This document shows positions 1-64,000 of a DNA stretch of 64,000 nucleotides, one piece after another. The stretch comes from Silvibacterium bohemicum. GTDB taxonomy: Bacteria > Acidobacteriota > Terriglobia > Terriglobales > Acidobacteriaceae. Made by a program: the position numbers and the translations under genes. The notes beneath the pieces are model-generated. The model worked only from the letters and a program-made list of their open reading frames with translations. It made no database searches and was not told where the DNA came from. The DNA lies in assembly GCF_001006305.1 (NCBI RefSeq), contig NZ_LBHJ01000003.1:857709-921708 (forward strand), given 5' to 3'. How positions within the stretch are numbered: position 1 is the first letter of the stretch; every line of letters starts with the position of its first letter.

Positions 1-77
1 CAATTATAGCGCGATAAAGGTCTATATGTTGACCCCAGATGGCGAAGGGAAGTCCGGACTCTCCCGGGGCCGGCCCT

Positions 78-341
78 TTACTCTCGCCGAGTGGGGCGAA
101 GCTTCGGTTTGATGTTCTGGCGGACATGGTAGTCCCCGTCTTTGTTTTCGAGCAGCTTCACAGAGGCGCTCACACCGATTCGAAAGATCATCTCGATCAT
201 GGATTTGTCTTCGAATTCAAGGTCGATGTTGAGCGCTTCTTCCAGCTGGTAGACGTGGATGGACTTGATCGGCTTGCCTTTGGAACGGCCGAGCGGTATC
301 TCTGCGTAGCCGTGACCGAAAGGCACGGGGGTGCTGGACAT
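78..341 (-). CDS. Hypothetical protein, 87 aa
   Basis: A short protein of unknown function. The start ATG is preceded by an AGAGG ribosome-binding site about 6 bases upstream, which supports it being a real gene. It has no signal peptide or membrane segment and shows a mixed acidic/basic composition with a basic C-terminus (KPKLRPTRRE). Its reading runs opposite to the YceI-like gene that follows, so the two are divergently transcribed. I do not recognise the family. Codon use looks ordinary. It could also be a chance open frame, but the ribosome-binding site argues for a gene. Confidence 0.5.
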   Translation of the reverse strand: MSSTPVPFGHGYAEIPLGRSKGKPIKSIHVYQLEEALNIDLEFEDKSMIEMIFRIGVSASVKLLENKDGDYHVRQNIKPKLRPTRRE

Positions 342-638
342 AACGGACCTCTTGAGTTGGACTTTGTAGCTTCAGGCGGGGCTTCGACGCTTGCCACCAA
401 AGGGTGACTTCGAGTCGCGTGGTTTCGGTGAACGCTGAGAGCAACTGATGCCATCGTGGCATTGCTTCGATCAGGAGACTCTGCTTCTGGAGAAATTGGC
501 ATGAGATTTGCAGCAATGCATATAGAGGTTCGTGTCGAGATGAGTTGTTCTGAGACTGAGGGTATCCGCCAACTGCACGGCAAGCCAGAGTCTGTCAGAA
601 CGGACCAACCCCAACTCAGCGAGACGAAAGGGAGATTA

Positions 639-1196
639 ATGACCACCGCCATAGCGAACCCAACCTCCACCGTAGTATGGAAGATCGATCCCGCGCACTC
701 TCAGGCGGATTTTAAGATCCGCCACATGATGATTTCGAACGTAAGAGGTAGTTTCAGCGGGCTCGATGGAACGTTGACCGAGAATACGTCGGACCCCACA
801 CTCAGCCAGATCGACGCTTCGATTGACATCGCAACAGTCAATACGGGCGATCCGAAGCGGGACGAACATCTCAGATCGTCTGATTTCTTTGATGTGCAGA
901 AATACCCGACGATGACCTTCAAGTCCACAAAGGTAGAGAAGAAGGGGGAGGGAGAATACTCCATCACAGGTGATCTGACTCTTCACGGTGTCTCCAGGTC
1001 GGTTGTCTTTGTGGTTGACGGACCTAGCGCACCTGGTAAAGACCCCTATGGCAACATACGCATCGGGCTTTCAGCTTCGACCAAAATCAACCGGAATGAC
1101 TTCGGTCTTTCTTTTAACGCCGTGCTGGAGTCGGGCGGGGTTTTGCTTGGGGAAGAAGTGCAAGTAGATCTGGACGTTCAGTTCATCAAGTCCTGA
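639..1196 (+). CDS. YceI family protein
   Basis: A 185-residue YceI/lipocalin-like protein, a beta-barrel fold that binds long hydrophobic (isoprenoid-type) ligands. Visible family marks are the WKIDPAHSQADFKIRHM opening, VRGSFSGLDG, the middle block with DEHLRSSDFFD and YPTMTFKST, and the late GDLTLHGVSR block. The start at 639 is chosen because AAGGGAG lies just before it; the frame stays open about 180 bases further upstream but without family similarity. No clear signal peptide is present, so it may be cytoplasmic, unlike E. coli YceI. It is followed by a strong inverted repeat shared with the converging SDR gene. The family call is firm; the physiological ligand is not known. Confidence 0.9.
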   Translation: MTTAIANPTSTVVWKIDPAHSQADFKIRHMMISNVRGSFSGLDGTLTENTSDPTLSQIDASIDIATVNTGDPKRDEHLRSSDFFDVQKYPTMTFKSTKVEKKGEGEYSITGDLTLHGVSRSVVFVVDGPSAPGKDPYGNIRIGLSASTKINRNDFGLSFNAVLESGGVLLGEEVQVDLDVQFIKS

Positions 1197-1228
1197 TGGA
1201 AAAGCAGGAATGAATTTATTGAGCCAAA

Positions 1229-1273
1229 CCAATCGATGGGCATCGGCGGTTCGAGATCATGCCCATCGATTGG
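1229..1273. terminator. 15-bp perfect inverted repeat between convergent genes
   Basis: CCAATCGATGGGCAT at 1229-1243 pairs exactly with ATGCCCATCGATTGG at 1259-1273 around a 15-base loop. It sits between the ends of the YceI gene (+) and the SDR gene (-). There is no strong T-run, so it may act as a factor-assisted or bidirectional terminator, or protect the mRNA 3' ends. Confidence 0.5.
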
Positions 1274-1390
1274 CGTTCTTAGGAAGTGTCCCGCCGGAAT
1301 AGCAATGCAGGTTCGCACAGGACTCGGTTTAGAAATTCTCATGCCACGCTGCATCCACCGCATGGGAAGAACATTCCTGGCATCCCTTAT

Positions 1391-2173
1391 TCAAAAACGA
1401 TTATGCTCGGCTCCCAGTGGCGCTCCCGTGATGCCACCATCGACCATCAGCTCAATCGCGTTGACATAGGATGAGTCATCGGAAGCGAGGAAAAGCACAG
1501 CCTTGGCGATCTCTTCGGTCTCGCCAAAGCGGCCCAGCGGGACCATGGACGAGATCAGCTTGATACGCTCAGCTCGTTGCTCGTCAGACAGCGCTGAGCT
1601 TAGGCCGCGGCGCCAGATTGGTGTCTTGATCGGCCCCGGAGAGACCACATTGACACGAATGCCGCGTGGGGCGAGATCCGACGCGATAGCGTTGGCCATC
1701 GAGCGCAAACCGCCCTTGCTGGCCGCATACGCGGCACTGCCGGGCTGGCCTGTGTAACTATGAACGGAACCGTTGAAGATAATTGCTGCGCCATCCCTGA
1801 GCAACGGAGCTGCAGCGTCGACTGTGAAGAAAGCTCCGCTTAGATTGACCTGGATGATTTCTTCAAATACTGCTTCGTCTGTTGCTCCGGTAGGTGTCAC
1901 TCCTGAAAGACCGGCATTCACGAAGACTATGTCGAGACCGCCAAAATCCTTTGTCAACTCATCGAAGAAAGCCTTGCGGCCCACCGCATCGGCGACATCG
2001 ACACGGTAGCCTTTAGCGTTAGATCCCAGCTCGGCGACTGCGCTAGCGAGCGTCTTCTCGTCTCGTCCGGTGATGGCGACCTCGGCTCCTTCTTGAATAA
2101 AGAGCTTCGCCGTAGCGAGTCCGATACCGCTGTTTCCGCCGGTGATGAGGGCTTTCTTGCCCGTAAGTTTCAT
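1391..2173 (-). CDS. SDR family NAD(P)-dependent oxidoreductase
   Basis: A classical short-chain dehydrogenase/reductase of 260 residues. It has the nucleotide-binding TGGNSGIG motif at 11-18, NAG at 86-88, the structural Asn110, and the catalytic Ser136-Tyr149-Lys153 set (YAASK). The C-terminal block with PGPIKTP and the VDGG stretch is typical of FabG-like classical SDRs. Asp or Arg rules for cofactor choice suggest NADP(H) from the TGRD segment after beta-2, but this is inference. A perfect AAGGAGG site precedes the ATG. The substrate cannot be told from sequence. A second SDR of the same type lies at 20144-20878. Confidence 0.9.
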   Translation of the reverse strand: MKLTGKKALITGGNSGIGLATAKLFIQEGAEVAITGRDEKTLASAVAELGSNAKGYRVDVADAVGRKAFFDELTKDFGGLDIVFVNAGLSGVTPTGATDEAVFEEIIQVNLSGAFFTVDAAAPLLRDGAAIIFNGSVHSYTGQPGSAAYAASKGGLRSMANAIASDLAPRGIRVNVVSPGPIKTPIWRRGLSSALSDEQRAERIKLISSMVPLGRFGETEEIAKAVLFLASDDSSYVNAIELMVDGGITGAPLGAEHNRF

Positions 2174-2574
2174 TGCATTACCCTCCTTGTGGGTACATCT
2201 GGGATCGTTCGTGAGGTGGCTCGCGAAGGTGCATTTACGTGATCGCTCATTGCAAATGGCCTGGCTTGTTCACGAAAACACTCCCTTAGTTTCATAAGAC
2301 CGTGCAGCTCGGGACGCGTCGATATGCAGCACTGCAAGTTGTTTGCACAATCCTGCAAAAACGCAAGCTCGCTAACCGGAATGGCATAGCGCCAATTCTC
2401 GCTGCGAGACACAGAAAGATATCCCAAAGCTTGTTGTTGGGAGTGTGGGGCATTTCGACTTGCGCGCCAGATCAATACTTTCGCCGTTGTGATTCGGCTT
2501 CAATCGAATACCCGGAAACTCCGTGCGGTGAGCCAATGAATGACAGCCCGGGTTTCGCCACTGAGAAACAATGA
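2174..2574. other. Intergenic stretch upstream of the SDR gene
   Basis: About 400 bases that should hold the SDR promoter on the minus strand. Open frames exist on both strands, but none has a ribosome-binding site or recognisable protein features. I see no clear operator or repeat here. Confidence 0.4.
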
Positions 2575-2778
2575 CAGGCCGCAGATGCTGTAGTTGGGCA
2601 ATTAGTCGGCAAGCACGAGGGTGATTTCACAGGTCGGATCGAGTTCGTGAGCGCGAAGCCCAGCAGCAATGCGGGGCAAGGGATCGACTCGGTACGGCAG
2701 ACCCGCGACGAAATCAAGCGGCGCATTCTGCAGTTGCAGGCCCAGGAGCAGCTAAGCACGAATACCGTCCCAACATAG
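2575..2778 (+). pseudogene. C-terminal remnant of a conserved protein
   Basis: The forward frame ending with TAG at 2776-2778 reads like true protein: GDFTGRIEFVSAKPSSNAG is followed by a charged helix with RQTRDEIKRRILQLQAQEQ. There is an in-frame stop at 2572-2574 and no plausible start codon or ribosome-binding site, so it is most likely the tail of a gene that lost its front. It lies 51 bases before the transporter gene on the same strand and may once have been cotranscribed with it. I cannot name the family. Confidence 0.4.
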
Positions 2779-2829
2779 GAGCAGGTAAACTTAGCTGTGG
2801 CACAGCTCATCCAGTCCGAAGGACGTGAC

Positions 2830-3444
2830 ATGGCCGAACCTGCGGCCTGCTCGTCACATCCTGGTTCTGCGCACGGGGTTGTTTGGCTTCAGGGCATCAC
2901 GCTGGCGTGGATGCTGGCAGAGTGCGGAGTATCGCTTTACGGAGCTATTTCAGCTCACAGCCCCGCACTGCTATCGTTTGGCGCTGACAGCTTTATAGAG
3001 CTACTGTCCGCAACCGTTGTCCTGCTGGCGATTCTTCCATCCTTCCCACTCACAAGAGACGGTGCCGCACGGTTGGCTGGGATCCTGCTCTTTGTGCTCG
3101 CAGGAGTAGTCGCACTCGTGACTGTTCTTTCACTTCTATACCGTGTCAGGCCTGAGGTGAGTTGCAGCGGGATAGCCATCACGTTTGCTGCACTCATCGT
3201 GATGCCGATTCTTGCCTGGGCAAAACGTAGAACCGCGCAACGGACGAACAATAGAGCGTTGGCCGCGGATGCTGTGCAGTCCGCCACCTGCGCTTATCTC
3301 GCGGCGATAACTCTGGCGGGACTGGCGATCAATGCGGTCTGGCATATTGGTTGGGTGGATTCAACAGCAGCCCTTCTGGCGTTGCCCATTCTGATAGTCG
3401 AAGGACGACGCGCTCTCCGCGGCGAGAGCTGTGGCTGCTGCTGA
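2830..3444 (+). CDS. Cation transporter, CDF-like membrane protein
   Basis: A 204-residue integral membrane protein with about five or six hydrophobic segments. Features match the cation diffusion facilitator superfamily: an early helix with WMLAECGVSLYGAI, then SFGADSFIELLSA (the Asp-bearing metal-site helix) and later AADAVQSATCAYLA, the second Asp-bearing helix. It lacks the usual cytoplasmic C-terminal domain, ending instead in GESCGCC, a short Cys-rich tail that could bind a soft metal. The start at 2830 follows GAAGGA by six bases; a GTG at 2797 is an alternative. It converges on the CusA gene, so a role in heavy-metal handling fits both sequence and context. Confidence 0.7.
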   Translation: MAEPAACSSHPGSAHGVVWLQGITLAWMLAECGVSLYGAISAHSPALLSFGADSFIELLSATVVLLAILPSFPLTRDGAARLAGILLFVLAGVVALVTVLSLLYRVRPEVSCSGIAITFAALIVMPILAWAKRRTAQRTNNRALAADAVQSATCAYLAAITLAGLAINAVWHIGWVDSTAALLALPILIVEGRRALRGESCGCC

Positions 3445-3465
3445 ACCCACAACGGCAGGTACCTC

Positions 3466-6400
3466 TCATCCGCTGATGCCAGAGTCTTGATTCCGTGGCT
3501 GTAGATGTCCTTTACGCAATGCCCGTTCCTTCATCATGACGAAGAAGACAGGCACCAAAATCAGGACGTGTATGGTGGACGTGATCATGCCACCAACGAT
3601 AGGTGCGGCGATCGGCTTCATCACATCCGAGCCGATGCCGGATTCCCAGAGGATCGGGACCAGACTGGCCAGAACGGCGCAGACTGTCATCAGCTTCGGC
3701 CGCAAACGATGAACAGCGCCTTCAATGGCCGCAGCCTCCACATCAGCATTGGTTAACGGCCCTCCGGCTTGCAGCTTGTGTTCGAGAGCCTCATGCAGGT
3801 AAACAACCATGACCACCCCGGTTTCTACCGCGATTCCAAAGAGCGCGATGTACCCGACCGCAACGGCTACGCTGAAGTTGTAGTGAAGAAACCATTGCAG
3901 CAGCAATCCGCCACTCATCGCATAGATGGTTGGGAAGATGAGGACGAGCGCTTCGGCGACTGAGTGAAAGACCAGGTACAGTAACAGGAAGATCACGAAG
4001 AAGACCACCGGAAGAATCAGTTGCAGTCTTTGTTTGGCACGTAGTTCGAGTTCATATTCTCCTGACCATTGGAAGGTGTAATTTGCTGGCAATGCGAGTT
4101 TGTCGTGAATGAGTTTGTTTGCCTGTGCGACGAAGCCTCCGTAATCGGAGTTCTTGAGATCGATGTAGATGTATCCGGTTAGTGCACCATCTTCGTCCCG
4201 GATCATGGCTGGACCGTGCGTGAAGGAGATCTTCGCTACTTGCCCCAGCGGAATCTGTGCTCCGGATGGAGTGGCGATCAGAACGCCACGCATCTTATCG
4301 ACGTTGTCACGGAAGTCTCTCTGGTAGCGGACATTGATTGGGTAGCGTTCGCGGCCCTCGATGTTTTCGGCGATATTCTGGCCTCCGATGCCGGATGAAA
4401 CCGCTGTCTGAACATCCGCTATCGTGAGGCCATAGCGGGCCGCCTCCTCTCTCTTGACCTCAACATTGACATAAAAGCCCTGCGCGACCTTTTCAGCAAA
4501 GACGGATCGCACTTGCGGGAGTCCAGACAGAACGGTCTGAAGCTGCGAGGCAAGTTGCTGAATGCCATCGACATTCGGTCCTTGCACCTTCATGCCCAGC
4601 GGTGTCTTGATGCCAGTTAACTCCATGTCCAGGCGGTTTTCGACCGGGCTGGTCCAGGTGTTCGAGAGCCCCGGAATCTGGAGCTTCTCATCCATCTGCT
4701 GAATGAGCTTTTCGTAGGTCATCCCAGAGGGCCATTGCTCGCGTGGTTTGAGCATGATCGTCGTGTCATACATATCAAGTGGCGCATTGTCGGTAGCGCT
4801 GTCCGAACGACCGACAGCGCCGAATACGCTGGCAACTTCAGGGAAGCCGCGAAGGACGCGGTCCTGTTGTTGCAGGAGCACCTTCGCCTGCTCAATGGAG
4901 ATACCGGGAAGAGCTGTCGGCATATACAGCGTGGAACCTTCAAAGAGAGCCGGCATGAACTGGCTGCCCAGACGGGTTGCAAGTGGAAACGTGACCAACA
5001 GAAAGATCAGGTTGACCACAATCGTGAGCCAGCGATGTCGGAGGCAGAATTTCAGGATCGGCAGGTAGATTGCCTGCGTGACCCGTGAGATCGGGTTTGC
5101 ATTCTCCGGCTTGAGTCGCCCTCGAATCAGCATCACCATCAGGACCGGCACGAGCGTGATAGCAAGGATGGAGGAGGAGCCCACCGCTAGGGTCTTGGTC
5201 CATGCCAGCGGACGGAACATGCGTCCTTCCTGCGCTTCGAGAAGGAAGACCGGCATGAAGGAAACGACGATGATAATCAGCGAAAAGAAGAGTGCCGGGC
5301 CAACCTGCTTGGCCGAGTTGATAAGAATGGTGCGCCGCTCCGGCTCCGTTACCGGGCTCGCATCGTTTTCCTGTCTTTCCGACAGATGGCGATAGCCGTT
5401 TTCGACCATCACAATCGACGCATCGACAAGCACTCCAACGGCCAGGGCGATGCCGCCCAGCGACATGATGTTCGAGCTTACGCCCAGCCAGTACATGGGG
5501 ATGAAAGACATCAACACCGCGATAGGCAAAGCGATAATTGCGATGAGCGCGGATCGGAAATGAAACAGGAAGATGATGATGACGAGGCTGACGATAATGG
5601 CTTCTTCGGTCAAATCACGCTGGAGCGTTTTGATCGAAGCCTCGATTAATTCGGAGCGATCGTAGCCCGTCATGATCTGGACGCCTGGCGGAAGTGACGG
5701 TGCAATCTCGCGAAGCTTCTGCTTCACTCCGTTGATGACGTTCAGTGCGTTCATGCCCTGGCGCATGACGATGATCCCGCCGACAGTTTCCCCATCTCCA
5801 TGCCACTCGGCAACCCCTTCGCGGATATCCGGGCCGAAGCTCACCGTTCCCAGATCGCGTATCAGGATAGGCGTTCCATTCTTGCTGCCGACGGCCACGG
5901 TTGCGAGATCATCCAGCGATCGCAGGTAGCCGAGGCCGCGAATCATGTAGTCTGCGCCACTCAGGTTGAGAACGCGACCGCCGACTTCGTTCGTGCTCAT
6001 CTTGACTTTGTCGATGACGGTAGAGAGCGGAATGCCATAGGCAAGCAGTTTGTTTGGATCGAGCTGTACCTGATACTGCTTGACGAAGCCGCCGATGCTG
6101 GCGACCTCCGCGACTCCGGGTACAGTTTCGAGGGCATAGCGCAGATGCCAGTCCTGCAAACTGCGCAGGTCGGCGAGACTGTGTTTACCGCTTTTATCGA
6201 CGATTGCGTACTCATAGACCCAACCTGCGCCTGTCGCATCGGGTCCGATGGAAGGATGCACATTCTCTGGCAAACGCCCGCTGATGTGTTGCAGATACTC
6301 GACGACACGCGAACGTGCCCAATAGAGATCTGTACCGTCTTCAAAAACGACATAGACGTAGGAGTCGCCCAGCATGGTCTGCGCGCGTACGGCTTTAACA

Positions 6401-6633
6401 TGCGGGGCAGCGAGCAGACTGGTGACGATCGGATAGGTCACCTGGTCTTCGATGACATCGGGCGGCTCACCTGCCCAGCCCGTATGAACGATCACCTGTA
6501 CGTCCGAGATGTCCGGTAGTGCGTCCAGCGGTACATGCTGCAGTGACCAGATGCCGGCAAGTGTGAGTAGCAATACTCCGGTAAAGACAATGAAGCGATT
6601 GCGGGCGCAAACGTCGATAATTCTGGAAAGCAT
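3466..6633 (-). CDS. cusA: CusA/CzcA-type heavy-metal RND efflux pump
   Basis: A 1055-residue inner-membrane RND transporter of the heavy-metal efflux group, exporting metal ions through the envelope using the proton gradient. It has the RND architecture: TM1 near 15-30, a large periplasmic loop, the TM2-6 bundle from about 335, and a second half repeating this. The TM4 segment GVLVDASIVMVENGY carries the proton-relay Asp. The second porter region has ENRLDMELTGIKTPLGMKV, close to Cu/Ag (Cus) members, and Met-rich patches, so Cu(I)/Ag(I) is the likeliest substrate; a CzcA-like divalent metal pump is the alternative. Its ATG overlaps the adaptor stop codon by one base, indicating coupled translation in an outer membrane protein-adaptor-pump operon. 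Confidence 0.92.
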   Translation of the reverse strand: MLSRIIDVCARNRFIVFTGVLLLTLAGIWSLQHVPLDALPDISDVQVIVHTGWAGEPPDVIEDQVTYPIVTSLLAAPHVKAVRAQTMLGDSYVYVVFEDGTDLYWARSRVVEYLQHISGRLPENVHPSIGPDATGAGWVYEYAIVDKSGKHSLADLRSLQDWHLRYALETVPGVAEVASIGGFVKQYQVQLDPNKLLAYGIPLSTVIDKVKMSTNEVGGRVLNLSGADYMIRGLGYLRSLDDLATVAVGSKNGTPILIRDLGTVSFGPDIREGVAEWHGDGETVGGIIVMRQGMNALNVINGVKQKLREIAPSLPPGVQIMTGYDRSELIEASIKTLQRDLTEEAIIVSLVIIIFLFHFRSALIAIIALPIAVLMSFIPMYWLGVSSNIMSLGGIALAVGVLVDASIVMVENGYRHLSERQENDASPVTEPERRTILINSAKQVGPALFFSLIIIVVSFMPVFLLEAQEGRMFRPLAWTKTLAVGSSSILAITLVPVLMVMLIRGRLKPENANPISRVTQAIYLPILKFCLRHRWLTIVVNLIFLLVTFPLATRLGSQFMPALFEGSTLYMPTALPGISIEQAKVLLQQQDRVLRGFPEVASVFGAVGRSDSATDNAPLDMYDTTIMLKPREQWPSGMTYEKLIQQMDEKLQIPGLSNTWTSPVENRLDMELTGIKTPLGMKVQGPNVDGIQQLASQLQTVLSGLPQVRSVFAEKVAQGFYVNVEVKREEAARYGLTIADVQTAVSSGIGGQNIAENIEGRERYPINVRYQRDFRDNVDKMRGVLIATPSGAQIPLGQVAKISFTHGPAMIRDEDGALTGYIYIDLKNSDYGGFVAQANKLIHDKLALPANYTFQWSGEYELELRAKQRLQLILPVVFFVIFLLLYLVFHSVAEALVLIFPTIYAMSGGLLLQWFLHYNFSVAVAVGYIALFGIAVETGVVMVVYLHEALEHKLQAGGPLTNADVEAAAIEGAVHRLRPKLMTVCAVLASLVPILWESGIGSDVMKPIAAPIVGGMITSTIHVLILVPVFFVMMKERALRKGHLQPRNQDSGISG

Positions 6634-8231
6634 TACATGCCTCCTGTTGCGTTCACGCGCAATTGTTTCGTTGCGATCACCTGACCGTTTTTCTGGGCCG
6701 ATATGGTGACCTGATATGTCCCGCCCGTGCTTAGCGAACCGCTACCTTCATACATGCCGTTGCCTTTATCGGTGAGCTTGGTGTTTGTGTTCATCGCTGA
6801 CATACCCATCGCCGGCATAGCCGCCATATAGAACGTGACGGAAACGTCAGCTCCGATGGCAGGCTTTCCATCTACGCCTGTGAGCTTTACGCGAAAAAGG
6901 TTGCTGCCTTTTTGCGGCGGGTTGGGATCGGTGGTGAAGTCGATGTTTGCCTGTGCAGCAGCAGGTGCATTCGCTGTTGAGGAACTTCCTCCGGCACCGG
7001 GCGCAGGTGGTACGAAGGAACCCGCCGCAGCCTGGAGCTGACTTTCTGAGTCGATGAGGAAGCTGGCTGATGTCACGATTGATTCGTGAGCCTTAAGCCC
7101 CTTGAGCACTACAAAGTCATCCCCAACGCGGGGACCGATTGCGATCTCTCTTGGCTCGAGGCTGCCGTTTCCGTGATTGAGGAACACCAGTTGCCGCGTG
7201 CCGGATTGAAAGACAGCCGACGCAGGAACAATGAGCTGACGTCCCAGGTTTGTTTTTAGATCGACATTCACGAACATGCCCGGTTTCAGCTTGAGTCCCG
7301 GATTTGCCATTGCCAGCCGCACACGAACTGTGCGCGTCGCCATATCCACCTGTGGCAGGATCTCCTCGATCTGACCTGAGAACGTGCGACCCAAATAGGA
7401 GTCGACAGTGATCTGCGCCATATCTCCAGGTTTTATGCGGCCTATGTCATCCTGGAAAACCTGGGCGTAAACCCACACACGCGACAGATCGGCGACGGTA
7501 TAGAGCTTGGTCGAGGGTTCGGCATACATATTGGGCAGAGCATTTCGTTCGGTGATGTATCCCTCGACTGGCGAGTTGATGGTGAGGTCGGTGACAGGTT
7601 TGCCGGTTTCCTTGAGCTTTGCGATTTCACTTTCGGGTATGTCCCATTGCTGCAGCCGCTGTTCTGCCGCGACCGAAAGCGTAGCCGCACCATCCGCAAC
7701 GCCATCGATCGTGCTTGTGCTCATAGTCTTTTGGTTCTGCCGCGCAAGCAGATATTCCTGTTGTGTCGCCACAAGGTCAGGGCTGTAGATGGTGAAGAGT
7801 GGCTCGCCTTTTCTCACGTATTGATAAGTGGCATTGGCAAACACCTTGCGGATGTAGCCGGGAAAGCGCACCTGTACATAGGAGACAAGACGCTCATTGA
7901 TGTCTACCGTGCCAGTCGCTCGGATGTCGTCGCTCAGTTGCTTGTATTCGACCGTGCCGGTCTGCACGCCAATACTCTGCATCCTCTCGGGCGTGAGCTG
8001 TACGGGAACCAGCGGAGCATCCATCTTCATATTTGGCATATCCGACATGGATGGCTTTGGCTCGTCCGCAGTAGCAGGCGGGCCAGAGGCAACGGGCTGC
8101 ATCTCCCCGGAGGGCGGCGTCTTCATTGCAGTTGGCTGTTTGATCGCGTGAGTGCGGTATGCCCATATCCCTGCAATCGCTGCCAGGACGATGATCCAAA
8201 CGAGTGAGGTCCTCAAGATGTATTTGTTCAT
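6633..8231 (-). CDS. cusB: CusB-type periplasmic adaptor with extra C-terminal domain
   Basis: Membrane-fusion protein of 532 residues linking the RND pump to the outer membrane channel. It begins with a membrane anchor (residues 6-25), a Pro-rich linker, and a Met-rich segment with DMPNMKMD that matches the CusB metal-binding type. The barrel-hairpin-lipoyl core follows (YIRKVFAN, LFTIYSPDLVATQQEYL, VEGYITER). After a Pro/Ala linker near 415-435 there is an additional domain of about 95 residues that resembles YtkA/FixH-like beta-sandwich domains and holds a second Met cluster (AAMPAMGMSAMNTN). It overlaps the TolC gene by four bases. Metal handover from the Met clusters to the pump is inferred from CusB. 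Confidence 0.9.
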   Translation of the reverse strand: MNKYILRTSLVWIIVLAAIAGIWAYRTHAIKQPTAMKTPPSGEMQPVASGPPATADEPKPSMSDMPNMKMDAPLVPVQLTPERMQSIGVQTGTVEYKQLSDDIRATGTVDINERLVSYVQVRFPGYIRKVFANATYQYVRKGEPLFTIYSPDLVATQQEYLLARQNQKTMSTSTIDGVADGAATLSVAAEQRLQQWDIPESEIAKLKETGKPVTDLTINSPVEGYITERNALPNMYAEPSTKLYTVADLSRVWVYAQVFQDDIGRIKPGDMAQITVDSYLGRTFSGQIEEILPQVDMATRTVRVRLAMANPGLKLKPGMFVNVDLKTNLGRQLIVPASAVFQSGTRQLVFLNHGNGSLEPREIAIGPRVGDDFVVLKGLKAHESIVTSASFLIDSESQLQAAAGSFVPPAPGAGGSSSTANAPAAAQANIDFTTDPNPPQKGSNLFRVKLTGVDGKPAIGADVSVTFYMAAMPAMGMSAMNTNTKLTDKGNGMYEGSGSLSTGGTYQVTISAQKNGQVIATKQLRVNATGGM

Positions 8232-9487
8232 CGCAGTGTCGCTCCTGTCAGAGTTTCGAGATGGGCCAAAGCAGCTTCGTGATCCACGAGGGTCTCTGCG
8301 TATTCGAGCTTCAGACTCAAAAGGTCGGTGAAGTACGAGAGGACGTGAATAAACGGCTCACGGTTCGACGCGTAGGCACTCAACGTTGCCCGGTATGCCG
8401 CATCGGACTGGGGGACCAGACCCTCCCGGTACTCCTTCAACAACTCCTCATCGCTCGTCGCTTTGACATACTCCTGCTGAACATCTGCAAGTTGCTGTTG
8501 CAGATGTCCATTAAGTGTCTGTTGCGACTCGGAGCGCTTATCCGTGGCCTCTGCGATCTCTGCATCGACACGCTTCTTGCGAGGAAAGCGCACATCGAAG
8601 GTGAACATGTAATAGTCCCGATACTTGCGGTCGGTGTTCTCGTAGAGATAGCCAACCTCGAAGTCCGGCTTGCCCTCGCGCTTAGCGGATGCTACCTGAG
8701 CGTCCTGCTTCCGAATGGAGCTCGCATCGACCTGAATCTGGGGGTTGTTCTGCCGAACCATCACAAGAAGCTCCTCGGAGGTTCGTTGGAGTGGAGTAAC
8801 GGTCAGGTCTTCCGTAACGATGTCCGGCGATGCCTGGTCCCGGCTGAGCAGGCCTTTGAGGTGGGCCTGTATCTGCCCCATTTGCTGGTGGTGCATGGTG
8901 ATCTCTTTCACGATCTTCGTCCGGTTCACCTGCGCCTGCAGGACATCCTGCTGCATTCCCTGGCCGACTTGATAGTGGGCCGTTGCGTCCTGAATGAGTT
9001 GGTCAAGCACGGTCTCGTTCTGTCGCAGGATGCCAAGCGTCTGTTGCAGATAAGCGAGTTGAAGGTAGTCGGTCTTCACCGCATCAGCAATGCCGGTCTT
9101 CGTGACTTCTAGTTCAGCTTGTTTCGTATCGGCATCGCGTTCGGCTACTGCGCCTCGCAAGCCCAGTTTCCCTGGATAGGGAAGCTCCTGTGACGCTCCG
9201 ACGCCGATGTAGGCAAAGTCGCTGTTGGTGTACCCCGCAAACGGCTTCGGACTGCCCACACTGAACTGTTGGTACGTAAATTTCGGGTCAGGCAACGTAG
9301 TCACCTGTGGTGCCATTTGCCTGGCGGCCCGCACGCCGTAATTGGCAGCGGTGATCTGTGGGTTGTTTGCCCCTGCCTCAGCTAAAAGCTGGGACAAAGG
9401 CGTGGGCGTGCTCGCCGCCTGCGTCTGCCCGAAAGCAGAAAACGCGGTGGTCAGCACGAGCGTGGCGGTCAAAGTGACCATGCTCAT
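8228..9487 (-). CDS. TolC family outer membrane efflux protein
   Basis: A 419-residue outer membrane channel of the TolC/CusC type. It has an N-terminal signal peptide (about 1-24, ending FGQTQA), then the repeat pattern of long amphipathic helices (for example the AERDADTKQAELEVTKTG stretch and LQLAYLQQTLGIL) and beta strands that form the trimeric barrel and tunnel. It is the first gene of the CusC-B-A set and overlaps the adaptor by four bases. A weak GGAG ribosome-binding site precedes the ATG. No lipoprotein Cys is visible, unlike E. coli CusC. Role: exit duct for the metal efflux complex. Confidence 0.88.
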   Translation of the reverse strand: MSMVTLTATLVLTTAFSAFGQTQAASTPTPLSQLLAEAGANNPQITAANYGVRAARQMAPQVTTLPDPKFTYQQFSVGSPKPFAGYTNSDFAYIGVGASQELPYPGKLGLRGAVAERDADTKQAELEVTKTGIADAVKTDYLQLAYLQQTLGILRQNETVLDQLIQDATAHYQVGQGMQQDVLQAQVNRTKIVKEITMHHQQMGQIQAHLKGLLSRDQASPDIVTEDLTVTPLQRTSEELLVMVRQNNPQIQVDASSIRKQDAQVASAKREGKPDFEVGYLYENTDRKYRDYYMFTFDVRFPRKKRVDAEIAEATDKRSESQQTLNGHLQQQLADVQQEYVKATSDEELLKEYREGLVPQSDAAYRATLSAYASNREPFIHVLSYFTDLLSLKLEYAETLVDHEAALAHLETLTGATLR

Positions 9488-9587
9488 ACAGAAACTCCAA
9501 TCTCAAAGGCAGTTCAAAGCGTTCGCCGGAATACGAGCGCACGAGTGTGCGACCGGCAAAGGTTAGAGTGCTTGGGAGGAGGAGCGG

Positions 9588-9959
9588 TTAGATTCTCAGG
9601 ATGGAAATGCTTGTGGGAGGGGACTTCGGTAGAGAGTAGCCGGGGTGTTCGACCCATCCGATCACGGTTACGTAAGGATTCACCAGCTCAAAAGCAGCGA
9701 GCCAGATAACGTGAGCCACGGCTGGGTGGAATACTACTGCCTTCGTATCCAGCGCGTTGTCATGAACGCTCGCGGGAGTCTTCTGGCAGCAGCCCTGCGA
9801 TCCCGACATGTCCATCTGCTCGCACTGGTTGTGCATCGCGCGGCAGCAAGCGCGCTCTTCGGCGTTCATCTCCGCATTGGGAGCCATGCAAGCCATTGCC
9901 GGCGCCAGACATGACACCAGCAGAAGGACTAACACACCGAATTGGCGAAAAACATGCAT
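9588..9959 (-). CDS. Small secreted Met/Cys-rich protein upstream of efflux operon
   Basis: A 123-residue protein starting at an ATG followed by a clear signal peptide (MHVFRQFGVLVLLLVSCLAP). The mature N-terminal part is rich in Met, Cys and His (ACMAPNAEMNAEERACCRAM, then HNQCEQMDMSGSQGCCQ), a composition fit for binding Cu(I) or similar soft metals. A hydrophobic segment follows near 75-95. It lies about 100 bases upstream of the TolC gene on the same strand, so it is probably the first gene of the metal-efflux operon. I do not recognise a named family. The open frame extends further 5', but that part overlaps unrelated coding sequence. Confidence 0.65.
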   Translation of the reverse strand: MHVFRQFGVLVLLLVSCLAPAMACMAPNAEMNAEERACCRAMHNQCEQMDMSGSQGCCQKTPASVHDNALDTKAVVFHPAVAHVIWLAAFELVNPYVTVIGWVEHPGYSLPKSPPTSISILRI

Positions 9960-10003
9960 TCCAACATAAGAGTACGTGCGGGCCGTAAAAGGAGCAACTG
10001 TCT

Positions 10004-11137
10004 CTATGAAACGAAGACGGGCAGAGCTTGGCCGCAAATCGGGGAGTCCGCGAAAACACTGGCAATCGCTGCGCTTCGAACGTTGCTGGAGTGCCTGAGG
10101 TCTACATACTGGTGCCAGGCGCGGTCGAGTTCGAAAGCCATGACGGGGTGCTCGATCCAGGTGAGACCGTCTGAGTTCCGGCATGGCGACTGCAGGAAGT
10201 CGTCGGGCGTCTCGATGAACAAAGCCGTTTCGCCGGTGCGCAACTGCGCGGCTCTCGTGATGCCACGCAGTTGTTCTGTAGTCGCCCAGAGCGAAGGGCT
10301 TGCAATGAGGTCGGTGTAGTCCAGCGTCTCGCCCATAAGGGCAAGCACCGGAGAGTCAACCGCTCTGTAGATGCATTCCGGTTCGCTTCTGCGCAACTGC
10401 CGCTCGACCTGTGTCAGTGGCCGCCTATTGCCGACGACAGCGCGAAGACGGTTGGAGTCCATGGTGATTCGGGTGGACGGGCTGAAGTACCGGATAGCCT
10501 CGATTAGCCGTTCCGCTCGCCTCGTGCCGATTCCGATGCCAAGCAGGTGGACGTGGCGTGGCCTCGCGTCTTCGATGAACGAGAGTAATGCAACGTCCGA
10601 TGTCGCCGCCTTGCGCATGGGCATGGCTGGCGTCAGGGAGACCCCAGCGGAGGCCTCTGCCGCGTCGAGAAATGTACCGTGCGACATCGCTCCCACCTGA
10701 AGTGGCAGGAGGATGGTTGCACCCTTCGATGCGATGATCGCGAGCTCCTTGCGATACCTCGCCAGCCTCGCAAGTGTCTCCTGTTGGTCGCCGACCTTGT
10801 CAGGGGCCACCACGATGGCGAGTCTGCCCAGCGCGGAGGCGAGCCGCATGTAGACATCGAGTCTTCGATGCCACTCGATTTCGTCGATGGGCGCTACGGT
10901 GTCCGGGCCTCTCTCGGTGATCCTCACCTCGCTGAAGGCTCCGCTATCGATCATGACGGGTTGGTTCATTTCGATTAGGGTCGATACCGCTGCATCGTTG
11001 AGGTGGCTTGCGGAGACGCCCACAGGGATTCCGAGGAGTGCGAAGCCGCGTATCTCCGATTCTCGATTCGCGCCGGACGCGAAGACCTGGACATCAACCG
11101 GCAAGGGCTTGCGATACTGCGCGAGGTCGAACAGCAT
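10004..11137 (-). CDS. DpdA/TGT-superfamily-like protein
   Basis: A 377-residue protein that resembles the tRNA-guanine transglycosylase superfamily, especially DpdA-like members that act in 7-deazapurine DNA modification. Visible marks: DSGAF at 64-68 (base-exchange active-site type), VAPDKVGD around 110-117, GIGIGTRR near 201-207 and MDSNR at 226-230. Start chosen at 11137 because GGAGGGACC directly precedes this ATG. If it is a true DpdA it would insert a deazaguanine base into DNA, but no deazaguanine biosynthesis genes are seen in the window. The enzymatic call is inference from short motifs; another TIM-barrel function is possible. It heads the left part of the mobile element. Confidence 0.5.
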   Translation of the reverse strand: MLFDLAQYRKPLPVDVQVFASGANRESEIRGFALLGIPVGVSASHLNDAAVSTLIEMNQPVMIDSGAFSEVRITERGPDTVAPIDEIEWHRRLDVYMRLASALGRLAIVVAPDKVGDQQETLARLARYRKELAIIASKGATILLPLQVGAMSHGTFLDAAEASAGVSLTPAMPMRKAATSDVALLSFIEDARPRHVHLLGIGIGTRRAERLIEAIRYFSPSTRITMDSNRLRAVVGNRRPLTQVERQLRRSEPECIYRAVDSPVLALMGETLDYTDLIASPSLWATTEQLRGITRAAQLRTGETALFIETPDDFLQSPCRNSDGLTWIEHPVMAFELDRAWHQYVDLRHSSNVRSAAIASVFADSPICGQALPVFVS

Positions 11138-11202
11138 GGTCCCTCCACGTCTTGGCTGGGGATGACAGAAGAACGCAGGGTAGAGCAACCACCGCCAGCG
11201 TT

Positions 11203-11424
11203 CTAGCGTGGCTCTGCCTGTGCTTGCTGCGGGGCCTGGGTCTCTATGTCGAGCAAGACCTCAAGGGCAGAAGTGATGAAGAGGTGCTGGAAACCAGCGT
11301 GCGAGTATTTCTCCTGAGCTGCCTGCTCAGCGGAAGACGGATCAATCTCGATGCCGTCCTTCTGTTGCTTCTCTGCCCAGCGCTTTCCGGCGTTCATCGC
11401 CTGGCGAATACGGGTGACTCCCAT
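11203..11424 (-). CDS. Hypothetical small protein, 73 aa
   Basis: A 73-residue, mostly helical hydrophilic protein starting MGVTRIRQAMNAGKRWAEKQ. The ATG at 11424 follows a good AGGAGG site. It lies 40 bases after the methylase-like gene and 65 bases before the DpdA-like gene, all on the minus strand, so the three are probably one transcript. No known family is recognised. Confidence 0.55.
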   Translation of the reverse strand: MGVTRIRQAMNAGKRWAEKQQKDGIEIDPSSAEQAAQEKYSHAGFQHLFITSALEVLLDIETQAPQQAQAEPR

Positions 11425-11464
11425 AGAAGCCTCCTGTCTGTCTGGTTTGGTACTTGGCCGTGGC

Positions 11465-12355
11465 TCAGAAGAGAAGCCCTTGGCCGCGGTCATCGCAACG
11501 GAACAACGTCTCCCCGGCGGACGGTTTGTACTCCTTAGGAACGGGGAGCGGTGCGGGCGGTGGCGGAGGAACGGCTACGCCGAGAATCTTCTCGGGGAGC
11601 GGAAATGCGAGCCAGGGCGCATAGAGAGCGCCGTTGATGCGTGTGATCATCACGACCAGAGGGTCTATGTCAGCGCCGTACAGGCAGTAGGAATAGTTGC
11701 TTGCGTGAAGGAGCATTCGACCCGTGCCAACGCACGGATCGAGCACTGTTCTTAGCCGGGGATCGCGGCCTCTCTCCTGTTCGCTCCCGCCGAGAGTCAT
11801 TTGCACCATGAACTCGACGACGGGATGGGGCGTTGGAAAGAAGGCGTTCGGGTTCCATCCGCTGCTGTGGCGTTCGGCGAGCATCCATCCGAGGTAGTCG
11901 TGCGGATTCAGGAGAAGCGGTTCGAGATTGAAGCTGCGATAGAGCGCTTCCTGGATGTCCTCTTTGAGATGCGGCATCTGGTTTGAGACCGCAAGGCCCC
12001 AGGCCAGCCACTCGATGAGCCGGTTGAAGGAACTCCATGAATGGTCCTGCTGGTGGATCAGCTTCAGGCTCTGTTCGATCATCCTGCGACCTCGATCGAG
12101 GTTTCCAAGATCGAACTCGATCCGGGGGATGGGCTCATCGAGTAGATGGCCTGCCTCAAGCGTGCGGAGATGATGGGTCCAGCGCCCGGGAAGGCCAGGA
12201 TGGGAGTCTGCAAGCTGCACCAGGTACAGCAGCCAGCCACGATATCGCCAGGGCGGAATGGTGTCGCCAAGTTTTGGCAGCCGTCCGGTCTGGAGCACGA
12301 AGAGATTGATGTCGGGCGCCGTGGACACAGCGAGTGCAGGCGCAAGCGTTTCCAT
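11465..12355 (-). CDS. N6 DNA methylase-like protein lacking the NPPY motif
   Basis: A 296-residue protein with the SAM-binding half of a gamma-type N6-adenine DNA methyltransferase: TPHPVVEFMV at 175-184 (the TP-x2-V block), motif I DPCVGTGRMLL at 206-216, and the acidic GADIDPL at 227-233. After this, where the catalytic (D/N)PP(Y/F) motif should follow, the protein runs into a Pro-rich stretch and ends. It therefore looks like a domain that binds SAM but may not methylate, or needs a partner. The N-terminal 150 residues are helical and unassigned. It lies in the same operon as the DpdA-like gene, so a shared DNA-modification role is possible. Confidence 0.6.
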   Translation of the reverse strand: METLAPALAVSTAPDINLFVLQTGRLPKLGDTIPPWRYRGWLLYLVQLADSHPGLPGRWTHHLRTLEAGHLLDEPIPRIEFDLGNLDRGRRMIEQSLKLIHQQDHSWSSFNRLIEWLAWGLAVSNQMPHLKEDIQEALYRSFNLEPLLLNPHDYLGWMLAERHSSGWNPNAFFPTPHPVVEFMVQMTLGGSEQERGRDPRLRTVLDPCVGTGRMLLHASNYSYCLYGADIDPLVVMITRINGALYAPWLAFPLPEKILGVAVPPPPPAPLPVPKEYKPSAGETLFRCDDRGQGLLF

Positions 12356-12424
12356 GGGAGCTCCGCGATGTTGGAATGTTGAATTTTGCTGGAAACTGAC
12401 TTGACCGCAGCCGGGGGCGGGATG

Positions 12425-13183
12425 TCAGGCCGCGATCTTGAGCGTCTGGTCCGAGGCAAACGAGAAGCGCAGCTGAAAAGGAAGCTCCGTCGACTTCAAG
12501 CGCTCCCAGCGAACCTTGGGGCCTGAAGCTCTTCGGGCCTTCCGTGGTCGGCCGCGGCGGCTCCATGATCCGCCCCGTGATTTCGCCACCGGGGTAAACC
12601 CGGCAGCGCGTAACGATGCGCCGGACTCATGGCGCATGGTGTACGAAACGACTCGGCTGTACCCACGTTCGAACGCCTCGCGGCATGCATATCCGTAGAG
12701 CATGGAACACGCATTCGCTACGAGGGCGTGAGGCCGGAGGTCCTTTACTCATACTCGCGTGACCTCGATGCATCGCTTCGCCGCGAGCACGCGGGACACT
12801 GGCCGGCCTGCGGTCACGACACCAACCAGCTCTCCACCGTTGAACAGCGCCGCTCCGTACTTCCATCCCACGGGTGGGTCGCAATGACGATGATGGACAC
12901 GAATGAACTCCTTCGCTTCCGCAAAGGACACGGGCCGAAGTTCGAGGCCGTAGTCGAGTGTCCAACACAGCGTGTCGTTTGCAACGAGTATGTCTTTTAC
13001 GATGAGGCCTGTTTGTTCGAACACCCACCGGGTTCGCTCTCGCCTGGTGAACAACTCGACCGAGTCGATCCAGCCGGACAGATTGCCTTCACAACAGGCG
13101 TCGAGTACGAGCTCGCGAGTGTCGAGAAAGACTTCGGCCACCTCGAGCGTGGCCCATTCGCCGCAATACGGACAAAGCTCCAT
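12425..13183 (-). pseudogene. GNAT-like XF1762-family protein split by an in-frame TGA
   Basis: Reading from the ATG at 13183 (GAGGAGA site upstream), a 144-residue protein begins with a CPYC zinc-ribbon-like start. It then shows the XF1762-type acetyltransferase-like core: HHRHCDPPVGWKYGAAL, GELVGVVTAGRPVSRVL, then IEVTRV and TGA at 12751-12749. The same frame continues without shift with VANACSMLYGYACREAF, then YTMRHESGASLRAAGF and GGSWSRRGRPRKAR, which is the expected second half of that family. So one base change separates an intact 252-residue protein from the present split. It may be a pseudogene, a readthrough product, or a sequencing error; a selenocysteine codon is a remote option. 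Confidence 0.65.
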
Positions 13184-13303
13184 GGGCGATCTCCTCGTGG
13201 TTAATTCGGTGGAGGTTCAGACGGAAACCTATAATCCATCCGTGGCTCATGATTGAGTTGTGTCCGCCGTTCATCTCTGGGAAGGTGGAGGAAACAGGGA
13301 AGC

Positions 13304-14479
13304 ATGCCTCTCTTCGAACCGTCGACGACGCCGGCCGGACAACGCCCGAAGAGATATGGCGAGTCGATCTATGCCTATTACCGGGATAGTGAACGTCCCG
13401 GGGTGGTCGCGATTCGAGATCTGCTTGAGGTCTGGTTCTTAGAAGTCCCACTCGATGAGCAACTGGACCTCCAGCAACGATTCAGGTCGCCGATTGAAAG
13501 GCACTACAGGTCGGCGATGTTTGAACTCTTCCTGCATCATCTCCTGCTCCGCTGTGGCTTTCAGTTGGAGTTTCATCCTGATGTTCCCGGAGTGCAGAGG
13601 CATCCCGATTTTCTTGTGAGCAGGGAAGGGCAGGAGCTCTTCTACCTCGAGGCAATCGCCGTCAGCAACTCGGTCCGGGAGGAGGTTGAGACGAACCGGA
13701 TGAATCAGGTGTACGACGTGTTGAACGGTCTGGCGTCGCCAGATTTCTATCTCGGGATGCGTCTCGAAGGAGCTCCCGCAACACAACCGGCTGGAGCGCG
13801 GTTGCGTCGGGAGCTGGGAGTCTGGCTCGCGACTCTGGATCGGCAGGCGATACAGCAGAGCTATCTCGAGGAGAGATATGAAGACGTCCCCGTCTATGAA
13901 TGGGAACATGATGGCTGGCGAATCATCTTTGAACCCATGCCGAAAGGGGATGCCGCGCGAACCGACCCTTCTGTTCGCCCACTGGCTATGGCTATGGCTA
14001 TGCCGATGCAGGCGCGGCAACTCCGGCTCGACGAGGCCCTCAAAGACGCAGTAGCGAAGAAGGACCGCTACGGAAGGCTCCCTCTTCCGCTGGTCGTTGC
14101 GGTCCAAGTCATTGACGAATTTCGCATCGACAGAATTGCGGTCATGGATGGGCTGTTCGGACCCGAGGCGATCGGTGTCAACGCGCAAGGGCTGGAGCGT
14201 CCAGGCCGGGTTCCGGACGGAGCGTGGGTTTCACCTGCTGGCCCGCGTCACAGGACCATCAGTACCGTGATGGCATGGTCTACGCTCGATCCGTGGACCT
14301 TCACAAGCATCGAGCCGATTGTGGCTCATAATCCGTACGCGTCGATTCCTTTGCCGACAGACACTCTGCCCGTGGCACAGCACGTCGTCGACAATCAGAG
14401 GGATTTGTTGGTTCTGCAGGCTGGAGTCTCGATGGAGCAGCTCTTGGGGCTAGCGAGGGATTGGCTCCCCGGAGACTAA
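13304..14479 (+). CDS. Hypothetical protein with PD-(D/E)XK-like core
   Basis: A 391-residue protein of unknown function. Residues 70-120 look like a restriction-endonuclease-type fold: a helix with Glu74 (AMFELFLHHLLLRCGF), then RHPDFLVS with Asp102, then LFYLEAIAV with Glu116. The Lys expected two residues after Glu116 is Ile118, so the nuclease centre may be altered or inactive. A repeat AMAMAMPM occurs near 226-233. The start at 13304 follows CAGGGA; it diverges from the XF1762-like gene and its end overlaps the next convergent gene by four bases. Context among HEPN, TIR and nuclease-like genes suggests a defence role, which is inference. Confidence 0.6.
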   Translation: MPLFEPSTTPAGQRPKRYGESIYAYYRDSERPGVVAIRDLLEVWFLEVPLDEQLDLQQRFRSPIERHYRSAMFELFLHHLLLRCGFQLEFHPDVPGVQRHPDFLVSREGQELFYLEAIAVSNSVREEVETNRMNQVYDVLNGLASPDFYLGMRLEGAPATQPAGARLRRELGVWLATLDRQAIQQSYLEERYEDVPVYEWEHDGWRIIFEPMPKGDAARTDPSVRPLAMAMAMPMQARQLRLDEALKDAVAKKDRYGRLPLPLVVAVQVIDEFRIDRIAVMDGLFGPEAIGVNAQGLERPGRVPDGAWVSPAGPRHRTISTVMAWSTLDPWTFTSIEPIVAHNPYASIPLPTDTLPVAQHVVDNQRDLLVLQAGVSMEQLLGLARDWLPGD

Positions 14480-15498
14480 GACGGTCCACTACCGTCTTCA
14501 TCTGCTCTTGTCAGCCGCGGGACGAGTTCATCGAGAACTCCGCTTTTCCAGCCGTTGCGCTCTTCGGCGAGTTCATCCCACCGGTCGTACATTTGAATCT
14601 CAGCCTCTTTCGTAGCGTAGACGAGATTCAAAGTCGAGAACATCCCGAGTGGGGGCATGGGCACGACCTCGCGTGCGATCCGTCTGGCGAGGATCAAGTC
14701 GGTAATGGCTCGCTCAACGCGGATGATCGCTCGTTGCGCTTCATCCAGTTCCACAAACCGAACGCCCTGGTTTTTCGTTTCGCCCCGGCTGGCAGAGTTC
14801 GCGGCGTGTGCAAGAAAGTTATTTCGCAGTGTCTCGAGCTTCCGAATCGAGTCGGTTTCCAGCCAGTCATGGAGCCGCTTGAACACGGCGTTGGGGATCA
14901 CGTCACCTCTTGATCGCTCGTCCGGGCGTTTCCCACTTAGCCTGTCAAACGTCTCGTGAAGGTAGTGGGACTGGATCCAGTGGGTGAGCTCCGGGGCTTC
15001 GAGCCCGAAGACGCCGACAGCAGTGCTTAATCCTCTTCCGTCGGTTTGCCAGGATTGAGGATCGTAGGGAAAGCCGAAGCTGCTGACATATATCTCACGC
15101 GTAATCACAGAGCGGTGTTTCTGCACATCTTTCAGAAGCCTCATCACGGAGATCACGTCGCGACGATCGTCCAACAACTTCATCACGGCGAGAGTTTGCG
15201 TCGTGGCGTACCCGGTGTCAAGAAGATAGGCGAGTGTCGAAGCCTGAGCCGACACCTTGACCTCTGGCGCGGCTGCCGACCGGGCAACAACGATCGACCG
15301 ATAAGTGAGGTCATTAAACAGCATCGTATGGAGCTGCTGCTCGATGCTGTGCGGCTCATCTGGCGAGTGGTCGTACCATGACATCCACTTGCGCCATAAC
15401 GTTCTGTACGACTCGAGGTTGCGCTTGTCGTGGACATCGCACTCCTGGGCCGGAACCTCGAACCGATCTTTCAGTGGGGCCTGATGGAGCTTTGGCAT
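14476..15498 (-). CDS. Hypothetical protein with HEPN-type RX5H motif
   Basis: A 340-residue mostly helical protein with no signal or membrane segment. Its C-terminal part carries LRNNFLAHAA, where Arg225 and His231 form an RX5H motif preceded by a helix, the signature of HEPN ribonuclease domains (AbiU2-like proteins have a similar arrangement). A GGAGGAAGG site precedes the ATG. It is the first of three neighbouring genes with this type of motif. RNA cleavage is a reasonable guess from the family, but the N-terminal 200 residues are unassigned. It ends in a four-base overlap with the convergent PD-(D/E)XK-like gene. Confidence 0.6.
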   Translation of the reverse strand: MPKLHQAPLKDRFEVPAQECDVHDKRNLESYRTLWRKWMSWYDHSPDEPHSIEQQLHTMLFNDLTYRSIVVARSAAAPEVKVSAQASTLAYLLDTGYATTQTLAVMKLLDDRRDVISVMRLLKDVQKHRSVITREIYVSSFGFPYDPQSWQTDGRGLSTAVGVFGLEAPELTHWIQSHYLHETFDRLSGKRPDERSRGDVIPNAVFKRLHDWLETDSIRKLETLRNNFLAHAANSASRGETKNQGVRFVELDEAQRAIIRVERAITDLILARRIAREVVPMPPLGMFSTLNLVYATKEAEIQMYDRWDELAEERNGWKSGVLDELVPRLTRADEDGSGPS

Positions 15499-15519
15499 GA
15501 CATCCTTCCTCCATCTGGA

Positions 15520-16335
15520 TCACACGGATTGATCGATAATACGGAGCATGTGGCTCGCAACGGATAACTGCTCAAGCGTTTCCACCTCGTCGTAGTCGGG
15601 CAGATTGTGCGGCTCGTGAGCGAGCGCGTTACGGAATAGGCCTACCCCGGCTCCCAGGAAACTTCGCAACTGCTGTTCATAGCCAGCGCGGCTCTTTGGG
15701 TTGCCAGCGGCCAGCAGCGGAAACGGAAACTTGAGATCGCCTGACTTATAGAGATCGTGGGGCAACGTCGCACCACTGCTGCTTTTCACAACCGGCGATG
15801 GAGAGGCATCCCTGAGTTCATTGAACCGATTCTCCACGCGTTTGAATGCCGCCGCGATCGCTTCCTTGAACTTTTGCTCCCGAAAATAGTGCTCGTATCC
15901 CCGGAGATCGGGGTGAAGGAAGCGAAGCGCGGCCAGCACTTCCCGGTTGGGAACGAAGATGGTGACGTCTCGGTTGACTTCGGCCCATCCATCGGTGGTG
16001 ATATCGAAGAATCCATCTCGTGACAGCCGCTCGGCGATATATCCCTCCTTCTGGATCGAGCGCAGCGGAGCATCGAGAAGATACAAGACGGTCTCTGCAA
16101 TCTCCGTTTCAGGAAAGCCGGTAGCCAGGCAGCCGGGATCGTTTGTGTTGTAATCCTGGCGGGAGAGATTCCAGGGCGAAAACGGCTCACGTGGAAAATG
16201 AAATGCGAGCCGCTTGAGCAGAAGCACTCCCTGGTCCTGGATTGGCAGTTTCTTAAGTTCTGCCAAGGTTGGTGCGACTGCGGAGATGAGGTTGGGCGAA
16301 CGCTCGGACATATTTGAATGGTAAATCGCCAGCAT
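15520..16335 (-). CDS. TIGR02391-family (HEPN-like) protein
   Basis: A 271-residue protein whose C-terminal block matches the TIGR02391/Ymh-type family: SFLGAGVGLFRNALAHEP followed by DYDEVETLEQLSVASHMLRIID. Arg235 and His240 make an RX4H motif as in HEPN domains. The middle part (residues 95-150) looks like a small globular N-terminal domain. Two start codons are possible (16335, 16311); neither has a clear ribosome-binding site. It lies 22 bases upstream of the RX5H gene on the same strand, so they likely form an operon. Family members are common in defence islands; molecular function in this case is inferred. Confidence 0.65.
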   Translation of the reverse strand: MLAIYHSNMSERSPNLISAVAPTLAELKKLPIQDQGVLLLKRLAFHFPREPFSPWNLSRQDYNTNDPGCLATGFPETEIAETVLYLLDAPLRSIQKEGYIAERLSRDGFFDITTDGWAEVNRDVTIFVPNREVLAALRFLHPDLRGYEHYFREQKFKEAIAAAFKRVENRFNELRDASPSPVVKSSSGATLPHDLYKSGDLKFPFPLLAAGNPKSRAGYEQQLRSFLGAGVGLFRNALAHEPHNLPDYDEVETLEQLSVASHMLRIIDQSV

Positions 16336-16441
16336 TGGATCGTTTGGGTGGGCATCACACCGTGCCGAGCAAGTAACTCCCGCGTGGGGCTCAGTTGTCC
16401 CGAGCCATCATCCTTACTGATGTAGGCTGGATTTACGACAA

Positions 16442-17701
16442 ATGGATGAGACGTTAGACATCAAACTGGCTGAGATCTCAGGCGAGACATACAAGAAAAA
16501 TGTCTATCTCGTTGGCATGCACCTCCGAGATGCCGTCAACATACTCGACACAATGCGCTCGATTCCCGAATCCGGGAGACCCGATCTTCTGGCGAAGGCT
16601 TGCATACTCTTCGCTGTAGCTGGCCTTGAGACGAATCTGTCTTACTACTGCACTCTCGCTCTCGCCATCGCGGACGCCGCGCCTGAAAGTATCTACAAAG
16701 AGCCTGAAATCGAGTATCTGAAGGCAGTTCAGACAAAATTTCAGAATGACGCTGAGCTTAGCGTCGACAAGCAAAAGCAGCCTCTGTCCGATCGCCTACT
16801 CATAGTGCCGAAGCTCTTGGGTAAGGCATTCGAAAGACATTTTGCGATGCCGGCGAGTGAGCCTGTTGGGGACCGGTTGCGTTATGCGATCGAGAAGCGG
16901 GACGCGCTGATCCATCCCAGTTGGGACCGCTACCCTGAAGTCGGGATCGAAGATGCCGCCGATGCGATCTATGGCGTGCTTGAATATCTTGAGACCGTCC
17001 GGCAGCAGTTTCATCCCTATTTGATCGGCTACCTGACGGTTCTCGGATCCTATTTCCCGAAGGTGGATGATCTCGTCGGCCAGGAACCGTTGCCCCTGCG
17101 ATTCCGCGTTCTAAAGACTCGTGAAGAACTCATTGCAGCGTTGACAGGGGAGTGGACCGACGCACATACGTTGTTCGATGTTGCGAACCTCCATGGCACG
17201 GAGGGCGACTCTGAGGGGAGCATGCTTACTCGCGCGGCGCTTGTCAGCATCTACTCGATGGTCATGGCGCATGTATCCATTTTGGGGAGGTTGGGTGTTC
17301 TCTTGAACCCGAAACTCTTCTCCGAGAAAGAGATCAACTTTCTCAACGAAAAAGACTATCAATGGACCGATGAAGGGGAGATGGTTCTCGATACCGCGAA
17401 GCAAAACTTCAAAGTCAGAGCAACGGTCGCCCCGACCCTCATCGCAAAGAAGACATCACCCAACGCCCTCGCATTTACGGAGGGCACAACGTGGTTCCAG
17501 CGGATGTTCAAAGTGTATTTGCCGATGCGGAACCAGGTGATGCACTCCAAATTTGGTGAATCCACGGCCCGGGTGTCAAAGTTGGAATTGAGAGCGGCCT
17601 TCGAGGCGATTCGTTCCTATGCCGCTCATATAGCCACGGCAGGCGGATTCCTGACGTTCTATCAGAAGCTTCTCGACGGATCGCCCTTGAAAGAGCTTTA
17701 G
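16442..17701 (+). CDS. Hypothetical protein with two HEPN-like halves
   Basis: A 419-residue helical protein. It contains two separate RX4H motifs: EKRDALIHPS (Arg153, His158) and MRNQVMHSK (Arg363, His368), each at the end of a helical region, suggesting two HEPN-like domains of about 180-200 residues. It is divergently transcribed from the TIGR02391 gene with only 106 bases between starts, so shared regulation is likely. No signal peptide or membrane segment. The family is not recognised beyond the motif; the alternative is an unrelated helical protein with chance motifs, made less likely by the duplication and the neighbours. Confidence 0.55.
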   Translation: MDETLDIKLAEISGETYKKNVYLVGMHLRDAVNILDTMRSIPESGRPDLLAKACILFAVAGLETNLSYYCTLALAIADAAPESIYKEPEIEYLKAVQTKFQNDAELSVDKQKQPLSDRLLIVPKLLGKAFERHFAMPASEPVGDRLRYAIEKRDALIHPSWDRYPEVGIEDAADAIYGVLEYLETVRQQFHPYLIGYLTVLGSYFPKVDDLVGQEPLPLRFRVLKTREELIAALTGEWTDAHTLFDVANLHGTEGDSEGSMLTRAALVSIYSMVMAHVSILGRLGVLLNPKLFSEKEINFLNEKDYQWTDEGEMVLDTAKQNFKVRATVAPTLIAKKTSPNALAFTEGTTWFQRMFKVYLPMRNQVMHSKFGESTARVSKLELRAAFEAIRSYAAHIATAGGFLTFYQKLLDGSPLKEL

Positions 17702-17957
17702 TCGGAAGACTAATGGGACAGGCCACGTGGGAATGCGAGCGGATTTGGACACAACCGCCAGCACGAAGCATGAGTTGGCCAGGCTCCGCGTCCTGCGGGT
17801 CGCGGGCACCTTCCTGTTAGTCCTCGATGAGCGCGTTGGCGATTTGTCACTCACCGAAAGTAAATAGCCGTATTAGAAGAGCGCGTCTTATGACTGATCA
17901 GACTCGTGATTAGCAGTTATTTGCCAAGGAGTGGCGGAAATGCGAAGGCGAAAGGCC
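17702..17957. other. Intergenic stretch, nothing recognised
   Basis: Together with the AraC fragment that follows, about 600 bases separate the HEPN-like gene from the membrane protein gene. This first part shows no plausible gene, repeat or strong promoter. Confidence 0.4.
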
Positions 17958-18173
17958 TCAGCTTGCCTTGAACGTTGCCGCGAAAGACGAGTAGCGTTCA
18001 AAGCCTGACATCGCGGCAATTTTAGTGAGACTCAGTGCAGCGTCGATCTTCGACCCACTCGCGATGGGAACACGTTGGCGAGCGACATACTGCCAGACCG
18101 AACAGCCAAGGGCGCTCCGAAACGAGCGAGGGAGGACGGAAGGGGCTGGTTTCAGAGGCATGGACGATTGCAA
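17958..18173 (-). pseudogene. Remnant of an AraC-family regulator
   Basis: The 71 codons read SFRSALGCSVWQYVARQRV, then a segment ending LTKIAAMSGFERYSSFAATF, which is the second helix-turn-helix and linker pattern of AraC/XylS regulators. The sensor domain and first helix-turn-helix are missing, and no ribosome-binding site precedes the frame. It is therefore a scar of a lost regulator, or a fragment brought in with the element. An apparently intact AraC-type gene of another subtype lies 800 bases further on. Confidence 0.5.
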
Positions 18174-18303
18174 GGATGTTCATCTCTTCGGATAACTCGA
18201 GTTGCACACCCAGCTAGTAATAGTGTTGATACAGGATGCTTAGGGGTGTCTTAACTTTTTAGAAATCGAACCGATATTCCTACTAGATTTCACAGGGGGA
18301 CGT

Positions 18304-18984
18304 GTGCCTAAAGGGTTTTCCGAGGAAAGAATCAAGAAAGCGTTGGATGAAATCAACAAGACACCATTTCGTTCCCTGCATTGGAAACAGCAGCTCACCT
18401 CAGTCGAGTTTTGGGCTTTCGGACTCCTCTTTGGCTCCCTTGCTCTGTGTTTTGCTTCCGCGCTCGCATTTCACTTCGGCATACTCTCGCGTCATATCGC
18501 TTTTCCCACGAGTATCGTGTCCTTAGCCATCGCGGAAGTTGGATTCTGGATCATGGCTGCTCGTAACGCCTGGTCAGGTTTTCGAGAAGCTGATCAGAAT
18601 GTAACGAGACGAAACAGTTCGGCTATATTGGCGGATGTGCGGCTAATATCAGTTTGTCGTACTCTCTCGACCGATGAACTCAGCTTTTTGTCCAAACGGA
18701 TTCAGCTGAATGCCGACCAGTTGCGGAGCCGAATTGGCTTTTTGATAGGTCCTGTCGACAAGGTCGGCACAGTGCCATTGGCGATTGGCACGATATGGGC
18801 TCTTCTCAAGGCACCGGAGGTAACGCAAGCAAAAACACCGGTCACTATTATTGTGCTTTTCGGACTCGTCCTGTTTTATCTCACCGCACTGCTCTTCACC
18901 ATGCGTAGCCATCGGATTGATGAATGCGCACAGGTGCTGGAACTCGCAGAGTCACAAGTCTCTCAAATTGAGATTGACGTCTAG
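18304..18984 (+). CDS. Predicted membrane protein, 226 aa
   Basis: A protein with about four hydrophobic segments in two pairs: roughly 35-60 and 65-85, then 145-165 and 175-200, separated by a soluble helical loop. It starts at GTG with GGGGGA just upstream (18304). I recognise no family or catalytic motif. The two-pair layout with a cytoplasmic or periplasmic middle resembles small accessory membrane proteins seen in defence loci (for example proteins that end as membrane effectors), but no specific assignment is justified. It converges with the AraC-type regulator gene, with eight bases between. Confidence 0.55.
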   Translation: MPKGFSEERIKKALDEINKTPFRSLHWKQQLTSVEFWAFGLLFGSLALCFASALAFHFGILSRHIAFPTSIVSLAIAEVGFWIMAARNAWSGFREADQNVTRRNSSAILADVRLISVCRTLSTDELSFLSKRIQLNADQLRSRIGFLIGPVDKVGTVPLAIGTIWALLKAPEVTQAKTPVTIIVLFGLVLFYLTALLFTMRSHRIDECAQVLELAESQVSQIEIDV

Positions 18985-18992
18985 CGTTCTGC

Positions 18993-20021
18993 CTAAGTTC
19001 CCGAACTGCGGTCGAGCAGACCTGCTTCAACAATCCTCCGACATTCCGGCATGACCGTGGCCTTCAAAACCACGTTTGAGGTATCCACCAGGGTTGGCCC
19101 CAACACTCGCTTGAACGCCTTACTAAACGCGGCGTCGGACTCGTAGCCAACCGAGCGAGCTACGTCTATAAGCTTTTTGTCACGCTGCTCGAGTAACCGC
19201 ATCGCCTTCTGCATCCGCCACTCGGTCACGTATTCCAGCGGTGTTTGTCCGAGTAGCTCTTTGAAACGCGCAGCGAATGCGGAGCGAGACATGCCCGCTG
19301 CTTCGGCCAGGGATTCCACCGTCCAGGGGGTCTTCACACTGTCGTGAATGGCACTCAGGGCAGTGCCCATCTGAGGATCGAAGATCGCACGAAGCCATCC
19401 TTTCTTGCGTTCTGGTCCCGACGCGATATGCGCACGGAGCACTTGAATAAACAGGACCTCGGCCAGTCGAGTGGCGACGACTTCAGATCCGGGTGCCTGT
19501 TCTGCCATCTCTGACGCCAGCGCCTGCACGGTGTTGTGAAGAGCAAGTGTGCGTGCTTCATCGGCCTTCATCAAAATGAAGCTCGGCAATAACTGAGTGA
19601 TCGGTTTCAGGCTGGCGCGATCAAAGCTCAGGGACCCGCAAACGATTGTGGTCGGTACGCCACCACCTCCACAAAGAGCGACATTGCCGTTGGCCATGGC
19701 TCCAATCTCGCGGAAACTCCACTTTGGACGTGTACGCGGGCTGTCGCGCAGAACGATCGAAGTCCCCTTAGCCAGCAAAAAGCAATCGCCGCCGGTGAGG
19801 GGAATCGGCTCCACAATTCCTTCCACACTCAGCCAGCAGTTGCCGCGCGAAAGCATGGCGAAGTGCGCCAAATCTGTCGGGGAAGTCTCTTTGCCGGAAG
19901 ACGTGATCTTTTCTTCGGCCCGATTTTCCTGTTTCACGCCCCACGGTGCTGTGGCTTCGAGCCTGTGCAGACCGAAAGCGGTTACGTGCATCGTTCTGAA
20001 GATGTCTGTTATCGGATCCAA
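18993..20021 (-). CDS. AraC family transcriptional regulator (cupin sensor)
   Basis: A 342-residue regulator. The N-terminal ~190 residues look like a cupin sensor (LSRGNCWLSVEG and LTGGDCFLLAKGTS strands). The C-terminal 100 residues carry the two AraC helix-turn-helix motifs: WTVESLAEAAGMSRSAFAAR and LIDVARSVGYESDAAFSKAF. The start is taken as TTG at 20021, placed six bases after GGGGGACTC; an upstream ATG at 20087 would add 22 residues that do not look like the family. It diverges from an SDR gene, with about 120 bases between starts; such AraC-SDR pairs typically regulate each other's promoter region, so control of the SDR by this protein is likely. Confidence 0.85.
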   Translation of the reverse strand: MDPITDIFRTMHVTAFGLHRLEATAPWGVKQENRAEEKITSSGKETSPTDLAHFAMLSRGNCWLSVEGIVEPIPLTGGDCFLLAKGTSIVLRDSPRTRPKWSFREIGAMANGNVALCGGGGVPTTIVCGSLSFDRASLKPITQLLPSFILMKADEARTLALHNTVQALASEMAEQAPGSEVVATRLAEVLFIQVLRAHIASGPERKKGWLRAIFDPQMGTALSAIHDSVKTPWTVESLAEAAGMSRSAFAARFKELLGQTPLEYVTEWRMQKAMRLLEQRDKKLIDVARSVGYESDAAFSKAFKRVLGPTLVDTSNVVLKATVMPECRRIVEAGLLDRSSGT

Positions 20022-20143
20022 TTGAGTCCCCCAGTTTTGGACGAACAGACAAAAGATTAGGACTTGTGAGCAGTTCTCGTCCACCACGAAAGAACTCTAC
20101 TCTCCTGTACGGAATGTTACACATCTACCGAAAGGAAGTAATT

Positions 20144-20878
20144 ATGGGAAAGCTTGAAGGTAAGGTTGCAGTCATCACGGGTGGATCGAGCGGCCTGGCA
20201 CTGGCCAGCGCCAAGCGGTTCGTTGAAGAGGGTGCCTACGTTTTCATCACGGGTCGGAGGCAGGAGCAGCTCGATGAGGCCGTCAAGCTGATTGGCCGGA
20301 ACGTGACCGGCGTGCGCGGTGACGCGGCCAATCTCGACGACCTCGATCGTCTGTTCGATACGGTCAAGCGAGAAAAGGGCAAGATCGACATCTTGTTCGC
20401 GAGCGCTGGCAAGGGCGAGGCCTTACCACTGGGCGAGATTACCGAGCAGCACTTCGATGTGGCCTTCGGCCTGAATACGCGTGGAACGCTGTTTACGGTT
20501 CAGAAGGCGTTGCCGCTGTTCAACGATGGCGGATCGATCATCATGACCGGATCAGTTGCTTCGGTGAAGGGCTTTCCTGGTTTCGGCGTATATGCGGCGA
20601 GCAAGGCAGCGTTGCGCTCATTTGCACGCACGTGGCTCAACGAACTGAAGGGTAGGAATATCCGGGTCAACGTGCTGGGTCCGGGGCCGATCGCCACGCC
20701 GATGCAGGAAGCAGTTCTCACTAAGGAGGCGAAGGAGATGTTCGAATCGCTGATCCCGCGGGGAACGATGGGGCGACCTGACGAAATCGCGACGGTCGCG
20801 GTGTTTCTTGCTTCCGACGATTCGAGCTTCGTGAATGGGGTGGAGTTGAATGTCGACGGCGGCTTCTCCGCCATCTAA
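20144..20878 (+). CDS. SDR family oxidoreductase
   Basis: A 244-residue classical SDR. The cofactor motif is TGGSSGLA at 12-19, where the usual final Gly is Ala19, followed by Asn111, Ser137, Tyr150 and Lys154 (YAASK). TGRR after beta-2 favours NADP(H). The C-terminus SFVNGVELNVDGGFSAI is typical. An AAAGGAAG site precedes the ATG at 20144. It is divergent from the AraC-type regulator gene. The substrate is unknown; the close relatives that share the GLA variation are annotated only as general oxidoreductases. Confidence 0.88.
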   Translation: MGKLEGKVAVITGGSSGLALASAKRFVEEGAYVFITGRRQEQLDEAVKLIGRNVTGVRGDAANLDDLDRLFDTVKREKGKIDILFASAGKGEALPLGEITEQHFDVAFGLNTRGTLFTVQKALPLFNDGGSIIMTGSVASVKGFPGFGVYAASKAALRSFARTWLNELKGRNIRVNVLGPGPIATPMQEAVLTKEAKEMFESLIPRGTMGRPDEIATVAVFLASDDSSFVNGVELNVDGGFSAI

Positions 20879-20889
20879 ATCGGCGGATC

Positions 20890-20923
20890 TCGGTGAGTGC
20901 ATGATCGCCAAGGCACTCACCGA
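20890..20923. terminator. Stem-loop after the SDR gene
   Basis: TCGGTGAGTGC (20890-20900) pairs perfectly with GCACTCACCGA (20913-20923) around a 12-base loop, starting 11 bases after the SDR stop codon. No T-run follows, so termination strength is uncertain. Confidence 0.45.
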
Positions 20924-21089
20924 TCCGATAGGTAACAAAAAGTCTCTTGTGGAAAGGAATGATGAACCCGCACATACCAAGACCCGTGACCCGCACGAAT
21001 CGATTGTGAGGCACAGTGAAGGCCCGACGATCATCGTGTCTTTCCTGCGGGGAGTGCGATAAGTTGTTGAGATACGGAGACCGGTACGA

Positions 21090-22166
21090 ATGGGCACGAT
21101 CTTTTATTCTTGGCAGGTAGACAGACCGAAAATCAACTGTCGCAACTTCATCGAGAGGGCGCTCCAGTCCGCGATTGACCGACTTAAGGCGGATATTGAG
21201 CTTGAGGAGTCACTCCGGGATGGCCTTGAGCTCGACAGGGACACCAAGAATGTTCCAGGCTCGCCCTCGATCTTCGACACGATTATGCAGAAGATCGCTT
21301 CGGCCAGCATCTTTGTTCCGGACCTCACCTTTGTTGGTCAACGCGATAATGGAAGGCCAACTTCAAATCCTAATGTCCTCATCGAGTATGGCTACGCGCT
21401 TCACAAACCCGGGCCGCTGCGAATCCTCGCGGTGATGAATGACCTGTATGGCGAGCCGACGAACCTGACGATCCCTTTCAACCAGGTGCACAGGCGATTT
21501 CCGATCACGTACACACTGGCCGAAGACGCAAACGATGAGGAGCGGAAGGCGGAGAAGAAGTCGTTGACCGCGAAATTCGAGAATGCATTGCGGGCGATCT
21601 TCGAGAGTGCGGAGTACGTGCAGGAGCAGGCTTCGCACATTCCATCGGCGATGGATGTGGCTGCCTTGCACCAGAGGGATATGGAGTATGAGCAGGCACT
21701 GTCATCGTTGGGTTGGGGCGAAGGGGCACATAAGGTTCGCGAGAATGCCAAGACCTTGTTCGCAGCCATCAAGACCCGGTGCGATGAGGTCGAATCGACG
21801 TTCGGGTTTGGCGTCGGTTGCGGTTGGGAGGCGAGCCAACGCGAGAATTTTAGTTGTGTAATGAGGAATCACTCACTGGGAGTGATTGTCGGGTGGGAGC
21901 AACCGCGATTGGACTCGCTTGAAGACGCAAGACTACGTGTGCGCGAATACAAAGGCAGACTGTATCTTCCCGGCGAGTTCACGGGCGGCCATATACAGCC
22001 GGCGAAGATGGTAGGCGAAGCAGTCTATTCGGCAACTCTCTCCAGGGACTATGCACTCGGGTGGGTGAAGGCTGGCAAGAGGAGGGATGAGCCCTCTTTC
22101 ATTTCAAATGATGACTTAGCTGAGACCTGTGTGACTCAGTTCTTGAATCTGCTCCGCAAAGAATAG
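21090..22166 (+). CDS. TIR-like nucleotide-binding protein
   Basis: A 358-residue protein whose first ~115 residues resemble the TIR-like family often found in bacterial defence loci. It opens with MGTIFYSWQVDRPKINCRNF, continues with LDRDTKNVPGSP, then the ASIFVPDLTFVG strand and NPNVLIEYGYAL, where Glu99 sits where TIR NADases keep their catalytic Glu. The C-terminal ~180 residues form an unassigned domain (GVGCGWEASQ, GEFTGGHIQP). ATG follows CGGAGA. The domain suggests NAD(P)-directed or nucleotide-sensing activity triggered by infection, by analogy with known TIR effectors; this is inference. It converges with the protease-like gene next to it. Confidence 0.7.
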   Translation: MGTIFYSWQVDRPKINCRNFIERALQSAIDRLKADIELEESLRDGLELDRDTKNVPGSPSIFDTIMQKIASASIFVPDLTFVGQRDNGRPTSNPNVLIEYGYALHKPGPLRILAVMNDLYGEPTNLTIPFNQVHRRFPITYTLAEDANDEERKAEKKSLTAKFENALRAIFESAEYVQEQASHIPSAMDVAALHQRDMEYEQALSSLGWGEGAHKVRENAKTLFAAIKTRCDEVESTFGFGVGCGWEASQRENFSCVMRNHSLGVIVGWEQPRLDSLEDARLRVREYKGRLYLPGEFTGGHIQPAKMVGEAVYSATLSRDYALGWVKAGKRRDEPSFISNDDLAETCVTQFLNLLRKE

Positions 22167-22205
22167 ACCCAGTAACTCGAACATCCCTACGACAGGGCAG
22201 CCGAG

Positions 22206-23009
22206 TCAATCAAGATCGGGATCGGGTTCCCCTTCTTCAAGATCCTCAATCCAATCATCGAGCAGTTCTAAGGATTCTTCTTCACTAGTCTGTTCCTCAG
22301 CGACGTTCGGTTCTTCATGCGAGGCATCAACAATCTCGTACTTGCCGGAGTCTAATGCACGTTTGAATACGACGATCCGGTCGCTGAGGGGTTTAAGTGA
22401 TGTGATGTCCTCTTCAATCGTTGTTATAGATTCAAGTTCCGCTCTGGTCTCAAGCGATCCGGCCGAATAAAAACCAGAAAGCTCGAGAAGCTTCAGCAAA
22501 GAGTCTCCGACTTCGGCTTCCTCTGTTCGATTCGAGCGAAAGGCGATCAGCACGGACGCGGGAAAATCATCGTTTTGCCTCTCCCATGCGGCAGCAGCGG
22601 ATGCTGAATCGCACGCCCCAAGGCAAACCCACAAACGTTCTGGCGCTTTTCGCAACGCGCCCGCAAGCCGGTTCCAGGTCAACTCAGGGTAAGTCTTTGT
22701 TGTCGGCTTGAGCCCCTCTGAGTTTCCGTGTGAGCCTATGTACAACAGTTGCGATTTGCCGATGCTCAGCCAGGCCTTGATCGTATCGATCACGTCGTCG
22801 GAGTCGCGCGCGTCGTGGGCGGCAATTTGTGAATCGGCTCTGAAGGCCCTCAATGCCAGGTCTATTTCCTGGACATCCTTTAGGGTGCTCCAACGTATCA
22901 GGAGGACCGAGCGCGACAAATCGTTGGGCCAGGGGCTCGACTCCGTATCGGGTTTCAACTTTTTGCGAGTTCGTCTCTTGGTGACCAATAGCCCTTCCGT
23001 ACTGCTCAT
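22206..23009 (-). CDS. Caspase/CHAT-like cysteine protease
   Basis: A 267-residue protein with the core of a caspase/CHAT-type peptidase. Strands around 34-40 and 87-92 precede LLYIGSHGNSEGL with His94, and LWVCLGACDSA holds Cys133; this His-Cys pair at the ends of neighbouring strands is the family dyad. A strongly acidic C-terminal tail follows (from about 230, many Glu and Asp). An AGGAGAT site precedes the ATG at 23009. It lies beside, and converges with, the TIR-like gene, so a joint defence role (protease activating or limiting an effector) is plausible but not shown. Function is inferred from the dyad only. Confidence 0.65.
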   Translation of the reverse strand: MSSTEGLLVTKRRTRKKLKPDTESSPWPNDLSRSVLLIRWSTLKDVQEIDLALRAFRADSQIAAHDARDSDDVIDTIKAWLSIGKSQLLYIGSHGNSEGLKPTTKTYPELTWNRLAGALRKAPERLWVCLGACDSASAAAAWERQNDDFPASVLIAFRSNRTEEAEVGDSLLKLLELSGFYSAGSLETRAELESITTIEEDITSLKPLSDRIVVFKRALDSGKYEIVDASHEEPNVAEEQTSEEESLELLDDWIEDLEEGEPDPDLD

Positions 23010-23079
23010 ATCTCCTGATTTTAGGTGGTAGTGGTTACTGGAGTGTTTGCATCTTCATCGAATCTCCTCTGCACGCTGC

Positions 23080-23122
23080 AAGGAACCATCATTCGGCTGC
23101 CGTGGCCAAATGATGGTTCCTT
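23080..23122. terminator. 14-bp stem, bidirectional terminator
   Basis: AAGGAACCATCATT (23080-23093) pairs exactly with AATGATGGTTCCTT (23109-23122) around a 15-base loop, with pyrimidine-rich flanks. It follows the end of the truncated dnaN copy on the minus strand and separates it from the protease gene's promoter region. Confidence 0.6.
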
Positions 23123-23149
23123 CTTCAATGCTGCGCGTGAGGCATCCCT

Positions 23150-23791
23150 TCAGACTCGCATCGGCATGACCACGTACTTCTGCTGATACTCCGGATTGAA
23201 AGACTCCGGTGTGATCACAGCGGCAGAAGAGCCATTCTTCAGCGCTACCCGCACCGCACCTTCGGTTCCAATTGTCTTAAGGAACTCGGCGATGTAGTGC
23301 CCGTTGAACCCGATGGTCAGCTCGTCGCCGGTGTAGCTGGTTTGCAATGCCTCCTGCGACTCGCCGCTACCCGGCGCGGAGGCGCTGACGGTCAGAGCGT
23401 TCTTGTCGATATGCAGGCGGATGCCGCTCGACTTCTCATCGCTGAACTGCAGCACTCGTTGCAATGAGCCCATGAAGTCAGCGGCTCCAAGCACGATCGA
23501 GTCCATCGCCTCGCGCGGGATAATCGCGTCGTAGTTCGGGAACTGGCCGATGAGCTTCCTCACACTCAGTGTGCGGTGACCGATCTGGAAGAAGATCGTG
23601 TTCTCGGACTCACTGAACTCGACGGTTTCATCTTTGCTCGATCCAAACAGCGAGAGTAGATCGCCCATACACTCCCGAGGCAGCAAGACCTTCTGGTATC
23701 CGTCGATGGCCAGGCCGTCTTCCTGTACTTCGACGAGTGACAGCCTGTGGCCATCGGTAGCGACCATGCCCATTCGAGGCAGGATGAGCAT
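23150..23791 (-). pseudogene. dnaN: 5'-truncated DNA polymerase III beta clamp (dnaN)
   Basis: This frame encodes the last ~213 residues of a sliding clamp. Homology starts at LMLILPRMGMVATDGHRLS, which in a full clamp of about 370 residues lies near residue 140-160, and runs to the normal C-terminus YVVMPMRV. Domain 1 and part of domain 2 are missing. There is no ribosome-binding site before the internal ATG at 23791, and the frame upstream is antisense to another gene. A full clamp cannot form from this piece, so it is probably a relic, though a short product cannot be excluded. The break sits exactly at the start of the + strand basic protein gene. Confidence 0.75.
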
Positions 23792-24104
23792 AAGCGGTGC
23801 TGTAGCTGAGTTGAACAACGAGATTGAGCGTCTTAATAGCGAGATTGAGCGCGTTACAAAATTGCGTGACCAGCTGTTGGAAGGTTCGCCGGAGACGAAC
23901 TCTGCGCGTGCTGAAACCGCTGCTTCAACTCGGAAGCCCAGAGTTGGAAAGAAGGCTGTGACCGCTGCCAAATCTGTATCAGCGAAGAAATCAGTTCCAG
24001 CCAAGAAGTCAGTTCCGGCCAAGAAGAGAACGCTCTCCGCTGCTGGCCGGAAGGCCATCTCGGATGCCGCAAAGGCACGTTGGGCTGCTAAGAAGAAGGC
24101 CTAA
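23784..24104 (+). CDS. Lys/Ala-rich basic protein with coiled-coil start
   Basis: A 106-residue protein starting with a short coiled coil (VAELNNEIERLNSEIERV), followed by a Lys/Ala/Pro-rich tail with AKKSVPAKKSVPAKK tandem units, and a C-terminal helix (SAAGRKAISDAAKARWAAKK) typical of small Acidobacterial basic proteins. The composition resembles histone-H1-like DNA-binding tails. An 18-base direct repeat in the DNA (about 23980-24020) encodes the Lys repeats. Ribosome binding could use GAGG four bases upstream, which lies within the broken end of dnaN. Likely DNA-binding or compaction; specific role unknown. Confidence 0.65.
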   Translation: MSISGAVAELNNEIERLNSEIERVTKLRDQLLEGSPETNSARAETAASTRKPRVGKKAVTAAKSVSAKKSVPAKKSVPAKKRTLSAAGRKAISDAAKARWAAKKKA

Positions 24105-24109
24105 AGCCC

Positions 24110-24141
24110 GGCGAGGTGAGGGCCTTGCCTCTCACCTCGCC
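24110..24141. terminator. Perfect 11-bp stem between convergent genes
   Basis: GGCGAGGTGAG (24110-24120) pairs with CTCACCTCGCC (24131-24141), loop of 10 bases. It lies between the convergent ends of the basic protein gene and the PRTRC E gene and can serve both strands. Confidence 0.6.
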
Positions 24142-24181
24142 AGATCCATCCATCCCACAATCCATCGGCGAGAGAGCTTGC

Positions 24182-24739
24182 CTACGCGGCTTGATCGAGT
24201 TGCTCGCCTTCATGGTTGTCTTCGTTGATCTCGGAGAGGATATCGTCCTCTTCGGCGACGCTCGTCTGCGGCACATTCGTTTCGGCTGCCGGCTCTGGTG
24301 CCTGCGACTCGGCAACGGACATATCAAACAAGCTTGCAGTCTTTGGCCGAGGCGGCTGTACGGGCTCCGGAGGTTTGGACGTCTGCTGTGAGGGCTTCGT
24401 GACGGTAACGCTGTTCGTCGCCTTGTTCACCGGCGTCTTGGTCTTGGCGCGGGCCTCTGCCTGTGCTGTCTTTGCGGCCGCATCCATGTCGGCCTTGGCC
24501 TGGGCAAGCGTGTTCTTCAGTTGAAGGTGGGCACCGACGAACTCGACCAGCGTCCGTCCCAGGTCCGCGTCGAGTTCCTCGACCGTTCCTGTGACTGTGA
24601 GAGGTGTCGTGAGGGCGTTGTTCTCATCGTCCTTCAATTTCCTGGGGAGGACATTCACACGGATCTGATCATCCTTGGTGGGGGTTATGGTCATCAGTAT
24701 GGCGCGATGACGCAGGACAGGTGCAAGCTCCTGGAACAT
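24182..24739 (-). CDS. PRTRC system protein E
   Basis: A 185-residue protein matching PRTRC system protein E in its first 100 residues: MFQELAPVLRHRAILMTITP, then RVNVLPRKLKDDENNALTTP and the block with EELDADLGRTLVEFVGAHLQL. The remaining part is an Ala/Pro/Thr-rich, acidic tail of low complexity, typical for the family. An AAGGAGCC site precedes the ATG. It is the last gene of the PRTRC operon in this window (minus strand). The biochemical role of protein E is not established; in the cassette it accompanies E1-, E2- and ubiquitin-like proteins. Confidence 0.85.
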   Translation of the reverse strand: MFQELAPVLRHRAILMTITPTKDDQIRVNVLPRKLKDDENNALTTPLTVTGTVEELDADLGRTLVEFVGAHLQLKNTLAQAKADMDAAAKTAQAEARAKTKTPVNKATNSVTVTKPSQQTSKPPEPVQPPRPKTASLFDMSVAESQAPEPAAETNVPQTSVAEEDDILSEINEDNHEGEQLDQAA

Positions 24740-24780
24740 GGAGGCTCCTTTGTTAGATCGGTTGTTTGGGAAGGGTGCTG

Positions 24781-25089
24781 TTACCGCGGACGCGGTGTCT
24801 CAATCTCGGGATCGTCCCACCGGAGGGTGTAGCGCTCCCCGAGAGCGAGAGACTTCAGATACGCCTCGGGATCATGATCTCGTTGCCAGAGCAGGCGATA
24901 CATAGCATTGACCGCCGCCTTCATGATCCGTTTCATCTCTTCATCCGAGACATGGGAGAACTCGGGCTTTCCAGCGCAGACCGCGCAGGCATTTCCTGCG
25001 TGAAGGTCTTCGATGGGACCATTGCGGAAGGCGAGTGCAGTGATTGCCTTGGCTTCGATAGCAAGAGAAGGATCGATCCCATGTTTCAT
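24781..25089 (-). CDS. Hypothetical protein in PRTRC operon, 102 aa
   Basis: A 102-residue protein starting at ATG 25089, which follows GGAGG by eight bases. It contains one CAVC pair (NACAVCAGK) that could hold half a metal site, and a helical middle (DEEMKRIMKAAVNAMYRLLW). It lies 41 bases upstream of the protein E gene in the same orientation. Not recognised as any known PRTRC component. Confidence 0.55.
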   Translation of the reverse strand: MKHGIDPSLAIEAKAITALAFRNGPIEDLHAGNACAVCAGKPEFSHVSDEEMKRIMKAAVNAMYRLLWQRDHDPEAYLKSLALGERYTLRWDDPEIETPRPR

Positions 25090-25151
25090 GGCGGTGCCTC
25101 CGCTAAGGTCACAATAGCGCAGAAGGGGCATAGTCCGCTGCACTCTCATGC

Positions 25152-25808
25152 TCAGTACTTTTCGTAGGTGGGGTTGTAGTTCTTGCTGGCAAATTCACGC
25201 AGCACCGAGCGCGCCATTGCAAGTGCCTTCAAAGCCAGAGGGCTGGCAATATCTTTCAACGAAACATCGTCTACGGCGAGTTGATGAGCGATGCGAAGCA
25301 ATACCGCCATCGCTTCTCGGACAAGATCAAGCGTGCCTTCTTCCGTCCAGAAGTCGCCAAACTCGCGCTTGCGGATCTCACCATGCCATGTTGGATTACG
25401 CATGTAGCCGAGTTTCTCGCCAAGTCTTACCGGAAGACCATGCACGATGTTATTCCGGATAGTGAACCCTGAGCGCGCCGCTGCGCACCATCCTTCAAGC
25501 AAAAGCCGTTCGTCCCCGAGGGCTAAGGTTGCTGCGAATCTTTCCAGCATTGCAATCAAATCAGAGATCATTTTTGAGTCAGTGTCCGGCTTGATTCCTT
25601 TCGGATCAATCTTCCGAAGCCTCCACAAAGCCCGCTCAAGATAGTGTTCGATGGCGCCGGAAAATGTCACGATCGCTGCTATCTTCTGACCGACCGGTAG
25701 ACTCAGGCCCAATCGATCCTGGGCTAAATCAGCGTTGCCAAACTCTGCCATTGCTCCTGTCATATCGAATAAGATTACGCCTGCTGTCAGCTTTCTCCTG
25801 ACGATCAT
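25152..25808 (-). CDS. Hypothetical helical protein with RX4H motif
   Basis: A 218-residue protein predicted to be all-helical. It has FTIRNNIVHGLP with Arg118 and His123, an RX4H motif at the end of a helix as in HEPN-type proteins, so it may be a fourth member of that superfamily in this element. It sits between the ThiF and E genes of the PRTRC operon, where other PRTRC elements keep other genes (such as protein A or ParB). The start is uncertain: 25808 has no good ribosome-binding site, and an ATG with AGGAG lies about 20 codons downstream. Confidence 0.5.
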   Translation of the reverse strand: MIVRRKLTAGVILFDMTGAMAEFGNADLAQDRLGLSLPVGQKIAAIVTFSGAIEHYLERALWRLRKIDPKGIKPDTDSKMISDLIAMLERFAATLALGDERLLLEGWCAAARSGFTIRNNIVHGLPVRLGEKLGYMRNPTWHGEIRKREFGDFWTEEGTLDLVREAMAVLLRIAHQLAVDDVSLKDIASPLALKALAMARSVLREFASKNYNPTYEKY

Positions 25809-25855
25809 CTTGGCGCGCTGCCCCCCCCTCGAAACTATTGCTCAGAAGCTGTCTA

Positions 25856-26665
25856 CTAGAGTGACGCTCGGGAGCGTTGCAACGATCTCCTGCGCGTCTT
25901 TCTCCACAACTCCGGATCTATTGGGAGGGCTGACATATGCCCGGTTACGGCGTTGAAAAAGGCTCCGTGGTGTTTCAGCTTTCCATGGCGGAACAGCCTA
26001 GCGAGCATGGCAAGAGCGCTCATCGCAAGCGTTTGGTTGATGAACGGTTCCTGCCGGTCCAGGGCTTCGATCGCCGAGCAGCTTGGCAGCGGATCTTCTG
26101 CCTGCTTCACATCGGAGACCTCAGGATAGAGTTCGGTGACGGTGCGCAAGCGCTCGGCCTTCCGATGGTTGCGATCGTTGAGGGGCTGTCCGAGGATGTA
26201 TTGTCCGCTCGCGGCGTTGTTGCCGAGATCGAGCCAGTAGCCGGTCCGGTTGAGCGAGCCTCGGAGTGCCTCCTCGATAGTTGCTCGTGCAGCACGGGTG
26301 TCGACGCAACCGATGACGATGTCCGGATGGAGATCGTTGATCCGTGCACGTTTGTCGAGGTGGAACGGAAGAGCCTTCCATTCCGTTCCCCAGAACAGGT
26401 TGATGCGATTGATGAGGACGGTGGCTTTGTTGAGGCCGATGTCGGAGATGGAGAACGGTTGGCGGATGCAGTTGGTCTCGGAGACCACGTCTGCATCCAT
26501 CATCGCGACCTCAAGGCCCTGGCTTCGTCCCCACGCACGCATCGCCTGATCGAGATAGGGCAACCCCATTGCGATGGCGCTGCCTGTGCCCCCGGCACCA
26601 ACGACCAGTACTCGGACTCGCCGGTTTTCGAGCAAGCCGGCGGGGATGATGTGCTCGATGCGCAT
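25856..26665 (-). CDS. PRTRC system ThiF family protein (E1-like)
   Basis: A 269-residue E1-like adenylating enzyme. The nucleotide-binding loop VVGAGGTGSA is at 21-30, followed by the Asp of MMDADVV (56-58), the Arg-finger region ETNCIRQPF (63-71), Lys80 and GCVDTRAARA. A conserved C-terminal segment PSCSAIEALDRQEPFINQTL carries Cys196, the likely catalytic thioester cysteine. ThiF in PRTRC operons is expected to activate the C-terminal glycine of protein C. It starts two bases after the stop of protein B, so translation is coupled, and it is followed by the RX4H gene. Confidence 0.88.
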   Translation of the reverse strand: MRIEHIIPAGLLENRRVRVLVVGAGGTGSAIAMGLPYLDQAMRAWGRSQGLEVAMMDADVVSETNCIRQPFSISDIGLNKATVLINRINLFWGTEWKALPFHLDKRARINDLHPDIVIGCVDTRAARATIEEALRGSLNRTGYWLDLGNNAASGQYILGQPLNDRNHRKAERLRTVTELYPEVSDVKQAEDPLPSCSAIEALDRQEPFINQTLAMSALAMLARLFRHGKLKHHGAFFNAVTGHMSALPIDPELWRKTRRRSLQRSRASL

Positions 26666-26667
26666 GC

Positions 26668-27375
26668 CTATGTACGGCCTCCCTGGATGAATTGAATGAG
26701 CGTTTCGGGGAGCGCGATGAGCGAGTCCTTCGGGAACGTCACGCGCTTGCTCGCGAGCGCGCTCCACAGACCGTCGAAACCGCCCTTGTGCCGGGTGAGC
26801 CGGCCGACATTCGAGTGCGAGAAGTTTGATTCATAAAATCCCTGTTCCCACGATGCGATTGCGGCGACCGATGCGCTCTCCGGCCTGCGCATGGAGCCTG
26901 TGCAGACGGAGCCGTTATGCGAGAGATTCCAGAACGGCGCCACCGCGAGCTTTGAGGTGGCAGTCGGTCGCTTGTTCTCGATCAGTGCACGAATTCGCAG
27001 GCTCCCCTCCGAGACATGCCATACAAGCGGCGGTTGTGGGAAGACCTTGCCATTGAGGTGCTTTACCTTGCCTTCGGAGTTCTTGTAGAACATCGCCCGG
27101 CGGCGCTGGGGCGTCCACCATGCGATCATGCGGTCGCCTTTCGCGAGGACATTGTCGGGCAGGATCTCTGCCTTCACGTTGCCGCCCACGGACCGGACAA
27201 GGGCATCGATAAAGCTCACCGTCAACTGCTGTGCGGGACCAAGGACTGGAGGCGCACTCTTGGAGAGGGTTACCTCGTGCCTGGTGACGAAGCTCGTGCC
27301 GCGTCCCTGGTAGACCAGCAGAGCATCATGCAGCTCGAAGTGATAGTTCTCCCCGATCGACGTCTCTACGTTCAT
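26668..27375 (-). CDS. PRTRC system protein B (E2-like)
   Basis: A 235-residue protein of the PRTRC B family, which has been linked to prokaryotic E2-like (ubiquitin-conjugating) folds. The segment PFWNLSHNGSVCTGSMRRP at 147-165 has Cys158 in the position of an E2 active-site cysteine. The start matches the family (MNVETSIGENYHFELHDALL). It overlaps the upstream F gene by 50 bases and ends two bases before the ThiF start. Inference from family: it would accept the ubiquitin-like protein from ThiF and pass it to a target. No E3 or target is visible. Confidence 0.82.
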   Translation of the reverse strand: MNVETSIGENYHFELHDALLVYQGRGTSFVTRHEVTLSKSAPPVLGPAQQLTVSFIDALVRSVGGNVKAEILPDNVLAKGDRMIAWWTPQRRRAMFYKNSEGKVKHLNGKVFPQPPLVWHVSEGSLRIRALIENKRPTATSKLAVAPFWNLSHNGSVCTGSMRRPESASVAAIASWEQGFYESNFSHSNVGRLTRHKGGFDGLWSALASKRVTFPKDSLIALPETLIQFIQGGRT

Positions 27376-28462
27376 GGTTCGACCCCCAGTTTTGAATGTC
27401 CTCGACCAGTTGGAATAGCTCGCAGTTGAAGAGGATGAAGCGTTCTACGATTCGCTTTGCCTGGCGGACTTCGGCGTCGTCGTGTGGTGAGAACACGATC
27501 GACAGCGCTGGCTCGGGCGAGGTCTCCAGCATGTGCTGGCTTTCCTCATCGAAGCACGCCGCGATGGCATCGTGTTGTTTGAAGACAACCAGCAGCGAAG
27601 GCAGGGGCAGGGAATCGTAGTAGCCGTCGGAGAGGTCCTTGCCCGACTTCGGGTAGAGGCGGGAGAGCGTCTGCATCCGGCGTAGCCTCGCGATCCATGC
27701 TCCGAACTTCCCATCCATGTGCTTGAGAAGGAGGCGGCGGTCCTTGATTTTCCGGTCTCCATGCTTGAGCGTCTTGCGAATGCACTCCGGCAAAGTCTTC
27801 TTGACCTCAGGGAACTCGTATTGCTCTCGGGCTTCCTCATCTTCCTGATCCGCCCATTCGTGCAGCTGTTCTTCATGCATCAGGGCATCGTCGTGGTTGT
27901 AGACGCGCATGACGCGATAGAGCGCACTCGTGAGCTGCCAGTAGAAGGCGGCTCCCAGGCCTCTCTTTTCCTTCTCAAGGGCCTCGATCGCTTCGCCAAT
28001 CTCGAAATAGCCGCAGTTTCCGGAGTTGATGAGGACCGCGAGTTCACGCGACTCGAGACCACGGTCATAGCCGTACCGCTCGATAACATCACCGACCTGA
28101 AGATGGTATTCAAGGTTGCGTTCGAGCAGATCGATCCGCTCGTCGGTGATCGCAGCGCGTAGGACGTTCTGCACGAACCGGTTGCCGCTGTCTCCCGCGT
28201 TGCTCCAGTGGGACGGCTGGCCGATTCCGCAGCGCACAAGGCAGGCACACAGATCGTAAAGCAGCTCAGAATGGACTTCGTGCGCGTAGAAGGTCGGAAC
28301 ACCATTGAAGGTGGGAAGGGCGTGGCCGAATTGCCCCGCGAGTGTCTCTACGCGAGCGGTGGGAGCAACTCGGAAGGTGGCAGCAGTCTCGGGTCTCCCG
28401 GACTGATGTAGTGATGTGCTGCGGACGCGACGGCCTCGGAGAGGTTGCGGGACTCTTTGCAT
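27326..28462 (-). CDS. PRTRC system protein F
   Basis: A 378-residue protein in the position and of the length of PRTRC protein F. It is helical, with charged segments (ADQEDEEAREQYEFPEVK) and a repeated acidic/basic mix; no catalytic motif is visible. Typical family strings include FVQNVLRAAITDERIDLLERN and AFYWQLTSALYRVMRVYNH. A GTGAGG site lies eight bases before the ATG at 28462, which overlaps the preceding small gene by 115 bases, and its end overlaps the start of B. Its role within the ubiquitin-like system is unknown. Confidence 0.72.
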   Translation of the reverse strand: MQRVPQPLRGRRVRSTSLHQSGRPETAATFRVAPTARVETLAGQFGHALPTFNGVPTFYAHEVHSELLYDLCACLVRCGIGQPSHWSNAGDSGNRFVQNVLRAAITDERIDLLERNLEYHLQVGDVIERYGYDRGLESRELAVLINSGNCGYFEIGEAIEALEKEKRGLGAAFYWQLTSALYRVMRVYNHDDALMHEEQLHEWADQEDEEAREQYEFPEVKKTLPECIRKTLKHGDRKIKDRRLLLKHMDGKFGAWIARLRRMQTLSRLYPKSGKDLSDGYYDSLPLPSLLVVFKQHDAIAACFDEESQHMLETSPEPALSIVFSPHDDAEVRQAKRIVERFILFNCELFQLVEDIQNWGSNHERRDVDRGELSLRAA

Positions 28463-28581
28463 TTCAGATGCCTCACCAGGAGTTCGTTCGGGCCACTGGG
28501 AGGAGCATTGGCCTTGGCCGCAAAGAGCGCCAACAACTCCTCCCTGGTGATTCCGTTGGTGCCTTCGTTTGGCCCCGTCAC
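28348..28581 (-). CDS. Hypothetical small protein between PRTRC C and F
   Basis: A 77-residue protein starting at GTG 28581, three bases after the protein C stop codon, with GAGG just upstream. It has an N-terminal helix (TREELLALFAAKANAPPSG). The long overlap with F (115 bases, different frame) is unusual, but the C-terminal codons still read like protein. No family recognised; it could be a PRTRC accessory gene or an artefact of overlapping frames. Confidence 0.45.
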   Translation of the reverse strand: MTGPNEGTNGITREELLALFAAKANAPPSGPNELLVRHLKCKESRNLSEAVASAAHHYISPGDPRLLPPSELLPPLA

Positions 28582-28584
28582 GCC

Positions 28585-28800
28585 TCAGCCTTTCGTGCCG
28601 ATGGCGCGGTCGAAGGTGTAACGGAGGGCGGAGCCGGTCGCGTCGGGGCCGGTCATGGTTGCGGTTGCGATCTCCGGATAGCTCGGCGTGAGGAAGTCGC
28701 GAACTTCATCGACGCTCATCTCGGGCGCGGGATCGGGGATGCGAACTCCGTTGAAAAAGAATTCGCGCAGCAGAACTTCCGTCTTGAGGGCGGTAGCCAT
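28585..28800 (-). CDS. PRTRC system protein C (ubiquitin-like)
   Basis: A 71-residue protein of the PRTRC C / Prok_Ub family, a small beta-grasp ubiquitin-like fold. Matching parts are TEVLLREFFFNGVRIPDPAP, then MSVDEVRDFLTPSYPEIATA and the final FDRAIGTKG. The chain ends in Gly71 directly, as a mature ubiquitin-like protein would, so no peptidase would be needed to expose it. An AAGGAGAAG site precedes the ATG. It is probably the substrate activated by the ThiF protein encoded in the same operon. Very short, so family assignment rests on length, context and the conserved C-terminus. Confidence 0.85.
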   Translation of the reverse strand: MATALKTEVLLREFFFNGVRIPDPAPEMSVDEVRDFLTPSYPEIATATMTGPDATGSALRYTFDRAIGTKG

Positions 28801-28866
28801 AACGGGCTTCTCCTTGGATTGAGTTGAGGGTGGGTGCAGCGGTGTGATCCGGCTGACGTTTTGGGT

Positions 28867-29325
28867 CTATCGGTCGGCTGGATGAGGTCTGGAGGCCTGC
28901 ATGCGATTCCAGAAGTGATCGGCGATGGCGGGATTCATACTGAGGCGCAACAAATCGAGCGTCTCGCTCTCTGTGAGTTCCGCGACGAAGAAAGGCTCTC
29001 CGAGCCGCAACGCCCTCGCCGCGCGGTGGTTCCCATCAATCAGGGGCTTGCCGCAACCGGCAGGTAGCGTCACCATGATGCCGTGGCCCGCGTTCGTCGG
29101 CACGTGCCACAGATGGCTCTCTAGAATGCGGGCGTGTTCAAGCCACTGCGCCAGCGCAAGGGGATCGACACGGATCAGGTCATGCTCCAAGGCGAGCTTG
29201 TGCGCAACGCGGATGTTAAAGCGCAGCGAGAGTAGCTCGAAATACTCGTCGCCGGGCATGTCTTCGCCCCCGATGACCGGGCAGCGTGGGCAGTCGTTGT
29301 GATGGTGGAGGCGGAGTCTGGACAT
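28867..29325 (-). CDS. ParB/Srx-like domain protein
   Basis: A 152-residue protein whose centre resembles the ParB/sulfiredoxin-like fold: VTLPAGCGKPLIDGNHRAAR, then ALRLGEPFFVAELTES. The GNHRA box is the usual nucleotide/DNA-binding loop of that fold. It opens with a Cys/His cluster (HHHNDCPRCPVIGGED) that could bind zinc. An AAGGAGAC site precedes the ATG. It lies upstream of the PRTRC C gene in the same direction. It is shorter than typical partition ParB and lacks a helix-turn-helix, so it may be an accessory enzyme rather than a partition protein. Confidence 0.55.
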   Translation of the reverse strand: MSRLRLHHHNDCPRCPVIGGEDMPGDEYFELLSLRFNIRVAHKLALEHDLIRVDPLALAQWLEHARILESHLWHVPTNAGHGIMVTLPAGCGKPLIDGNHRAARALRLGEPFFVAELTESETLDLLRLSMNPAIADHFWNRMQASRPHPADR

Positions 29326-29405
29326 AGGTCTCCTTGCGGGCGACGAAGGGAGCGGTTGCCGCCAGATTCGCGATGCATGGTTGGAGAAGTTGCTTGCTGT
29401 GCTGG

Positions 29406-29960
29406 TCAGAGCTTGGGAAGGGCTTGCTGGAGGTAGCCGACGTACTTCCGCGAGACCACCGTCAGGTCCGCGGAGCAGCCTGTGTCATCGGCCGAGTCAA
29501 CGAGGTCTTGAAGGATCTCCTTCAGGCGCTCATCGGCGTAGTGATCGCTGGACCAGCTTGGACCGGGATTGAGAACGACGTCGTCGGCCGCTTCGACCGC
29601 ATTGTCCTTGACGAAGATGCAGCCACGGTCATCGACATCGGATGAGTCCCAGGAGACCTCGCCGTTCAGAACATAACCGAGTGGCTCAAGATAGTGCTGG
29701 ACGAGCAGGACGAGCCATAGCCTCAGTCCGTGGTCGCTCTCATCCTCATCAGGCAGGATCGTCGACCTGTCCTCGGAGAGGACAAACAGGTTCGAATATC
29801 CTGGCAGATCGGGTTCCTCGCTGGCTGCGACCCTCGCGAAGATGGGCTCAGTGAATTCGTTGCGCTCCTTCTTTGAAAAGGCGAGAACGGCTGCGGCGTG
29901 CTCTTCGGACAGAGGCGGGGTGATCTGGATCTCCCCTCGGTAGTAGACGGAGTATGGCAT
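29406..29960 (-). CDS. Hypothetical protein of plasmid/element type, 184 aa
   Basis: A 184-residue acidic protein beginning MPYSVYYRGEIQITPPLSEE, a start seen in small proteins of mobile elements and actinobacterial phage-like regions (pattern Y-x-G-x-I-x-I-x-P-x-L). It contains WLVLLVQHYLEPLGYVLNGEVSW and several Asp-rich loops. AAGGAAG lies before the ATG. No enzymatic motif visible. It lies in line with the ParB-like and PRTRC genes, and likely belongs to the same long minus-strand transcript. Confidence 0.6.
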   Translation of the reverse strand: MPYSVYYRGEIQITPPLSEEHAAAVLAFSKKERNEFTEPIFARVAASEEPDLPGYSNLFVLSEDRSTILPDEDESDHGLRLWLVLLVQHYLEPLGYVLNGEVSWDSSDVDDRGCIFVKDNAVEAADDVVLNPGPSWSSDHYADERLKEILQDLVDSADDTGCSADLTVVSRKYVGYLQQALPKL

Positions 29961-29983
29961 GGTCTTCCTTTCCAGGGAGATGC

Positions 29984-30517
29984 TTAGAAAAGGCTCCCTT
30001 GAACGGGTTCGAAAGGTGCAATCAATGGCTGGGGATCTGTAGGTTCGGTCACAAAGGCAGCTTCCTCGATGGCGTCAGCCCCGGGATTCGCGGGAGCGCG
30101 ATACTTGGCCTCAAGCCGCGTGAGGACTGCCATTTCGGTGGTGCGCAGCTCTTCTGCGGCCCTCAGCTCGTAGAGAGCGAGATAGTTTCTTGCCCGGACC
30201 TGCTGCTTGATGACGCGCTCCACATCGGAGTACGTGAATGTCGGATCGCCCCAGCAAGGCCAGGCTAGTGTGTGCTTCAGAAATTTGAGCCTGTCTCTGT
30301 CAGTCGTGAACCAGGTCTCGTAGAAACCGTGGATGTCGTAGTGGGCGATGTGTCCGAAGCAGTTGGAGAGGCGTTGGTAGAAGCTCTTGGTGAAAAGGCT
30401 TCTCTTCCATTCTGACTCGATGAAGTTGAGAACTGCATTTCCGAAGGTGGCTTTGTCTGCGGCAGTATTCCATTGAGTGGCGACGAACTGGGAAGCATCG
30501 AAGGGTTTGGCTGGCAT
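29984..30517 (-). CDS. Hypothetical protein, 177 aa
   Basis: A 177-residue helical protein, possibly the first gene of the long minus-strand run that leads into the PRTRC genes. It contains YQRLSNCFGHIAHYDIHGFY and ARNYLALYELRAAEELRTTE and an acidic C-terminus ending in GSLF. A strong terminator lies directly upstream, so it must have its own promoter in about 15-90 bases or be read through. No family recognised. Confidence 0.55.
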   Translation of the reverse strand: MPAKPFDASQFVATQWNTAADKATFGNAVLNFIESEWKRSLFTKSFYQRLSNCFGHIAHYDIHGFYETWFTTDRDRLKFLKHTLAWPCWGDPTFTYSDVERVIKQQVRARNYLALYELRAAEELRTTEMAVLTRLEAKYRAPANPGADAIEEAAFVTEPTDPQPLIAPFEPVQGSLF

Positions 30518-30528
30518 AAGGATTCCAG

Positions 30529-30562
30529 AAAAAGCAAAGCGGCCAGACTTGGCCGCTGCTTT
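30529..30562 (-). terminator. Rho-independent terminator, minus strand
   Basis: On the minus strand an AGCGGCCA/TGGCCGCT stem (30550-30557 with 30538-30545, loop AGTC) is extended by partly paired GCA/TGC bases and followed by TTTTTC. It ends the T4SS/HNH transcript after the small gene at 30611-30868. Confidence 0.75.
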
Positions 30563-30610
30563 AGGCGAGAGATGGTGGTTGCGAATGAGTGCTCGCTCGA
30601 TCCTGCTGGG

Positions 30611-30868
30611 CTAGCTCGAAGCGTTGGCCGTAATCTCCTTGCGTGCCGGAGCGGGCTGCACCAGCTTCGGCTGTTCGAAGAACGGGGAGTTCTCGCCCTT
30701 GCCGACGAGGTCGATGAACTGCAGCTCCAGCTTCCCGGACTCGATGATCGTCTGCGCCGTCTCGTAGATCGCTTTGGCGCGTTGCACTTCCATTGGGTGG
30801 TCCGGGTCCTTGAGTGCCTCGATGGTCTCAAAGAGATGATTGCGAAGGTCTGTGATTTTGTTCTTCAT
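30611..30868 (-). CDS. Small phage-type helical protein, 85 aa
   Basis: An 85-residue protein opening MKNKITDLRNHLFETIEALK, then MEVQRAKAIYETAQTIIESG. This pattern is common in phage and prophage genes that directly follow HNH endonuclease genes, as it does here. AAGGAAAA lies before the ATG. It overlaps the HNH remnant's stop region by 41 bases. Function unknown; the phage-like gene order suggests that a phage segment was joined to the element at the VirB4 break. Confidence 0.6.
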   Translation of the reverse strand: MKNKITDLRNHLFETIEALKDPDHPMEVQRAKAIYETAQTIIESGKLELQFIDLVGKGENSPFFEQPKLVQPAPARKEITANASS

Positions 30869-31140
30869 CGATTTTCCTTATCTGGCGCTTGAGCGAGGCA
30901 CCGAGTCGGATGAGTTCGGTCAGCTCCGGCGGGTAGTTGTGAATCGTGTTGCGTCGCATCAGCTCTCGGCGAGAGATGAGTTCGAAGTTGTCGAGGGCAA
31001 CGTGCGCCTTGTTGCCGTCCTTGAATGCAACGGCAAAGCCATTGGGAACCGGCCCGTGGGCCTTTTGCCAGATGAGGATGTGTTCTCCGACCCAGTCTCT
31101 GGGCGGATAGCCTGTGTCGGACACCTTGCGTTGCAGGTAC
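30828..31140 (-). pseudogene. HNH endonuclease C-terminal remnant
   Basis: The frame reads YLQRKVSDTGYPPRDWVGEH, then HGPVPNGFAVAFKDGN, ALDNFELISRRELMRRN, which is the second half of a phage-type HNH homing-like endonuclease (the H-N-H core and the LISRRELM box). The N-terminal DNA-binding part is missing. Upstream of about 31140 the sequence switches to VirB4 in another frame. It has no own start codon with a ribosome-binding site. Confidence 0.72.
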
Positions 31141-32160
31141 CTGCAGCAACTGGGCCTGCGCTACTTCAGCCTCCGCATTAATCTTGAAGTTTCCGTTCGC
31201 ATCCTTCTGGGCAGCGGTCATCTTTTGAAGCCGCTTCTTGTATCCCTTCAGAACTTTCACTTGATCTGGAACCAGAACTTGACCGCTCACCACGACAGGG
31301 AATCCAAGAGTGGAGAATTTTTGCAGCATTCCTGGGAACGTGGCGTCGGGAAGTTCCTTCAGGCTGATGACTGAATAGAGGTATCCGTCTATGTTGAGGT
31401 AGCTCTCTGTCTCATTAAGGATGCTGGACTGTGTCACCTGTTCTCGCGCGCTGCGATACTCCAACGTCTCTTCGCCCGGGATGTAGCTACGATAGGTTCG
31501 GCGAGTGGGGTGTTGGGAACTCTCCAAAGCCTCGAACAGCTCCTGCGTTGAAAGTCGGCGCGGACCAAGAGACGCCACCTCCATCGAACCTTCAACACCA
31601 CGAAGTAACGATTCAAACTCGGCCAGAAATGTCTCATGTTCTTTGCGCAGGCGCTGGATCACCTTTTTCTGTCCCATCGTGAACGCGCCAAGCTTGCGGT
31701 TCTGCTCCGCCGAGTGATACAGCTTGGCGTGGATCCTGGGATCCCAGATGTAATAGACATGGAGCCTCGGCTCGAAGTAGTAGCCTCCTTCCTCTTTCTC
31801 GCGCCACATATTTAGCCGGTGCGCATCAAGAGCCATGACTTCCGATTGCTCTGCACGACCCTGATCGATGTAACTATCAAGCAGGCTGCCGAGATGTTCG
31901 GAGATTTCATAGCGAAACTGAATGCGCATGCTGACATCTGGAACTCCGCGTAACAGAGCTTCGAGTTGAGACTTGCTACGATTCCGGTCATCGTCGGTTG
32001 CGAAGTAGGACTGGATGCCTTTCAACTCATAACCGGCAACGAACGCTCCGTTCGTCCGCACCATAATGTTGTCGCCCATCGGGAGGTCACGCAGAGGGAA
32101 GAGCTCGCACATGGCAGGAACCTTCAACGTTTTGTCGTGTTGTGCGTAGGTCATTGGCAT
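31141..32160 (-). pseudogene. Truncated VirB4-like T4SS ATPase (N-terminal 340 aa)
   Basis: The first 340 residues of a VirB4/TraC-type conjugation ATPase. The family N-terminus (MCELFPLRDLPMGDNIMVRT, NGAFVAGYELKGIQSYF) is well preserved, but the chain stops being VirB4 after AEVAQAQLLQ. The Walker A and B ATPase domain (normally in the second half of about 800 residues) is absent. The frame continues for 91 codons that are only the HNH region read out of frame. GAAGGAGAAG precedes the ATG, which overlaps the preceding 65-residue gene. The product cannot power secretion, so the T4SS is broken here unless another copy exists. Confidence 0.78.
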
Positions 32161-32348
32161 GACACTTCTCCTTCGTTCAATCGAGATTCCTGCTCACAGA
32201 GACCACGTCTTGCTATCTCAGTCAGAGGGACAATGTCCTCATGGAATTGAGCCGCGAAGACAACGCTGGCAAAGACAGCCTTGGCAGCTTCAGTGTCAAG
32301 ATGCATCGCAACCGAACCGTCGTGTCGAGTCGTGAATGACGCATTCAT
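32151..32348 (-). CDS. Hypothetical T4SS-operon protein, 65 aa
   Basis: A 65-residue protein starting four bases after the VirB3-like stop codon, with GGAGGAG before its ATG, and overlapping the VirB4 start by 10 bases. The tight spacing marks it as part of the conjugation operon. No membrane segment; unknown function. Confidence 0.55.
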   Translation of the reverse strand: MNASFTTRHDGSVAMHLDTEAAKAVFASVVFAAQFHEDIVPLTEIARRGLCEQESRLNEGEVSCQ

Positions 32349-32352
32349 CTCG

Positions 32353-32697
32353 TCACTCCTCCTCGTCAGCGATGTAAGGCTGCACTAGTTGGGAATCTCG
32401 CTCAAGTGCGCACCACGCCTTGGGCGCCAGAATCGAGCGAACAAGATCCGTGAGATAGCCCTTCGGTTTGCCATACTTGAAAAGGATCAAAAACGGCACC
32501 GCCAGCAACGGAACTACAAACTCCATGAAAACGTTGAGCGGCATCCCGAATACTTGCGCGCTACTCCCCGCAAAATGGGCAAGCAGGTTCATCAGCGCTG
32601 CGAGGGCAAGAACAAGTACCAGGTCCTCGAATTCGAGCCCTAAGAAGGTGACCTTTGTGTGAAGGTTCCGATGTACTGGCGTCAAGTCAAGACTCAT
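32353..32697 (-). CDS. VirB3/TrbD-like T4SS protein
   Basis: A 114-residue inner membrane protein starting MSLDLTPVHRNLHTKVTFLG, directly after AAAGGAGG. Two hydrophobic segments at about 25-45 and 52-72 (LEFEDLVLVLALAALMNLLA and VPLLAVPFLILFKYGKPKGY) match the VirB3/TrbD layout. It is followed by the small gene and VirB4, the standard VirB3-VirB4 order. VirB3 helps anchor VirB4 and the pilus assembly complex. Confidence 0.72.
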   Translation of the reverse strand: MSLDLTPVHRNLHTKVTFLGLEFEDLVLVLALAALMNLLAHFAGSSAQVFGMPLNVFMEFVVPLLAVPFLILFKYGKPKGYLTDLVRSILAPKAWCALERDSQLVQPYIADEEE

Positions 32698-32707
32698 ATG
32701 ACCTCCT

Positions 32708-33157
32708 TTAGATCCCGTGCGCATTTGTAACCATGGACTCGGCAAGACGAACGATCCCGGAGATCATCAACGCCCCTATTGCTGCGATGAACTTGCGGAT
32801 CCACGTCGAGCCTGGGTAGATCTCTGAAACCACGCCGCCCATGTGGATGGCCATCGCTCCTAGTTGGGTTAGCGCAAACATAGGGAGAATGACGTTCGCT
32901 ACAAAGTTGACGAGGCTCATAACTGCGGTCCAGTACGCATCCGCATTAGTCGGCCCTGCGTTCTGTACAAAGCCCTCAAGCGCGCGGAGAATGCCTGAAC
33001 ACATCAAGGACGCGAAGCCGCCGTACAGTAGCGGCTCAAAGGGTCCACCCTTGCTATAGCGATAGACCGCGCTGGCGAAGAACAAGCCAGCCATCGTAGG
33101 CATCATGGTGTTTCCCGCCCACGACGCGAGGTGTGTAAGTGCGCCATCGAGACTCAT
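32708..33157 (-). CDS. T4SS polytopic membrane protein
   Basis: A 149-residue membrane protein with about four hydrophobic segments (for example FVANVILPMFALTQLGAMAI and KFIAAIGALMISGIVRLAES). AGAGGAATG lies before the ATG. It is next to the VirB3-like gene and is probably a pilus or channel component (VirB2- or VirB6-like). Exact VirB assignment is uncertain. Confidence 0.55.
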   Translation of the reverse strand: MSLDGALTHLASWAGNTMMPTMAGLFFASAVYRYSKGGPFEPLLYGGFASLMCSGILRALEGFVQNAGPTNADAYWTAVMSLVNFVANVILPMFALTQLGAMAIHMGGVVSEIYPGSTWIRKFIAAIGALMISGIVRLAESMVTNAHGI

Positions 33158-33167
33158 CGCATTCCTC

Positions 33168-33566
33168 TCACGCAGCCATCGCTTGAAACAGTTTGAGAAG
33201 ACCGGTCACGCTTAGGAACGCGATCGCAGCGAACACAAGCCGCGTCCATGGTCGGTGTCGTATGAAGTTGACGACGGCCCCGACGCAGGCGAGCCCGGCC
33301 GCCGCAGGCATAATCTGGCCGACGATGTAGTTCCAGAGCGACGTGAGCATATCGGTCGTCGCATACTCGCCGCCGGAGTTCCAGCCTTGCATCAACTGCA
33401 TCGTCGCTGACAGTGTCATCAGAAAGATGGCTGCGACGATTGACCCGAGGGGGTTTTCACCAGCGGCTCCATCAAGCGCAGCTTTGAGGACGAAATAGGC
33501 GGCAATTACTGGAACCAACTTCGCTACAACAATCTGGGTTACAAAGTTCTTGAAGACGGACTCCAT
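33168..33566 (-). CDS. VirB2/TrbC-like membrane protein
   Basis: A 132-residue protein with hydrophobic segments near 8-28, 43-60, 85-103 and 108-128, small residues in the helices, as in T4SS pilin-like or channel subunits. It lies ten bases upstream of the other polytopic protein in the same operon. Ribosome-binding site is weak, suggesting coupled translation from the small frame upstream. Function inferred from context. Confidence 0.5.
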   Translation of the reverse strand: MESVFKNFVTQIVVAKLVPVIAAYFVLKAALDGAAGENPLGSIVAAIFLMTLSATMQLMQGWNSGGEYATTDMLTSLWNYIVGQIMPAAAGLACVGAVVNFIRHRPWTRLVFAAIAFLSVTGLLKLFQAMAA

Positions 33567-33660
33567 GTTGGCCAGCCAGCTTGTGCCAACCGAGCGCCAG
33601 CAAACCTACCGATTTCTGGGTGCTTTCGGTGCTGACTTGCAGGTCTTGTTGGACATTCAT
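33472..33660 (-). CDS. Possible small leader gene of the T4SS operon
   Basis: A 62-residue frame beginning MNVQQDLQVSTESTQKSVGL that overlaps the VirB2-like start by 95 bases. GGGG lies before its ATG. The first 30 residues look protein-like; the rest is antiphase to the next gene. It may be a true small gene that couples translation, or a frameshifted N-terminus of the next gene. Confidence 0.3.
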   Translation of the reverse strand: MNVQQDLQVSTESTQKSVGLLALGWHKLAGQHGVRLQELCNPDCCSEVGSSNCRLFRPQSCA

Positions 33661-33847
33661 CGTTGACCCCGCGTAGTTGAGGTTGAAAAAAGAACAAGGC
33701 TCTGCTGGAAAAGCAAAGCGGCCGCGATCGTAGAGACATCACGCGGGATATATCTATTGAAGGATCAGGATTCGGTCAAACGCGGACAGTAACGGGAGAA
33801 GGGAACAGGTGCCCGCTCGCAACTTCAAGCTGGCGAATCAGTGGATG

Positions 33848-34780
33848 TCACTTTGGTTCGCGAGCGAGGTCACTCACCAACAGACCCGTGAGGAGGATGC
33901 TGCAAAAGACCTGCAGGCATACGAGCAGACGAACAGTCGTTGAGTTGGGCGAGATATCTCCAAAGGTCGCCGTGGTCGCGGCTCCTACGCTGAAATAAAG
34001 AAAATCACCGTAGCCGAGACGTTTTTGTAAGGCTGTTCGATACTCTTCGAATGCATCGTAGATCTCTGCGTGAGCATGATCGGTCGCCAGTTGCTCCTGG
34101 TAAACTTTGTCGCGAAGTAACTTTGTTTGGGCCTCTTGTTCGATCCAATGTTGCTGATCGGGTTGTTTCTGAAACTCAGTGAGGTGCTGTAAGCCGTACT
34201 CACGAGCTTCGTACTCTGCTCGGGCTCGTTCCGCTTCAGACTTCGCAAGTTGGACGCCCAGATTCGCATGAGCTACTGCTGCTGGCCCGGAGGGCAGATC
34301 ATCCTCGGTCTTGGCATTGCTGGCTGCCAGGATCGCATTCATTTGTTGCCGAATGGCATCAGACTTTGCCTTCGCTGGGGCCTGCCTATCCGACACGAAC
34401 AGCTCGTACTGCTGCCACTGAGCTCGTTCAAATGACGTGTAGTTCGTTTTGAGCGATGTCTCTCGTTTCGAGAGATCGGCCTCGTCGCCTTTAAGCTTGA
34501 CGGACAAGGCCTGAAACTCCTGGTACACCTTGTCAATCTTCTCCGCTGAGTCCTGCTGATCCCGGGTCAACGTCAATCCGGGTAAGGGCTTTTTGTCCGA
34601 GTACGTTGAGTACGCGAGTGCGATGCGTTCGAGATCAAGAGGCAGGACATTCACTCCGGATTGCAGTCGGAAGTAGTCCGGCCGGTTTAGCCAGATGAGC
34701 TCATACACGCCGGCCATCACGAAGGTTAAAGCCAGGAAGAGCAGCAGTTTCGGAATGGGCGAACGAGTCAGTCTGGTCAT
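33848..34780 (-). CDS. Ion channel protein with large coiled-coil insertion
   Basis: A 310-residue membrane protein. TM1 is at about 11-30. A soluble stretch of some 220 residues, strongly helical and charged (Gln/Glu/Ala/Arg rich), follows, then a pore region SVGAATTATFGDISPN with the TATFGD filter, which resembles the TVGYGD filter of potassium channels, and TM2 (LLVCLQVFCSILLTGLLVSD). The layout is two membrane helices with the pore before TM2, but with a very long segment between them. K+ or nonselective cation conduction is inferred from the filter. It sits next to the integrase inside the element; whether it is defence, toxin-like, or cargo is open. Confidence 0.7.
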   Translation of the reverse strand: MTRLTRSPIPKLLLFLALTFVMAGVYELIWLNRPDYFRLQSGVNVLPLDLERIALAYSTYSDKKPLPGLTLTRDQQDSAEKIDKVYQEFQALSVKLKGDEADLSKRETSLKTNYTSFERAQWQQYELFVSDRQAPAKAKSDAIRQQMNAILAASNAKTEDDLPSGPAAVAHANLGVQLAKSEAERARAEYEAREYGLQHLTEFQKQPDQQHWIEQEAQTKLLRDKVYQEQLATDHAHAEIYDAFEEYRTALQKRLGYGDFLYFSVGAATTATFGDISPNSTTVRLLVCLQVFCSILLTGLLVSDLAREPK

Positions 34781-34915
34781 AAGCTCCTGAACTGGAGGAA
34801 CTGGAGAGTCGGGCGTCCGCCAATGTCATGATTTTCGCATCCGGGCTCTCTGGTGTTTTTAGTCGGAGCGACCCATGTAGCTATGGGATCGCCCCGGCTC
34901 GGGTGAAGTTCGCCC

Positions 34916-36334
34916 TCAGGCGATCCTGGATGTTGGTTTGCCTCCGCCAACCAACTCCAGTCGTTTTCCATTGCCCACAGAACGTGAAGCTCTAGGCGCG
35001 TTGTTGTCGGGGCCTTCACCGGGCGTCTCGCCGACCTTCCATGCGGCGCGCACACTGGCCTGAAGCTGCAGCTGCCTTGCCTTTACGAATGGGGCGTAGT
35101 GTCTCTCGGTAACCTTCACAGAGGAGTGCCCAAGGAGCGTCGAAACCTGATCGATCGGCACACCCGCGAGGAGCATCTCGACCGCAAAAGTGTCGCGAAA
35201 CATGTGAGGATGGCAGCGCTTTTTCTGGCCGTCGAGCTTTCGAATGTCGGCCAGCTGGAATAATCGGCGAAAGCTGCGTTGCCAGTTGGCGACAGCGCTC
35301 TTAGGAAGACCATTGCCGCTCCAGAAGAAGTATCGCTTGTTAGGCACGGGACCTTCAGGGATATTCACAAGAGCTTCGACGACTTCAGGCGGAAGCGGAA
35401 CGTAGACACTCTGTCCGGTCTTCGCCTGATACAGAAGCAGGTTGTCGCCCTGAAGGCGATGTCGCTCGAGCGTGACCGCATCGCGGATGCGAAGCCCACT
35501 CCAGCGCATGAGCAATGTCAGAGTGTGAAGCCGGGTCCGAGTGTCTTCGACGCTGAGATACCCGCCACGAGGATCGCCATAGAGGACGATGGCATCGATG
35601 ATCCTGTCGAACTCGTCCCTTGGGAAATAGTCGGTCGGGATATGCTTCGGTCGGATCTTGCTGAGCGAGAGCGCCGGGTTCTGGGTAATGAAGCCGCGCC
35701 TGAAAGATTCCCAGAAGAAACCCACGACCCGGTCCTGCTTCTTTGCCTTGACCACCATACCCTCGGTCCAGGTCGTGCGGTAGGTGAGCAGGGCGTTGTG
35801 GTCGAGCTCGTCGAGATACACGAGTCCTTCGGTCTTGGTCCACGGCAGGAACTGTTTTTCGAAGAGTCGCTCGAGCTTCTTGACGGTGTCTGTCTGAAGG
35901 TTCCGGCTGCGCGCGTCAGCCATGTAGACCTCAACGGCCTTCTGGATGGTGACTCTGGTCCTCTGACGGCTTGACGGAATAATCTCCCCATCCAGTGCAA
36001 GAGGAGATTGGGCTGGCTCTGGCTGAGCAGAGGAAGGGACGATGGCTGCGCCGAGCATCTCCGGCGATGTCTCGGCTTCGATGTGAGCAGAGGTGCTGGC
36101 TGTTGGGGTGAGGTCTGAGTCGAGACTCGAGAGCGGGCGTCCGCTGGCCAGAGTCTCTTCGAGCTTCTGTCGAAACTGCTCCGCCTCGTCCCAGAGACGG
36201 GTCGAGGCACTCTTGCGAACGCGCTCACTGTTGAACCGGGCTTCCACCCACTTGGGGCAGTTGCAACGGCGATAGAGGCGGTCTCGTTTGTACTTGCAAT
36301 CGGAGGCGTGGCGGGTGAACACGAATGAATCCAT
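34916..36334 (-). CDS. int: Tyrosine recombinase / phage-type integrase
   Basis: A 472-residue integrase. The catalytic set is visible: Arg282 (WSGLRIRDA), HMFR at 377-380, His403 (LGHSS) and Tyr413 (RHYAPF). The N-terminus has a Cys cluster (Cys13, Cys24, Cys26; RRCNCPKW) before a SAM-like core-binding domain near 125-230. AAGGAG lies before the ATG at 36334; the frame is open for a further 26 codons. Its start lies 176 bases from the 3' end of the tmRNA gene, the expected place for an integrase that recombines within the tmRNA acceptor region. It probably integrated this element. Confidence 0.92.
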   Translation of the reverse strand: MDSFVFTRHASDCKYKRDRLYRRCNCPKWVEARFNSERVRKSASTRLWDEAEQFRQKLEETLASGRPLSSLDSDLTPTASTSAHIEAETSPEMLGAAIVPSSAQPEPAQSPLALDGEIIPSSRQRTRVTIQKAVEVYMADARSRNLQTDTVKKLERLFEKQFLPWTKTEGLVYLDELDHNALLTYRTTWTEGMVVKAKKQDRVVGFFWESFRRGFITQNPALSLSKIRPKHIPTDYFPRDEFDRIIDAIVLYGDPRGGYLSVEDTRTRLHTLTLLMRWSGLRIRDAVTLERHRLQGDNLLLYQAKTGQSVYVPLPPEVVEALVNIPEGPVPNKRYFFWSGNGLPKSAVANWQRSFRRLFQLADIRKLDGQKKRCHPHMFRDTFAVEMLLAGVPIDQVSTLLGHSSVKVTERHYAPFVKARQLQLQASVRAAWKVGETPGEGPDNNAPRASRSVGNGKRLELVGGGKPTSRIA

Positions 36335-36422
36335 GGGAGGCTCCTTGAAGTGCAGCGGGAGTCTTGCCCGGATGGAAAATTCGGTCAAAGTTTCGGACGT
36401 CTTTCTACCCAACGGCCGTCGT

Positions 36423-36454
36423 GGTCACAAAACGGTCACAAAAGGGTCACAAAA
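36423..36454. repeat. Three direct GGTCACAAAA repeats, 11-bp phase
   Basis: GGTCACAAAA occurs at 36423, 36434 and 36445, each separated by one base so that the spacing is one DNA turn. They lie between the integrase gene and the tmRNA 3' end. They may be arm-type binding sites for the integrase or an operator of its promoter. Confidence 0.65.
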
Positions 36455-36509
36455 TCGGTCCTGATTTTGAGTTCAGATTGTTAAGTATGGGAAATAAAGG
36501 ACTTAGGTG

Positions 36510-36551
36510 TGGTGGAGGCGGCGGGAGTCGAACCCGCGTCCGAAATCGTTG
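36510..36551. other. Probable attachment site (tmRNA 3' end)
   Basis: The 3' end of the tmRNA lies on the border between the integrase side and the chromosome. Tyrosine integrases of elements found at ssrA usually cross over in this segment. A matching direct repeat at the other element end was not found within the window. The exact core is therefore unknown. Confidence 0.5.
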
Positions 36552-36862
36552 TCAACAAAGAGAGGCTCCATGCTCAGTCCTGTTCCGGAAGTTTCGCTTT
36601 GCGCGCTCAGAACGGACAAGATGCGCGCATTGCTAGTCCGTGGATCTCGCCTTCATGACCCGTACCCAGTCGTGAAAGCCAGCCCGCTGTGCGACGTCCT
36701 TTCGCGGCCCGCAGGCAAAGCCACGAAGAACGGCAACTTAATTAATTAAGCTGCGAGTGCGAATTGAGGTTCGGCACTTGTGATTTTCCGAGCGATTACG
36801 GGTGCTCAGACCCCGACATGCCTCTTTGCCGCAAGCGATCCCGTCGAAACCGTGACGCCCCC
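36510..36862 (-). ncRNA. ssrA: Transfer-messenger RNA
   Basis: The minus strand from 36862 begins GGGGGCGTCACGGTTTCGAC, pairs its first seven bases with CGCCTCC near the 3' end, and finishes CCTCCACCA (CCA encoded, 36510-36512). The TPsiC-like arm CGGGTTCGACTCCCGC is present. In the middle, the tag frame reads AEPQFALAA and then TAA TTA ATTAA, the usual end of an ssrA tag. Length 353 nt. tmRNA rescues stalled ribosomes and tags proteins for degradation. Its 3' part is the integration site of the element to its left and is intact. Confidence 0.95.
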
Positions 36863-36969
36863 ACATTGTGCTGATCGTGGAAGTCCCGTTGCTCTGGGTC
36901 TCTACCTGTGACTTCTCTTATTCTACGCTGCTTCGCGTGATTTATGGCCGCTCGCTGGGCAAGTTCCCG

Positions 36970-38340
36970 CTACTGGCTGCACTCGGCAAGCGGAGCCAGA
37001 TGGCGGCTCCATTCGCTAAGCGCACGATCGAGCCGGGTCTCGACGCTCTCAAATGTCTCGCGTTTCTCCGAGCCTGCACGGAAGCTAAGCTCCTTGACCG
37101 TCCCGCAAACGGTGGCGTGATCCATCGCCGGCGCCGTCTTGAATTCCGAAATCACGCTCCCATCGCCGTAGATCACCTCGCCGCCGATCGTAACCAGCGC
37201 GACATCGCGCGCGTCGGAGTGAACCGCGCTCCAATAAGCATCTTTACCCGCGGGCTGCTGGTGCGGGCGCAGGACGAGAATGTCCGCAGCGTATCCCGGA
37301 GCCAAGCTGCCGAGAGTGTGCTCCATGCCGGCAAGTCGAGCGGCGTTGCGCGTCGCCATCTCCACCAGCTCGCGATCGGTGAAGACGGGCGGTGTCTGTC
37401 CGGCGTTCCAGGTGGCGGCGAAATTCAGCTCGGCCAGCGTGCCGTCGCTGCCGGTTGGGCTCCAGTCGGGAGCGATCGCCATTTCGACACCAGCAGCCTT
37501 CGCAGCCGCTACATTCGCTGTTCCGCCGTAAAGCTCGAGATTGCTGCGCGGCGACCAGATGAGGCCGGTTTCTGCAATGGCCATCTCCCGCAGGTCATCG
37601 GGCTTGAGCGCAACGCCGTGGATCACAGACACACCCTTGCGCAGCAGCCCGCGCCCCTTGAGCATCGCGAACTCACGGGCAGCGGAGGCATCGTTCGGCG
37701 CGCCCTCGGCAACGTGGATCAGCAGCGCGCCACCATGATCGAGCGCCCCACGAGCCGAGGCCAGCTCCTCTTCGCTCATCTGGAAGGGAAAAACGTTGTA
37801 GACGACAGGCGCGGAAGGGGCGCCGCCCAGGCGCGGATCGAAATCCAGGTTGCGCGCCAGCCGCGGGCCGCAGTCCTGATGCGTGCCGCCCACCACGCTG
37901 GTCTCGCCCTCGCTCACCGCCTTCACCTCGGCATATCGCTCCATGTCGCACTCGTAGCCTTCGGCGACCAGCTGATGATGCGGCCCATCCATCAATACCT
38001 TGTAGATGGATTTCTGCTGCCAGTCATAGCGGCTGCCGAACTCCTCCATGGGCTTCCAGCGCGGAAAGACGTTCCAGGTAAGGTGATTGTGCAGATCGAT
38101 GAAGCCGGGGACGAGGATACCGTGTGTATCGATGGTCCGGGTATTCGCAGGAAGAGAAATCTTCTCTCCGACAGCCACAATCTTGCCGTTCTGGAACAAC
38201 ACCGTGCCGTTTTCGACGACTCCGGAAGGAGTAAGGACGGTGCCGGTGAGAGCGATAGGAGCGTTCTGAGCAGAACAGAAACAGGCGATGGAGAGAAACA
38301 GGAAAAGAGAGCAGGTCGTGCGCCGGATCATGGTTGCCAT
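36970..38340 (-). CDS. Secreted metal-dependent amidohydrolase
   Basis: A 456-residue member of the amidohydrolase superfamily. A signal peptide (residues 4-24: RRTTCSLFLFLSIACFCSAQ) indicates export. The metal-binding HxH is DLHNHL (His84, His86); LLIHVAEG and SVIHGVAL hold later metal His residues, and the final Asp is in APDWSPTGSDG. The last block with APGYAADILVL is typical. The likely reaction is hydrolysis of a cyclic amide/imine such as deaminase- or imidazolonepropionase-type substrates; which one is not clear. The start is placed at 38340; the ribosome-binding site is weak. Located just downstream of the tmRNA gene. Confidence 0.8.
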   Translation of the reverse strand: MATMIRRTTCSLFLFLSIACFCSAQNAPIALTGTVLTPSGVVENGTVLFQNGKIVAVGEKISLPANTRTIDTHGILVPGFIDLHNHLTWNVFPRWKPMEEFGSRYDWQQKSIYKVLMDGPHHQLVAEGYECDMERYAEVKAVSEGETSVVGGTHQDCGPRLARNLDFDPRLGGAPSAPVVYNVFPFQMSEEELASARGALDHGGALLIHVAEGAPNDASAAREFAMLKGRGLLRKGVSVIHGVALKPDDLREMAIAETGLIWSPRSNLELYGGTANVAAAKAAGVEMAIAPDWSPTGSDGTLAELNFAATWNAGQTPPVFTDRELVEMATRNAARLAGMEHTLGSLAPGYAADILVLRPHQQPAGKDAYWSAVHSDARDVALVTIGGEVIYGDGSVISEFKTAPAMDHATVCGTVKELSFRAGSEKRETFESVETRLDRALSEWSRHLAPLAECSQ

Positions 38341-38522
38341 AGTCTCATGAGCGCCGCGTTTCGGGTCATTTTGAACTGCATGCCTGATTCGGGTGTCCAG
38401 TCTCATGACACCCTTTGCATTTCTATTCTCATGCAGCGGAGACTCCGGCTGCATTCCATCGAGAATCTGTCGGATGGTCAGGATCTGGATGTATGGGCAA
38501 GAGTAGCTATCAATAGGATTCT

Positions 38523-39566
38523 TTAGTCGGAAATTATCTTATTTCCGAAGAATTTCTTTTCCAAATCTAGAAGTGTGAATGTGCTCCGGTGCTGAATGCT
38601 CTCTTCCACCATGCGCATCAAAGCCGACGCCGTTATGAGAATGATATTTCTGATGGGTGAGTCCGAGAGATTTTCCGTGAGCTTTTTAAGGTCGCTTTCC
38701 CTAAATGAGGGTCCCACAACGATGAAATAGAGTCTGTCCAATCCTTGGCGCTGAAGCTCTCTGCCATGGTAATTGGCATACTCCAGAAATTTCCGATCTT
38801 CTGTTCCTAAAACGTAGCCGGCCGAACGTACTTTAGCATCGATGATCAATCCAAAACGCTCGCGCGGCGCAGCCGCCAACGAGTCCGCCTTTCGTCCTGT
38901 GCCCTGTCCCATCGGCTTAACCTCGAACCCCAAGCACCGAAATGCATCGGCAGTGCGTCTTTCGAATTGGGTTGCGATTTCGGCGTCTGGCCGCTCGAAG
39001 GGAGGTCTATCTCCACGGGCAAGGACATGCAGGTATTGAAGCGCCGCCGGTAAGAATGGGCGCAACCCTGGATGCGGTGGAGTTATTTCGGTTATAGCGT
39101 CACTACGTTTAGTTCCGCTATTTTGTTTTGGCAGAGACCAGCCATCAAATTTTAGTATAGGTTGCAGTTCCAGCGGCGCGTCTTGCAGCCAGGCGTGGAA
39201 ACGTGTCCGAAATTCTCCCCTACCGCCGGGAAATCGTTTATAAGCTGATGCTGCTCTGGTCTTCAGCTCTCTCTGTGCAATTCTAAGTTCTGGAGAGCTA
39301 GGAATTTTTGTGAGATGAAGGCATATTTGCGCGAAGCCTGCAAAAACTTCTGAGTCAGAAAGCTTATCAACAAGCCATTCGTTGGGTTGTAAGCCAGCTT
39401 CTTCAGCTAGAGCGGAGGGTTTCGGCCAGTAATAACGAACTTCTGAAGCCTTGATTCCCGTCAGTTCTTCAAATGCTTCTTCACTTGGTGTTCGGCCAAA
39501 CTGAGCGGCACAGGCCTTGAATGACTCTAGTATCTCTTCGCGGCTTCGGCGTTGTTTTGCTTGCAT
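38523..39566 (-). CDS. PD-(D/E)XK restriction-type nuclease with homing-repeat N-terminus
   Basis: A 347-residue protein. The N-terminus (residues 5-60; RRSREEILESFKACAAQFGR) resembles homing-endonuclease associated DNA-binding repeats. The C-terminal domain has the PD-(D/E)XK centre: Glu202 (QFERRTADAF), Asp228 (GRKADSL) and DAK at 243-245 (LIIDAKVR). It follows a broken DNA methyltransferase gene 19 bases upstream, so it probably is the restriction part of a restriction-modification system. Start chosen at 39566; earlier starts add residues not typical of the family. Whether it is still expressed without its methylase is an open question. Confidence 0.72.
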   Translation of the reverse strand: MQAKQRRSREEILESFKACAAQFGRTPSEEAFEELTGIKASEVRYYWPKPSALAEEAGLQPNEWLVDKLSDSEVFAGFAQICLHLTKIPSSPELRIAQRELKTRAASAYKRFPGGRGEFRTRFHAWLQDAPLELQPILKFDGWSLPKQNSGTKRSDAITEITPPHPGLRPFLPAALQYLHVLARGDRPPFERPDAEIATQFERRTADAFRCLGFEVKPMGQGTGRKADSLAAAPRERFGLIIDAKVRSAGYVLGTEDRKFLEYANYHGRELQRQGLDRLYFIVVGPSFRESDLKKLTENLSDSPIRNIILITASALMRMVEESIQHRSTFTLLDLEKKFFGNKIISD

Positions 39567-39585
39567 CGAAACTCTTCTCAAAATT

Positions 39586-39804
39586 CTAGCAATGTACGTA
39601 AAACGCTTGTTCTGTGGAATCGCAATGGAGATAGATCGATCCAACTTCCTCGAGGGCACGCTTTAATTCGACGTAGTCATGAAGGGAGTTCAAGGAGGGA
39701 TCGAGATAGACGAGGTCGTCCGATTTGCCGGGAACTGAGCGCTGTAGGACAGCGTGGCAGTCGCCGTAATAGAGCTTATCTTTTTCCGGTCTGAGCTGGA
39801 ACAC
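39586..39804 (-). pseudogene. DNA adenine methyltransferase remnant (internal deletion)
   Basis: The frame starts like a beta-type DNA methyltransferase: KLYYGDCHAVLQRSVPGKSD, then DLVYLDPSLNS, the site of the catalytic DPP(F/Y)N motif, here altered to DPSLN. It then jumps directly to LKRALEEVGSIYLHCD, a block that normally comes about 80 residues later, and stops after 72 residues. So an internal deletion, a lost catalytic proline, and a lost C-terminal two thirds are all visible. The product would be inactive. Confidence 0.72.
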
Positions 39805-39868
39805 AATTGACTAACGTAGCATATAGCCTGTGATGAGGAGAAGTAACTGCCGAAGTGCAATGGAATCT

Positions 39869-39890
39869 CACATCTCAAAATAGAGATGTG
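39869..39890. repeat. Palindromic repeat CACATCTC-N6-GAGATGTG
   Basis: An 8-bp inverted repeat with a six-base loop, CACATCTC (39869-39876) and GAGATGTG (39883-39890). The same unit, with one more base pair, occurs at 45076-45099, and a half-site at 42507-42515. Intergenic dispersed repeat (REP-like). Confidence 0.6.
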
Positions 39891-39900
39891 GGGCACCCAG

Positions 39901-39959
39901 TTTTCGGCTAACCGGGGTTCAGCGACCCGTTTTTTAGCCAACCGCCCTTCAGCTACCCG
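39901..39959. repeat. Imperfect tandem 30-bp repeat
   Basis: Two copies of a TTTT-rich unit that ends TTCAGCxACCCG, at 39901-39929 and 39930-39959, differ at about 8 positions. They abut the 3' end of the next gene. Confidence 0.55.
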
Positions 39960-40416
39960 CCTTTTCGCTGCTCTTAGAGCCCAACGCGTCCAAATCGATC
40001 TGCTCGAAATCCTTGTGCTCGATACCGGCGCGAATCTCCGCTGGCGTCTTGCCCAGCTTGGTCATCCTGTAGGCGTAGGCGCCTTCCTTCGCGCAGGTGG
40101 AGCATTCAGCTCCATGCGTCCCGGAGAAGCAGCTGTGCAGGCTGGTGTGGCCGAGCGCGCGGTCGCAGTGGCAGTAGCAGGGAAGCTGATAGAGCACCTT
40201 GGGTATCTGCGCCGCTTCTTTATAGACCTCAACCTGCCACGGATAGTGGAAGTTCGGCCCGGTAAGCTCAGCGCCGGCGAGGATCGGAGGCAGCTTGGCT
40301 TCTTTGGCGGGCGCAGCCGGATGATAGGCAGGGACATCGTCGACCGGGTTGGACCACTGGGCGTATCCGGCGGCGGTAACCAGGCCCAGAGCCAGAGTAA
40401 TAAGAATGCGCTTCAT
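39949..40416 (-). CDS. Secreted PCYCGC-motif-like protein
   Basis: A 155-residue protein with a signal peptide (MKRILITLALGLVTAAGYAQ). The mature part contains PCYCHCDRALGHTSLHSCFS and GTHGAECSTCAKEG, close to the PCYCGC/CYC-type family that binds metals or haem via Cys residues. GGGAG lies before the ATG. The C-terminus, overlapping the tandem repeats, is acidic and then basic. The function is unknown; family members are extracytoplasmic and often lipoproteins, though this one has no lipobox. It lies alone between the restriction relic and the ABC transporter. Confidence 0.72.
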   Translation of the reverse strand: MKRILITLALGLVTAAGYAQWSNPVDDVPAYHPAAPAKEAKLPPILAGAELTGPNFHYPWQVEVYKEAAQIPKVLYQLPCYCHCDRALGHTSLHSCFSGTHGAECSTCAKEGAYAYRMTKLGKTPAEIRAGIEHKDFEQIDLDALGSKSSEKAGS

Positions 40417-40663
40417 CGCTGCTCCCGAAACTGCTTTTCTCTACAGACTGCTCTCGCTACCTAAAAGTAAACCATAGCGCCATCCGCTTGCGCCCAACTA
40501 GATTAGACGGCATTGCAGATTCGTTTTGCCGAAACCAACATTCTGCAGCGGAAACCGACCTCGACTGCGTATGCTGTGCCTATACCTCAGAGGCTAAAGC
40601 CTCTCACCTTCTAATCGTTGTGGATGGGCCGAAGCCCCTCCCTCCCTCCGTCGCGGAAAATCG
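40417..40663. other. Intergenic region with short REP-like hairpin
   Basis: This 247-base stretch lies between the ends of the ABC transporter and the start of the PCYCGC-type gene. It holds GAGGCTAAAGCCTC (about 40590-40603), a short hairpin in a sequence style that recurs between genes in Acidobacterial genomes. No gene seen. Confidence 0.4.
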
Positions 40664-42424
40664 CTAGCGAGCGCCAGCCAGCTCTTCCTCAAGCTGCTGT
40701 TTCTCATACAGCCCCGCATAGTATCCACCGCGCAGCAGCAGCTCCTCATGCGTTCCCAGTTCGGCGACGCGGCCGCCGGCCAGCACTGCGATGCGATCGG
40801 CGTTGCGCACCGTGGAGACGCGATGCGAAATCAGGATGGTCGTCCGTCCCTGCATCCGCTGGCGAAGCTCTTCGAGGATGCGTTCCTCGGTGTAGGTGTC
40901 CACGCTGGCCAGGGCATCGTCGAGGATCAGAATCTTCGGGTCGCGCACCAGCGCGCGAGCCAATGCCGACCGCTGCTTCTGGCCGCCGGAGAGGGTGAGT
41001 CCACGTTCGCCGACCGTGGTCTCGAAGCCGTGCGGGAATTCCTCGAATTCCTTGCGAATATGCGCCGCCTCGGCTGCGCTCAACATCTGCTCGGGCGAGG
41101 CATCCGGCGCGCCCAGCAGGATATTTTCGCGGATGGTCTCGCTGAACAGGAACGTCTCCTGCGGCACAAATCCGATGCTCTCGCGCAGCACGTCCAGCGG
41201 ATACTCACGCACCGGGCGTCCATCGATGAAAACGGAGCCGGGCGGTGCATCGTAGATGCGGGGAATCAGGTTCACCAGCGTGGACTTGCCCGCGCCCGTC
41301 GGCCCCACCAGCGCCAGGCTCGATCCGGCGGGAATGGTCAGCGAAATATCGCGGAGCACAGATTGCGAAGACGCTTCGCCATAAGTGAAAGTGAGGTGAC
41401 GAAACTCGATCTCGCCGCGAATGACATGGTCGCCGGCCAATTCGATATTCGCATCGCGGTCGTCGATTGTCGGCTCTTCAGCCAGCAATTCATGAATGCG
41501 GGTGACCGACGCGGTGCCGCGCTCGAAGAGATTCACCACCCATCCCAGCGCAATGATGGGCCAGGTGAGCATCAGCGTGTAGGTGGCGAATGCGGCGAAG
41601 TTACCTACGCTGATGCGGTGCGAGAGAACTTCATGTCCGCCGACCAGCAGCACGATGACCATGGCCAGGCCGAGCATGAATTCGAGCGTCGGCCACAGCA
41701 TGCCCATCAACTGAACAAGGCGCAGCCCGCGCCGGATGTACTCCTGGTTCGATTGTTCGAAGGCTTCCTTCTGCGCCTCTTCCTGAGCGAAGGCCCGGAC
41801 CAGCCGCGCGGCTGAAAAATTCTCCTGCGCCTGCGCCGAGATGTCGGAATACATGGCCTGAATGCGCTCGAAGCGCTCGTGGATCTTGCGGCCCATGGTC
41901 TGAACCAGGACGCTGGCCAGCGGCAGCGGAACCAGAGCGATCAATGTCAGCATGGGGCTGATGCGCAGCAGGAAATAAAGCGCGCCCATTGAGAAGAGCA
42001 GCGTGTTGGCGCTGTACATGATCGCCGGCCCCAGCAGCATGCGCACTGCATTTAGGTCGTTGGTCATGCGCGCCATAATGTCGCCGGTGCGCCGATGCTG
42101 GTAATAAACGGCAGGCTGCTTTTCCAGCTGCAGGAAGAGATCGTTGCGCAGGTCGAATTCGATCTCGCGGGAGATGCCGATCAAGATCCAGCGCGTGAAG
42201 AAGAGAAAGACGCCCTTGGCCAGGGCGATGGCCAACAGCAGACCGGCGTAAAGCATGATCTTCCGCTGCGTCACGCCATGATTGAGGTCGTCGATGGCGC
42301 TGCCGATCGCCTTGGGAAAGAAAATCCACACGGCATTCGACAGCACAGTAACCACGCCGCCCCGCACGTAGCTGCGCGAGTAGCGTCGCATGTACGGCAG
42401 AAGCGGCTTCAGTCGCTGAAACAT
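40664..42424 (-). CDS. ABC transporter, fused permease-ATPase (MsbA/YheI type)
   Basis: A 586-residue half transporter: six membrane helices in 15-310 and an ATPase domain. Walker A GPTGAGKST, Q-loop VPQETFLF, signature LSGGQKQR, Walker B KILILDDALASVD and H-loop ISHRVST are all present. The residue after the Walker B Asp, normally catalytic Glu, is Asp (LDDA), as in the degenerate half of heterodimeric exporters such as YheI. If it acts as homodimer, ATP hydrolysis may be slow; a partner with full site may be encoded elsewhere. It lies downstream of the LptF-LptG gene on the same strand, so lipid or LPS transport is a plausible role; multidrug export is the alternative. Confidence 0.85.
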   Translation of the reverse strand: MFQRLKPLLPYMRRYSRSYVRGGVVTVLSNAVWIFFPKAIGSAIDDLNHGVTQRKIMLYAGLLLAIALAKGVFLFFTRWILIGISREIEFDLRNDLFLQLEKQPAVYYQHRRTGDIMARMTNDLNAVRMLLGPAIMYSANTLLFSMGALYFLLRISPMLTLIALVPLPLASVLVQTMGRKIHERFERIQAMYSDISAQAQENFSAARLVRAFAQEEAQKEAFEQSNQEYIRRGLRLVQLMGMLWPTLEFMLGLAMVIVLLVGGHEVLSHRISVGNFAAFATYTLMLTWPIIALGWVVNLFERGTASVTRIHELLAEEPTIDDRDANIELAGDHVIRGEIEFRHLTFTYGEASSQSVLRDISLTIPAGSSLALVGPTGAGKSTLVNLIPRIYDAPPGSVFIDGRPVREYPLDVLRESIGFVPQETFLFSETIRENILLGAPDASPEQMLSAAEAAHIRKEFEEFPHGFETTVGERGLTLSGGQKQRSALARALVRDPKILILDDALASVDTYTEERILEELRQRMQGRTTILISHRVSTVRNADRIAVLAGGRVAELGTHEELLLRGGYYAGLYEKQQLEEELAGAR

Positions 42425-42506
42425 CCGTGAATCAACCTTCCAGGGCGTCTAAAGAACGCCGTCGTTCGAGCCTGTGACACTTCGCGGATACTCGATGGGC
42501 GCGTTT

Positions 42507-42515
42507 GAGATGTGG
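42507..42515. repeat. Half-site of the GAGATGTGG palindromic repeat
   Basis: GAGATGTGG without its left arm, in the short gap between the ABC transporter and the LptF-LptG gene. See the full copies at 39869 and 45076. Confidence 0.4.
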
Positions 42516-42517
42516 GA

Positions 42518-44899
42518 CTACGTCGACGACCGCAGCAATAAATAGCCACCGGCCAGCGCAAACAGCACGTCCGGAGACCACGCCGCAAGAAACGCCGGCA
42601 ATAGATTCACATTTCCCATGGCCTCGAATGTGCCATCGACAACGAAGTACGTAATCGCCACACCGATCGCAACGCCGATGCCCGCCAGCGACCCCCGCTT
42701 GCCCATGGACAACGCGAAGGGAACCGCCAGCACCGCCATCACCATCGTAATGATGGGATAAGCCAGCTTACGATTCAGCTGCACGCGCAGCCGCATAGTG
42801 TCGAAACCGCTCTGGCGCAGGTCGCGGATGTACGCGGAGAGCTCCTGGAAGCTCATCTCCGACGACAGCCGCACCTCTTTCTTGAAATATTGCGGCCGCT
42901 CCTGGATCTCCGGGAAGGTGCTCAGCTCAAACTGCTTGTAGCTGCTGATCTCGTCGCCATCGAAGGTCCTCACCCATCCATGTTCGAAGGCCCATTTGTG
43001 CAGCGTCGGCTCCCAGTGGGCGTTCGAAGCGTAGATGCGCTGCGTGATCGAGAAGGTCTCGGGGTTGAATTCGAAGATGGTGATGTTCCCGAAGGAATCC
43101 TGGTCGGCGTCGAAATATTCGTAATAGAAGATGCGGCCCGGCTTGCCCGGCTCCTGCTGGCCGAAAATCCAGTTCTGTCCCGGATGCTCCATGGTCTGCG
43201 CCGGCCGGCCTTTGATTACGTTGCGCAAGGCCTCCTGCCGCCGGTTGGCCTTGGGCAGATAAACTTCGTCGAAGACGAAGAGCGATACAGCCAGCAGGCA
43301 TGCGATCACCATCACTGGCAGCACGATGCGATAAAGACTAATGCCGGAGGCCTTCATCGCCGTCAGTTCGCTCGACCGGTTGAACAACCCGAAGACCACC
43401 AGCACTGCAATCAGCACACTCAGCGGCGTAATGGTGTAGATCATGCTAGGCGTCAGGTTGATCAGGTACTCGCCGACCGTCACCAGCGCCGTGCGGTTAC
43501 GGATGATGTCTCCGAGCAGCTCGAAGAAGGTGAAGACCAGCATCAGCATCACGAAGGTGACCAGTACCATGGCGAACGTGGTCAGAAATTCCCGGAGCAC
43601 ATATTCGTCGAGAATCAGCGGGAAGCGCCCGCGCGTCGCCCTGGGTTTGATCGCCGCTGGACGCTGAACCGTTTCCTGGGTATCGCTCTTGGCCGATGAC
43701 TTGAACCAGCTTCCGATCGAAGTCAATGCCGCGAGAGCCGCTCCGCCCGTCGACATCTGCCGCAGCAGGAAGATGCCGCAGGCCGCGAAGAGCACATTGG
43801 CTGCCCATACTCCGACCGCAGCCGATACCTTGTTCTGCCGGGCTAGCGCCGTCCCGGTCGAGGAGAGAAAGTAATAGATGAAGACCAGGACAATGGTCAG
43901 GACGAATCCTGCGCTCTTGCCTCCCCGCTTCGAGGAAAGTCCGAGTGGAACGCCCACCAGCATGAGCACCAGGCACGCCGCCGGATAAGCAAAGCGCTTA
44001 TGCAGCTCGATCAGATACCACTGGCCGCCCTTGAGGTGCGAGTGGGCAAGCAGTTCGCGATTCGACATGGCCAGAATCGGCGCGTCACTTCGCGTAGCGT
44101 GCGTGTCCTCCTGCGTCGTCAGCTGCAGCGGAAGATCGGTCTGCGAAAATGTGGAGACGGTGTAGTGGTCGGGATCGTCGGTCTGGATCTGGTGTTCGGT
44201 GCCGTCGCGCAGGCGCATCACCGCACCTTCATCCTTGCGATTGACGACCGTGGCTACGGCGCCAGTGGTGACCTTGGGCGCATTGGGATCGGAGAGATCG
44301 GCTAGAAAGATCTGCCGCCAGTTGGTTGCACCCGAGGCCGGACGCACATTCTCGACATAGAGTACGTAATTCTTGAAATCCTCGTAGAAAACCCGCGGCT
44401 GAACCTCATAGGAGGCCTGCGCATTCAGCAGCTCGGATTCGAGATTGATGGTTGTCGCCGAGGCTTTGGGAGCGAAGTAAAGGGTGTTCGCCAAACCCAC
44501 GCCCCATCCGGTAATGGACACCAGGCCGACCACCGCAACAAACGTCCACACGCCCACGCCCGAGGCGCGCATCGCCGTGATCTCGCTGTCCGCCGCCAAA
44601 CGGCTCAGTCCGAGCAGAATGCCGACCAGCACGGCCATGGGAATGGTGACCGTGAACATGTTCGGCAAGGTGAGCAGAAATATCTCGATGACCAGACCGA
44701 GCGACGCGCTGTTGCGCACCACCAGCTCCAGCAGATGGGGCAGGTCGCGCATGAAGAGCACAAACGTAAAAAGCGCCCCGCCAATCAGAGCGTGAGAGAG
44801 CACTTCCTTGAGGATGTATCGAGTAAGAATGCGCACAAACGTCGGTCCGTTCTCAGTGTATCGCGCTATTTGAGACAGGACAGGAATCCATCCGCTCAA
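42518..44899 (-). CDS. lptFG: Fused LptF-LptG lipopolysaccharide export permease
   Basis: A 793-residue protein made of two YjgP/YjgQ-type permease units. Unit 1 (about 20-410): RYILKEVLSHALIGGALFTF, MAVLVGILLGLSRLAADSEI, periplasmic beta-jellyroll, then two or three helices. Unit 2 (about 425-793) repeats this: DEYVLREFLTTFAMVLVTFV, FGLFNRSSELTAMKASG, jellyroll, final helices. Both units have the SEITAMRASG/SELTAMKASG box. In E. coli these are two separate genes (lptF and lptG), whose products form the LptB2FG extractor with LptB. Here one polypeptide would carry both halves. The start may be GTG about 20 codons later (VRILTRYILKE). It implies an outer membrane with LPS. Confidence 0.88.
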   Translation of the reverse strand: MSGWIPVLSQIARYTENGPTFVRILTRYILKEVLSHALIGGALFTFVLFMRDLPHLLELVVRNSASLGLVIEIFLLTLPNMFTVTIPMAVLVGILLGLSRLAADSEITAMRASGVGVWTFVAVVGLVSITGWGVGLANTLYFAPKASATTINLESELLNAQASYEVQPRVFYEDFKNYVLYVENVRPASGATNWRQIFLADLSDPNAPKVTTGAVATVVNRKDEGAVMRLRDGTEHQIQTDDPDHYTVSTFSQTDLPLQLTTQEDTHATRSDAPILAMSNRELLAHSHLKGGQWYLIELHKRFAYPAACLVLMLVGVPLGLSSKRGGKSAGFVLTIVLVFIYYFLSSTGTALARQNKVSAAVGVWAANVLFAACGIFLLRQMSTGGAALAALTSIGSWFKSSAKSDTQETVQRPAAIKPRATRGRFPLILDEYVLREFLTTFAMVLVTFVMLMLVFTFFELLGDIIRNRTALVTVGEYLINLTPSMIYTITPLSVLIAVLVVFGLFNRSSELTAMKASGISLYRIVLPVMVIACLLAVSLFVFDEVYLPKANRRQEALRNVIKGRPAQTMEHPGQNWIFGQQEPGKPGRIFYYEYFDADQDSFGNITIFEFNPETFSITQRIYASNAHWEPTLHKWAFEHGWVRTFDGDEISSYKQFELSTFPEIQERPQYFKKEVRLSSEMSFQELSAYIRDLRQSGFDTMRLRVQLNRKLAYPIITMVMAVLAVPFALSMGKRGSLAGIGVAIGVAITYFVVDGTFEAMGNVNLLPAFLAAWSPDVLFALAGGYLLLRSST

Positions 44900-45075
44900 A
44901 CATCGGCGTGCCCACCGGCTCGAATGTCATTTTGACGACCGAAGGGAGGAAGAATCTCAGCCATGTTTGTCGCAGCATCGTCGATATTCTTCGCTACGCT
45001 TCGAATGATGTCGCGTAGGTATTGCTTTGTTATTGATATGAGATCTTCGGTCAGCGTCCAAAGACACCAGGTGCT

Positions 45076-45099
45076 CCACATCTCGCGTCTGAGATGTGG
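45076..45099. repeat. Palindromic repeat CCACATCTC-N6-GAGATGTGG
   Basis: A perfect 9-bp inverted repeat (45076-45084 with 45091-45099) around six bases, in the gap between the two-component system and the LptF-LptG gene. Related copy at 39869-39890. Confidence 0.65.
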
Positions 45100-45165
45100 A
45101 TACACATTCGCCGTTACAACTACGGATCAGGCGCCGAAGGCGCAATTGCCTGGACGGCCAGTCCC

Positions 45166-45891
45166 TCAGGCTCCGTCAGCAAAAAAACGATACCCAATCC
45201 CGCGCACCGTCTGCAGATAACGCGGCTGAGAAGGCTCATCTTCGATGTAACGCCGCAGGCGCACGATGAAGTTGTCGATGGCGCGCGTGTCGGTGTCGTC
45301 GCGCAGCCGCCACACCTGCTCCAGCAGCTCTTTCCGGGAGATAGTGCGGCCCTGGTTGCGTACCAGGTAGCGCAGCAGATCGGCTTCCATCAGTGTCAGC
45401 CGGATCATGCGGCCGCCTGCCGTCAGTTCCAGACCTTCGAAATCAATGGTGCGCCCCGAGAATGTGAACCTGGAGAGCTCTTCCGGCGGCGCGGGGCTCT
45501 CTTCTGGAGGACGATGCCACTTCATCCGCCGTAGCAGGCCCTTCAATCGAGCCAAAAGTATCGACAGATCGAAGGGCTTGGGCAGATAGTCGTCCGCGCC
45601 CGCCTCGAATCCCTTCAAAACATCTTCAGGACGCCCTCGCGCCGTCAGCATCAGCACCGGCACGAAGCTTTTGCGCGCCCGCAGCTCGGCGACCACGTCG
45701 AAGCCGCTGATCCCGGGCAGCATCACGTCGAGCAACACCGCGTCGAATGTCTCCCGCGCCAGCCTCGCCAGCGCCGCCTCGCCATCGCCATCGATGGCGA
45801 CCTCGTAGCCCTCCGCCTGCAGGTTGAAGAGCAAGCCCTGCGCCAGGTGCGCTTCGTCTTCGACGATCAAAATGCGATTCGCTTCGGTCAC
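45166..45891 (-). CDS. OmpR-family response regulator
   Basis: A 241-residue two-domain regulator: receiver domain (1-120) with Asp11-Glu12 acidic pocket, phosphoacceptor Asp55 (AVLLDVMLPG) and Lys105 (LPKPFD); winged-helix DNA-binding domain (140-241) with the closing motif TRAIDNFIVRLRRYIEDEP and TVRGIGYRF. It overlaps the histidine kinase gene by four bases, so both are cotranslated as a pair. Target genes cannot be read from this window. PhoB/OmpR subtype. Confidence 0.92.
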   Translation of the reverse strand: MTEANRILIVEDEAHLAQGLLFNLQAEGYEVAIDGDGEAALARLARETFDAVLLDVMLPGISGFDVVAELRARKSFVPVLMLTARGRPEDVLKGFEAGADDYLPKPFDLSILLARLKGLLRRMKWHRPPEESPAPPEELSRFTFSGRTIDFEGLELTAGGRMIRLTLMEADLLRYLVRNQGRTISRKELLEQVWRLRDDTDTRAIDNFIVRLRRYIEDEPSQPRYLQTVRGIGYRFFADGA

Positions 45892-46829
45892 GATGCCTCC
45901 TGGTCCCGCGGCGTCAGCAGGCGAGGCAGCTGCACGCTAAACGTCGCGCCCTTACCCTCGCCGGGACTGGCTGCGAAGGCATCGCCGCCATGCTGGCGCG
46001 CGATCGTGCGCACCAGGAATAGTCCCAGCCCCGTGCCCTTGGTCTTGAGTACGCTGCGTGTCGGCACGCGATAGAAGCGTTTGAATATCCTTTTCAGATG
46101 CGCGGGAGGAATGCCGATGCCGGAATCGCTGACGCTCAGCATCACCCAGGCATCGCCCTGGACGCGCAGCGTGACCCGGATATTCATCTCGTTCGGTGAG
46201 TACTTCACCGCATTGTTCAACAGGTTCAGCACCACCGTCTGCAGCTCTTCGGGACTGCCGCGCACGATAGCCGGCGTCTCAGGCTCGATGGATTCGAAGA
46301 CGATGCCCGGCGCTTTTTGATCGGCGCCTGCCAGGTGACTTCTGGAACGGGTCATCTCCACGCACTGCTCCGCCAGCTGCCGCATGTCGACGGGAATCCG
46401 CACTTGCTTGCGGGAGCTCTGTCCAACTTCGCCGGCCTTCAAAACCTGCTCGACGGTGGCCAGTAGCCGGTCACTGTCCTCGCGCATGATCTTGTAAAAC
46501 TCGAGCCGCTTGTCCTGCGGCAGCTCGCGACGCTCCAGCGTCTCGAGATAAAGCTGGATGGAGGCGATTGGCGTCTTCAGCTCATGGGTGACGGCGTTGA
46601 GGAAGGCGTCGTGCCGTTCGTTTCGCCGCACCTCGCGCACCAGAAAGATAGTGTTCAAAGCCACGCCGGCGATGAGCAGCGCGAAGAAGGGAATTCCCAC
46701 CACCAGCGGCACCAGCCGCCGCCAGTTCAGGATGATCCATCCGACATTTAAGGTGACCGCCACCCCGACCAGGCAACTGCCCAGCACGATGAACAGCACC
46801 ATGTTTCGTCTTCGTCCGCTGACTCTCAT
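45888..46829 (-). CDS. Sensor histidine kinase
   Basis: A 313-residue membrane histidine kinase, cognate to the adjacent regulator. Two membrane helices (about 11-30 and 38-63) without a notable periplasmic domain, then the HisKA domain with His82 (NAVTHELKTPIAS), N box LLNNAVKYSP, G1 DSGIGIP, F region and G2 GTGLGLFLV. The minimal sensor suggests signals sensed in the membrane or via partners. The start at 46829 was chosen as the first plausible one near TM1; it might be 21 codons earlier. Confidence 0.88.
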   Translation of the reverse strand: MRVSGRRRNMVLFIVLGSCLVGVAVTLNVGWIILNWRRLVPLVVGIPFFALLIAGVALNTIFLVREVRRNERHDAFLNAVTHELKTPIASIQLYLETLERRELPQDKRLEFYKIMREDSDRLLATVEQVLKAGEVGQSSRKQVRIPVDMRQLAEQCVEMTRSRSHLAGADQKAPGIVFESIEPETPAIVRGSPEELQTVVLNLLNNAVKYSPNEMNIRVTLRVQGDAWVMLSVSDSGIGIPPAHLKRIFKRFYRVPTRSVLKTKGTGLGLFLVRTIARQHGGDAFAASPGEGKGATFSVQLPRLLTPRDQEAS

Positions 46830-46936
46830 TGACGCTTTCAGCCGCCGTTTTTTATCGCAGGGAAATGTTCGCCGCAAAGAAAACGCCCGCACCGAAAGTG
46901 TACCGGGGCGGGCGATCCAATTATGAGAAGCCGCAA

Positions 46937-46957
46937 AACAGCACTAGGAGTGGTGTT
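46937..46957 (-). terminator. Rho-independent-like terminator of desaturase gene
   Basis: On the minus strand AACACCACT (46957-46949) pairs with AGTGCTGTT (46945-46937), one mismatch, followed by TTGC. It lies about 40 bases after the desaturase stop codon and before the kinase gene. Confidence 0.5.
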
Positions 46958-46995
46958 TTTTCTAAACCCTACCCCCTGATCCCTAAACCCTGCTT

Positions 46996-47928
46996 TTACG
47001 CTACTCCTGCGGGCTTGGGATCATGCGGGTCATATTGCGCCAGCTTCAGATCTTTGGCCAATCCGAGCTTTTTGAGCAGAAGGATGCCGAGATAGTTCTG
47101 GTCGAGCTCGTACCACGCCAGGCCATGACGAACCGAAACCGGATGCGCGTGGTGATTGTTGTGCCATCCCTCGCCGCCGGTCAGCATGGCTACCCACCAA
47201 CTGTTGCGCGAGTCGTCTTTGGTCTCGAAGCGGCGCGATCCCCACATGTGCGTCGCCGAATTGACCAGCCAGGTGGCGTGCAGGCCGAGAGTCACGCGCA
47301 GGAAGATGCCCCACATCACGCAGGACCATCCGCCAATCGCCAGCAGGCCCAGGCCGACAACCACCATCGGCACCCAGTGATACTTGCTCAGCCAAACGTG
47401 GAACTTGTCGCGAGCCAGGTCCGGTGCGTAGCGGGTGAGCATGGCCGTCTCGGCGTGCATGGAGACGCCGCAGATGATCCAGCCCATGTGAGCCCACCAG
47501 CCGCCTTCTTTCGGAGTGTGCGGGTCGCCCTCATGATCGGAGAGCTGATGGTGGACGCGATGCGTGGCCACCCAGAAGATCGGTCCGCCTTCGAGCGACA
47601 GCGTCGCGCCGATGGTCATGAAATACTCCAGCCACTTGGGAACCTTGTAGCCGCGATGCGTCAGCAGCCGGTGATAGCACATGCCGATGCCGACGTTCGA
47701 AGCATAGATCCACAACACCACGGTGCAGATCAAGGCCTTCCACGAGAACATGAACAGCGCTGCTACCGCGCCGATATGAAAGAGCACCATGAAGACGGTA
47801 GTGATGACGCTGATCCGTCCACTTTGCGCCTGCCGCCCCAATGCGAACTGCGCCTTGGTTTCCGCAGCCGTCCGTTTCGGAGCTGGGGTGGTGGCTGTGG
47901 AGGATTCTTCGAGCAAATCGATTGGCAT
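46996..47928 (-). CDS. Acyl-lipid/acyl-CoA fatty acid desaturase
   Basis: A 310-residue membrane desaturase. Its three histidine boxes are HRLLTH (86-91), HRVHH (123-127) and a later HNNHH (near 257-261, WHNNHHAHP), binding the di-iron centre. The proteins of this type introduce a cis double bond (delta-9-like) in saturated acyl chains. Four hydrophobic segments near 45-80, 105-120, 190-225. No strong ribosome-binding site before the ATG. A plausible role is adjusting membrane fluidity. It precedes the two-component system on the same strand, separated by a terminator-like hairpin. Confidence 0.9.
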   Translation of the reverse strand: MPIDLLEESSTATTPAPKRTAAETKAQFALGRQAQSGRISVITTVFMVLFHIGAVAALFMFSWKALICTVVLWIYASNVGIGMCYHRLLTHRGYKVPKWLEYFMTIGATLSLEGGPIFWVATHRVHHQLSDHEGDPHTPKEGGWWAHMGWIICGVSMHAETAMLTRYAPDLARDKFHVWLSKYHWVPMVVVGLGLLAIGGWSCVMWGIFLRVTLGLHATWLVNSATHMWGSRRFETKDDSRNSWWVAMLTGGEGWHNNHHAHPVSVRHGLAWYELDQNYLGILLLKKLGLAKDLKLAQYDPHDPKPAGVA

Positions 47929-48085
47929 GAGGTGAGACTTCTCCCGTACGGTGAATACCTGAAATGACCGTATCAGTGAAGCGCCGTCCCCATGTGTAAG
48001 ACTTTTGTAATGGCAATGGAATCAAAAGCATTCCGCCGTCGATGTAACCCGGAAGTGCTACCGTTTCCAGCAGATACGGCTTCGA

Positions 48086-48853
48086 TCAGCGCTGCGGCGC
48101 CACCAGTGCGAACAACGCTCCCTGCGGATCCAATGCCTGTACGATCCAGAGTCCGCCCGGCACCTGATGAGGACCGTTCGTAACCTGGCCGCCGGCATCC
48201 TTGATGCGCTCGATAGCCGCGTCGATGGCGTCGACATTGAAGTAGTAGAGCCAGAAAGGCGCCGGACTCTGCGGCATCTTCGTCATCACGCCGCCCACCG
48301 GATTACCGCCCGTCGAAAAGATTTGATAGCTTCCCATCGGCCCCATGTCGATCGTTTCCGTCTTGCCCCACCCAAACAGCCCCGAATAAAACTCCCAGGC
48401 GGTGTCCAGATCGCCGGCATGCAGCTCATGCCAGCCGATACGTCCGGGTGCGTTTCCCGCTTCTGCCGGAGGGTCTCCAGCGTTGGCCGCGAACAGCGCA
48501 AAAGTGGCCCCGTGGGGATCGGCCACGATGGCAAACCGCCCCACTCCATTCGGAATGTCTTCCGGAGCGCGAAGAACCTTCCCGCCCGCTCCCGTGACTT
48601 TCGCCGCGTAGGCATCCACATTGTCGACGCCGAGATAGCCCATCCATGCTGGCGACGCACCTGCAGCGTCGGGAGGAATCGGCATCAGCCCGGCAATCAT
48701 CGTCGCGCCCATGGTGAAGAGGTGGTAGGGACGCTCGACCATCCCCGAGTCCATCGAGCCCCATCCGGCAACCTTGCCGTAGAAGGTCGCCGCCGCCTTG
48801 ATATCGCTGGTCATCAGGTCGTACCAGACGAATTTGTTTACCTTGTCGGACAT
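48086..48853 (-). CDS. VOC family (glyoxalase-like) protein, two domains
   Basis: A 255-residue protein built of two vicinal-oxygen-chelate modules. The first opens with NKFVWYDLMTSDIKAAATFY, the second with GRIGWHELHAGDLDTAWEFY, each a beta-alpha-beta2 start typical of glyoxalase/bleomycin-resistance/dioxygenase superfamily proteins. GAGGAGA precedes the ATG at 48853. Substrate unknown; homologues are annotated as glyoxalase/extradiol-dioxygenase-like and may bind metal, with candidates His and Glu in each module. Confidence 0.85.
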   Translation of the reverse strand: MSDKVNKFVWYDLMTSDIKAAATFYGKVAGWGSMDSGMVERPYHLFTMGATMIAGLMPIPPDAAGASPAWMGYLGVDNVDAYAAKVTGAGGKVLRAPEDIPNGVGRFAIVADPHGATFALFAANAGDPPAEAGNAPGRIGWHELHAGDLDTAWEFYSGLFGWGKTETIDMGPMGSYQIFSTGGNPVGGVMTKMPQSPAPFWLYYFNVDAIDAAIERIKDAGGQVTNGPHQVPGGLWIVQALDPQGALFALVAPQR

Positions 48854-49086
48854 TGCAGATCTCCTCTGTGAGGCGGGGTAAGGGAAGGACGAAGGACAAG
48901 CTCGCCCCCCAACGTTCAGCAAAGACACGCTAGTGCAGTCCGTCATGAGAGCGCAAGATTAAAAAGGCCAGCTGTCTGTGAAAAAACAATGTTGGCGGCG
49001 CGAGGGCCGTTGCACGCGCTGCCGGCGAACATCGAGTGCACCCAGTGCGATGCACCTTCATCGTTTGTTAACCTCTTCCGCAGACC

Positions 49087-51984
49087 ATGAATCGTATGCA
49101 CTCCCACCCCGCCCGGCTTTTGCTCCGTTTGTTGCCGCCGCGCCTGGCCGCTTGCCTCGCAATTGCTGTCCTTTCTCTTTCGCTTTCTGCCCAGAACGCC
49201 GGCCAGGCCATCAATCTGCCCACCAGCAAACAGATTGTGCAGCCGGTTCCCGGATCGCCGGCGCGGCTGAACAGCCTGCCGATGGGCACAGCCTGGTCGC
49301 CCGACGGGCGTTATCTGGCGCTGGTCAATGCGGGATACGGAACACCGGACTCCGACTACTCGCAGTCCATCGCCATCCTCGACACGACCACCGGCAAGCT
49401 GGCGGACTTTCCCGATCAGCGCACCCTCGTCGGCGCGTCGCAGACCATGTACTCCGGCGTAGCCTTTTCGCTCGACGGCTCGCACGTCTACGTCAGCTTC
49501 GACTCTCTCTCCGCGCCCGAGGGAGGCACGCCAACGCAGACCGGCAACGCCATTGCCGTTTACAGCCTCACCGATGGCGCGCTGAAGCCCGGCCGTCTGA
49601 TTCCCGTCCCGCTTCAGCATCTCGCTGCAGGCCGCACCCAGAATGAAGTCGGCAAACCATTACCCGACGGGGTCGCCAACCCGCTGCCTACCGGCCTCGC
49701 CGTCTTCAAGGGCGATGACGGGCAGGAGAAGCTGCTGGTCGCGGACGAATTCTCCGACGATGTTCTGCTGGTCGACCCCGCATCCGGCAAGGTGCTCACC
49801 CGCTTCGACCTGGCCAGCCATCCTGTCGTGCCATCGTCCTACCCCATTGCTATCGCCGTAACCAGAGACGGACACCGCGCCTTTGTCGCTCTGTGGAATG
49901 AGTCTGCCGTTGCCGAGCTCGATCTGCGCGCAGGGAAGATTACAGGTAAAGTGGCGCTGCTGCCTGCGTCGTCGGAGATCCTGCCCAGCTCGCATCCCTG
50001 CGCCATGGCCTTCAGCCCGGACGAGAAGACGCTGTACGTGGCACTGGCCAATCGCGATGCCATCGCCGCGGTCAGCCTTGGCGGAAAAAACATGCGGCTG
50101 GTGCGCTTGTATGATTCGCGGCTGCCCGGCCAGCGCTATTTCGGAGCCATGCCGGACGCAGTCGCTGTCTCCTCTGACGGGCAGACGCTCTACGCGGCCA
50201 ACTCCGGTTCGGACGCCATCGCTGTCTTCCGCACCAAACCGGCCAGCCAGGTTGGTGCTCCGGAGCAGGCTGTGGGCTTCATCCCCACCGAGTGGTATCC
50301 CTCGGCGATGACCGTAAAGGGCGACAAGCTCTATGTAGCCACTGGCAAAGGACAGGGAACTGGCCCGAACGTCGCTCCCCAACCGGAACCGGCCCATCCC
50401 GTAGCCAACCAGCCGGCGCGCACGCAGCGGCCGCACACCTACATCGCGACCCTGCTGCATGGATCGCTCGCCACCATCGACCGCAACGAAGCGCAGAAAG
50501 ATCTACCCGAGCTGACCCGGCAGGTGATGGCCAGCAACCTGATGCAGGCGGCGCAGACGCACATCCCCTTTGCCGAGTCGTCCAGCAATCCGTCGGGAAG
50601 TAATCCGATTCACCATGTGATCTACATCATCAAGGAGAATCGCACCTACGATCAGATCTTCGGCGACCTCGAGGCGGGCAGTCACAAGGTCGGCGACGGC
50701 GATTCCTCACTCACCATGTATGGCGCGGCCGTCACTCCGAACCTGCACAAGCTGGCGCTGCAGTTCGGCGTCCTCGACAATTTCTACGACTCGGGCGAGG
50801 TCTCCGGCGACGGGCATGTCTGGTCGACCGCCGGCATCACCAGCGATTACACCGAGCGCGACTGGCAGCAGTCCTACCGCGGCCGCGAGCGCACTTATGA
50901 CTTCGAAGGCGTGGTGCAGAACGGCTACCCGATCCAGGAGAAGATTCCCGATATAAACGAGCCGGCCAGCGGATATCTCTGGACCGATCTCGCCAAAAAC
51001 GGCAAGACCCTTTACCACTTCGGAGAATTTGTCTCCACCAAGTTCTGCGACGACTCAGGCGAGGCACCGAAAGAGAAATCTCCTCTCGAGGGCACACCCG
51101 AGCCCACCCACTTCTGCCCCACCGCCTACATCAAGCCGGGCGAGGATGTTCCGGCAAACTACGGCGGAGGTAAGAGCCCTTATCCCTGGAACATTCCGCT
51201 CATCTATCGCAATGTCGCGACCAAGCCTGAGCTCGAAGGCAACTTCGATCCGCAGTATCCAGACTTCAATCTCAGCTTTCCCGATCAGCTTCGCGTCAAC
51301 GAATTCCTGACTCACTTCAACAGTTGGGTCGAGGAACGCAAAGCGGGGCACGACAATATGCCGGCCTTCGTCATGCTGCGCTTGCCCAACGACCACACCG
51401 CCGGAACCCGTCCCGGCTCGCCAACTCCGCGCGCCTCGGTCGCGGACAACGACCTCGCCGTAGGCCGCGCGGTCGAAGCCATCGCGAACAGCCCCTATTG
51501 GGACGACACTGCATTCTTCATCCTTGAAGACGACGCCCAGGACGGCGCGGACCACGTCGACGCTCACCGCTCCATCGCTCTGGTGGTCAGCAAGTATTCT
51601 CCACGGGCCGCCGATCCGACCGTCGACCACAACTTCTACACCACGGTCAGCGTGCTGCACACCATGGAAGACCTGCTCGGCATTCCTCCGATGAACAACA
51701 ACGACGCCTTTGCCCCGCTGATCGCGCCGCTCTTCGCCGGAGAAGGGAATCAGCCCGCCTACACCGCCGACTACACCAATCGCGACAATAAACTGATTTA
51801 CACCGCGAACGTTGCGAAGGCTGAGGGCGCCAAGGAGTCAAGCAAGATGGACTTCACCCATGAAGACCGGGCCGACCCACGCAAGCTGAACGTCATCCTC
51901 TGGAAAGATGCCATGGGATCGAAGCCGGTGCCGGCGATGATTCTGCATCCCCATACACCGCATAAGGACGATGACGATGATTAG
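49087..51984 (+). CDS. Bifunctional YncE-like beta-propeller / phosphoesterase protein
   Basis: A 965-residue exported protein (signal peptide 1-35). The first ~400 residues form a beta-propeller of YncE type (repeats like SPDGRYLALVN, SPDEKTLYVALAN, SSDGQTLYAANSGSDAI). From about 515 a phosphoesterase/alkaline-phosphatase-superfamily domain follows: HVIYIIKENRTYDQIFGD, LDNFYDSGEVSGDGH, and LPNDHTAG, ILEDDAQDGADHVDAHRS with metal-binding Asp and His. The C-terminal end is HKDDDDD. Proteins of this architecture are common in Acidobacteria. The phosphate ester substrate is unknown. Confidence 0.88.
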   Translation: MNRMHSHPARLLLRLLPPRLAACLAIAVLSLSLSAQNAGQAINLPTSKQIVQPVPGSPARLNSLPMGTAWSPDGRYLALVNAGYGTPDSDYSQSIAILDTTTGKLADFPDQRTLVGASQTMYSGVAFSLDGSHVYVSFDSLSAPEGGTPTQTGNAIAVYSLTDGALKPGRLIPVPLQHLAAGRTQNEVGKPLPDGVANPLPTGLAVFKGDDGQEKLLVADEFSDDVLLVDPASGKVLTRFDLASHPVVPSSYPIAIAVTRDGHRAFVALWNESAVAELDLRAGKITGKVALLPASSEILPSSHPCAMAFSPDEKTLYVALANRDAIAAVSLGGKNMRLVRLYDSRLPGQRYFGAMPDAVAVSSDGQTLYAANSGSDAIAVFRTKPASQVGAPEQAVGFIPTEWYPSAMTVKGDKLYVATGKGQGTGPNVAPQPEPAHPVANQPARTQRPHTYIATLLHGSLATIDRNEAQKDLPELTRQVMASNLMQAAQTHIPFAESSSNPSGSNPIHHVIYIIKENRTYDQIFGDLEAGSHKVGDGDSSLTMYGAAVTPNLHKLALQFGVLDNFYDSGEVSGDGHVWSTAGITSDYTERDWQQSYRGRERTYDFEGVVQNGYPIQEKIPDINEPASGYLWTDLAKNGKTLYHFGEFVSTKFCDDSGEAPKEKSPLEGTPEPTHFCPTAYIKPGEDVPANYGGGKSPYPWNIPLIYRNVATKPELEGNFDPQYPDFNLSFPDQLRVNEFLTHFNSWVEERKAGHDNMPAFVMLRLPNDHTAGTRPGSPTPRASVADNDLAVGRAVEAIANSPYWDDTAFFILEDDAQDGADHVDAHRSIALVVSKYSPRAADPTVDHNFYTTVSVLHTMEDLLGIPPMNNNDAFAPLIAPLFAGEGNQPAYTADYTNRDNKLIYTANVAKAEGAKESSKMDFTHEDRADPRKLNVILWKDAMGSKPVPAMILHPHTPHKDDDDD

Positions 51985-52023
51985 GCTTCGATAACAAAGC
52001 CAACTATCGCCAAACATTCACTT

Positions 52024-52057
52024 GTCATCCTGAGCGAGCGCAGCGAGTCGAAGGACC
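52024..52057. repeat. Dispersed intergenic repeat of the GTCATCCTGAGCG type
   Basis: A sequence starting GTCATCCTGAGCGAGCGCA and ending GTCGAAGGACC lies in the gap between two genes. This unit is a known style of abundant intergenic repeat in Acidobacteria and other soil bacteria; only one copy is present in this window. Confidence 0.5.
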
Positions 52058-52144
52058 TGCAGTTTGCTCGCAGCGCCACGAATCTTGCGAATCCGCAATC
52101 TGTCAGCATCGACGTGATCAGGGCCGGTGCTCTACGAGAATTCT

Positions 52145-53257
52145 TTAACCCTTCGTAGACCGGTCCTGCACCAGGTGCATAGCAGAGCCGCGCTCCTGCA
52201 CCGGCTCCGTCTCTGTCGTCGAGAACAGCCGCTCGCAGTTGCGGCCGTCCTGCTTCGCTGCATCCAGCGCGCTTTCCACCTCCCGCAGCACCGTCAGCCG
52301 CGAGCGCCCCGTGCTGTGCGAGATTCCGGTGCTGGCGGTCATGGTCAGCAGATCGACACCCGCCCGGAAGGGCCGGCCGAAGATCGCTCGCTTCACCCTG
52401 CGAACGAGATCGAAGGCCTGCTCCGAGGTGCATCCGGGCAGCGCGATCAGAAATTCGTCCTCACCATACCGGGCGATGAGATCGTAACTCCGCAGGGAGC
52501 GGCGGAGGCGGCGCGCCAACTCTCGCAGAATCTTGTCGCCCACCTCATAGGTGTAATCCCGGTTTACGCGGGAGAAGTGATCGAGATCCAGCAGCACCAG
52601 GGCCAGCGGACTCCCTGTACGTTGCGCCCGGTCGGTTTCAGCCGCGAGCATGCGCAGCAGCGACTCCCGGTTCCACAGCCCGGTCAGCTTGTCATGCTTG
52701 GCATGAAAGCGTGCCGCCTGCGCCTCGGAATCGAGCTGATTGAGCAGCGCCTGCACCCGCTCGGCCACCGTCAAGCGAATGCGTAAGTCGACCGGGTCCA
52801 GCGGCTTCAAGACCAGATCGTCCACACCGGCATCGCGGGCGTCGGAGATCATCGAGAGGTCAACGTCGTCACTCATCAACAGCTTCCAGACCGGACGCTC
52901 GAACTCGCGGTGATGAACCCTCGCAGCTACCTCGAGGCCGGAGATGCCGGTTAACGTCATATCCAGAAAAGCGATTCGAGGCGTGTCGCCCTCAGTCAGG
53001 ATGCGGACCGCCTCCGCGCCGTCGATTACCCGGTCCGGCGCATAGCCCCACTCCCGCAGCTTCCGGTCGACAAACTCCGCCGTCGCGTCATCGGCCGAAG
53101 CGATCAGTATCCGCGCGAAGCTCAAGACCGTGGGTTGAGAGGAAGCGGCTCGACGGGACTGCACTCCTTCTCTATCGGAGTGTTCCTGGGGAGACTTAAG
53201 AACTCCGGACCAATTTGGGGAAACTGAAGGTTGAATTCGGCCGTTCTGGGCACACAA
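52145..53257 (-). CDS. Response regulator with GGDEF (diguanylate cyclase) domain
   Basis: A 370-residue protein: a receiver domain at about 48-165 with phosphoacceptor Asp in IAFLDMTLTG, and a GGDEF domain at about 195-350. The signature is RYGEDEFLI; second Gly is Glu, a variant that can still be active in related proteins. The substrate-binding LDLDHFSRVN and AIFGRPFRAG boxes are kept, and no I-site RxxD is evident directly before GEDEF. It would make cyclic di-GMP upon phosphorylation. The exact start is unclear (TTG at 53257 is used; first 45 residues are not domain-like). Confidence 0.85.
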   Translation of the reverse strand: MCAQNGRIQPSVSPNWSGVLKSPQEHSDREGVQSRRAASSQPTVLSFARILIASADDATAEFVDRKLREWGYAPDRVIDGAEAVRILTEGDTPRIAFLDMTLTGISGLEVAARVHHREFERPVWKLLMSDDVDLSMISDARDAGVDDLVLKPLDPVDLRIRLTVAERVQALLNQLDSEAQAARFHAKHDKLTGLWNRESLLRMLAAETDRAQRTGSPLALVLLDLDHFSRVNRDYTYEVGDKILRELARRLRRSLRSYDLIARYGEDEFLIALPGCTSEQAFDLVRRVKRAIFGRPFRAGVDLLTMTASTGISHSTGRSRLTVLREVESALDAAKQDGRNCERLFSTTETEPVQERGSAMHLVQDRSTKG

Positions 53258-53512
53258 CGTTACCTAAAGACGAAATAGTTTTCACTTTTCGGGAAAAAAG
53301 TTGTGCTGAAGTTGACAGAAATCAAACTCTGGAGTCATAGTAGCTAACACCATTGGGGGATCTCCTCGATGGACTGGGCCTCCCCTTTCGCCATTCCCTC
53401 AGCTCCGTGTTCTGTCTCGGCTGCTGGCCACATTCGAAGTCCCAACCGGATGTCTGCTGCACCGTGGCTGTTAACTTCAGCCCGGCCGTTTACTTCACCC
53501 AGGAGTAATGCC
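53258..53512. promoter_or_regulatory. Promoter candidate TTGACA at 53312
   Basis: TTGACA (53312-53317) is followed 17-18 bases later by TCATAG/CATAGT, a poor -10. It points toward the 69-residue gene at 53513. The rest of the region shows no other signal. Confidence 0.35.
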
Positions 53513-53722
53513 ATGCTACCCTCCATCACCACCACTCATGCCATCCCCAACCAGCTTCCAGCAAGTCACTTAGTTTCAACCGGCAAGGTCAGATTCTGCA
53601 GCCGTTGCCTGAAAGTTCTGGTGCCCGCTGAAGGCACCGGCAATGGAAAGAAGAAGACCTCCCACCACTGCGAAGGTGGAGCGATCGCTCGCAAGCCGTC
53701 AGTGAGCGTCCCTTTTAGCTGA
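53513..53722 (+). CDS. Small protein with Cys-pair motif, 69 aa
   Basis: A 69-residue protein starting at an ATG preceded by AGGAG with 7-base spacing. It holds VRFCSRCLKVL and SHHCEGG, a possible zinc site. No family recognised; the gene could also be extended upstream, but that part lacks protein character. Its position is in an otherwise gene-free 750-base stretch. Confidence 0.45.
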   Translation: MLPSITTTHAIPNQLPASHLVSTGKVRFCSRCLKVLVPAEGTGNGKKKTSHHCEGGAIARKPSVSVPFS

Positions 53723-53896
53723 GCGGCTCAAAACTGCTAAGCTCTGATAGCAAGCCATTGTTTTTGACTTATTTCCGCTGGAAACTGAATGTCTTGCGCG
53801 AGGAAATCCGCGGCCAGTGACTGAAATCGCGTTGGAGAGAGTGCCGAAATCAGCTACGCTGGGAAGTGATCTCGGCAAGTCGGATGCTGTTTTCTA

Positions 53897-53925
53897 TTGA
53901 TTTTCGAATAAAATATCCTTAGAAT
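53897..53925 (+). promoter_or_regulatory. Sigma70-type promoter for the 75-aa protein gene
   Basis: TTGATT (53897-53902), a 17-base spacer, and TAGAAT (53920-53925; five of six to consensus) give a leader of about 80 bases before the ATG at 54013. The surrounding is A/T-rich. Confidence 0.6.
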
Positions 53926-54012
53926 AGTAGAGTTTTGTGACTTCCCGGAGATTCCCTGTATGGGTGATCCCCGGATTTATGTACGTCACCTTATTGCTAA
54001 GGATAAAAACAG

Positions 54013-54240
54013 ATGGCAAAGCGTCGTGGCAATCCCAACTGGGGGAAGCCGGAGCCGATCGGTCCGGTTGTTCCTACTGTGACTTCATTTGAGCAAGTGG
54101 TGAAGGAATTTAAGCTCACCCCGGATCAGTACGTGCGTTCCACCCGCCTGCGCGAGTGGGCTCGCCGGAATCGGAATTCCAAGTACATTCCCGAAGCGCT
54201 CCTCGAGGCGTGGGGTTTCGAGATCGAATCCACCTTGTAG
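54013..54240 (+). CDS. Conserved small protein of Acidobacteria type, 75 aa
   Basis: A 75-residue basic protein (MAKRRGNPNWGKPEPIGPVV, then EQVVKEFKLTPDQYVRSTRL and KYIPEALLEAWGF). AAGGA lies nine bases before the ATG; a strong promoter is upstream and a strong stem-loop downstream. Such short Lys/Arg-rich, Trp-bearing proteins are conserved among Acidobacteria; function is unknown. It may bind nucleic acid. Confidence 0.7.
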   Translation: MAKRRGNPNWGKPEPIGPVVPTVTSFEQVVKEFKLTPDQYVRSTRLREWARRNRNSKYIPEALLEAWGFEIESTL

Positions 54241-54264
54241 CTTCTCGCGGAATTTATGGATCAA

Positions 54265-54292
54265 GCGAATGCCGCCCCCGGGCGGCATTCGC
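54265..54292. terminator. 12-bp perfect stem, CCCG loop
   Basis: GCGAATGCCGCC (54265-54276) pairs with GGCGGCATTCGC (54281-54292). It sits between convergent genes (54013 + and rpsA -), so likely serves both as terminator, although the T-runs are short. Confidence 0.75.
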
Positions 54293-54329
54293 ATTTCGCG
54301 GAAGGGAACCAAACCCCCAGAGAAGGCGT

Positions 54330-56123
54330 TTAGGCCAGCTCCAGCTCGATCGTCTTTTTGGCAGGATCCAGGTGAACGATCCGGAAGCCGCGAATCTGTC
54401 CGGCCCGCGGTGCTTCGACTGCCGCTGGGGCAGGCGCCTTGGTCTTCGGAGTGGAGGACGGCGTTCCCGTCTTCCAGCGCGCATTCAACATCGCGCTCAG
54501 TGAAGAGAGATCTGCCGCCGGAGCCGAAACCGGGGTTTCTGTAACCGGTGCTACGGTCAGCCGGCATGTCGCGAAGATGCCCTCGCCCAGTTCGACCCGT
54601 GCCCGCTCGCTCTCATCGAGCAGCCGGCCGGTCACCCGGTCGCCTTCCTTGTGCTCGGCCAGATATTCGTCCAGGCCGGTGGGAATCATCTGCTTGACGC
54701 TGAGCTTGATCTGCCGCTTGTCGGCGGCAACGCCGATCACCTGAGCCTTCACCACCTGGCCTACGCGGAAGACATCGTGCGGCGTGTTGATGCGCTTGTC
54801 CGGATCGATCTCGCTGACGTGGATCATGCCTTCCACACCCTCGGCCAGCTCCACAAAGGCGCCGAACTTCATCATGCTGGTGATCGGGCCCTCGATCTGC
54901 AACCCGACAGGGAAGCGCTGTGCCACGTCCGCCCAGGGATCGCCGAGGGCCTGCTTGATGCCCAGCGACATCCGTTTCTCGCCCTCCTGAATGCCCAGGA
55001 TGACGACTTCTACCGTGTCTCCGGGCTTGACCAGGTCGCTCGGCTTGCGCACCTTCTTGATCCACGACATCTCCGAGACGTGAACCAGGCCTTCGATGCC
55101 GGGCTCGAGCTCGACGAAGGCGCCGAAATCCATGGTGCGCGTGACCGTGCCGTGAACCCTGTCGCCGAGGCGGTATTTGTCCTTGATGCCATCCCAGGGA
55201 TGAGGCAACAACTGTTTCATGCCCAGCGAAATGCGGCGTTTTTCTGAATCGATTTTTAAGACTTTGGCTTCAACCTGCTGGCCCACGGAGAGCACGTCGG
55301 AAGGAGCAGTGATACGAGCCCAGGCGATATCGCTGACGTGAAGCAATCCGTCCACGCCGCCGAGATCGATAAATGCGCCGTAATCGGTGAGGCTGCGAAC
55401 CTCGCCGCTGACCACATCCCCCTCACGAACTTCCGCATAGCGGCGGTCCTTGGCAACGCGCGCTTCCTCTTCAGTGACCGCGCGGCGGTCGACGACCACG
55501 TCTTCTTCGGCGGTATCCAGCTTCAGAATCCGGCAGACGATCTCCTGGCCGACCAGCTTCTCCATCTCGGCGGCATCGCGAGCGCCGCTGCGTGAGCCCG
55601 GCATGAAGGCGCGAACTCCGATGTCGACGGTGAGGCCGCCTTTCACCACACCGGTCACCGTGCCCACCACTGTCGATTGATCGGCGAAGGCGCGCTCGAG
55701 AGCACTCCAGTCGGTAGGCTGGGCAATCTTCATCCGCGAGAGCGTGTAGTAGCCGGTCTCGGGATCGCGGCCCTTGATAGAGACCGGAAACTTGTCGCCC
55801 ACCTTGAGCGGCTCGCCGGTCGTTCCGGTTAACGGAAGCATGCCTTCGATCTTCAGGCCAATGTCCAGATAGGCCGCCTCGGCCGTGACTGCGACCACTG
55901 TGCCTTGAAGCTGTCGCGGACCGTCCTCGGTCGCTTGCTTCTTCCGGCCACCATGCTCGGCTTCATACTGCGCGAAAACCGAGCCGAAACTCTCCGTCTC
56001 GCTGTCGTCGTTCGTCGGCTGCGGGGCGATGAACGAGGGTGCGGCGTCGGCTACGGGAGTTGCGGATGCGGGTTCAATCTCAGGGGACGGCGTAATGACT
56101 TCAGGAAGGTTCGAATTCGACAT
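54330..56123 (-). CDS. rpsA: 30S ribosomal protein S1-like, multiple S1 domains
   Basis: A 597-residue protein with S1 RNA-binding domains in a row: about 75-150 (LQGTVVAVTAEAAYLDIGLK), 160-230 (VVGTVTGVVKGGLTVDIG), 250-325 (DYGAFIDLGGVDGLLHVS), 335-410 (DFGAFVELEPGIEGLVHVS), 420-495 (KFGAFVELAEGVEGMIHVS), and a degenerate sixth domain at 505-540. The N- and C-terminal stretches are Pro/Ala/Thr-rich. S1 helps ribosomes bind mRNA, and this gene is the probable rpsA. The ATG at 56123 has no ribosome-binding site, as is common for S1 mRNAs, which are autoregulated. Variations at both ends distinguish it from E. coli S1. Confidence 0.85.
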   Translation of the reverse strand: MSNSNLPEVITPSPEIEPASATPVADAAPSFIAPQPTNDDSETESFGSVFAQYEAEHGGRKKQATEDGPRQLQGTVVAVTAEAAYLDIGLKIEGMLPLTGTTGEPLKVGDKFPVSIKGRDPETGYYTLSRMKIAQPTDWSALERAFADQSTVVGTVTGVVKGGLTVDIGVRAFMPGSRSGARDAAEMEKLVGQEIVCRILKLDTAEEDVVVDRRAVTEEEARVAKDRRYAEVREGDVVSGEVRSLTDYGAFIDLGGVDGLLHVSDIAWARITAPSDVLSVGQQVEAKVLKIDSEKRRISLGMKQLLPHPWDGIKDKYRLGDRVHGTVTRTMDFGAFVELEPGIEGLVHVSEMSWIKKVRKPSDLVKPGDTVEVVILGIQEGEKRMSLGIKQALGDPWADVAQRFPVGLQIEGPITSMMKFGAFVELAEGVEGMIHVSEIDPDKRINTPHDVFRVGQVVKAQVIGVAADKRQIKLSVKQMIPTGLDEYLAEHKEGDRVTGRLLDESERARVELGEGIFATCRLTVAPVTETPVSAPAADLSSLSAMLNARWKTGTPSSTPKTKAPAPAAVEAPRAGQIRGFRIVHLDPAKKTIELELA

Positions 56124-56511
56124 GGGAAGATATAGCGATATTGTGGCACAAAAGGATGAGGCTTCGCCTGAAAGCATCGTCCTCGCCGCCTTGAAGCACC
56201 CTTACCGCCTTGAAGCATCACCCCCACCCCGGTGCAAACCTGGCCGGGACGCGGCGAGCCGACTGTGTCATCGTATTTGCCCGCGAAATAAAATCGCCTC
56301 CGCGGTGTTCTCTATAACGGGGCGATGTGGCTCGGGCTCCGGCGTTTATACAAGATGTTTCGACTGGAGATCGAGATGCGCCGCGTCGCAAACGCGGTGC
56401 GCGGCACGCGCTTTCTCTCGACTCCTACTCAAGCAACGCCCGGATCGCTCCGAGTTCCGGAGTCGTCTGGGAAAGGCCAAAAGCGCAGTGCAAAAAAGGA
56501 AGGGTTAGACC
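56124..56511. other. Divergent region between rpsA and GT39 genes
   Basis: A 388-base stretch that should hold both divergent promoters. I see no reliable gene or repeated motif. Short + frames after 56325 show no ribosome-binding site or known protein pattern. Confidence 0.4.
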
Positions 56512-58110
56512 GTGGTCCTACAAACGAGTGTCTCGAAATTCGCTGACGAGACAACGCGCGAATGGAAGCCAGAGAGCGACAGCCTGGGCGATACGGCGAA
56601 ATGGGCGCTCGTGTTCGGCTTGCTCACGTTCACGCTGCACGTCGTCATAAATTTGCGTGCGCAGCATATCGGTTACGGCCTCTTCCGGGACGAGCTGTAT
56701 TACCTCATGTGCGGACGGCATCTCGCGTGGGGATATGTCGATCAGCCTCCCATGGTGGCGTTAGCGGCCCGCTTCACGGAACTCCTCTTCGGATGGCACT
56801 CACTCGCGCAGTTTCGGTTTCTGCCCTCTCTGGCCGGAGCCTTGGAGGTGGCGGGAACCGGATTGCTGGTACGCGAAATGGGAGGCCGCCGCGCCGCCCA
56901 GATCATCGCCATGATTGGCGTCATGGCCTGTCCTGTCGTACTGGCCATCGACTGCTTCCTTTCAATGAATAGCCTCGAGCCGCTGTTTTGGATGGCGACC
57001 GCATATTCGGTACTGCGTGCCGTGCATGGGAAGGGGCAAGCATGGTGGGCAGTCGCCGGAGTGATGGCTGGTCTTGGCCTCGAAAACAAGTGGAACGAAG
57101 TATTCTTTCTCATCGCTCTTCTCATATCTCTGGTGCTGACGCCGGCGAGGAAGACGCTGGGCCGGTGGCTCGGAGTCTGCATCGCGCTCATTGTGCTCAT
57201 CGCGCTTCCTAATCTGTTGTGGCAGGCGCAGCGCGGCTGGCCGACCCTAGTGTGGCTGCATAACGCGTCCACACAAGGGAAAAATATTGTCTACGGGCCG
57301 GGCCTGTTCTTATGGAATCAGGTCTTCATCACCGGCCCGCTGTCGACTTTTCTGTGGATCGCAGGCCTGGTCTGGCTGCTCGCCGGCAAGCGTGCCCGCG
57401 GGATGCGATGGGTCGGCGTGGCGTATCTCCTATACCTGTTCGGCATGATGGCGATGCACGCGAATGACTACTATCTTGCGCCGGTGTATCCGATGCTCTT
57501 TGCTGCGGGCGGCGTCGCGTGGGAGCAGTGGTTGAAACCCGGGCGCATGCGTCGATTCCTCGTTCCGGCATACGCCTCGCTCCTTCTGATCTATGCCGCC
57601 TTGGGCATCATGAGCGTGCAGCCTGTACTCACTCCCGCCGAGTATGTTCGCTATATCGAGCCCAGCGGTCTGCGCCCCCGCGAGTTCAACAGTCTGGCTA
57701 AGTCCCCTCTACCCGAGCTGATGGCGGACATGACCGGATGGCGGGAGATGGCCGATAAATTGGCCGAAGCTTACTTGTTGCTTCCACCGGCAGATCGGTC
57801 GAAGGCTGGAATTCTCGTCGAGAATTATGGTGAAGCCAGCGCAGTGAATATCTACCGCCCGGATGTTCCCGCGGCGATCAGCGGTCACCAGAATTACTGG
57901 TACTGGGGCCCGCAAGGGCACGACGGATCGGTGATGGTGGTCTTCGGCGAAAACAAAGCAACGCTCGAACAGCAATTTACAAGCGTGACCGAGGTTGCGC
58001 GCACAACCAACCCCTGGGGACAGCCGCACGAGATCGGATCGATCTACGTGTGCCGCAATGCAAAGCTCAATCTCGAGGAGAACTGGCCGGCGATGAAAAA
58101 GTGGTTCTAG
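56512..58110 (+). CDS. GT39 (ArnT/PMT-like) membrane glycosyltransferase
   Basis: A 532-residue integral membrane protein with about 10-12 membrane helices. The early loop FRDELYYLMCGRHLAWGYVD contains Asp60-Glu61, the conserved acidic pair of the GT39/PMT_2 superfamily. The later part has LENKWNEVFFLIALLI and NDYYLAPVYPMLFAAGG. It uses a polyprenyl-phosphate sugar or similar donor to modify lipids or proteins outside the membrane; the acceptor is unknown. The start is GTG with AAGGAAGGG upstream. A large soluble C-terminal domain (430-532) follows the membrane part. Confidence 0.82.
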   Translation: MVLQTSVSKFADETTREWKPESDSLGDTAKWALVFGLLTFTLHVVINLRAQHIGYGLFRDELYYLMCGRHLAWGYVDQPPMVALAARFTELLFGWHSLAQFRFLPSLAGALEVAGTGLLVREMGGRRAAQIIAMIGVMACPVVLAIDCFLSMNSLEPLFWMATAYSVLRAVHGKGQAWWAVAGVMAGLGLENKWNEVFFLIALLISLVLTPARKTLGRWLGVCIALIVLIALPNLLWQAQRGWPTLVWLHNASTQGKNIVYGPGLFLWNQVFITGPLSTFLWIAGLVWLLAGKRARGMRWVGVAYLLYLFGMMAMHANDYYLAPVYPMLFAAGGVAWEQWLKPGRMRRFLVPAYASLLLIYAALGIMSVQPVLTPAEYVRYIEPSGLRPREFNSLAKSPLPELMADMTGWREMADKLAEAYLLLPPADRSKAGILVENYGEASAVNIYRPDVPAAISGHQNYWYWGPQGHDGSVMVVFGENKATLEQQFTSVTEVARTTNPWGQPHEIGSIYVCRNAKLNLEENWPAMKKWF

Positions 58111-58485
58111 GCGGGAACCGCCGTTGGATAGATACGATGCTTCTCTGTCTACTTAGAAAGCGCAGTCATCGAAAGGTATCGGCTGCATAGTCTAAGACTA
58201 TCTCGCCCGTTTTGCATTGAGAGCAGGGCTACCGAAAACCAAGAGCTATCCATAAGTAGAATTCATTGGCGAACGATTGCCTGGCCTGGATCTCAGAGCA
58301 ATCGATGCATGACGCGATCAAGTCGCGGACGTTTTCTTCGCCGGCTGTTTAATATCCTGATTATTTCTTTTGAGCGGGAATATTGCGCGAGCTCAGTTGT
58401 CTCATGCGTGCCGGTCATTGTGGACCTATCACTACGTCATATTTCGGTATCAACAAATCAAAAACGAAGAATAGAGGAAACAGGA
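58111..58485. other. Intergenic stretch upstream of CPBP gene
   Basis: 375 bases without a recognisable gene. The frame of the next gene stays open in this region but has no family similarity. No clear promoter or operator identified. Confidence 0.4.
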
Positions 58486-59448
58486 ATGGGTGGAAAGTCT
58501 TGGAACGCTCTGCAGAAGCTATTTCTCGACAAAGATGGATTGCGAGGAATCTGGGCAGCGCTCCTCTTCTATGCGGCGGTGACTTGGATGGTGAAGCTCT
58601 GCTCGGGCTTGGTACACCTCGCCCCCATCATGCACCTGATACATTCCTGGTCGGGAATGGGCGGCTTGACACCCCATTACCTCTTTGTCCTCGAACTGCC
58701 GCGCGCCGTTGGCGCCCTTGTGGTGACCGCGTTTATCGCGAGGCTGCAAAGGCGCCGATGGACATCCTACGGTTTTGATTACGGTCCCGGATCGAGAGAG
58801 ACCAAATTTCGCGCTCTTAAAAACCTTGCCTATGGTTCTGTTTGCGGCTTTGCATGCCTTACTGCATTGATACTTCTATTGAAGGCCTTCCATGCCATTT
58901 CTTTTGATGGCCTCCTCTTGGGATTCGGAGCAGCTGTCCGCTATGGAGCTTTATGGGCGTGCGCGAATCTTTTAGTAGGCGTCTTTGAAGAGACAACGAC
59001 ACGTGGTTGTCTCGTGGTCACGCTAGGCCAGCCACTCAGTTACTGGGGTGCATCCGTGATCGCAGCCCTCTGGTTTGCCCAATTACATAGCGCAAACGCT
59101 GGTGAGAACGTTCTGGGGTTAATCCAGGTGGCAGTATTCTCGCTGCTAGCGTCGTGGAGCTTTTATCGCACCGGCACACTCTTCTGGGCAATCGGTTTTC
59201 ACGCATTCTGGAATTGGACTCAGATATTTTTGTTCGGGACAATTGGAAGCGGAGTTTCCTTCAAGGATGGTCTGATGTCGAGTCATGCTGTTGGCAACCC
59301 TCTGCTGAGCGGAGGAGGGGCAGGACCGGAAGGCAGCATCCTGGTGCTGCCCGTCTTTGCCGTCGCGGCGCTGATGGTATTTGCCATGAAGCCGGGGCGA
59401 GTGATGATGCAGAGGGTTGCGGACCGAGAGCCCGTACAAGGTGCATGA
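58486..59448 (+). CDS. CPBP family intramembrane glutamic protease
   Basis: A 320-residue membrane protein of the CPBP (Abi/CAAX-like) family. Motif 1 EETTTR (168-173), motif 2 FAQLH (197-201) and motif 3 HAFWN (239-243) are all present, forming the glutamate-based active centre. Around seven or eight membrane helices. AGAGGAAAC lies before the ATG at 58486. Homologues process prenylated peptides or act in immunity to bacteriocins; the substrate here is unknown. Neighbours give no direct hint. Confidence 0.82.
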   Translation: MGGKSWNALQKLFLDKDGLRGIWAALLFYAAVTWMVKLCSGLVHLAPIMHLIHSWSGMGGLTPHYLFVLELPRAVGALVVTAFIARLQRRRWTSYGFDYGPGSRETKFRALKNLAYGSVCGFACLTALILLLKAFHAISFDGLLLGFGAAVRYGALWACANLLVGVFEETTTRGCLVVTLGQPLSYWGASVIAALWFAQLHSANAGENVLGLIQVAVFSLLASWSFYRTGTLFWAIGFHAFWNWTQIFLFGTIGSGVSFKDGLMSSHAVGNPLLSGGGAGPEGSILVLPVFAVAALMVFAMKPGRVMMQRVADREPVQGA

Positions 59449-59922
59449 ATTAAACAGAAATGCGTGTTGAACTCATGCGCGGGGCTCATTCTAAGAGCCC
59501 ATCCGGAAGTAAGAAAATAGAAGGTCCGAGAAAATTCAAAAATCGGATCCGTCGGTATCTCCGGCGAGCGGTCCGTGAGGGCTTCGATCGGCCAAAATTT
59601 GATATTTGCCGCGTTAATGGAGTTTCTCCGCGTCCTGTGCCGTCATCCCGCTTCGAACCCTGGAATAACCTGGCCTCAAACCTTTCTCAACGTCGATCTG
59701 CCTATCAGCCTTATTCCGGAGTGTTCCTGAGCTTTTGCAAAAGTTCTTGACAACCTCGATTTTCATGTGAAACCTTCTTTTGCGGTAACGTAAACGATTT
59801 GAGCTTCTGTTCCTTTCAGCGAAAGTTGATGAATGTCGTTTCGTGTACCTACACACCGAAATTACATTTCAGCGGAAATAGTTCATTTCGTTCAGCGATG
59901 TTTCGAGTCGCCAGGAGAGGTC
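59449..59922. other. Intergenic region upstream of alpha-galactosidase
   Basis: 474 bases with no convincing gene. It contains the alpha-galactosidase promoter and operator listed separately. Open frames here lack ribosome-binding sites and family resemblance. Confidence 0.5.
59747..59796 (+). promoter_or_regulatory. Promoter and operator of the galactoside operon
   Basis: TTGACA (59747-59752) precedes by 27 bases the 17-mer TTGCGGTAACGTAAACG (59780-59796), which recurs exactly at 63960. Inside it is AACGTAAACGAT, a one-mismatch version of the palindrome AACGT-AA-ACGTT. Located near +1, a bound repressor would block the polymerase. Confidence 0.65.
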
Positions 59923-62460
59923 ATGAGAGTAAGAGTCGTTTGTCTTCCGGATTCTGAGATGTGTTCACCGCTCGCCCAGCCGCGGGCCAATCGGCGCCGC
60001 AGCATGAAGCTTCTTTCCGGCATGGCGCTTCTGGGCCTCGCGACAGTCGTCGCAAGCGCGCAGACACCGGGAATTGCCGAAACGCCTTACCTGGGATGGA
60101 CGAGCTTCAGCCAGCAGACCATAGACAGCAGCTTCCTGACGCAGGCCAATATCTCCGTCCAGTCGGATGCGCTGCTCGCATCCGGACTGCAGCCGCACGG
60201 CTTCACCTACATCAACATCGATTCCGGCTGGCAGGGCAGCTTCGATGCGAATGGACGGCCCATCCCCAGCACGACGACCTTTCCCGATATCGCCGCGCTC
60301 GTCGCGCATATCCACGCCAATGGCCAGAAGGCCGGTATCTACTGGATTCCGGGAGTCGAGTATCCCGCGGTCGTTGCCAATTCTCCAATCCTTGGAACGC
60401 CGTACCACATTCAGGACATCCTGCAGGTTCCATACACCGCCGGCAATGCCTTCGGCGCGGCAGGAACCTCGCCCTATCACTACAAGATCGATTTCACGAA
60501 GCCGGGCGCGCAGGAGTACATGAACTCCGTAGTGAACCTGTTCGCATCGTGGGGATTCGACGCGATCAAGCTCGACGCTGTAACGCCGGGCTCCTACAGC
60601 GACGATCTATCGATCGACAACCGTGCCGATGTTGCCGCGTGGGCAAGTGCCATCGCACAAAGCGGTCGCCCCATCTGGTTCACCATCTCCTGGGCATTGG
60701 ATCAGGACTACCTCAGCACCTGGCAACAGTATGCTAACGCGCGCAGGATCGACGGCGACATCGATTGTGAAGGCAACTGCTCCACCATCACCGATTGGGC
60801 GATGGCCTCGTGGCGTTTTTACGACCTTGTGGGATGGCAGAACGCTGCGGGGTTCACGGTGGGATGGAACGATCTGGACTCGCTCGAGGTAATGAACAGC
60901 ACCACCTCCGGCCTGAGCGATGTGGAGCGCCAATCGATCACGACGCTATGGGCGATGGCCAATGCGCCCATGTACCTGGGCGGCGATCTGACCACACTTG
61001 ACGCCTTTGGCAAACAGATTCTAAGCAACGACGAGGTGCTCGCGGTCAATCAATCCGCTCATCCGGCGAAGCAGGCATTGGGAGGCAACACTCCGGTCTG
61101 GGTCTCCGATCTTGGCGATGGCAGCTACTATGTCGCGGTCTTCAATCTTGACGCGCTGCCGGCGCGAGTCGCTTTTCCCTGGAGCAGCCTGGGCTTTGCT
61201 CGTGCGCCGCGGGTCCGCGACCTGTGGAACCACATCGAGCTGGGCAGCTACGATCGCGGCTTCAGCACCACAATCCTCGGCCATGGCGTGCAGCTGTTGA
61301 AGGTGGAAGGGAACGGATCGATCAACCCTCCGGAGTCGCAGAGCTATGAGGCAGAGACGGCCACGTTGAGTGGGACTGCTGTAGTCGCGGCCTGCCCCGC
61401 CTGCTCGGGAGGAGAGAAGGTCGGCGGTCTTGCCCTGGGAGCGAATAATACGGTCACGTTTAACAACGTCAGCGTGCAGCGCACGGGCGTGTACCAGATG
61501 CAGATCGATTCGATGACGCAAGGGCCGCGGTCTTTGATCTACAAGGTCAACGGCGGTCCGCTGATCACGCTGAACACCGGTGGCGGCAGCTTCTTCCTGC
61601 CATCGAGCACAACCGTTCCGGTCGCATTGCATGCCGGAATCAACAGCATTCAATTCGGCAACCCCACCAGTTATCCGCCGGATATGGATCGCATCGTCAT
61701 CAGCGGCGACGGTTCCGGTGCTCCTCGCCTTCCCGACGCAACCACCTATGAAGCGGAGAACGCGACGCTGGCGGGAACGGTAACTCCTCCCTACTGCGAG
61801 TACTGTTCAGGCGCTGGAGAGGCAGGGAACATTGGAGGCGGCGCCGGCAACACTGTCACCTTCGCGAACGTCAATGTTCCAACGGCCGGGACCTACATGA
61901 TGGAAGTCGACTACCTCACGAGTGGTCCGCGTTCCTTCTTCATGTCCGTCAATGGCGGCGCCAACACCGAGCTTGACCTGAATGGAAGCAGCTTCAGCTT
62001 GCCAACCAGCACGGTCATCCCCGTTAACCTCCAGGCAGGATCGAACACGATTCAGTTCGGTAACGATACCGGTTATGCGCCCGCGCTGGATCGTATCGCC
62101 ATCGCTCCTCCCCTCGAGTCCGCGGCCCTGAGCGGCGCGATTGTCCGCAAATCCGGAGGAGCTGGGTTGCGTGTCTGGACGATCTCGCTCAGCAATGCCG
62201 GACCAGGGCGCGCAATTCGGCCCAAGATCAACACCTTCTCTCTCACCCAGACGTCGGGAGCCGGCGCATGCCATCCCAAGGTGATCGGAGCTCTGCCTCT
62301 GAAGTCAGGAGATATCGCTCCCGGAGGCCATGGAGACATTACGGTTCCCATCGATTTTTCGAGATGCTCTGCAGCAGCAAAATTCAACGTGGGACTGGTC
62401 TTCTCGTCGAACAACGGCGCGGATATCGGCAACCTCGTCGTGAGCAGTCAATCACGTTAA
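59923..62460 (+). CDS. GH27-family alpha-galactosidase with two CBM35-like modules
   Basis: An 845-residue secreted enzyme. Signal peptide around residues 28-47 (MKLLSGMALLGLATVVASAQ); the start at 59923 follows AGGAGAGG, though translation could begin at residue 28. Catalytic (beta/alpha)8 domain at about 50-420: nucleophile Asp218 in IKLDAV, acid/base Asp279 in RIDGDI, and YINIDSGWQG. A beta domain follows (about 365-465). Then two CBM35-like carbohydrate-binding modules begin at YEAETATLSG and YEAENATLAG, and a final ~110-residue domain. Activity: hydrolysis of terminal alpha-galactosyl residues; other GH27 activities, such as isomaltodextranase, are possible. It precedes galactokinase by 34 bases, so it is part of the same operon. 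Confidence 0.85.
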   Translation: MRVRVVCLPDSEMCSPLAQPRANRRRSMKLLSGMALLGLATVVASAQTPGIAETPYLGWTSFSQQTIDSSFLTQANISVQSDALLASGLQPHGFTYINIDSGWQGSFDANGRPIPSTTTFPDIAALVAHIHANGQKAGIYWIPGVEYPAVVANSPILGTPYHIQDILQVPYTAGNAFGAAGTSPYHYKIDFTKPGAQEYMNSVVNLFASWGFDAIKLDAVTPGSYSDDLSIDNRADVAAWASAIAQSGRPIWFTISWALDQDYLSTWQQYANARRIDGDIDCEGNCSTITDWAMASWRFYDLVGWQNAAGFTVGWNDLDSLEVMNSTTSGLSDVERQSITTLWAMANAPMYLGGDLTTLDAFGKQILSNDEVLAVNQSAHPAKQALGGNTPVWVSDLGDGSYYVAVFNLDALPARVAFPWSSLGFARAPRVRDLWNHIELGSYDRGFSTTILGHGVQLLKVEGNGSINPPESQSYEAETATLSGTAVVAACPACSGGEKVGGLALGANNTVTFNNVSVQRTGVYQMQIDSMTQGPRSLIYKVNGGPLITLNTGGGSFFLPSSTTVPVALHAGINSIQFGNPTSYPPDMDRIVISGDGSGAPRLPDATTYEAENATLAGTVTPPYCEYCSGAGEAGNIGGGAGNTVTFANVNVPTAGTYMMEVDYLTSGPRSFFMSVNGGANTELDLNGSSFSLPTSTVIPVNLQAGSNTIQFGNDTGYAPALDRIAIAPPLESAALSGAIVRKSGGAGLRVWTISLSNAGPGRAIRPKINTFSLTQTSGAGACHPKVIGALPLKSGDIAPGGHGDITVPIDFSRCSAAAKFNVGLVFSSNNGADIGNLVVSSQSR

Positions 62461-62494
62461 GAACAACAGCTTGGTCCAAAAAATAGGAGTTTGC

Positions 62495-63709
62495 ATGGTT
62501 CGCGTACTTGAAGACACGTTGCGTTCGCATGCGCAGCGTTTTGGACAGGAGGGCCGGGGCTACATTGCTCCGGCCCGTGTCAATCTGATCGGCGAGCATA
62601 CCGACTACACGGGCGGACTCGTCATGCCGATGGCCATCGGGTTTCAGACGGCGGGTGTAATCAGCGCCAGGACCGACGGCCGTGCAGTCTTTTATTCAGC
62701 AAACTTCGACGAGGAGGTCGCGATCGAGATTGCTTCTCTGGGCCGCCAGCCGCGCGGACACTGGAGCGATTATCCTGCCGGTGTGCTGTGGTCTCTTCTG
62801 CTGGAGGGAGTGGCTATCGAAGGCTTCAGCATGAGCCTTGCCGGAGATGTTCCTCTCGGCGCGGGGCTGAGTTCCTCAGCGTCAGTCGAGGTTGCGACAG
62901 CAATGGCGTTGCTTGGGCACGCGGGAGCGTCGCTGCCGTTGGAGCGACTGGCTAAGGGCTGCAGGCGCGCGGAGAATGAGTACGTCGGCGCCAAGAGCGG
63001 CATCATGGACCCGTTTGTGGTGGCGGGCGCAGTCAAGCACAGGGCAATGCTGTTGGATTGCAGATCGCTGCAATTCGATCTGCTGCCGCTGCCGGAAAGC
63101 ATTCGCGTGGTGGTGTGCAACTCGATGGTCAAGCATGCCGTGGCGACTGGAGAGTATGGCGACCGTCGAGACGAGGTAGAGGCAGGGCAGGCCGTTTTGC
63201 GTGATCGCCTCGGCATTCAACTCCTGCGAGACTCCACGTTGGCGAACCTCGAAGCATGTCGCGAAGAGATGACGACCGCGAGCTTTGCCCGTTGCCGGCA
63301 CATTCTCACCGAGAATGCCCGCGTGATCGCTGCACGCGAAGCCCTATTACAGGCGGATATGATCCGCTTCGGTTCGCTGATGGTCGAGGCGCACGCCAGC
63401 ATGCGCGATGACTTCGCGGCCAGTTGTCCGGAGGTGGATACGTTGGTTGAGATCGCAATCGATCAGACGGAATGTTTCGGCGCTCGCATGACCGGCGGCG
63501 GCTTCGGCGGCTGCACTGTCAATATCGTTCAAGCCGAGAACGCAGAGCAATTTGTGTCGGCATTGCGTCGAGAGTATGCGACCAGGACGGGAATCGAGGC
63601 AGACTGTTTCGTGTGCGAACCATCAGACGGAGCTTTCGCTCTGGCCGGGCAGGAGCGAGCAATAAACTCTTTGGAGCATGAGAATCGTAGCGTCGGTTCC
63701 ATCGGCTAA
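62495..63709 (+). CDS. galK: Galactokinase
   Basis: A 404-residue GHMP kinase that phosphorylates galactose at C1, the first step of the Leloir pathway. Motif I ARVNLIGEHTDYTGG (28-41) carries the galactose-binding Glu34-His35-Asp37; motif II PLGAGLSSSASVEVA binds the ATP phosphates; motif III RMTGGGFGGCTVNIV is near the C-terminus. AGGAG lies before the ATG at 62495. It takes galactose released by the alpha-galactosidase encoded just upstream. Length is close to the usual 380-400. Confidence 0.93.
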   Translation: MVRVLEDTLRSHAQRFGQEGRGYIAPARVNLIGEHTDYTGGLVMPMAIGFQTAGVISARTDGRAVFYSANFDEEVAIEIASLGRQPRGHWSDYPAGVLWSLLLEGVAIEGFSMSLAGDVPLGAGLSSSASVEVATAMALLGHAGASLPLERLAKGCRRAENEYVGAKSGIMDPFVVAGAVKHRAMLLDCRSLQFDLLPLPESIRVVVCNSMVKHAVATGEYGDRRDEVEAGQAVLRDRLGIQLLRDSTLANLEACREEMTTASFARCRHILTENARVIAAREALLQADMIRFGSLMVEAHASMRDDFAASCPEVDTLVEIAIDQTECFGARMTGGGFGGCTVNIVQAENAEQFVSALRREYATRTGIEADCFVCEPSDGAFALAGQERAINSLEHENRSVGSIG

Positions 63710-63925
63710 GAGTGCGGCTGGGGCAGGGAAATAGCCCCAGCCCCACGCGATGAAATAGCCAAGGGCTTCAGGCCATCGTGTACGAACACGATAAGTCAAT
63801 TTCGAAGATTGATATAGCCGCTGCGTCCTGTCATTGCCACGCATTCAAGCACTGCCTCAATTGCCCAAAATGACCCGCGCGCGGGTGCCCGTTTCATGGC
63901 AATTCGCTATCTGATGCATTCATTC
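63710..63925. other. Intergenic stretch after galK
   Basis: No gene; contains CTGGGGC / GCCCCAG inverted segments (about 63718-63743: GGCTGGGGCAG and AGCCCCAGCC), which could end transcription of the galactoside operon. Confidence 0.4.
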
Positions 63926-63977
63926 TTGACAATGCCGTGTTCGCTGCCTAAAGTTTCACTTGCGGTAACGTAAACGT
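63926..63977 (+). promoter_or_regulatory. Promoter with LacI/GalR-type operator, gene beyond window end
   Basis: TTGACA (63926-63931), a 17-base spacer and TAAAGT (63949-63954) form a near-consensus promoter. The 17-mer TTGCGGTAACGTAAACG (63960-63976) lies at +1 and contains the perfect palindrome AACGT-AA-ACGTT (63966-63977). It is identical to the site in front of the alpha-galactosidase, so the next gene to the right should be in the same regulon. Confidence 0.75.
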
Positions 63978-64000
63978 TAATCGCCGCGTTTAAAATCGCG

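Follow-up and report, generated by a model that had tools for sequence, protein, structure and literature searches.

A probable PRTRC-type ubiquitin-like conjugation cassette without protein A, carried by an integrated mobile element of Silvibacterium bohemicum

Can a bacterial ubiquitin-like conjugation cassette do without its own JAB peptidase? The question is raised by a PRTRC cassette in a 64,000-nucleotide stretch of the genome of the soil bacterium Silvibacterium bohemicum (the window), where the genes follow one another on the minus strand in the order C, F, B, ThiF and, beyond two accessory genes, E (24182–28800). On balance we consider this a PRTRC cassette for ubiquitin-like conjugation in its A-less form, borne by an integrated mobile element, a judgement made jointly with the mechanism proposed below.

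An earlier note on this DNA had described E1-like, E2-like and ubiquitin-like proteins encoded together with proteins E and F. HMM scans bear this out, weakly in the case of F; the PRTRC family cut-offs are passed by ThiF, B, C and E. Protein C, ubiquitin-like and 71 residues long (28585–28800), scored 85 bits with TIGR03738 (cut-off 46) and 77 bits with PF14454. Its C terminus reads RAIGTKG and the stop follows Gly71 directly, just as the note had it. Protein B (26668–27375), E2-like of the Prok-E2_D type, scored 173 bits with TIGR03737 (cut-off 131) and matched PF14460 at 3e-39. The E1-like ThiF protein (25856–26665 from an ATG start, with a GTG frame extending to 26767) reached 261 bits with TIGR03736 (cut-off 145), and in alignments with many relatives the similarity begins at residue 35 of this longer frame. 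Protein E (24182–24739) scored above cut-off with both TIGR03741 (63.5 bits, cut-off 38) and PF19556 (33 bits). Protein F (27326–28462), mostly helical, occupies the F place and fits in size; its TIGR03742 match is weak (17 bits, below the cut-off of 58.4). Relatives of it were found by blastp in 64 of 84 Acidobacteriota loci, and a profile that we built from annotated F proteins together with the window sequence groups the latter with the former. The predicted structure of F (pLDDT 79) gave no fold match in the PDB at E ≤ 0.001. A PADLOC search for defence systems returned weak E1–E2 matches to ThiF and nothing else.

The cysteines that the note had singled out, candidate catalytic residues, proved invariant in aligned relatives. 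Cys158 of B, together with His187, is conserved throughout an alignment of 42 sequences. Cys196 of ThiF, the cysteine of the PSCS motif (counted from the ATG at 26665; residue 230 in the long GTG frame), is invariant in 11 sequences, as are the GxGGxG motif and the Asp/Arg/Gln/Lys positions. Transfer of the ubiquitin-like protein through the E1 and E2 cysteines is predicted from these residues. The E1 profile found the NEDD8 E1 catalytic subunit as its top match in the PDB (1.1e-8). Foldseek found nothing in the PDB at E ≤ 0.001 for the predicted structure of B (pLDDT 88.7), and the 50 matches listed include no E2, which does not demonstrate a fold different from that of solved E2 enzymes; B is a putative E2 by its Pfam family and by Iyer et al. 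(2006; PMC1779556). Values of dN/dS, rough because dS exceeded 1, were 0.03–0.11 when C, F, B and part of ThiF were compared with locus L092 (0.03 for C, of which this is the nearest relative) and 0.10 when E was compared with locus L052.

Protein A, which the note had reported as absent from the window and wanted sought elsewhere, is lacking from the genome as a whole. The PRTRC A model (TIGR03735) found none in the 6.46 Mb at E up to 10, a search in which 14 control genomes were also without a match. With known A-bearing records added, the model matched 11 of 29 records or genomes, this genome not among them. Neither was PRTRC A found in seven other cassette-bearing Acidobacteriota genomes, in one of which (G440) ThiF was not found in the fetched stretch. 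The absence of ParB also stands, there being no genome match above cut-off: TIGR03734 gave two matches below its cut-off of 278.6, both on other contigs, the best with 119 bits on contig C4. Protein D (TIGR03739) had no match in the genome, nor in any control.

The window cassette shares the E, C, F (weakly), B and ThiF families with the PRTRC cassette (NCBIfam TIGR03734–TIGR03742), as represented by Cupriavidus metallidurans pMOL28. It differs in having no A, no PRTRC ParB above cut-off and no detectable D, and in the position of E, which follows ThiF here whereas in the classic arrangement it precedes C. Moreover, C of pMOL28 is tailed (GAKG-AYAQI), whereas C of the window is not.

The relation between tail and protein A was surveyed in 233 loci, in 194 of which the ubiquitin-like protein was recognised. 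The sample is biased, and a scan of genome contigs contributed the best 80 of 252 matches. All 60 ubiquitin-like proteins with a tail past the G-x-K-G-like end had A adjacent, and in all 123 A-less cassettes with a recognised ubiquitin-like protein the latter ends exactly in Gly. The remaining class, cassettes with A and without a tail, made up 11 of the 71 cassettes with A, and A-less cassettes with a tail numbered zero. Among 91 rows under 65% identity the respective counts were 25 (A, tail), 59 (no A, no tail), 7 (A, no tail) and 0 (no A, tail). Hence a one-way rule holds in the sampled loci: a tail comes with A, and A is absent only where the gene for the ubiquitin-like protein ends at the mature Gly. 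The converse, that presence of A means a tail, was dropped when further plasmids and viral contigs raised the tail-free cassettes with A to 11. Exceptions could hide among the 39 of 233 loci with an unrecognised ubiquitin-like protein, 32 of which are without A.

These counts lend support to the note's suggestion that a ready C-terminal Gly makes maturation by a peptidase unnecessary, and the absence of A solely where trimming is unneeded fits A as the maturation peptidase. The A-less form, 123 of the 194 loci in this biased sample, recurs in Acidobacteriota, viral contigs and plasmids; the window cassette is less singular than the note had thought and belongs to a large A-less class. The state of A changes five times on the tree, so that independent origins are few. 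Of the three starred independent pairs, a mean of 1.4 agree and 1.6 show no difference, with none disagreeing, and sign tests for independent origins of the association between A and tail were not significant. In the midpoint-rooted tree, a sphingomonad cassette with A and without a tail (L227) branches, starred, beside the clade of Acidobacteriota A-less cassettes, which also contains one viral contig; this position is as expected if tail loss preceded loss of A.

All 70 A-bearing loci in which each of B, A and ThiF was recognised carry A between the other two. In Pelobacter, the 71st case, A lies beyond ThiF; its cut locus had looked A-less, a classification rejected once A was found across the record origin. 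Protein C of Pelobacter ends in GTKA. In 115 of 122 A-less loci, fewer than 300 nt separate the open reading frames of B and ThiF, and in the window the two are contiguous, so that the slot of A is closed. The note had seen two unknown genes where the missing proteins might have been. For A this does not hold, because A belongs between B and ThiF, and as substitutes for A the two genes are rejected on account of that position and of the lack of a peptidase family match. The first (24781–25149, minus strand), between ThiF and E, had no above-cut-off family match; by eye, an open reading frame in L052 (8457–8798) resembles it. The second (25152–25808, minus strand) matched DUF4209 below cut-off (E 0.0022) and had no blastp relatives in the surveyed loci; its RNNIVH motif, the RX4H of the note, makes its product a candidate HEPN-like protein.

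On the mobile element, a truncated gene for the DnaN sliding clamp (23153–23800, minus strand; PF02768 7e-19, PF02767 7e-7, PHROG 947) adjoins E. By blastp it aligns to residues 206–422 of a 422-residue frame in L079, the first half being missing. A DnaN gene lies on the cassette strand in 31 of the 233 loci. The element has a tyrosine integrase gene (34916–36412, minus strand; PF00589 8e-20), and a tmRNA gene (36510–36862, minus strand; ARAGORN) is the likely integration site. For the left end, copies of the tmRNA 3' end region were found at 691 and 696 kb of contig C12 (691425 and 695697), all of them imperfect, so that the boundary is tentative. By eye, one of these copies lies beside another integrase-like gene in L027.

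The explanation we favour builds on what was observed directly, namely the gene content, the invariant candidate catalytic residues, the low dN/dS, the absence of A and the one-way tail rule. ThiF would adenylate the C-terminal Gly71 of C, which would then pass via Cys196 of ThiF to Cys158 of B by thioester transfer, and B would attach it to target proteins, most likely held or selected by E and F. Where present, protein A would trim the tails of C and probably also take C off its targets. In the window the gene for C no longer encodes a tail, and A, which would thus be unneeded for maturation, is absent; it was presumably lost rather than never gained. As a whole, this relay of tail-free C, ThiF and B seems to us the probable account of the cassette.

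Deconjugation might instead be left to the host, a chromosomal JAB or another host protease stripping C from its targets and making the system reversible. The genome has one JAB match (85 bits, C9:288710), and at least one JAB above cut-off occurs in all eight searched Acidobacteriota genomes with an A-less cassette, this one included. The chromosomal JAB of this genome could act in trans. By eye, however, its neighbours are a cysteine synthase-like gene on one side and a MoeB/MoeZ-like E1 gene on the other, the setting of row 4c in PMC1779556, by which it has a partner of its own; nor is it picked up by the PRTRC A model. We regard such reversal by the host as unlikely. More doubtful still is that C serves as a sulfur or small-molecule carrier like ThiS or MoaD. 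The E1 is of the ThiF family and the free Gly at the end of C would lend itself to forming a thiocarboxylate, but B of the Prok-E2_D type accompanies all 194 recognised ubiquitin-like proteins, the terminus is G-x-K-G and not GG, and ten scanned cassette-region proteins include no sulfur metabolism family beyond the ThiF/MoeB-type E1. That the cassette is being lost from a broken element, as the half-missing DnaN and a truncated-looking TraC/VirB4-like frame (30865–32160, overlapping the position of an HNH gene that lies in a different frame) might suggest, is very improbable given five open genes of family length, dN/dS of 0.03–0.11 (four genes) and 0.10 (E) at dS > 1, and the recurrence of the A-less form across Acidobacteriota, viral contigs and plasmids.

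The E2 families of Bil and Bub operons are not known to include Prok-E2_D. Like the window, the Bil (BilABCD; PMC11354881) and Bub (PMC13373217) operons, in the parts of these papers available, combine a ubiquitin-like protein, an E1 and an E2 in one bacterial operon. By the same part of PMC11354881, Bil retains a JAB-family gene, whereas the window has no PRTRC A, and the JAB-family enzyme reportedly cleaves BilA before the latter is used. The type 6d operon of Iyer et al. resembles the window in its ubiquitin-like protein, E1, E2-like protein with a downstream His and helical protein. In the available part of that paper the JAB gene of type 6d is always adjacent unless fused, JAB is predicted both to process and to remove the ubiquitin-like protein, and neither A-less forms nor a link between tail and JAB were found. 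The literature searched gave no published function for bacterial PRTRC cassettes, and among the matches listed no publication showing PRTRC conjugates or, from titles and abstract starts, dealing with A-less cassettes, covariation of tail and JAB or a link to DnaN.

For the proposed A-less conjugation system, the recurrent same-strand DnaN neighbour is the first concrete candidate for a target or process. It is conceivable, at long odds, that C is conjugated to the element's own DnaN or to DnaN-docked proteins, a mark which, with a tail-free C and no dedicated deconjugase, would disappear only through dilution or through the action of the host; if true, this would be a bacterial parallel to the ubiquitin and SUMO marking of PCNA. 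The absence of JAB only where the surveyed gene ends at the mature Gly is comparative evidence on the role of JAB, and it points to a minimal set of three proteins, C, B and ThiF, for reconstitution with no trimming step.

In the window, the PRTRC ubiquitin-like conjugation cassette forms a single run on the minus strand, in the order C, F, B, ThiF, two accessory genes and E. The profile checks proposed in the earlier note confirmed the ubiquitin-like protein (Ubl) C (28585–28800), the E2-like B (26668–27375), the E1-like ThiF (25856–26665, from an ATG start) and E (24182–24739) over the NCBIfam and Pfam cut-offs, and gave weak support for F (27326–28462). The claim that C ends at Gly71 was borne out, the stop codon following directly after ..RAIGTKG. 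The cassette is a real, open and conserved variant, lacking the JAB peptidase A, of a known cassette for which no function was found in print.

In ThiF the GxGGxG loop, the Asp, Arg, Gln and Lys positions, presumably as in the adenylation site of E1 enzymes, and the cysteine of the PSCS motif are invariant among 11 proteins. Cys196, as named earlier, is correct when counted from the ATG (residue 230 of the long frame) and invariant in the 11. The best solved-chain match of the ThiF profile was the NEDD8 E1 catalytic subunit (1.1e-8). In B, the predicted catalytic Cys158 and also His187 are invariant in an alignment of 42 sequences; the same combination, a cysteine plus a downstream histidine, is described for type 6d E2-like proteins in a 2006 paper (PMC1779556). 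The confident model of B (pLDDT 88.7) gave no PDB match at E ≤ 0.001 with Foldseek and no E2 among the 50 matches listed, so that the basis for calling B an E2 is Pfam PF14460 together with that paper. A fold search with the model of F (pLDDT 79) likewise gave no PDB match at E ≤ 0.001, and for C no solved chain was alike in sequence at E ≤ 1. Rough dN/dS values against the nearest relative, L092, with dS >1 (C 0.03, F 0.105, B 0.07, part of ThiF 0.04), point to purifying selection on these genes.

At all 70 A-bearing loci in which the three genes were found, A lies between B and ThiF; Pelobacter, with A not between the two, is the exception. Of 122 A-less loci, 115 have a gap of under 300 nt between the open frames of B and ThiF, and 13 have less than 2 kb of sequence on one side of these genes. 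The two unknown genes which the earlier note had set at the place of A are not there: both are encoded on the minus strand between ThiF and E. One (24781–25149) has a look-alike in the relative L052. The other (25152–25808), with no blastp relative among the surveyed loci, matches DUF4209 under the Pfam cut-off (0.0022) and bears RNNIVH, which we take to resemble a HEPN motif.

A was also sought elsewhere in the genome (6.46 Mb, 25 contigs, completeness rating 99.98%), of which the window covers C12:857709–921708, as had been proposed. The A profile TIGR03735 gave nothing up to E = 10, the control genomes of that search also being without a match. A second search, run on 29 records or genomes that included known carriers of A, matched 11, nine of them over the cut-off. 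The eight Acidobacteriota genomes with a C-type A-less cassette, this genome among them, gave no match; one of the eight, G440, shows no ThiF in the stretch examined. The single JAB match of the genome (contig C9, C9:288710) lies between cysteine synthase-like and MoeB/MoeZ-like genes, judged by eye, and is read as part of a sulfur-metabolism operon. PRTRC ParB had no match over the cut-off in the genome, and PRTRC D none there or in the controls.

The relation between A and the tail, i.e. Ubl residues past the mature end, was surveyed in Acidobacteriota loci (n = 80, the best 80 of 252 matches to the E1 of the window, these 80 all labelled as Acidobacteriota or genera of that phylum), IMG/VR loci in batches of 77, 9 and 15, and stretches of 29 plasmids, one phage and further genomes. 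Ubls were called with our own profiles and their ends read from alignments. Of 233 loci kept, 194 had a recognised Ubl. A was absent in 123, all without a tail and all ending in Gly; a tail without A occurred in none (0/194). With A present, 60 Ubls had a tail of 1 to 122 residues and 11 had none, among these L018, where A was entered as present by hand because it turned up across the origin of the circular record. In a thinned set of 91 rows, all below 65% identity, the counts were 59 (A absent, no tail), 0 (A absent, tail), 25 (A present, tail) and 7 (A present, no tail). The Ubl was unrecognised in 39 loci, 32 of them without A, and a looser motif scan of the 39 gave one candidate, ending GTKG, in the A-bearing L270.

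The A-bearing Pelobacter propionicus pPRO1 (L018, L291) has a C ending GTKA, the sole non-Gly mature end among 134 tail-less Ubls. A second Ubl type, ending HKG, TKG or similar plus 1–84 residues, occurs with E2, JAB and E1 (L239, L240, L242–L256, L055, L056, L225, L258, L259) in Acidobacteriota of other families and on cyanobacterial plasmids, with multiple copies in some genomes.

Because tails depend on a peptidase, none is expected where the peptidase is missing; after tail loss the peptidase could persist for other work, for example taking the Ubl off targets. The one-way pattern expected if the tail requires the peptidase but the peptidase may outlast the tail is the pattern seen, and the earlier note was right that a ready C-terminal Gly spares the peptidase. 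The pattern also agrees with PMC1779556, which predicts two roles for JAB, processing the Ubl and removing it. In a quick tree with SH-aLRT support only and a midpoint root, the sphingomonad L227, with A and no tail, sits on a starred branch beside the A-less Acidobacteriota clade, as would fit a history in which the tail was lost before A. On this tree the state of A changes only 5 times and that of the tail 8 times. Being unrooted, the tree does not distinguish gain from loss; among its starred independent pairs (n = 3, too few for a sign test to reach significance) none ran opposite and about half showed no difference.

A TraC/VirB4-like frame (30828–32160, minus strand) looks truncated; it extends over a position that in a different frame holds an HNH_3 gene, an arrangement suggestive of a deletion that joined the two. 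The 3′ end region of the tmRNA recurs in imperfect copies about 200 kb leftward on the same contig, at C12:695697 and C12:691425 (L008, L009, L027), one of them immediately next to a further integrase-like gene; the island is perhaps large or stacked. On an Oscillatoria plasmid (L259:6808–10005) an annotated cGAS/DncV-like nucleotidyltransferase and a SAVED protein adjoin the cassette, and three plasmids (L219, L287, L289) carry a phosphoadenosine phosphosulfate reductase(-family) gene no more than a few kb from theirs.

Beside E lies a truncated DnaN sliding clamp (homologous part 23153–23800, minus strand; PF02768, 7e-19), in which whatever corresponds to residues 1–205 of the frame found in the relative L079 is missing. 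DnaN was found in the stretch examined at 31 of the 233 loci (the window, 5/84 Acidobacteriota, 18/98 viral and 7/50 others) and was absent from it at 202. It is on the cassette strand in all 31, three of which carry A (L226, L257, L258), and at 12 of the 18 viral loci no more than 100 nt separate the DnaN end from the opening of the E frame. Of the 29 cassette plasmids, Pfam places a DnaN somewhere on 11 (9 over the cut-off) and none on the other 18, against 251 of 72,556 plasmids matching one plasmid DnaN by tblastn, raw counts from searches of unequal sensitivity, not adjusted for plasmid size or relatedness. This neighbourhood suggests that the cassette may serve replication or repair of mobile DNA, with DnaN as a candidate target. 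What is new is the rule that the tail comes with A, together with the linkage to the clamp, and both are testable.
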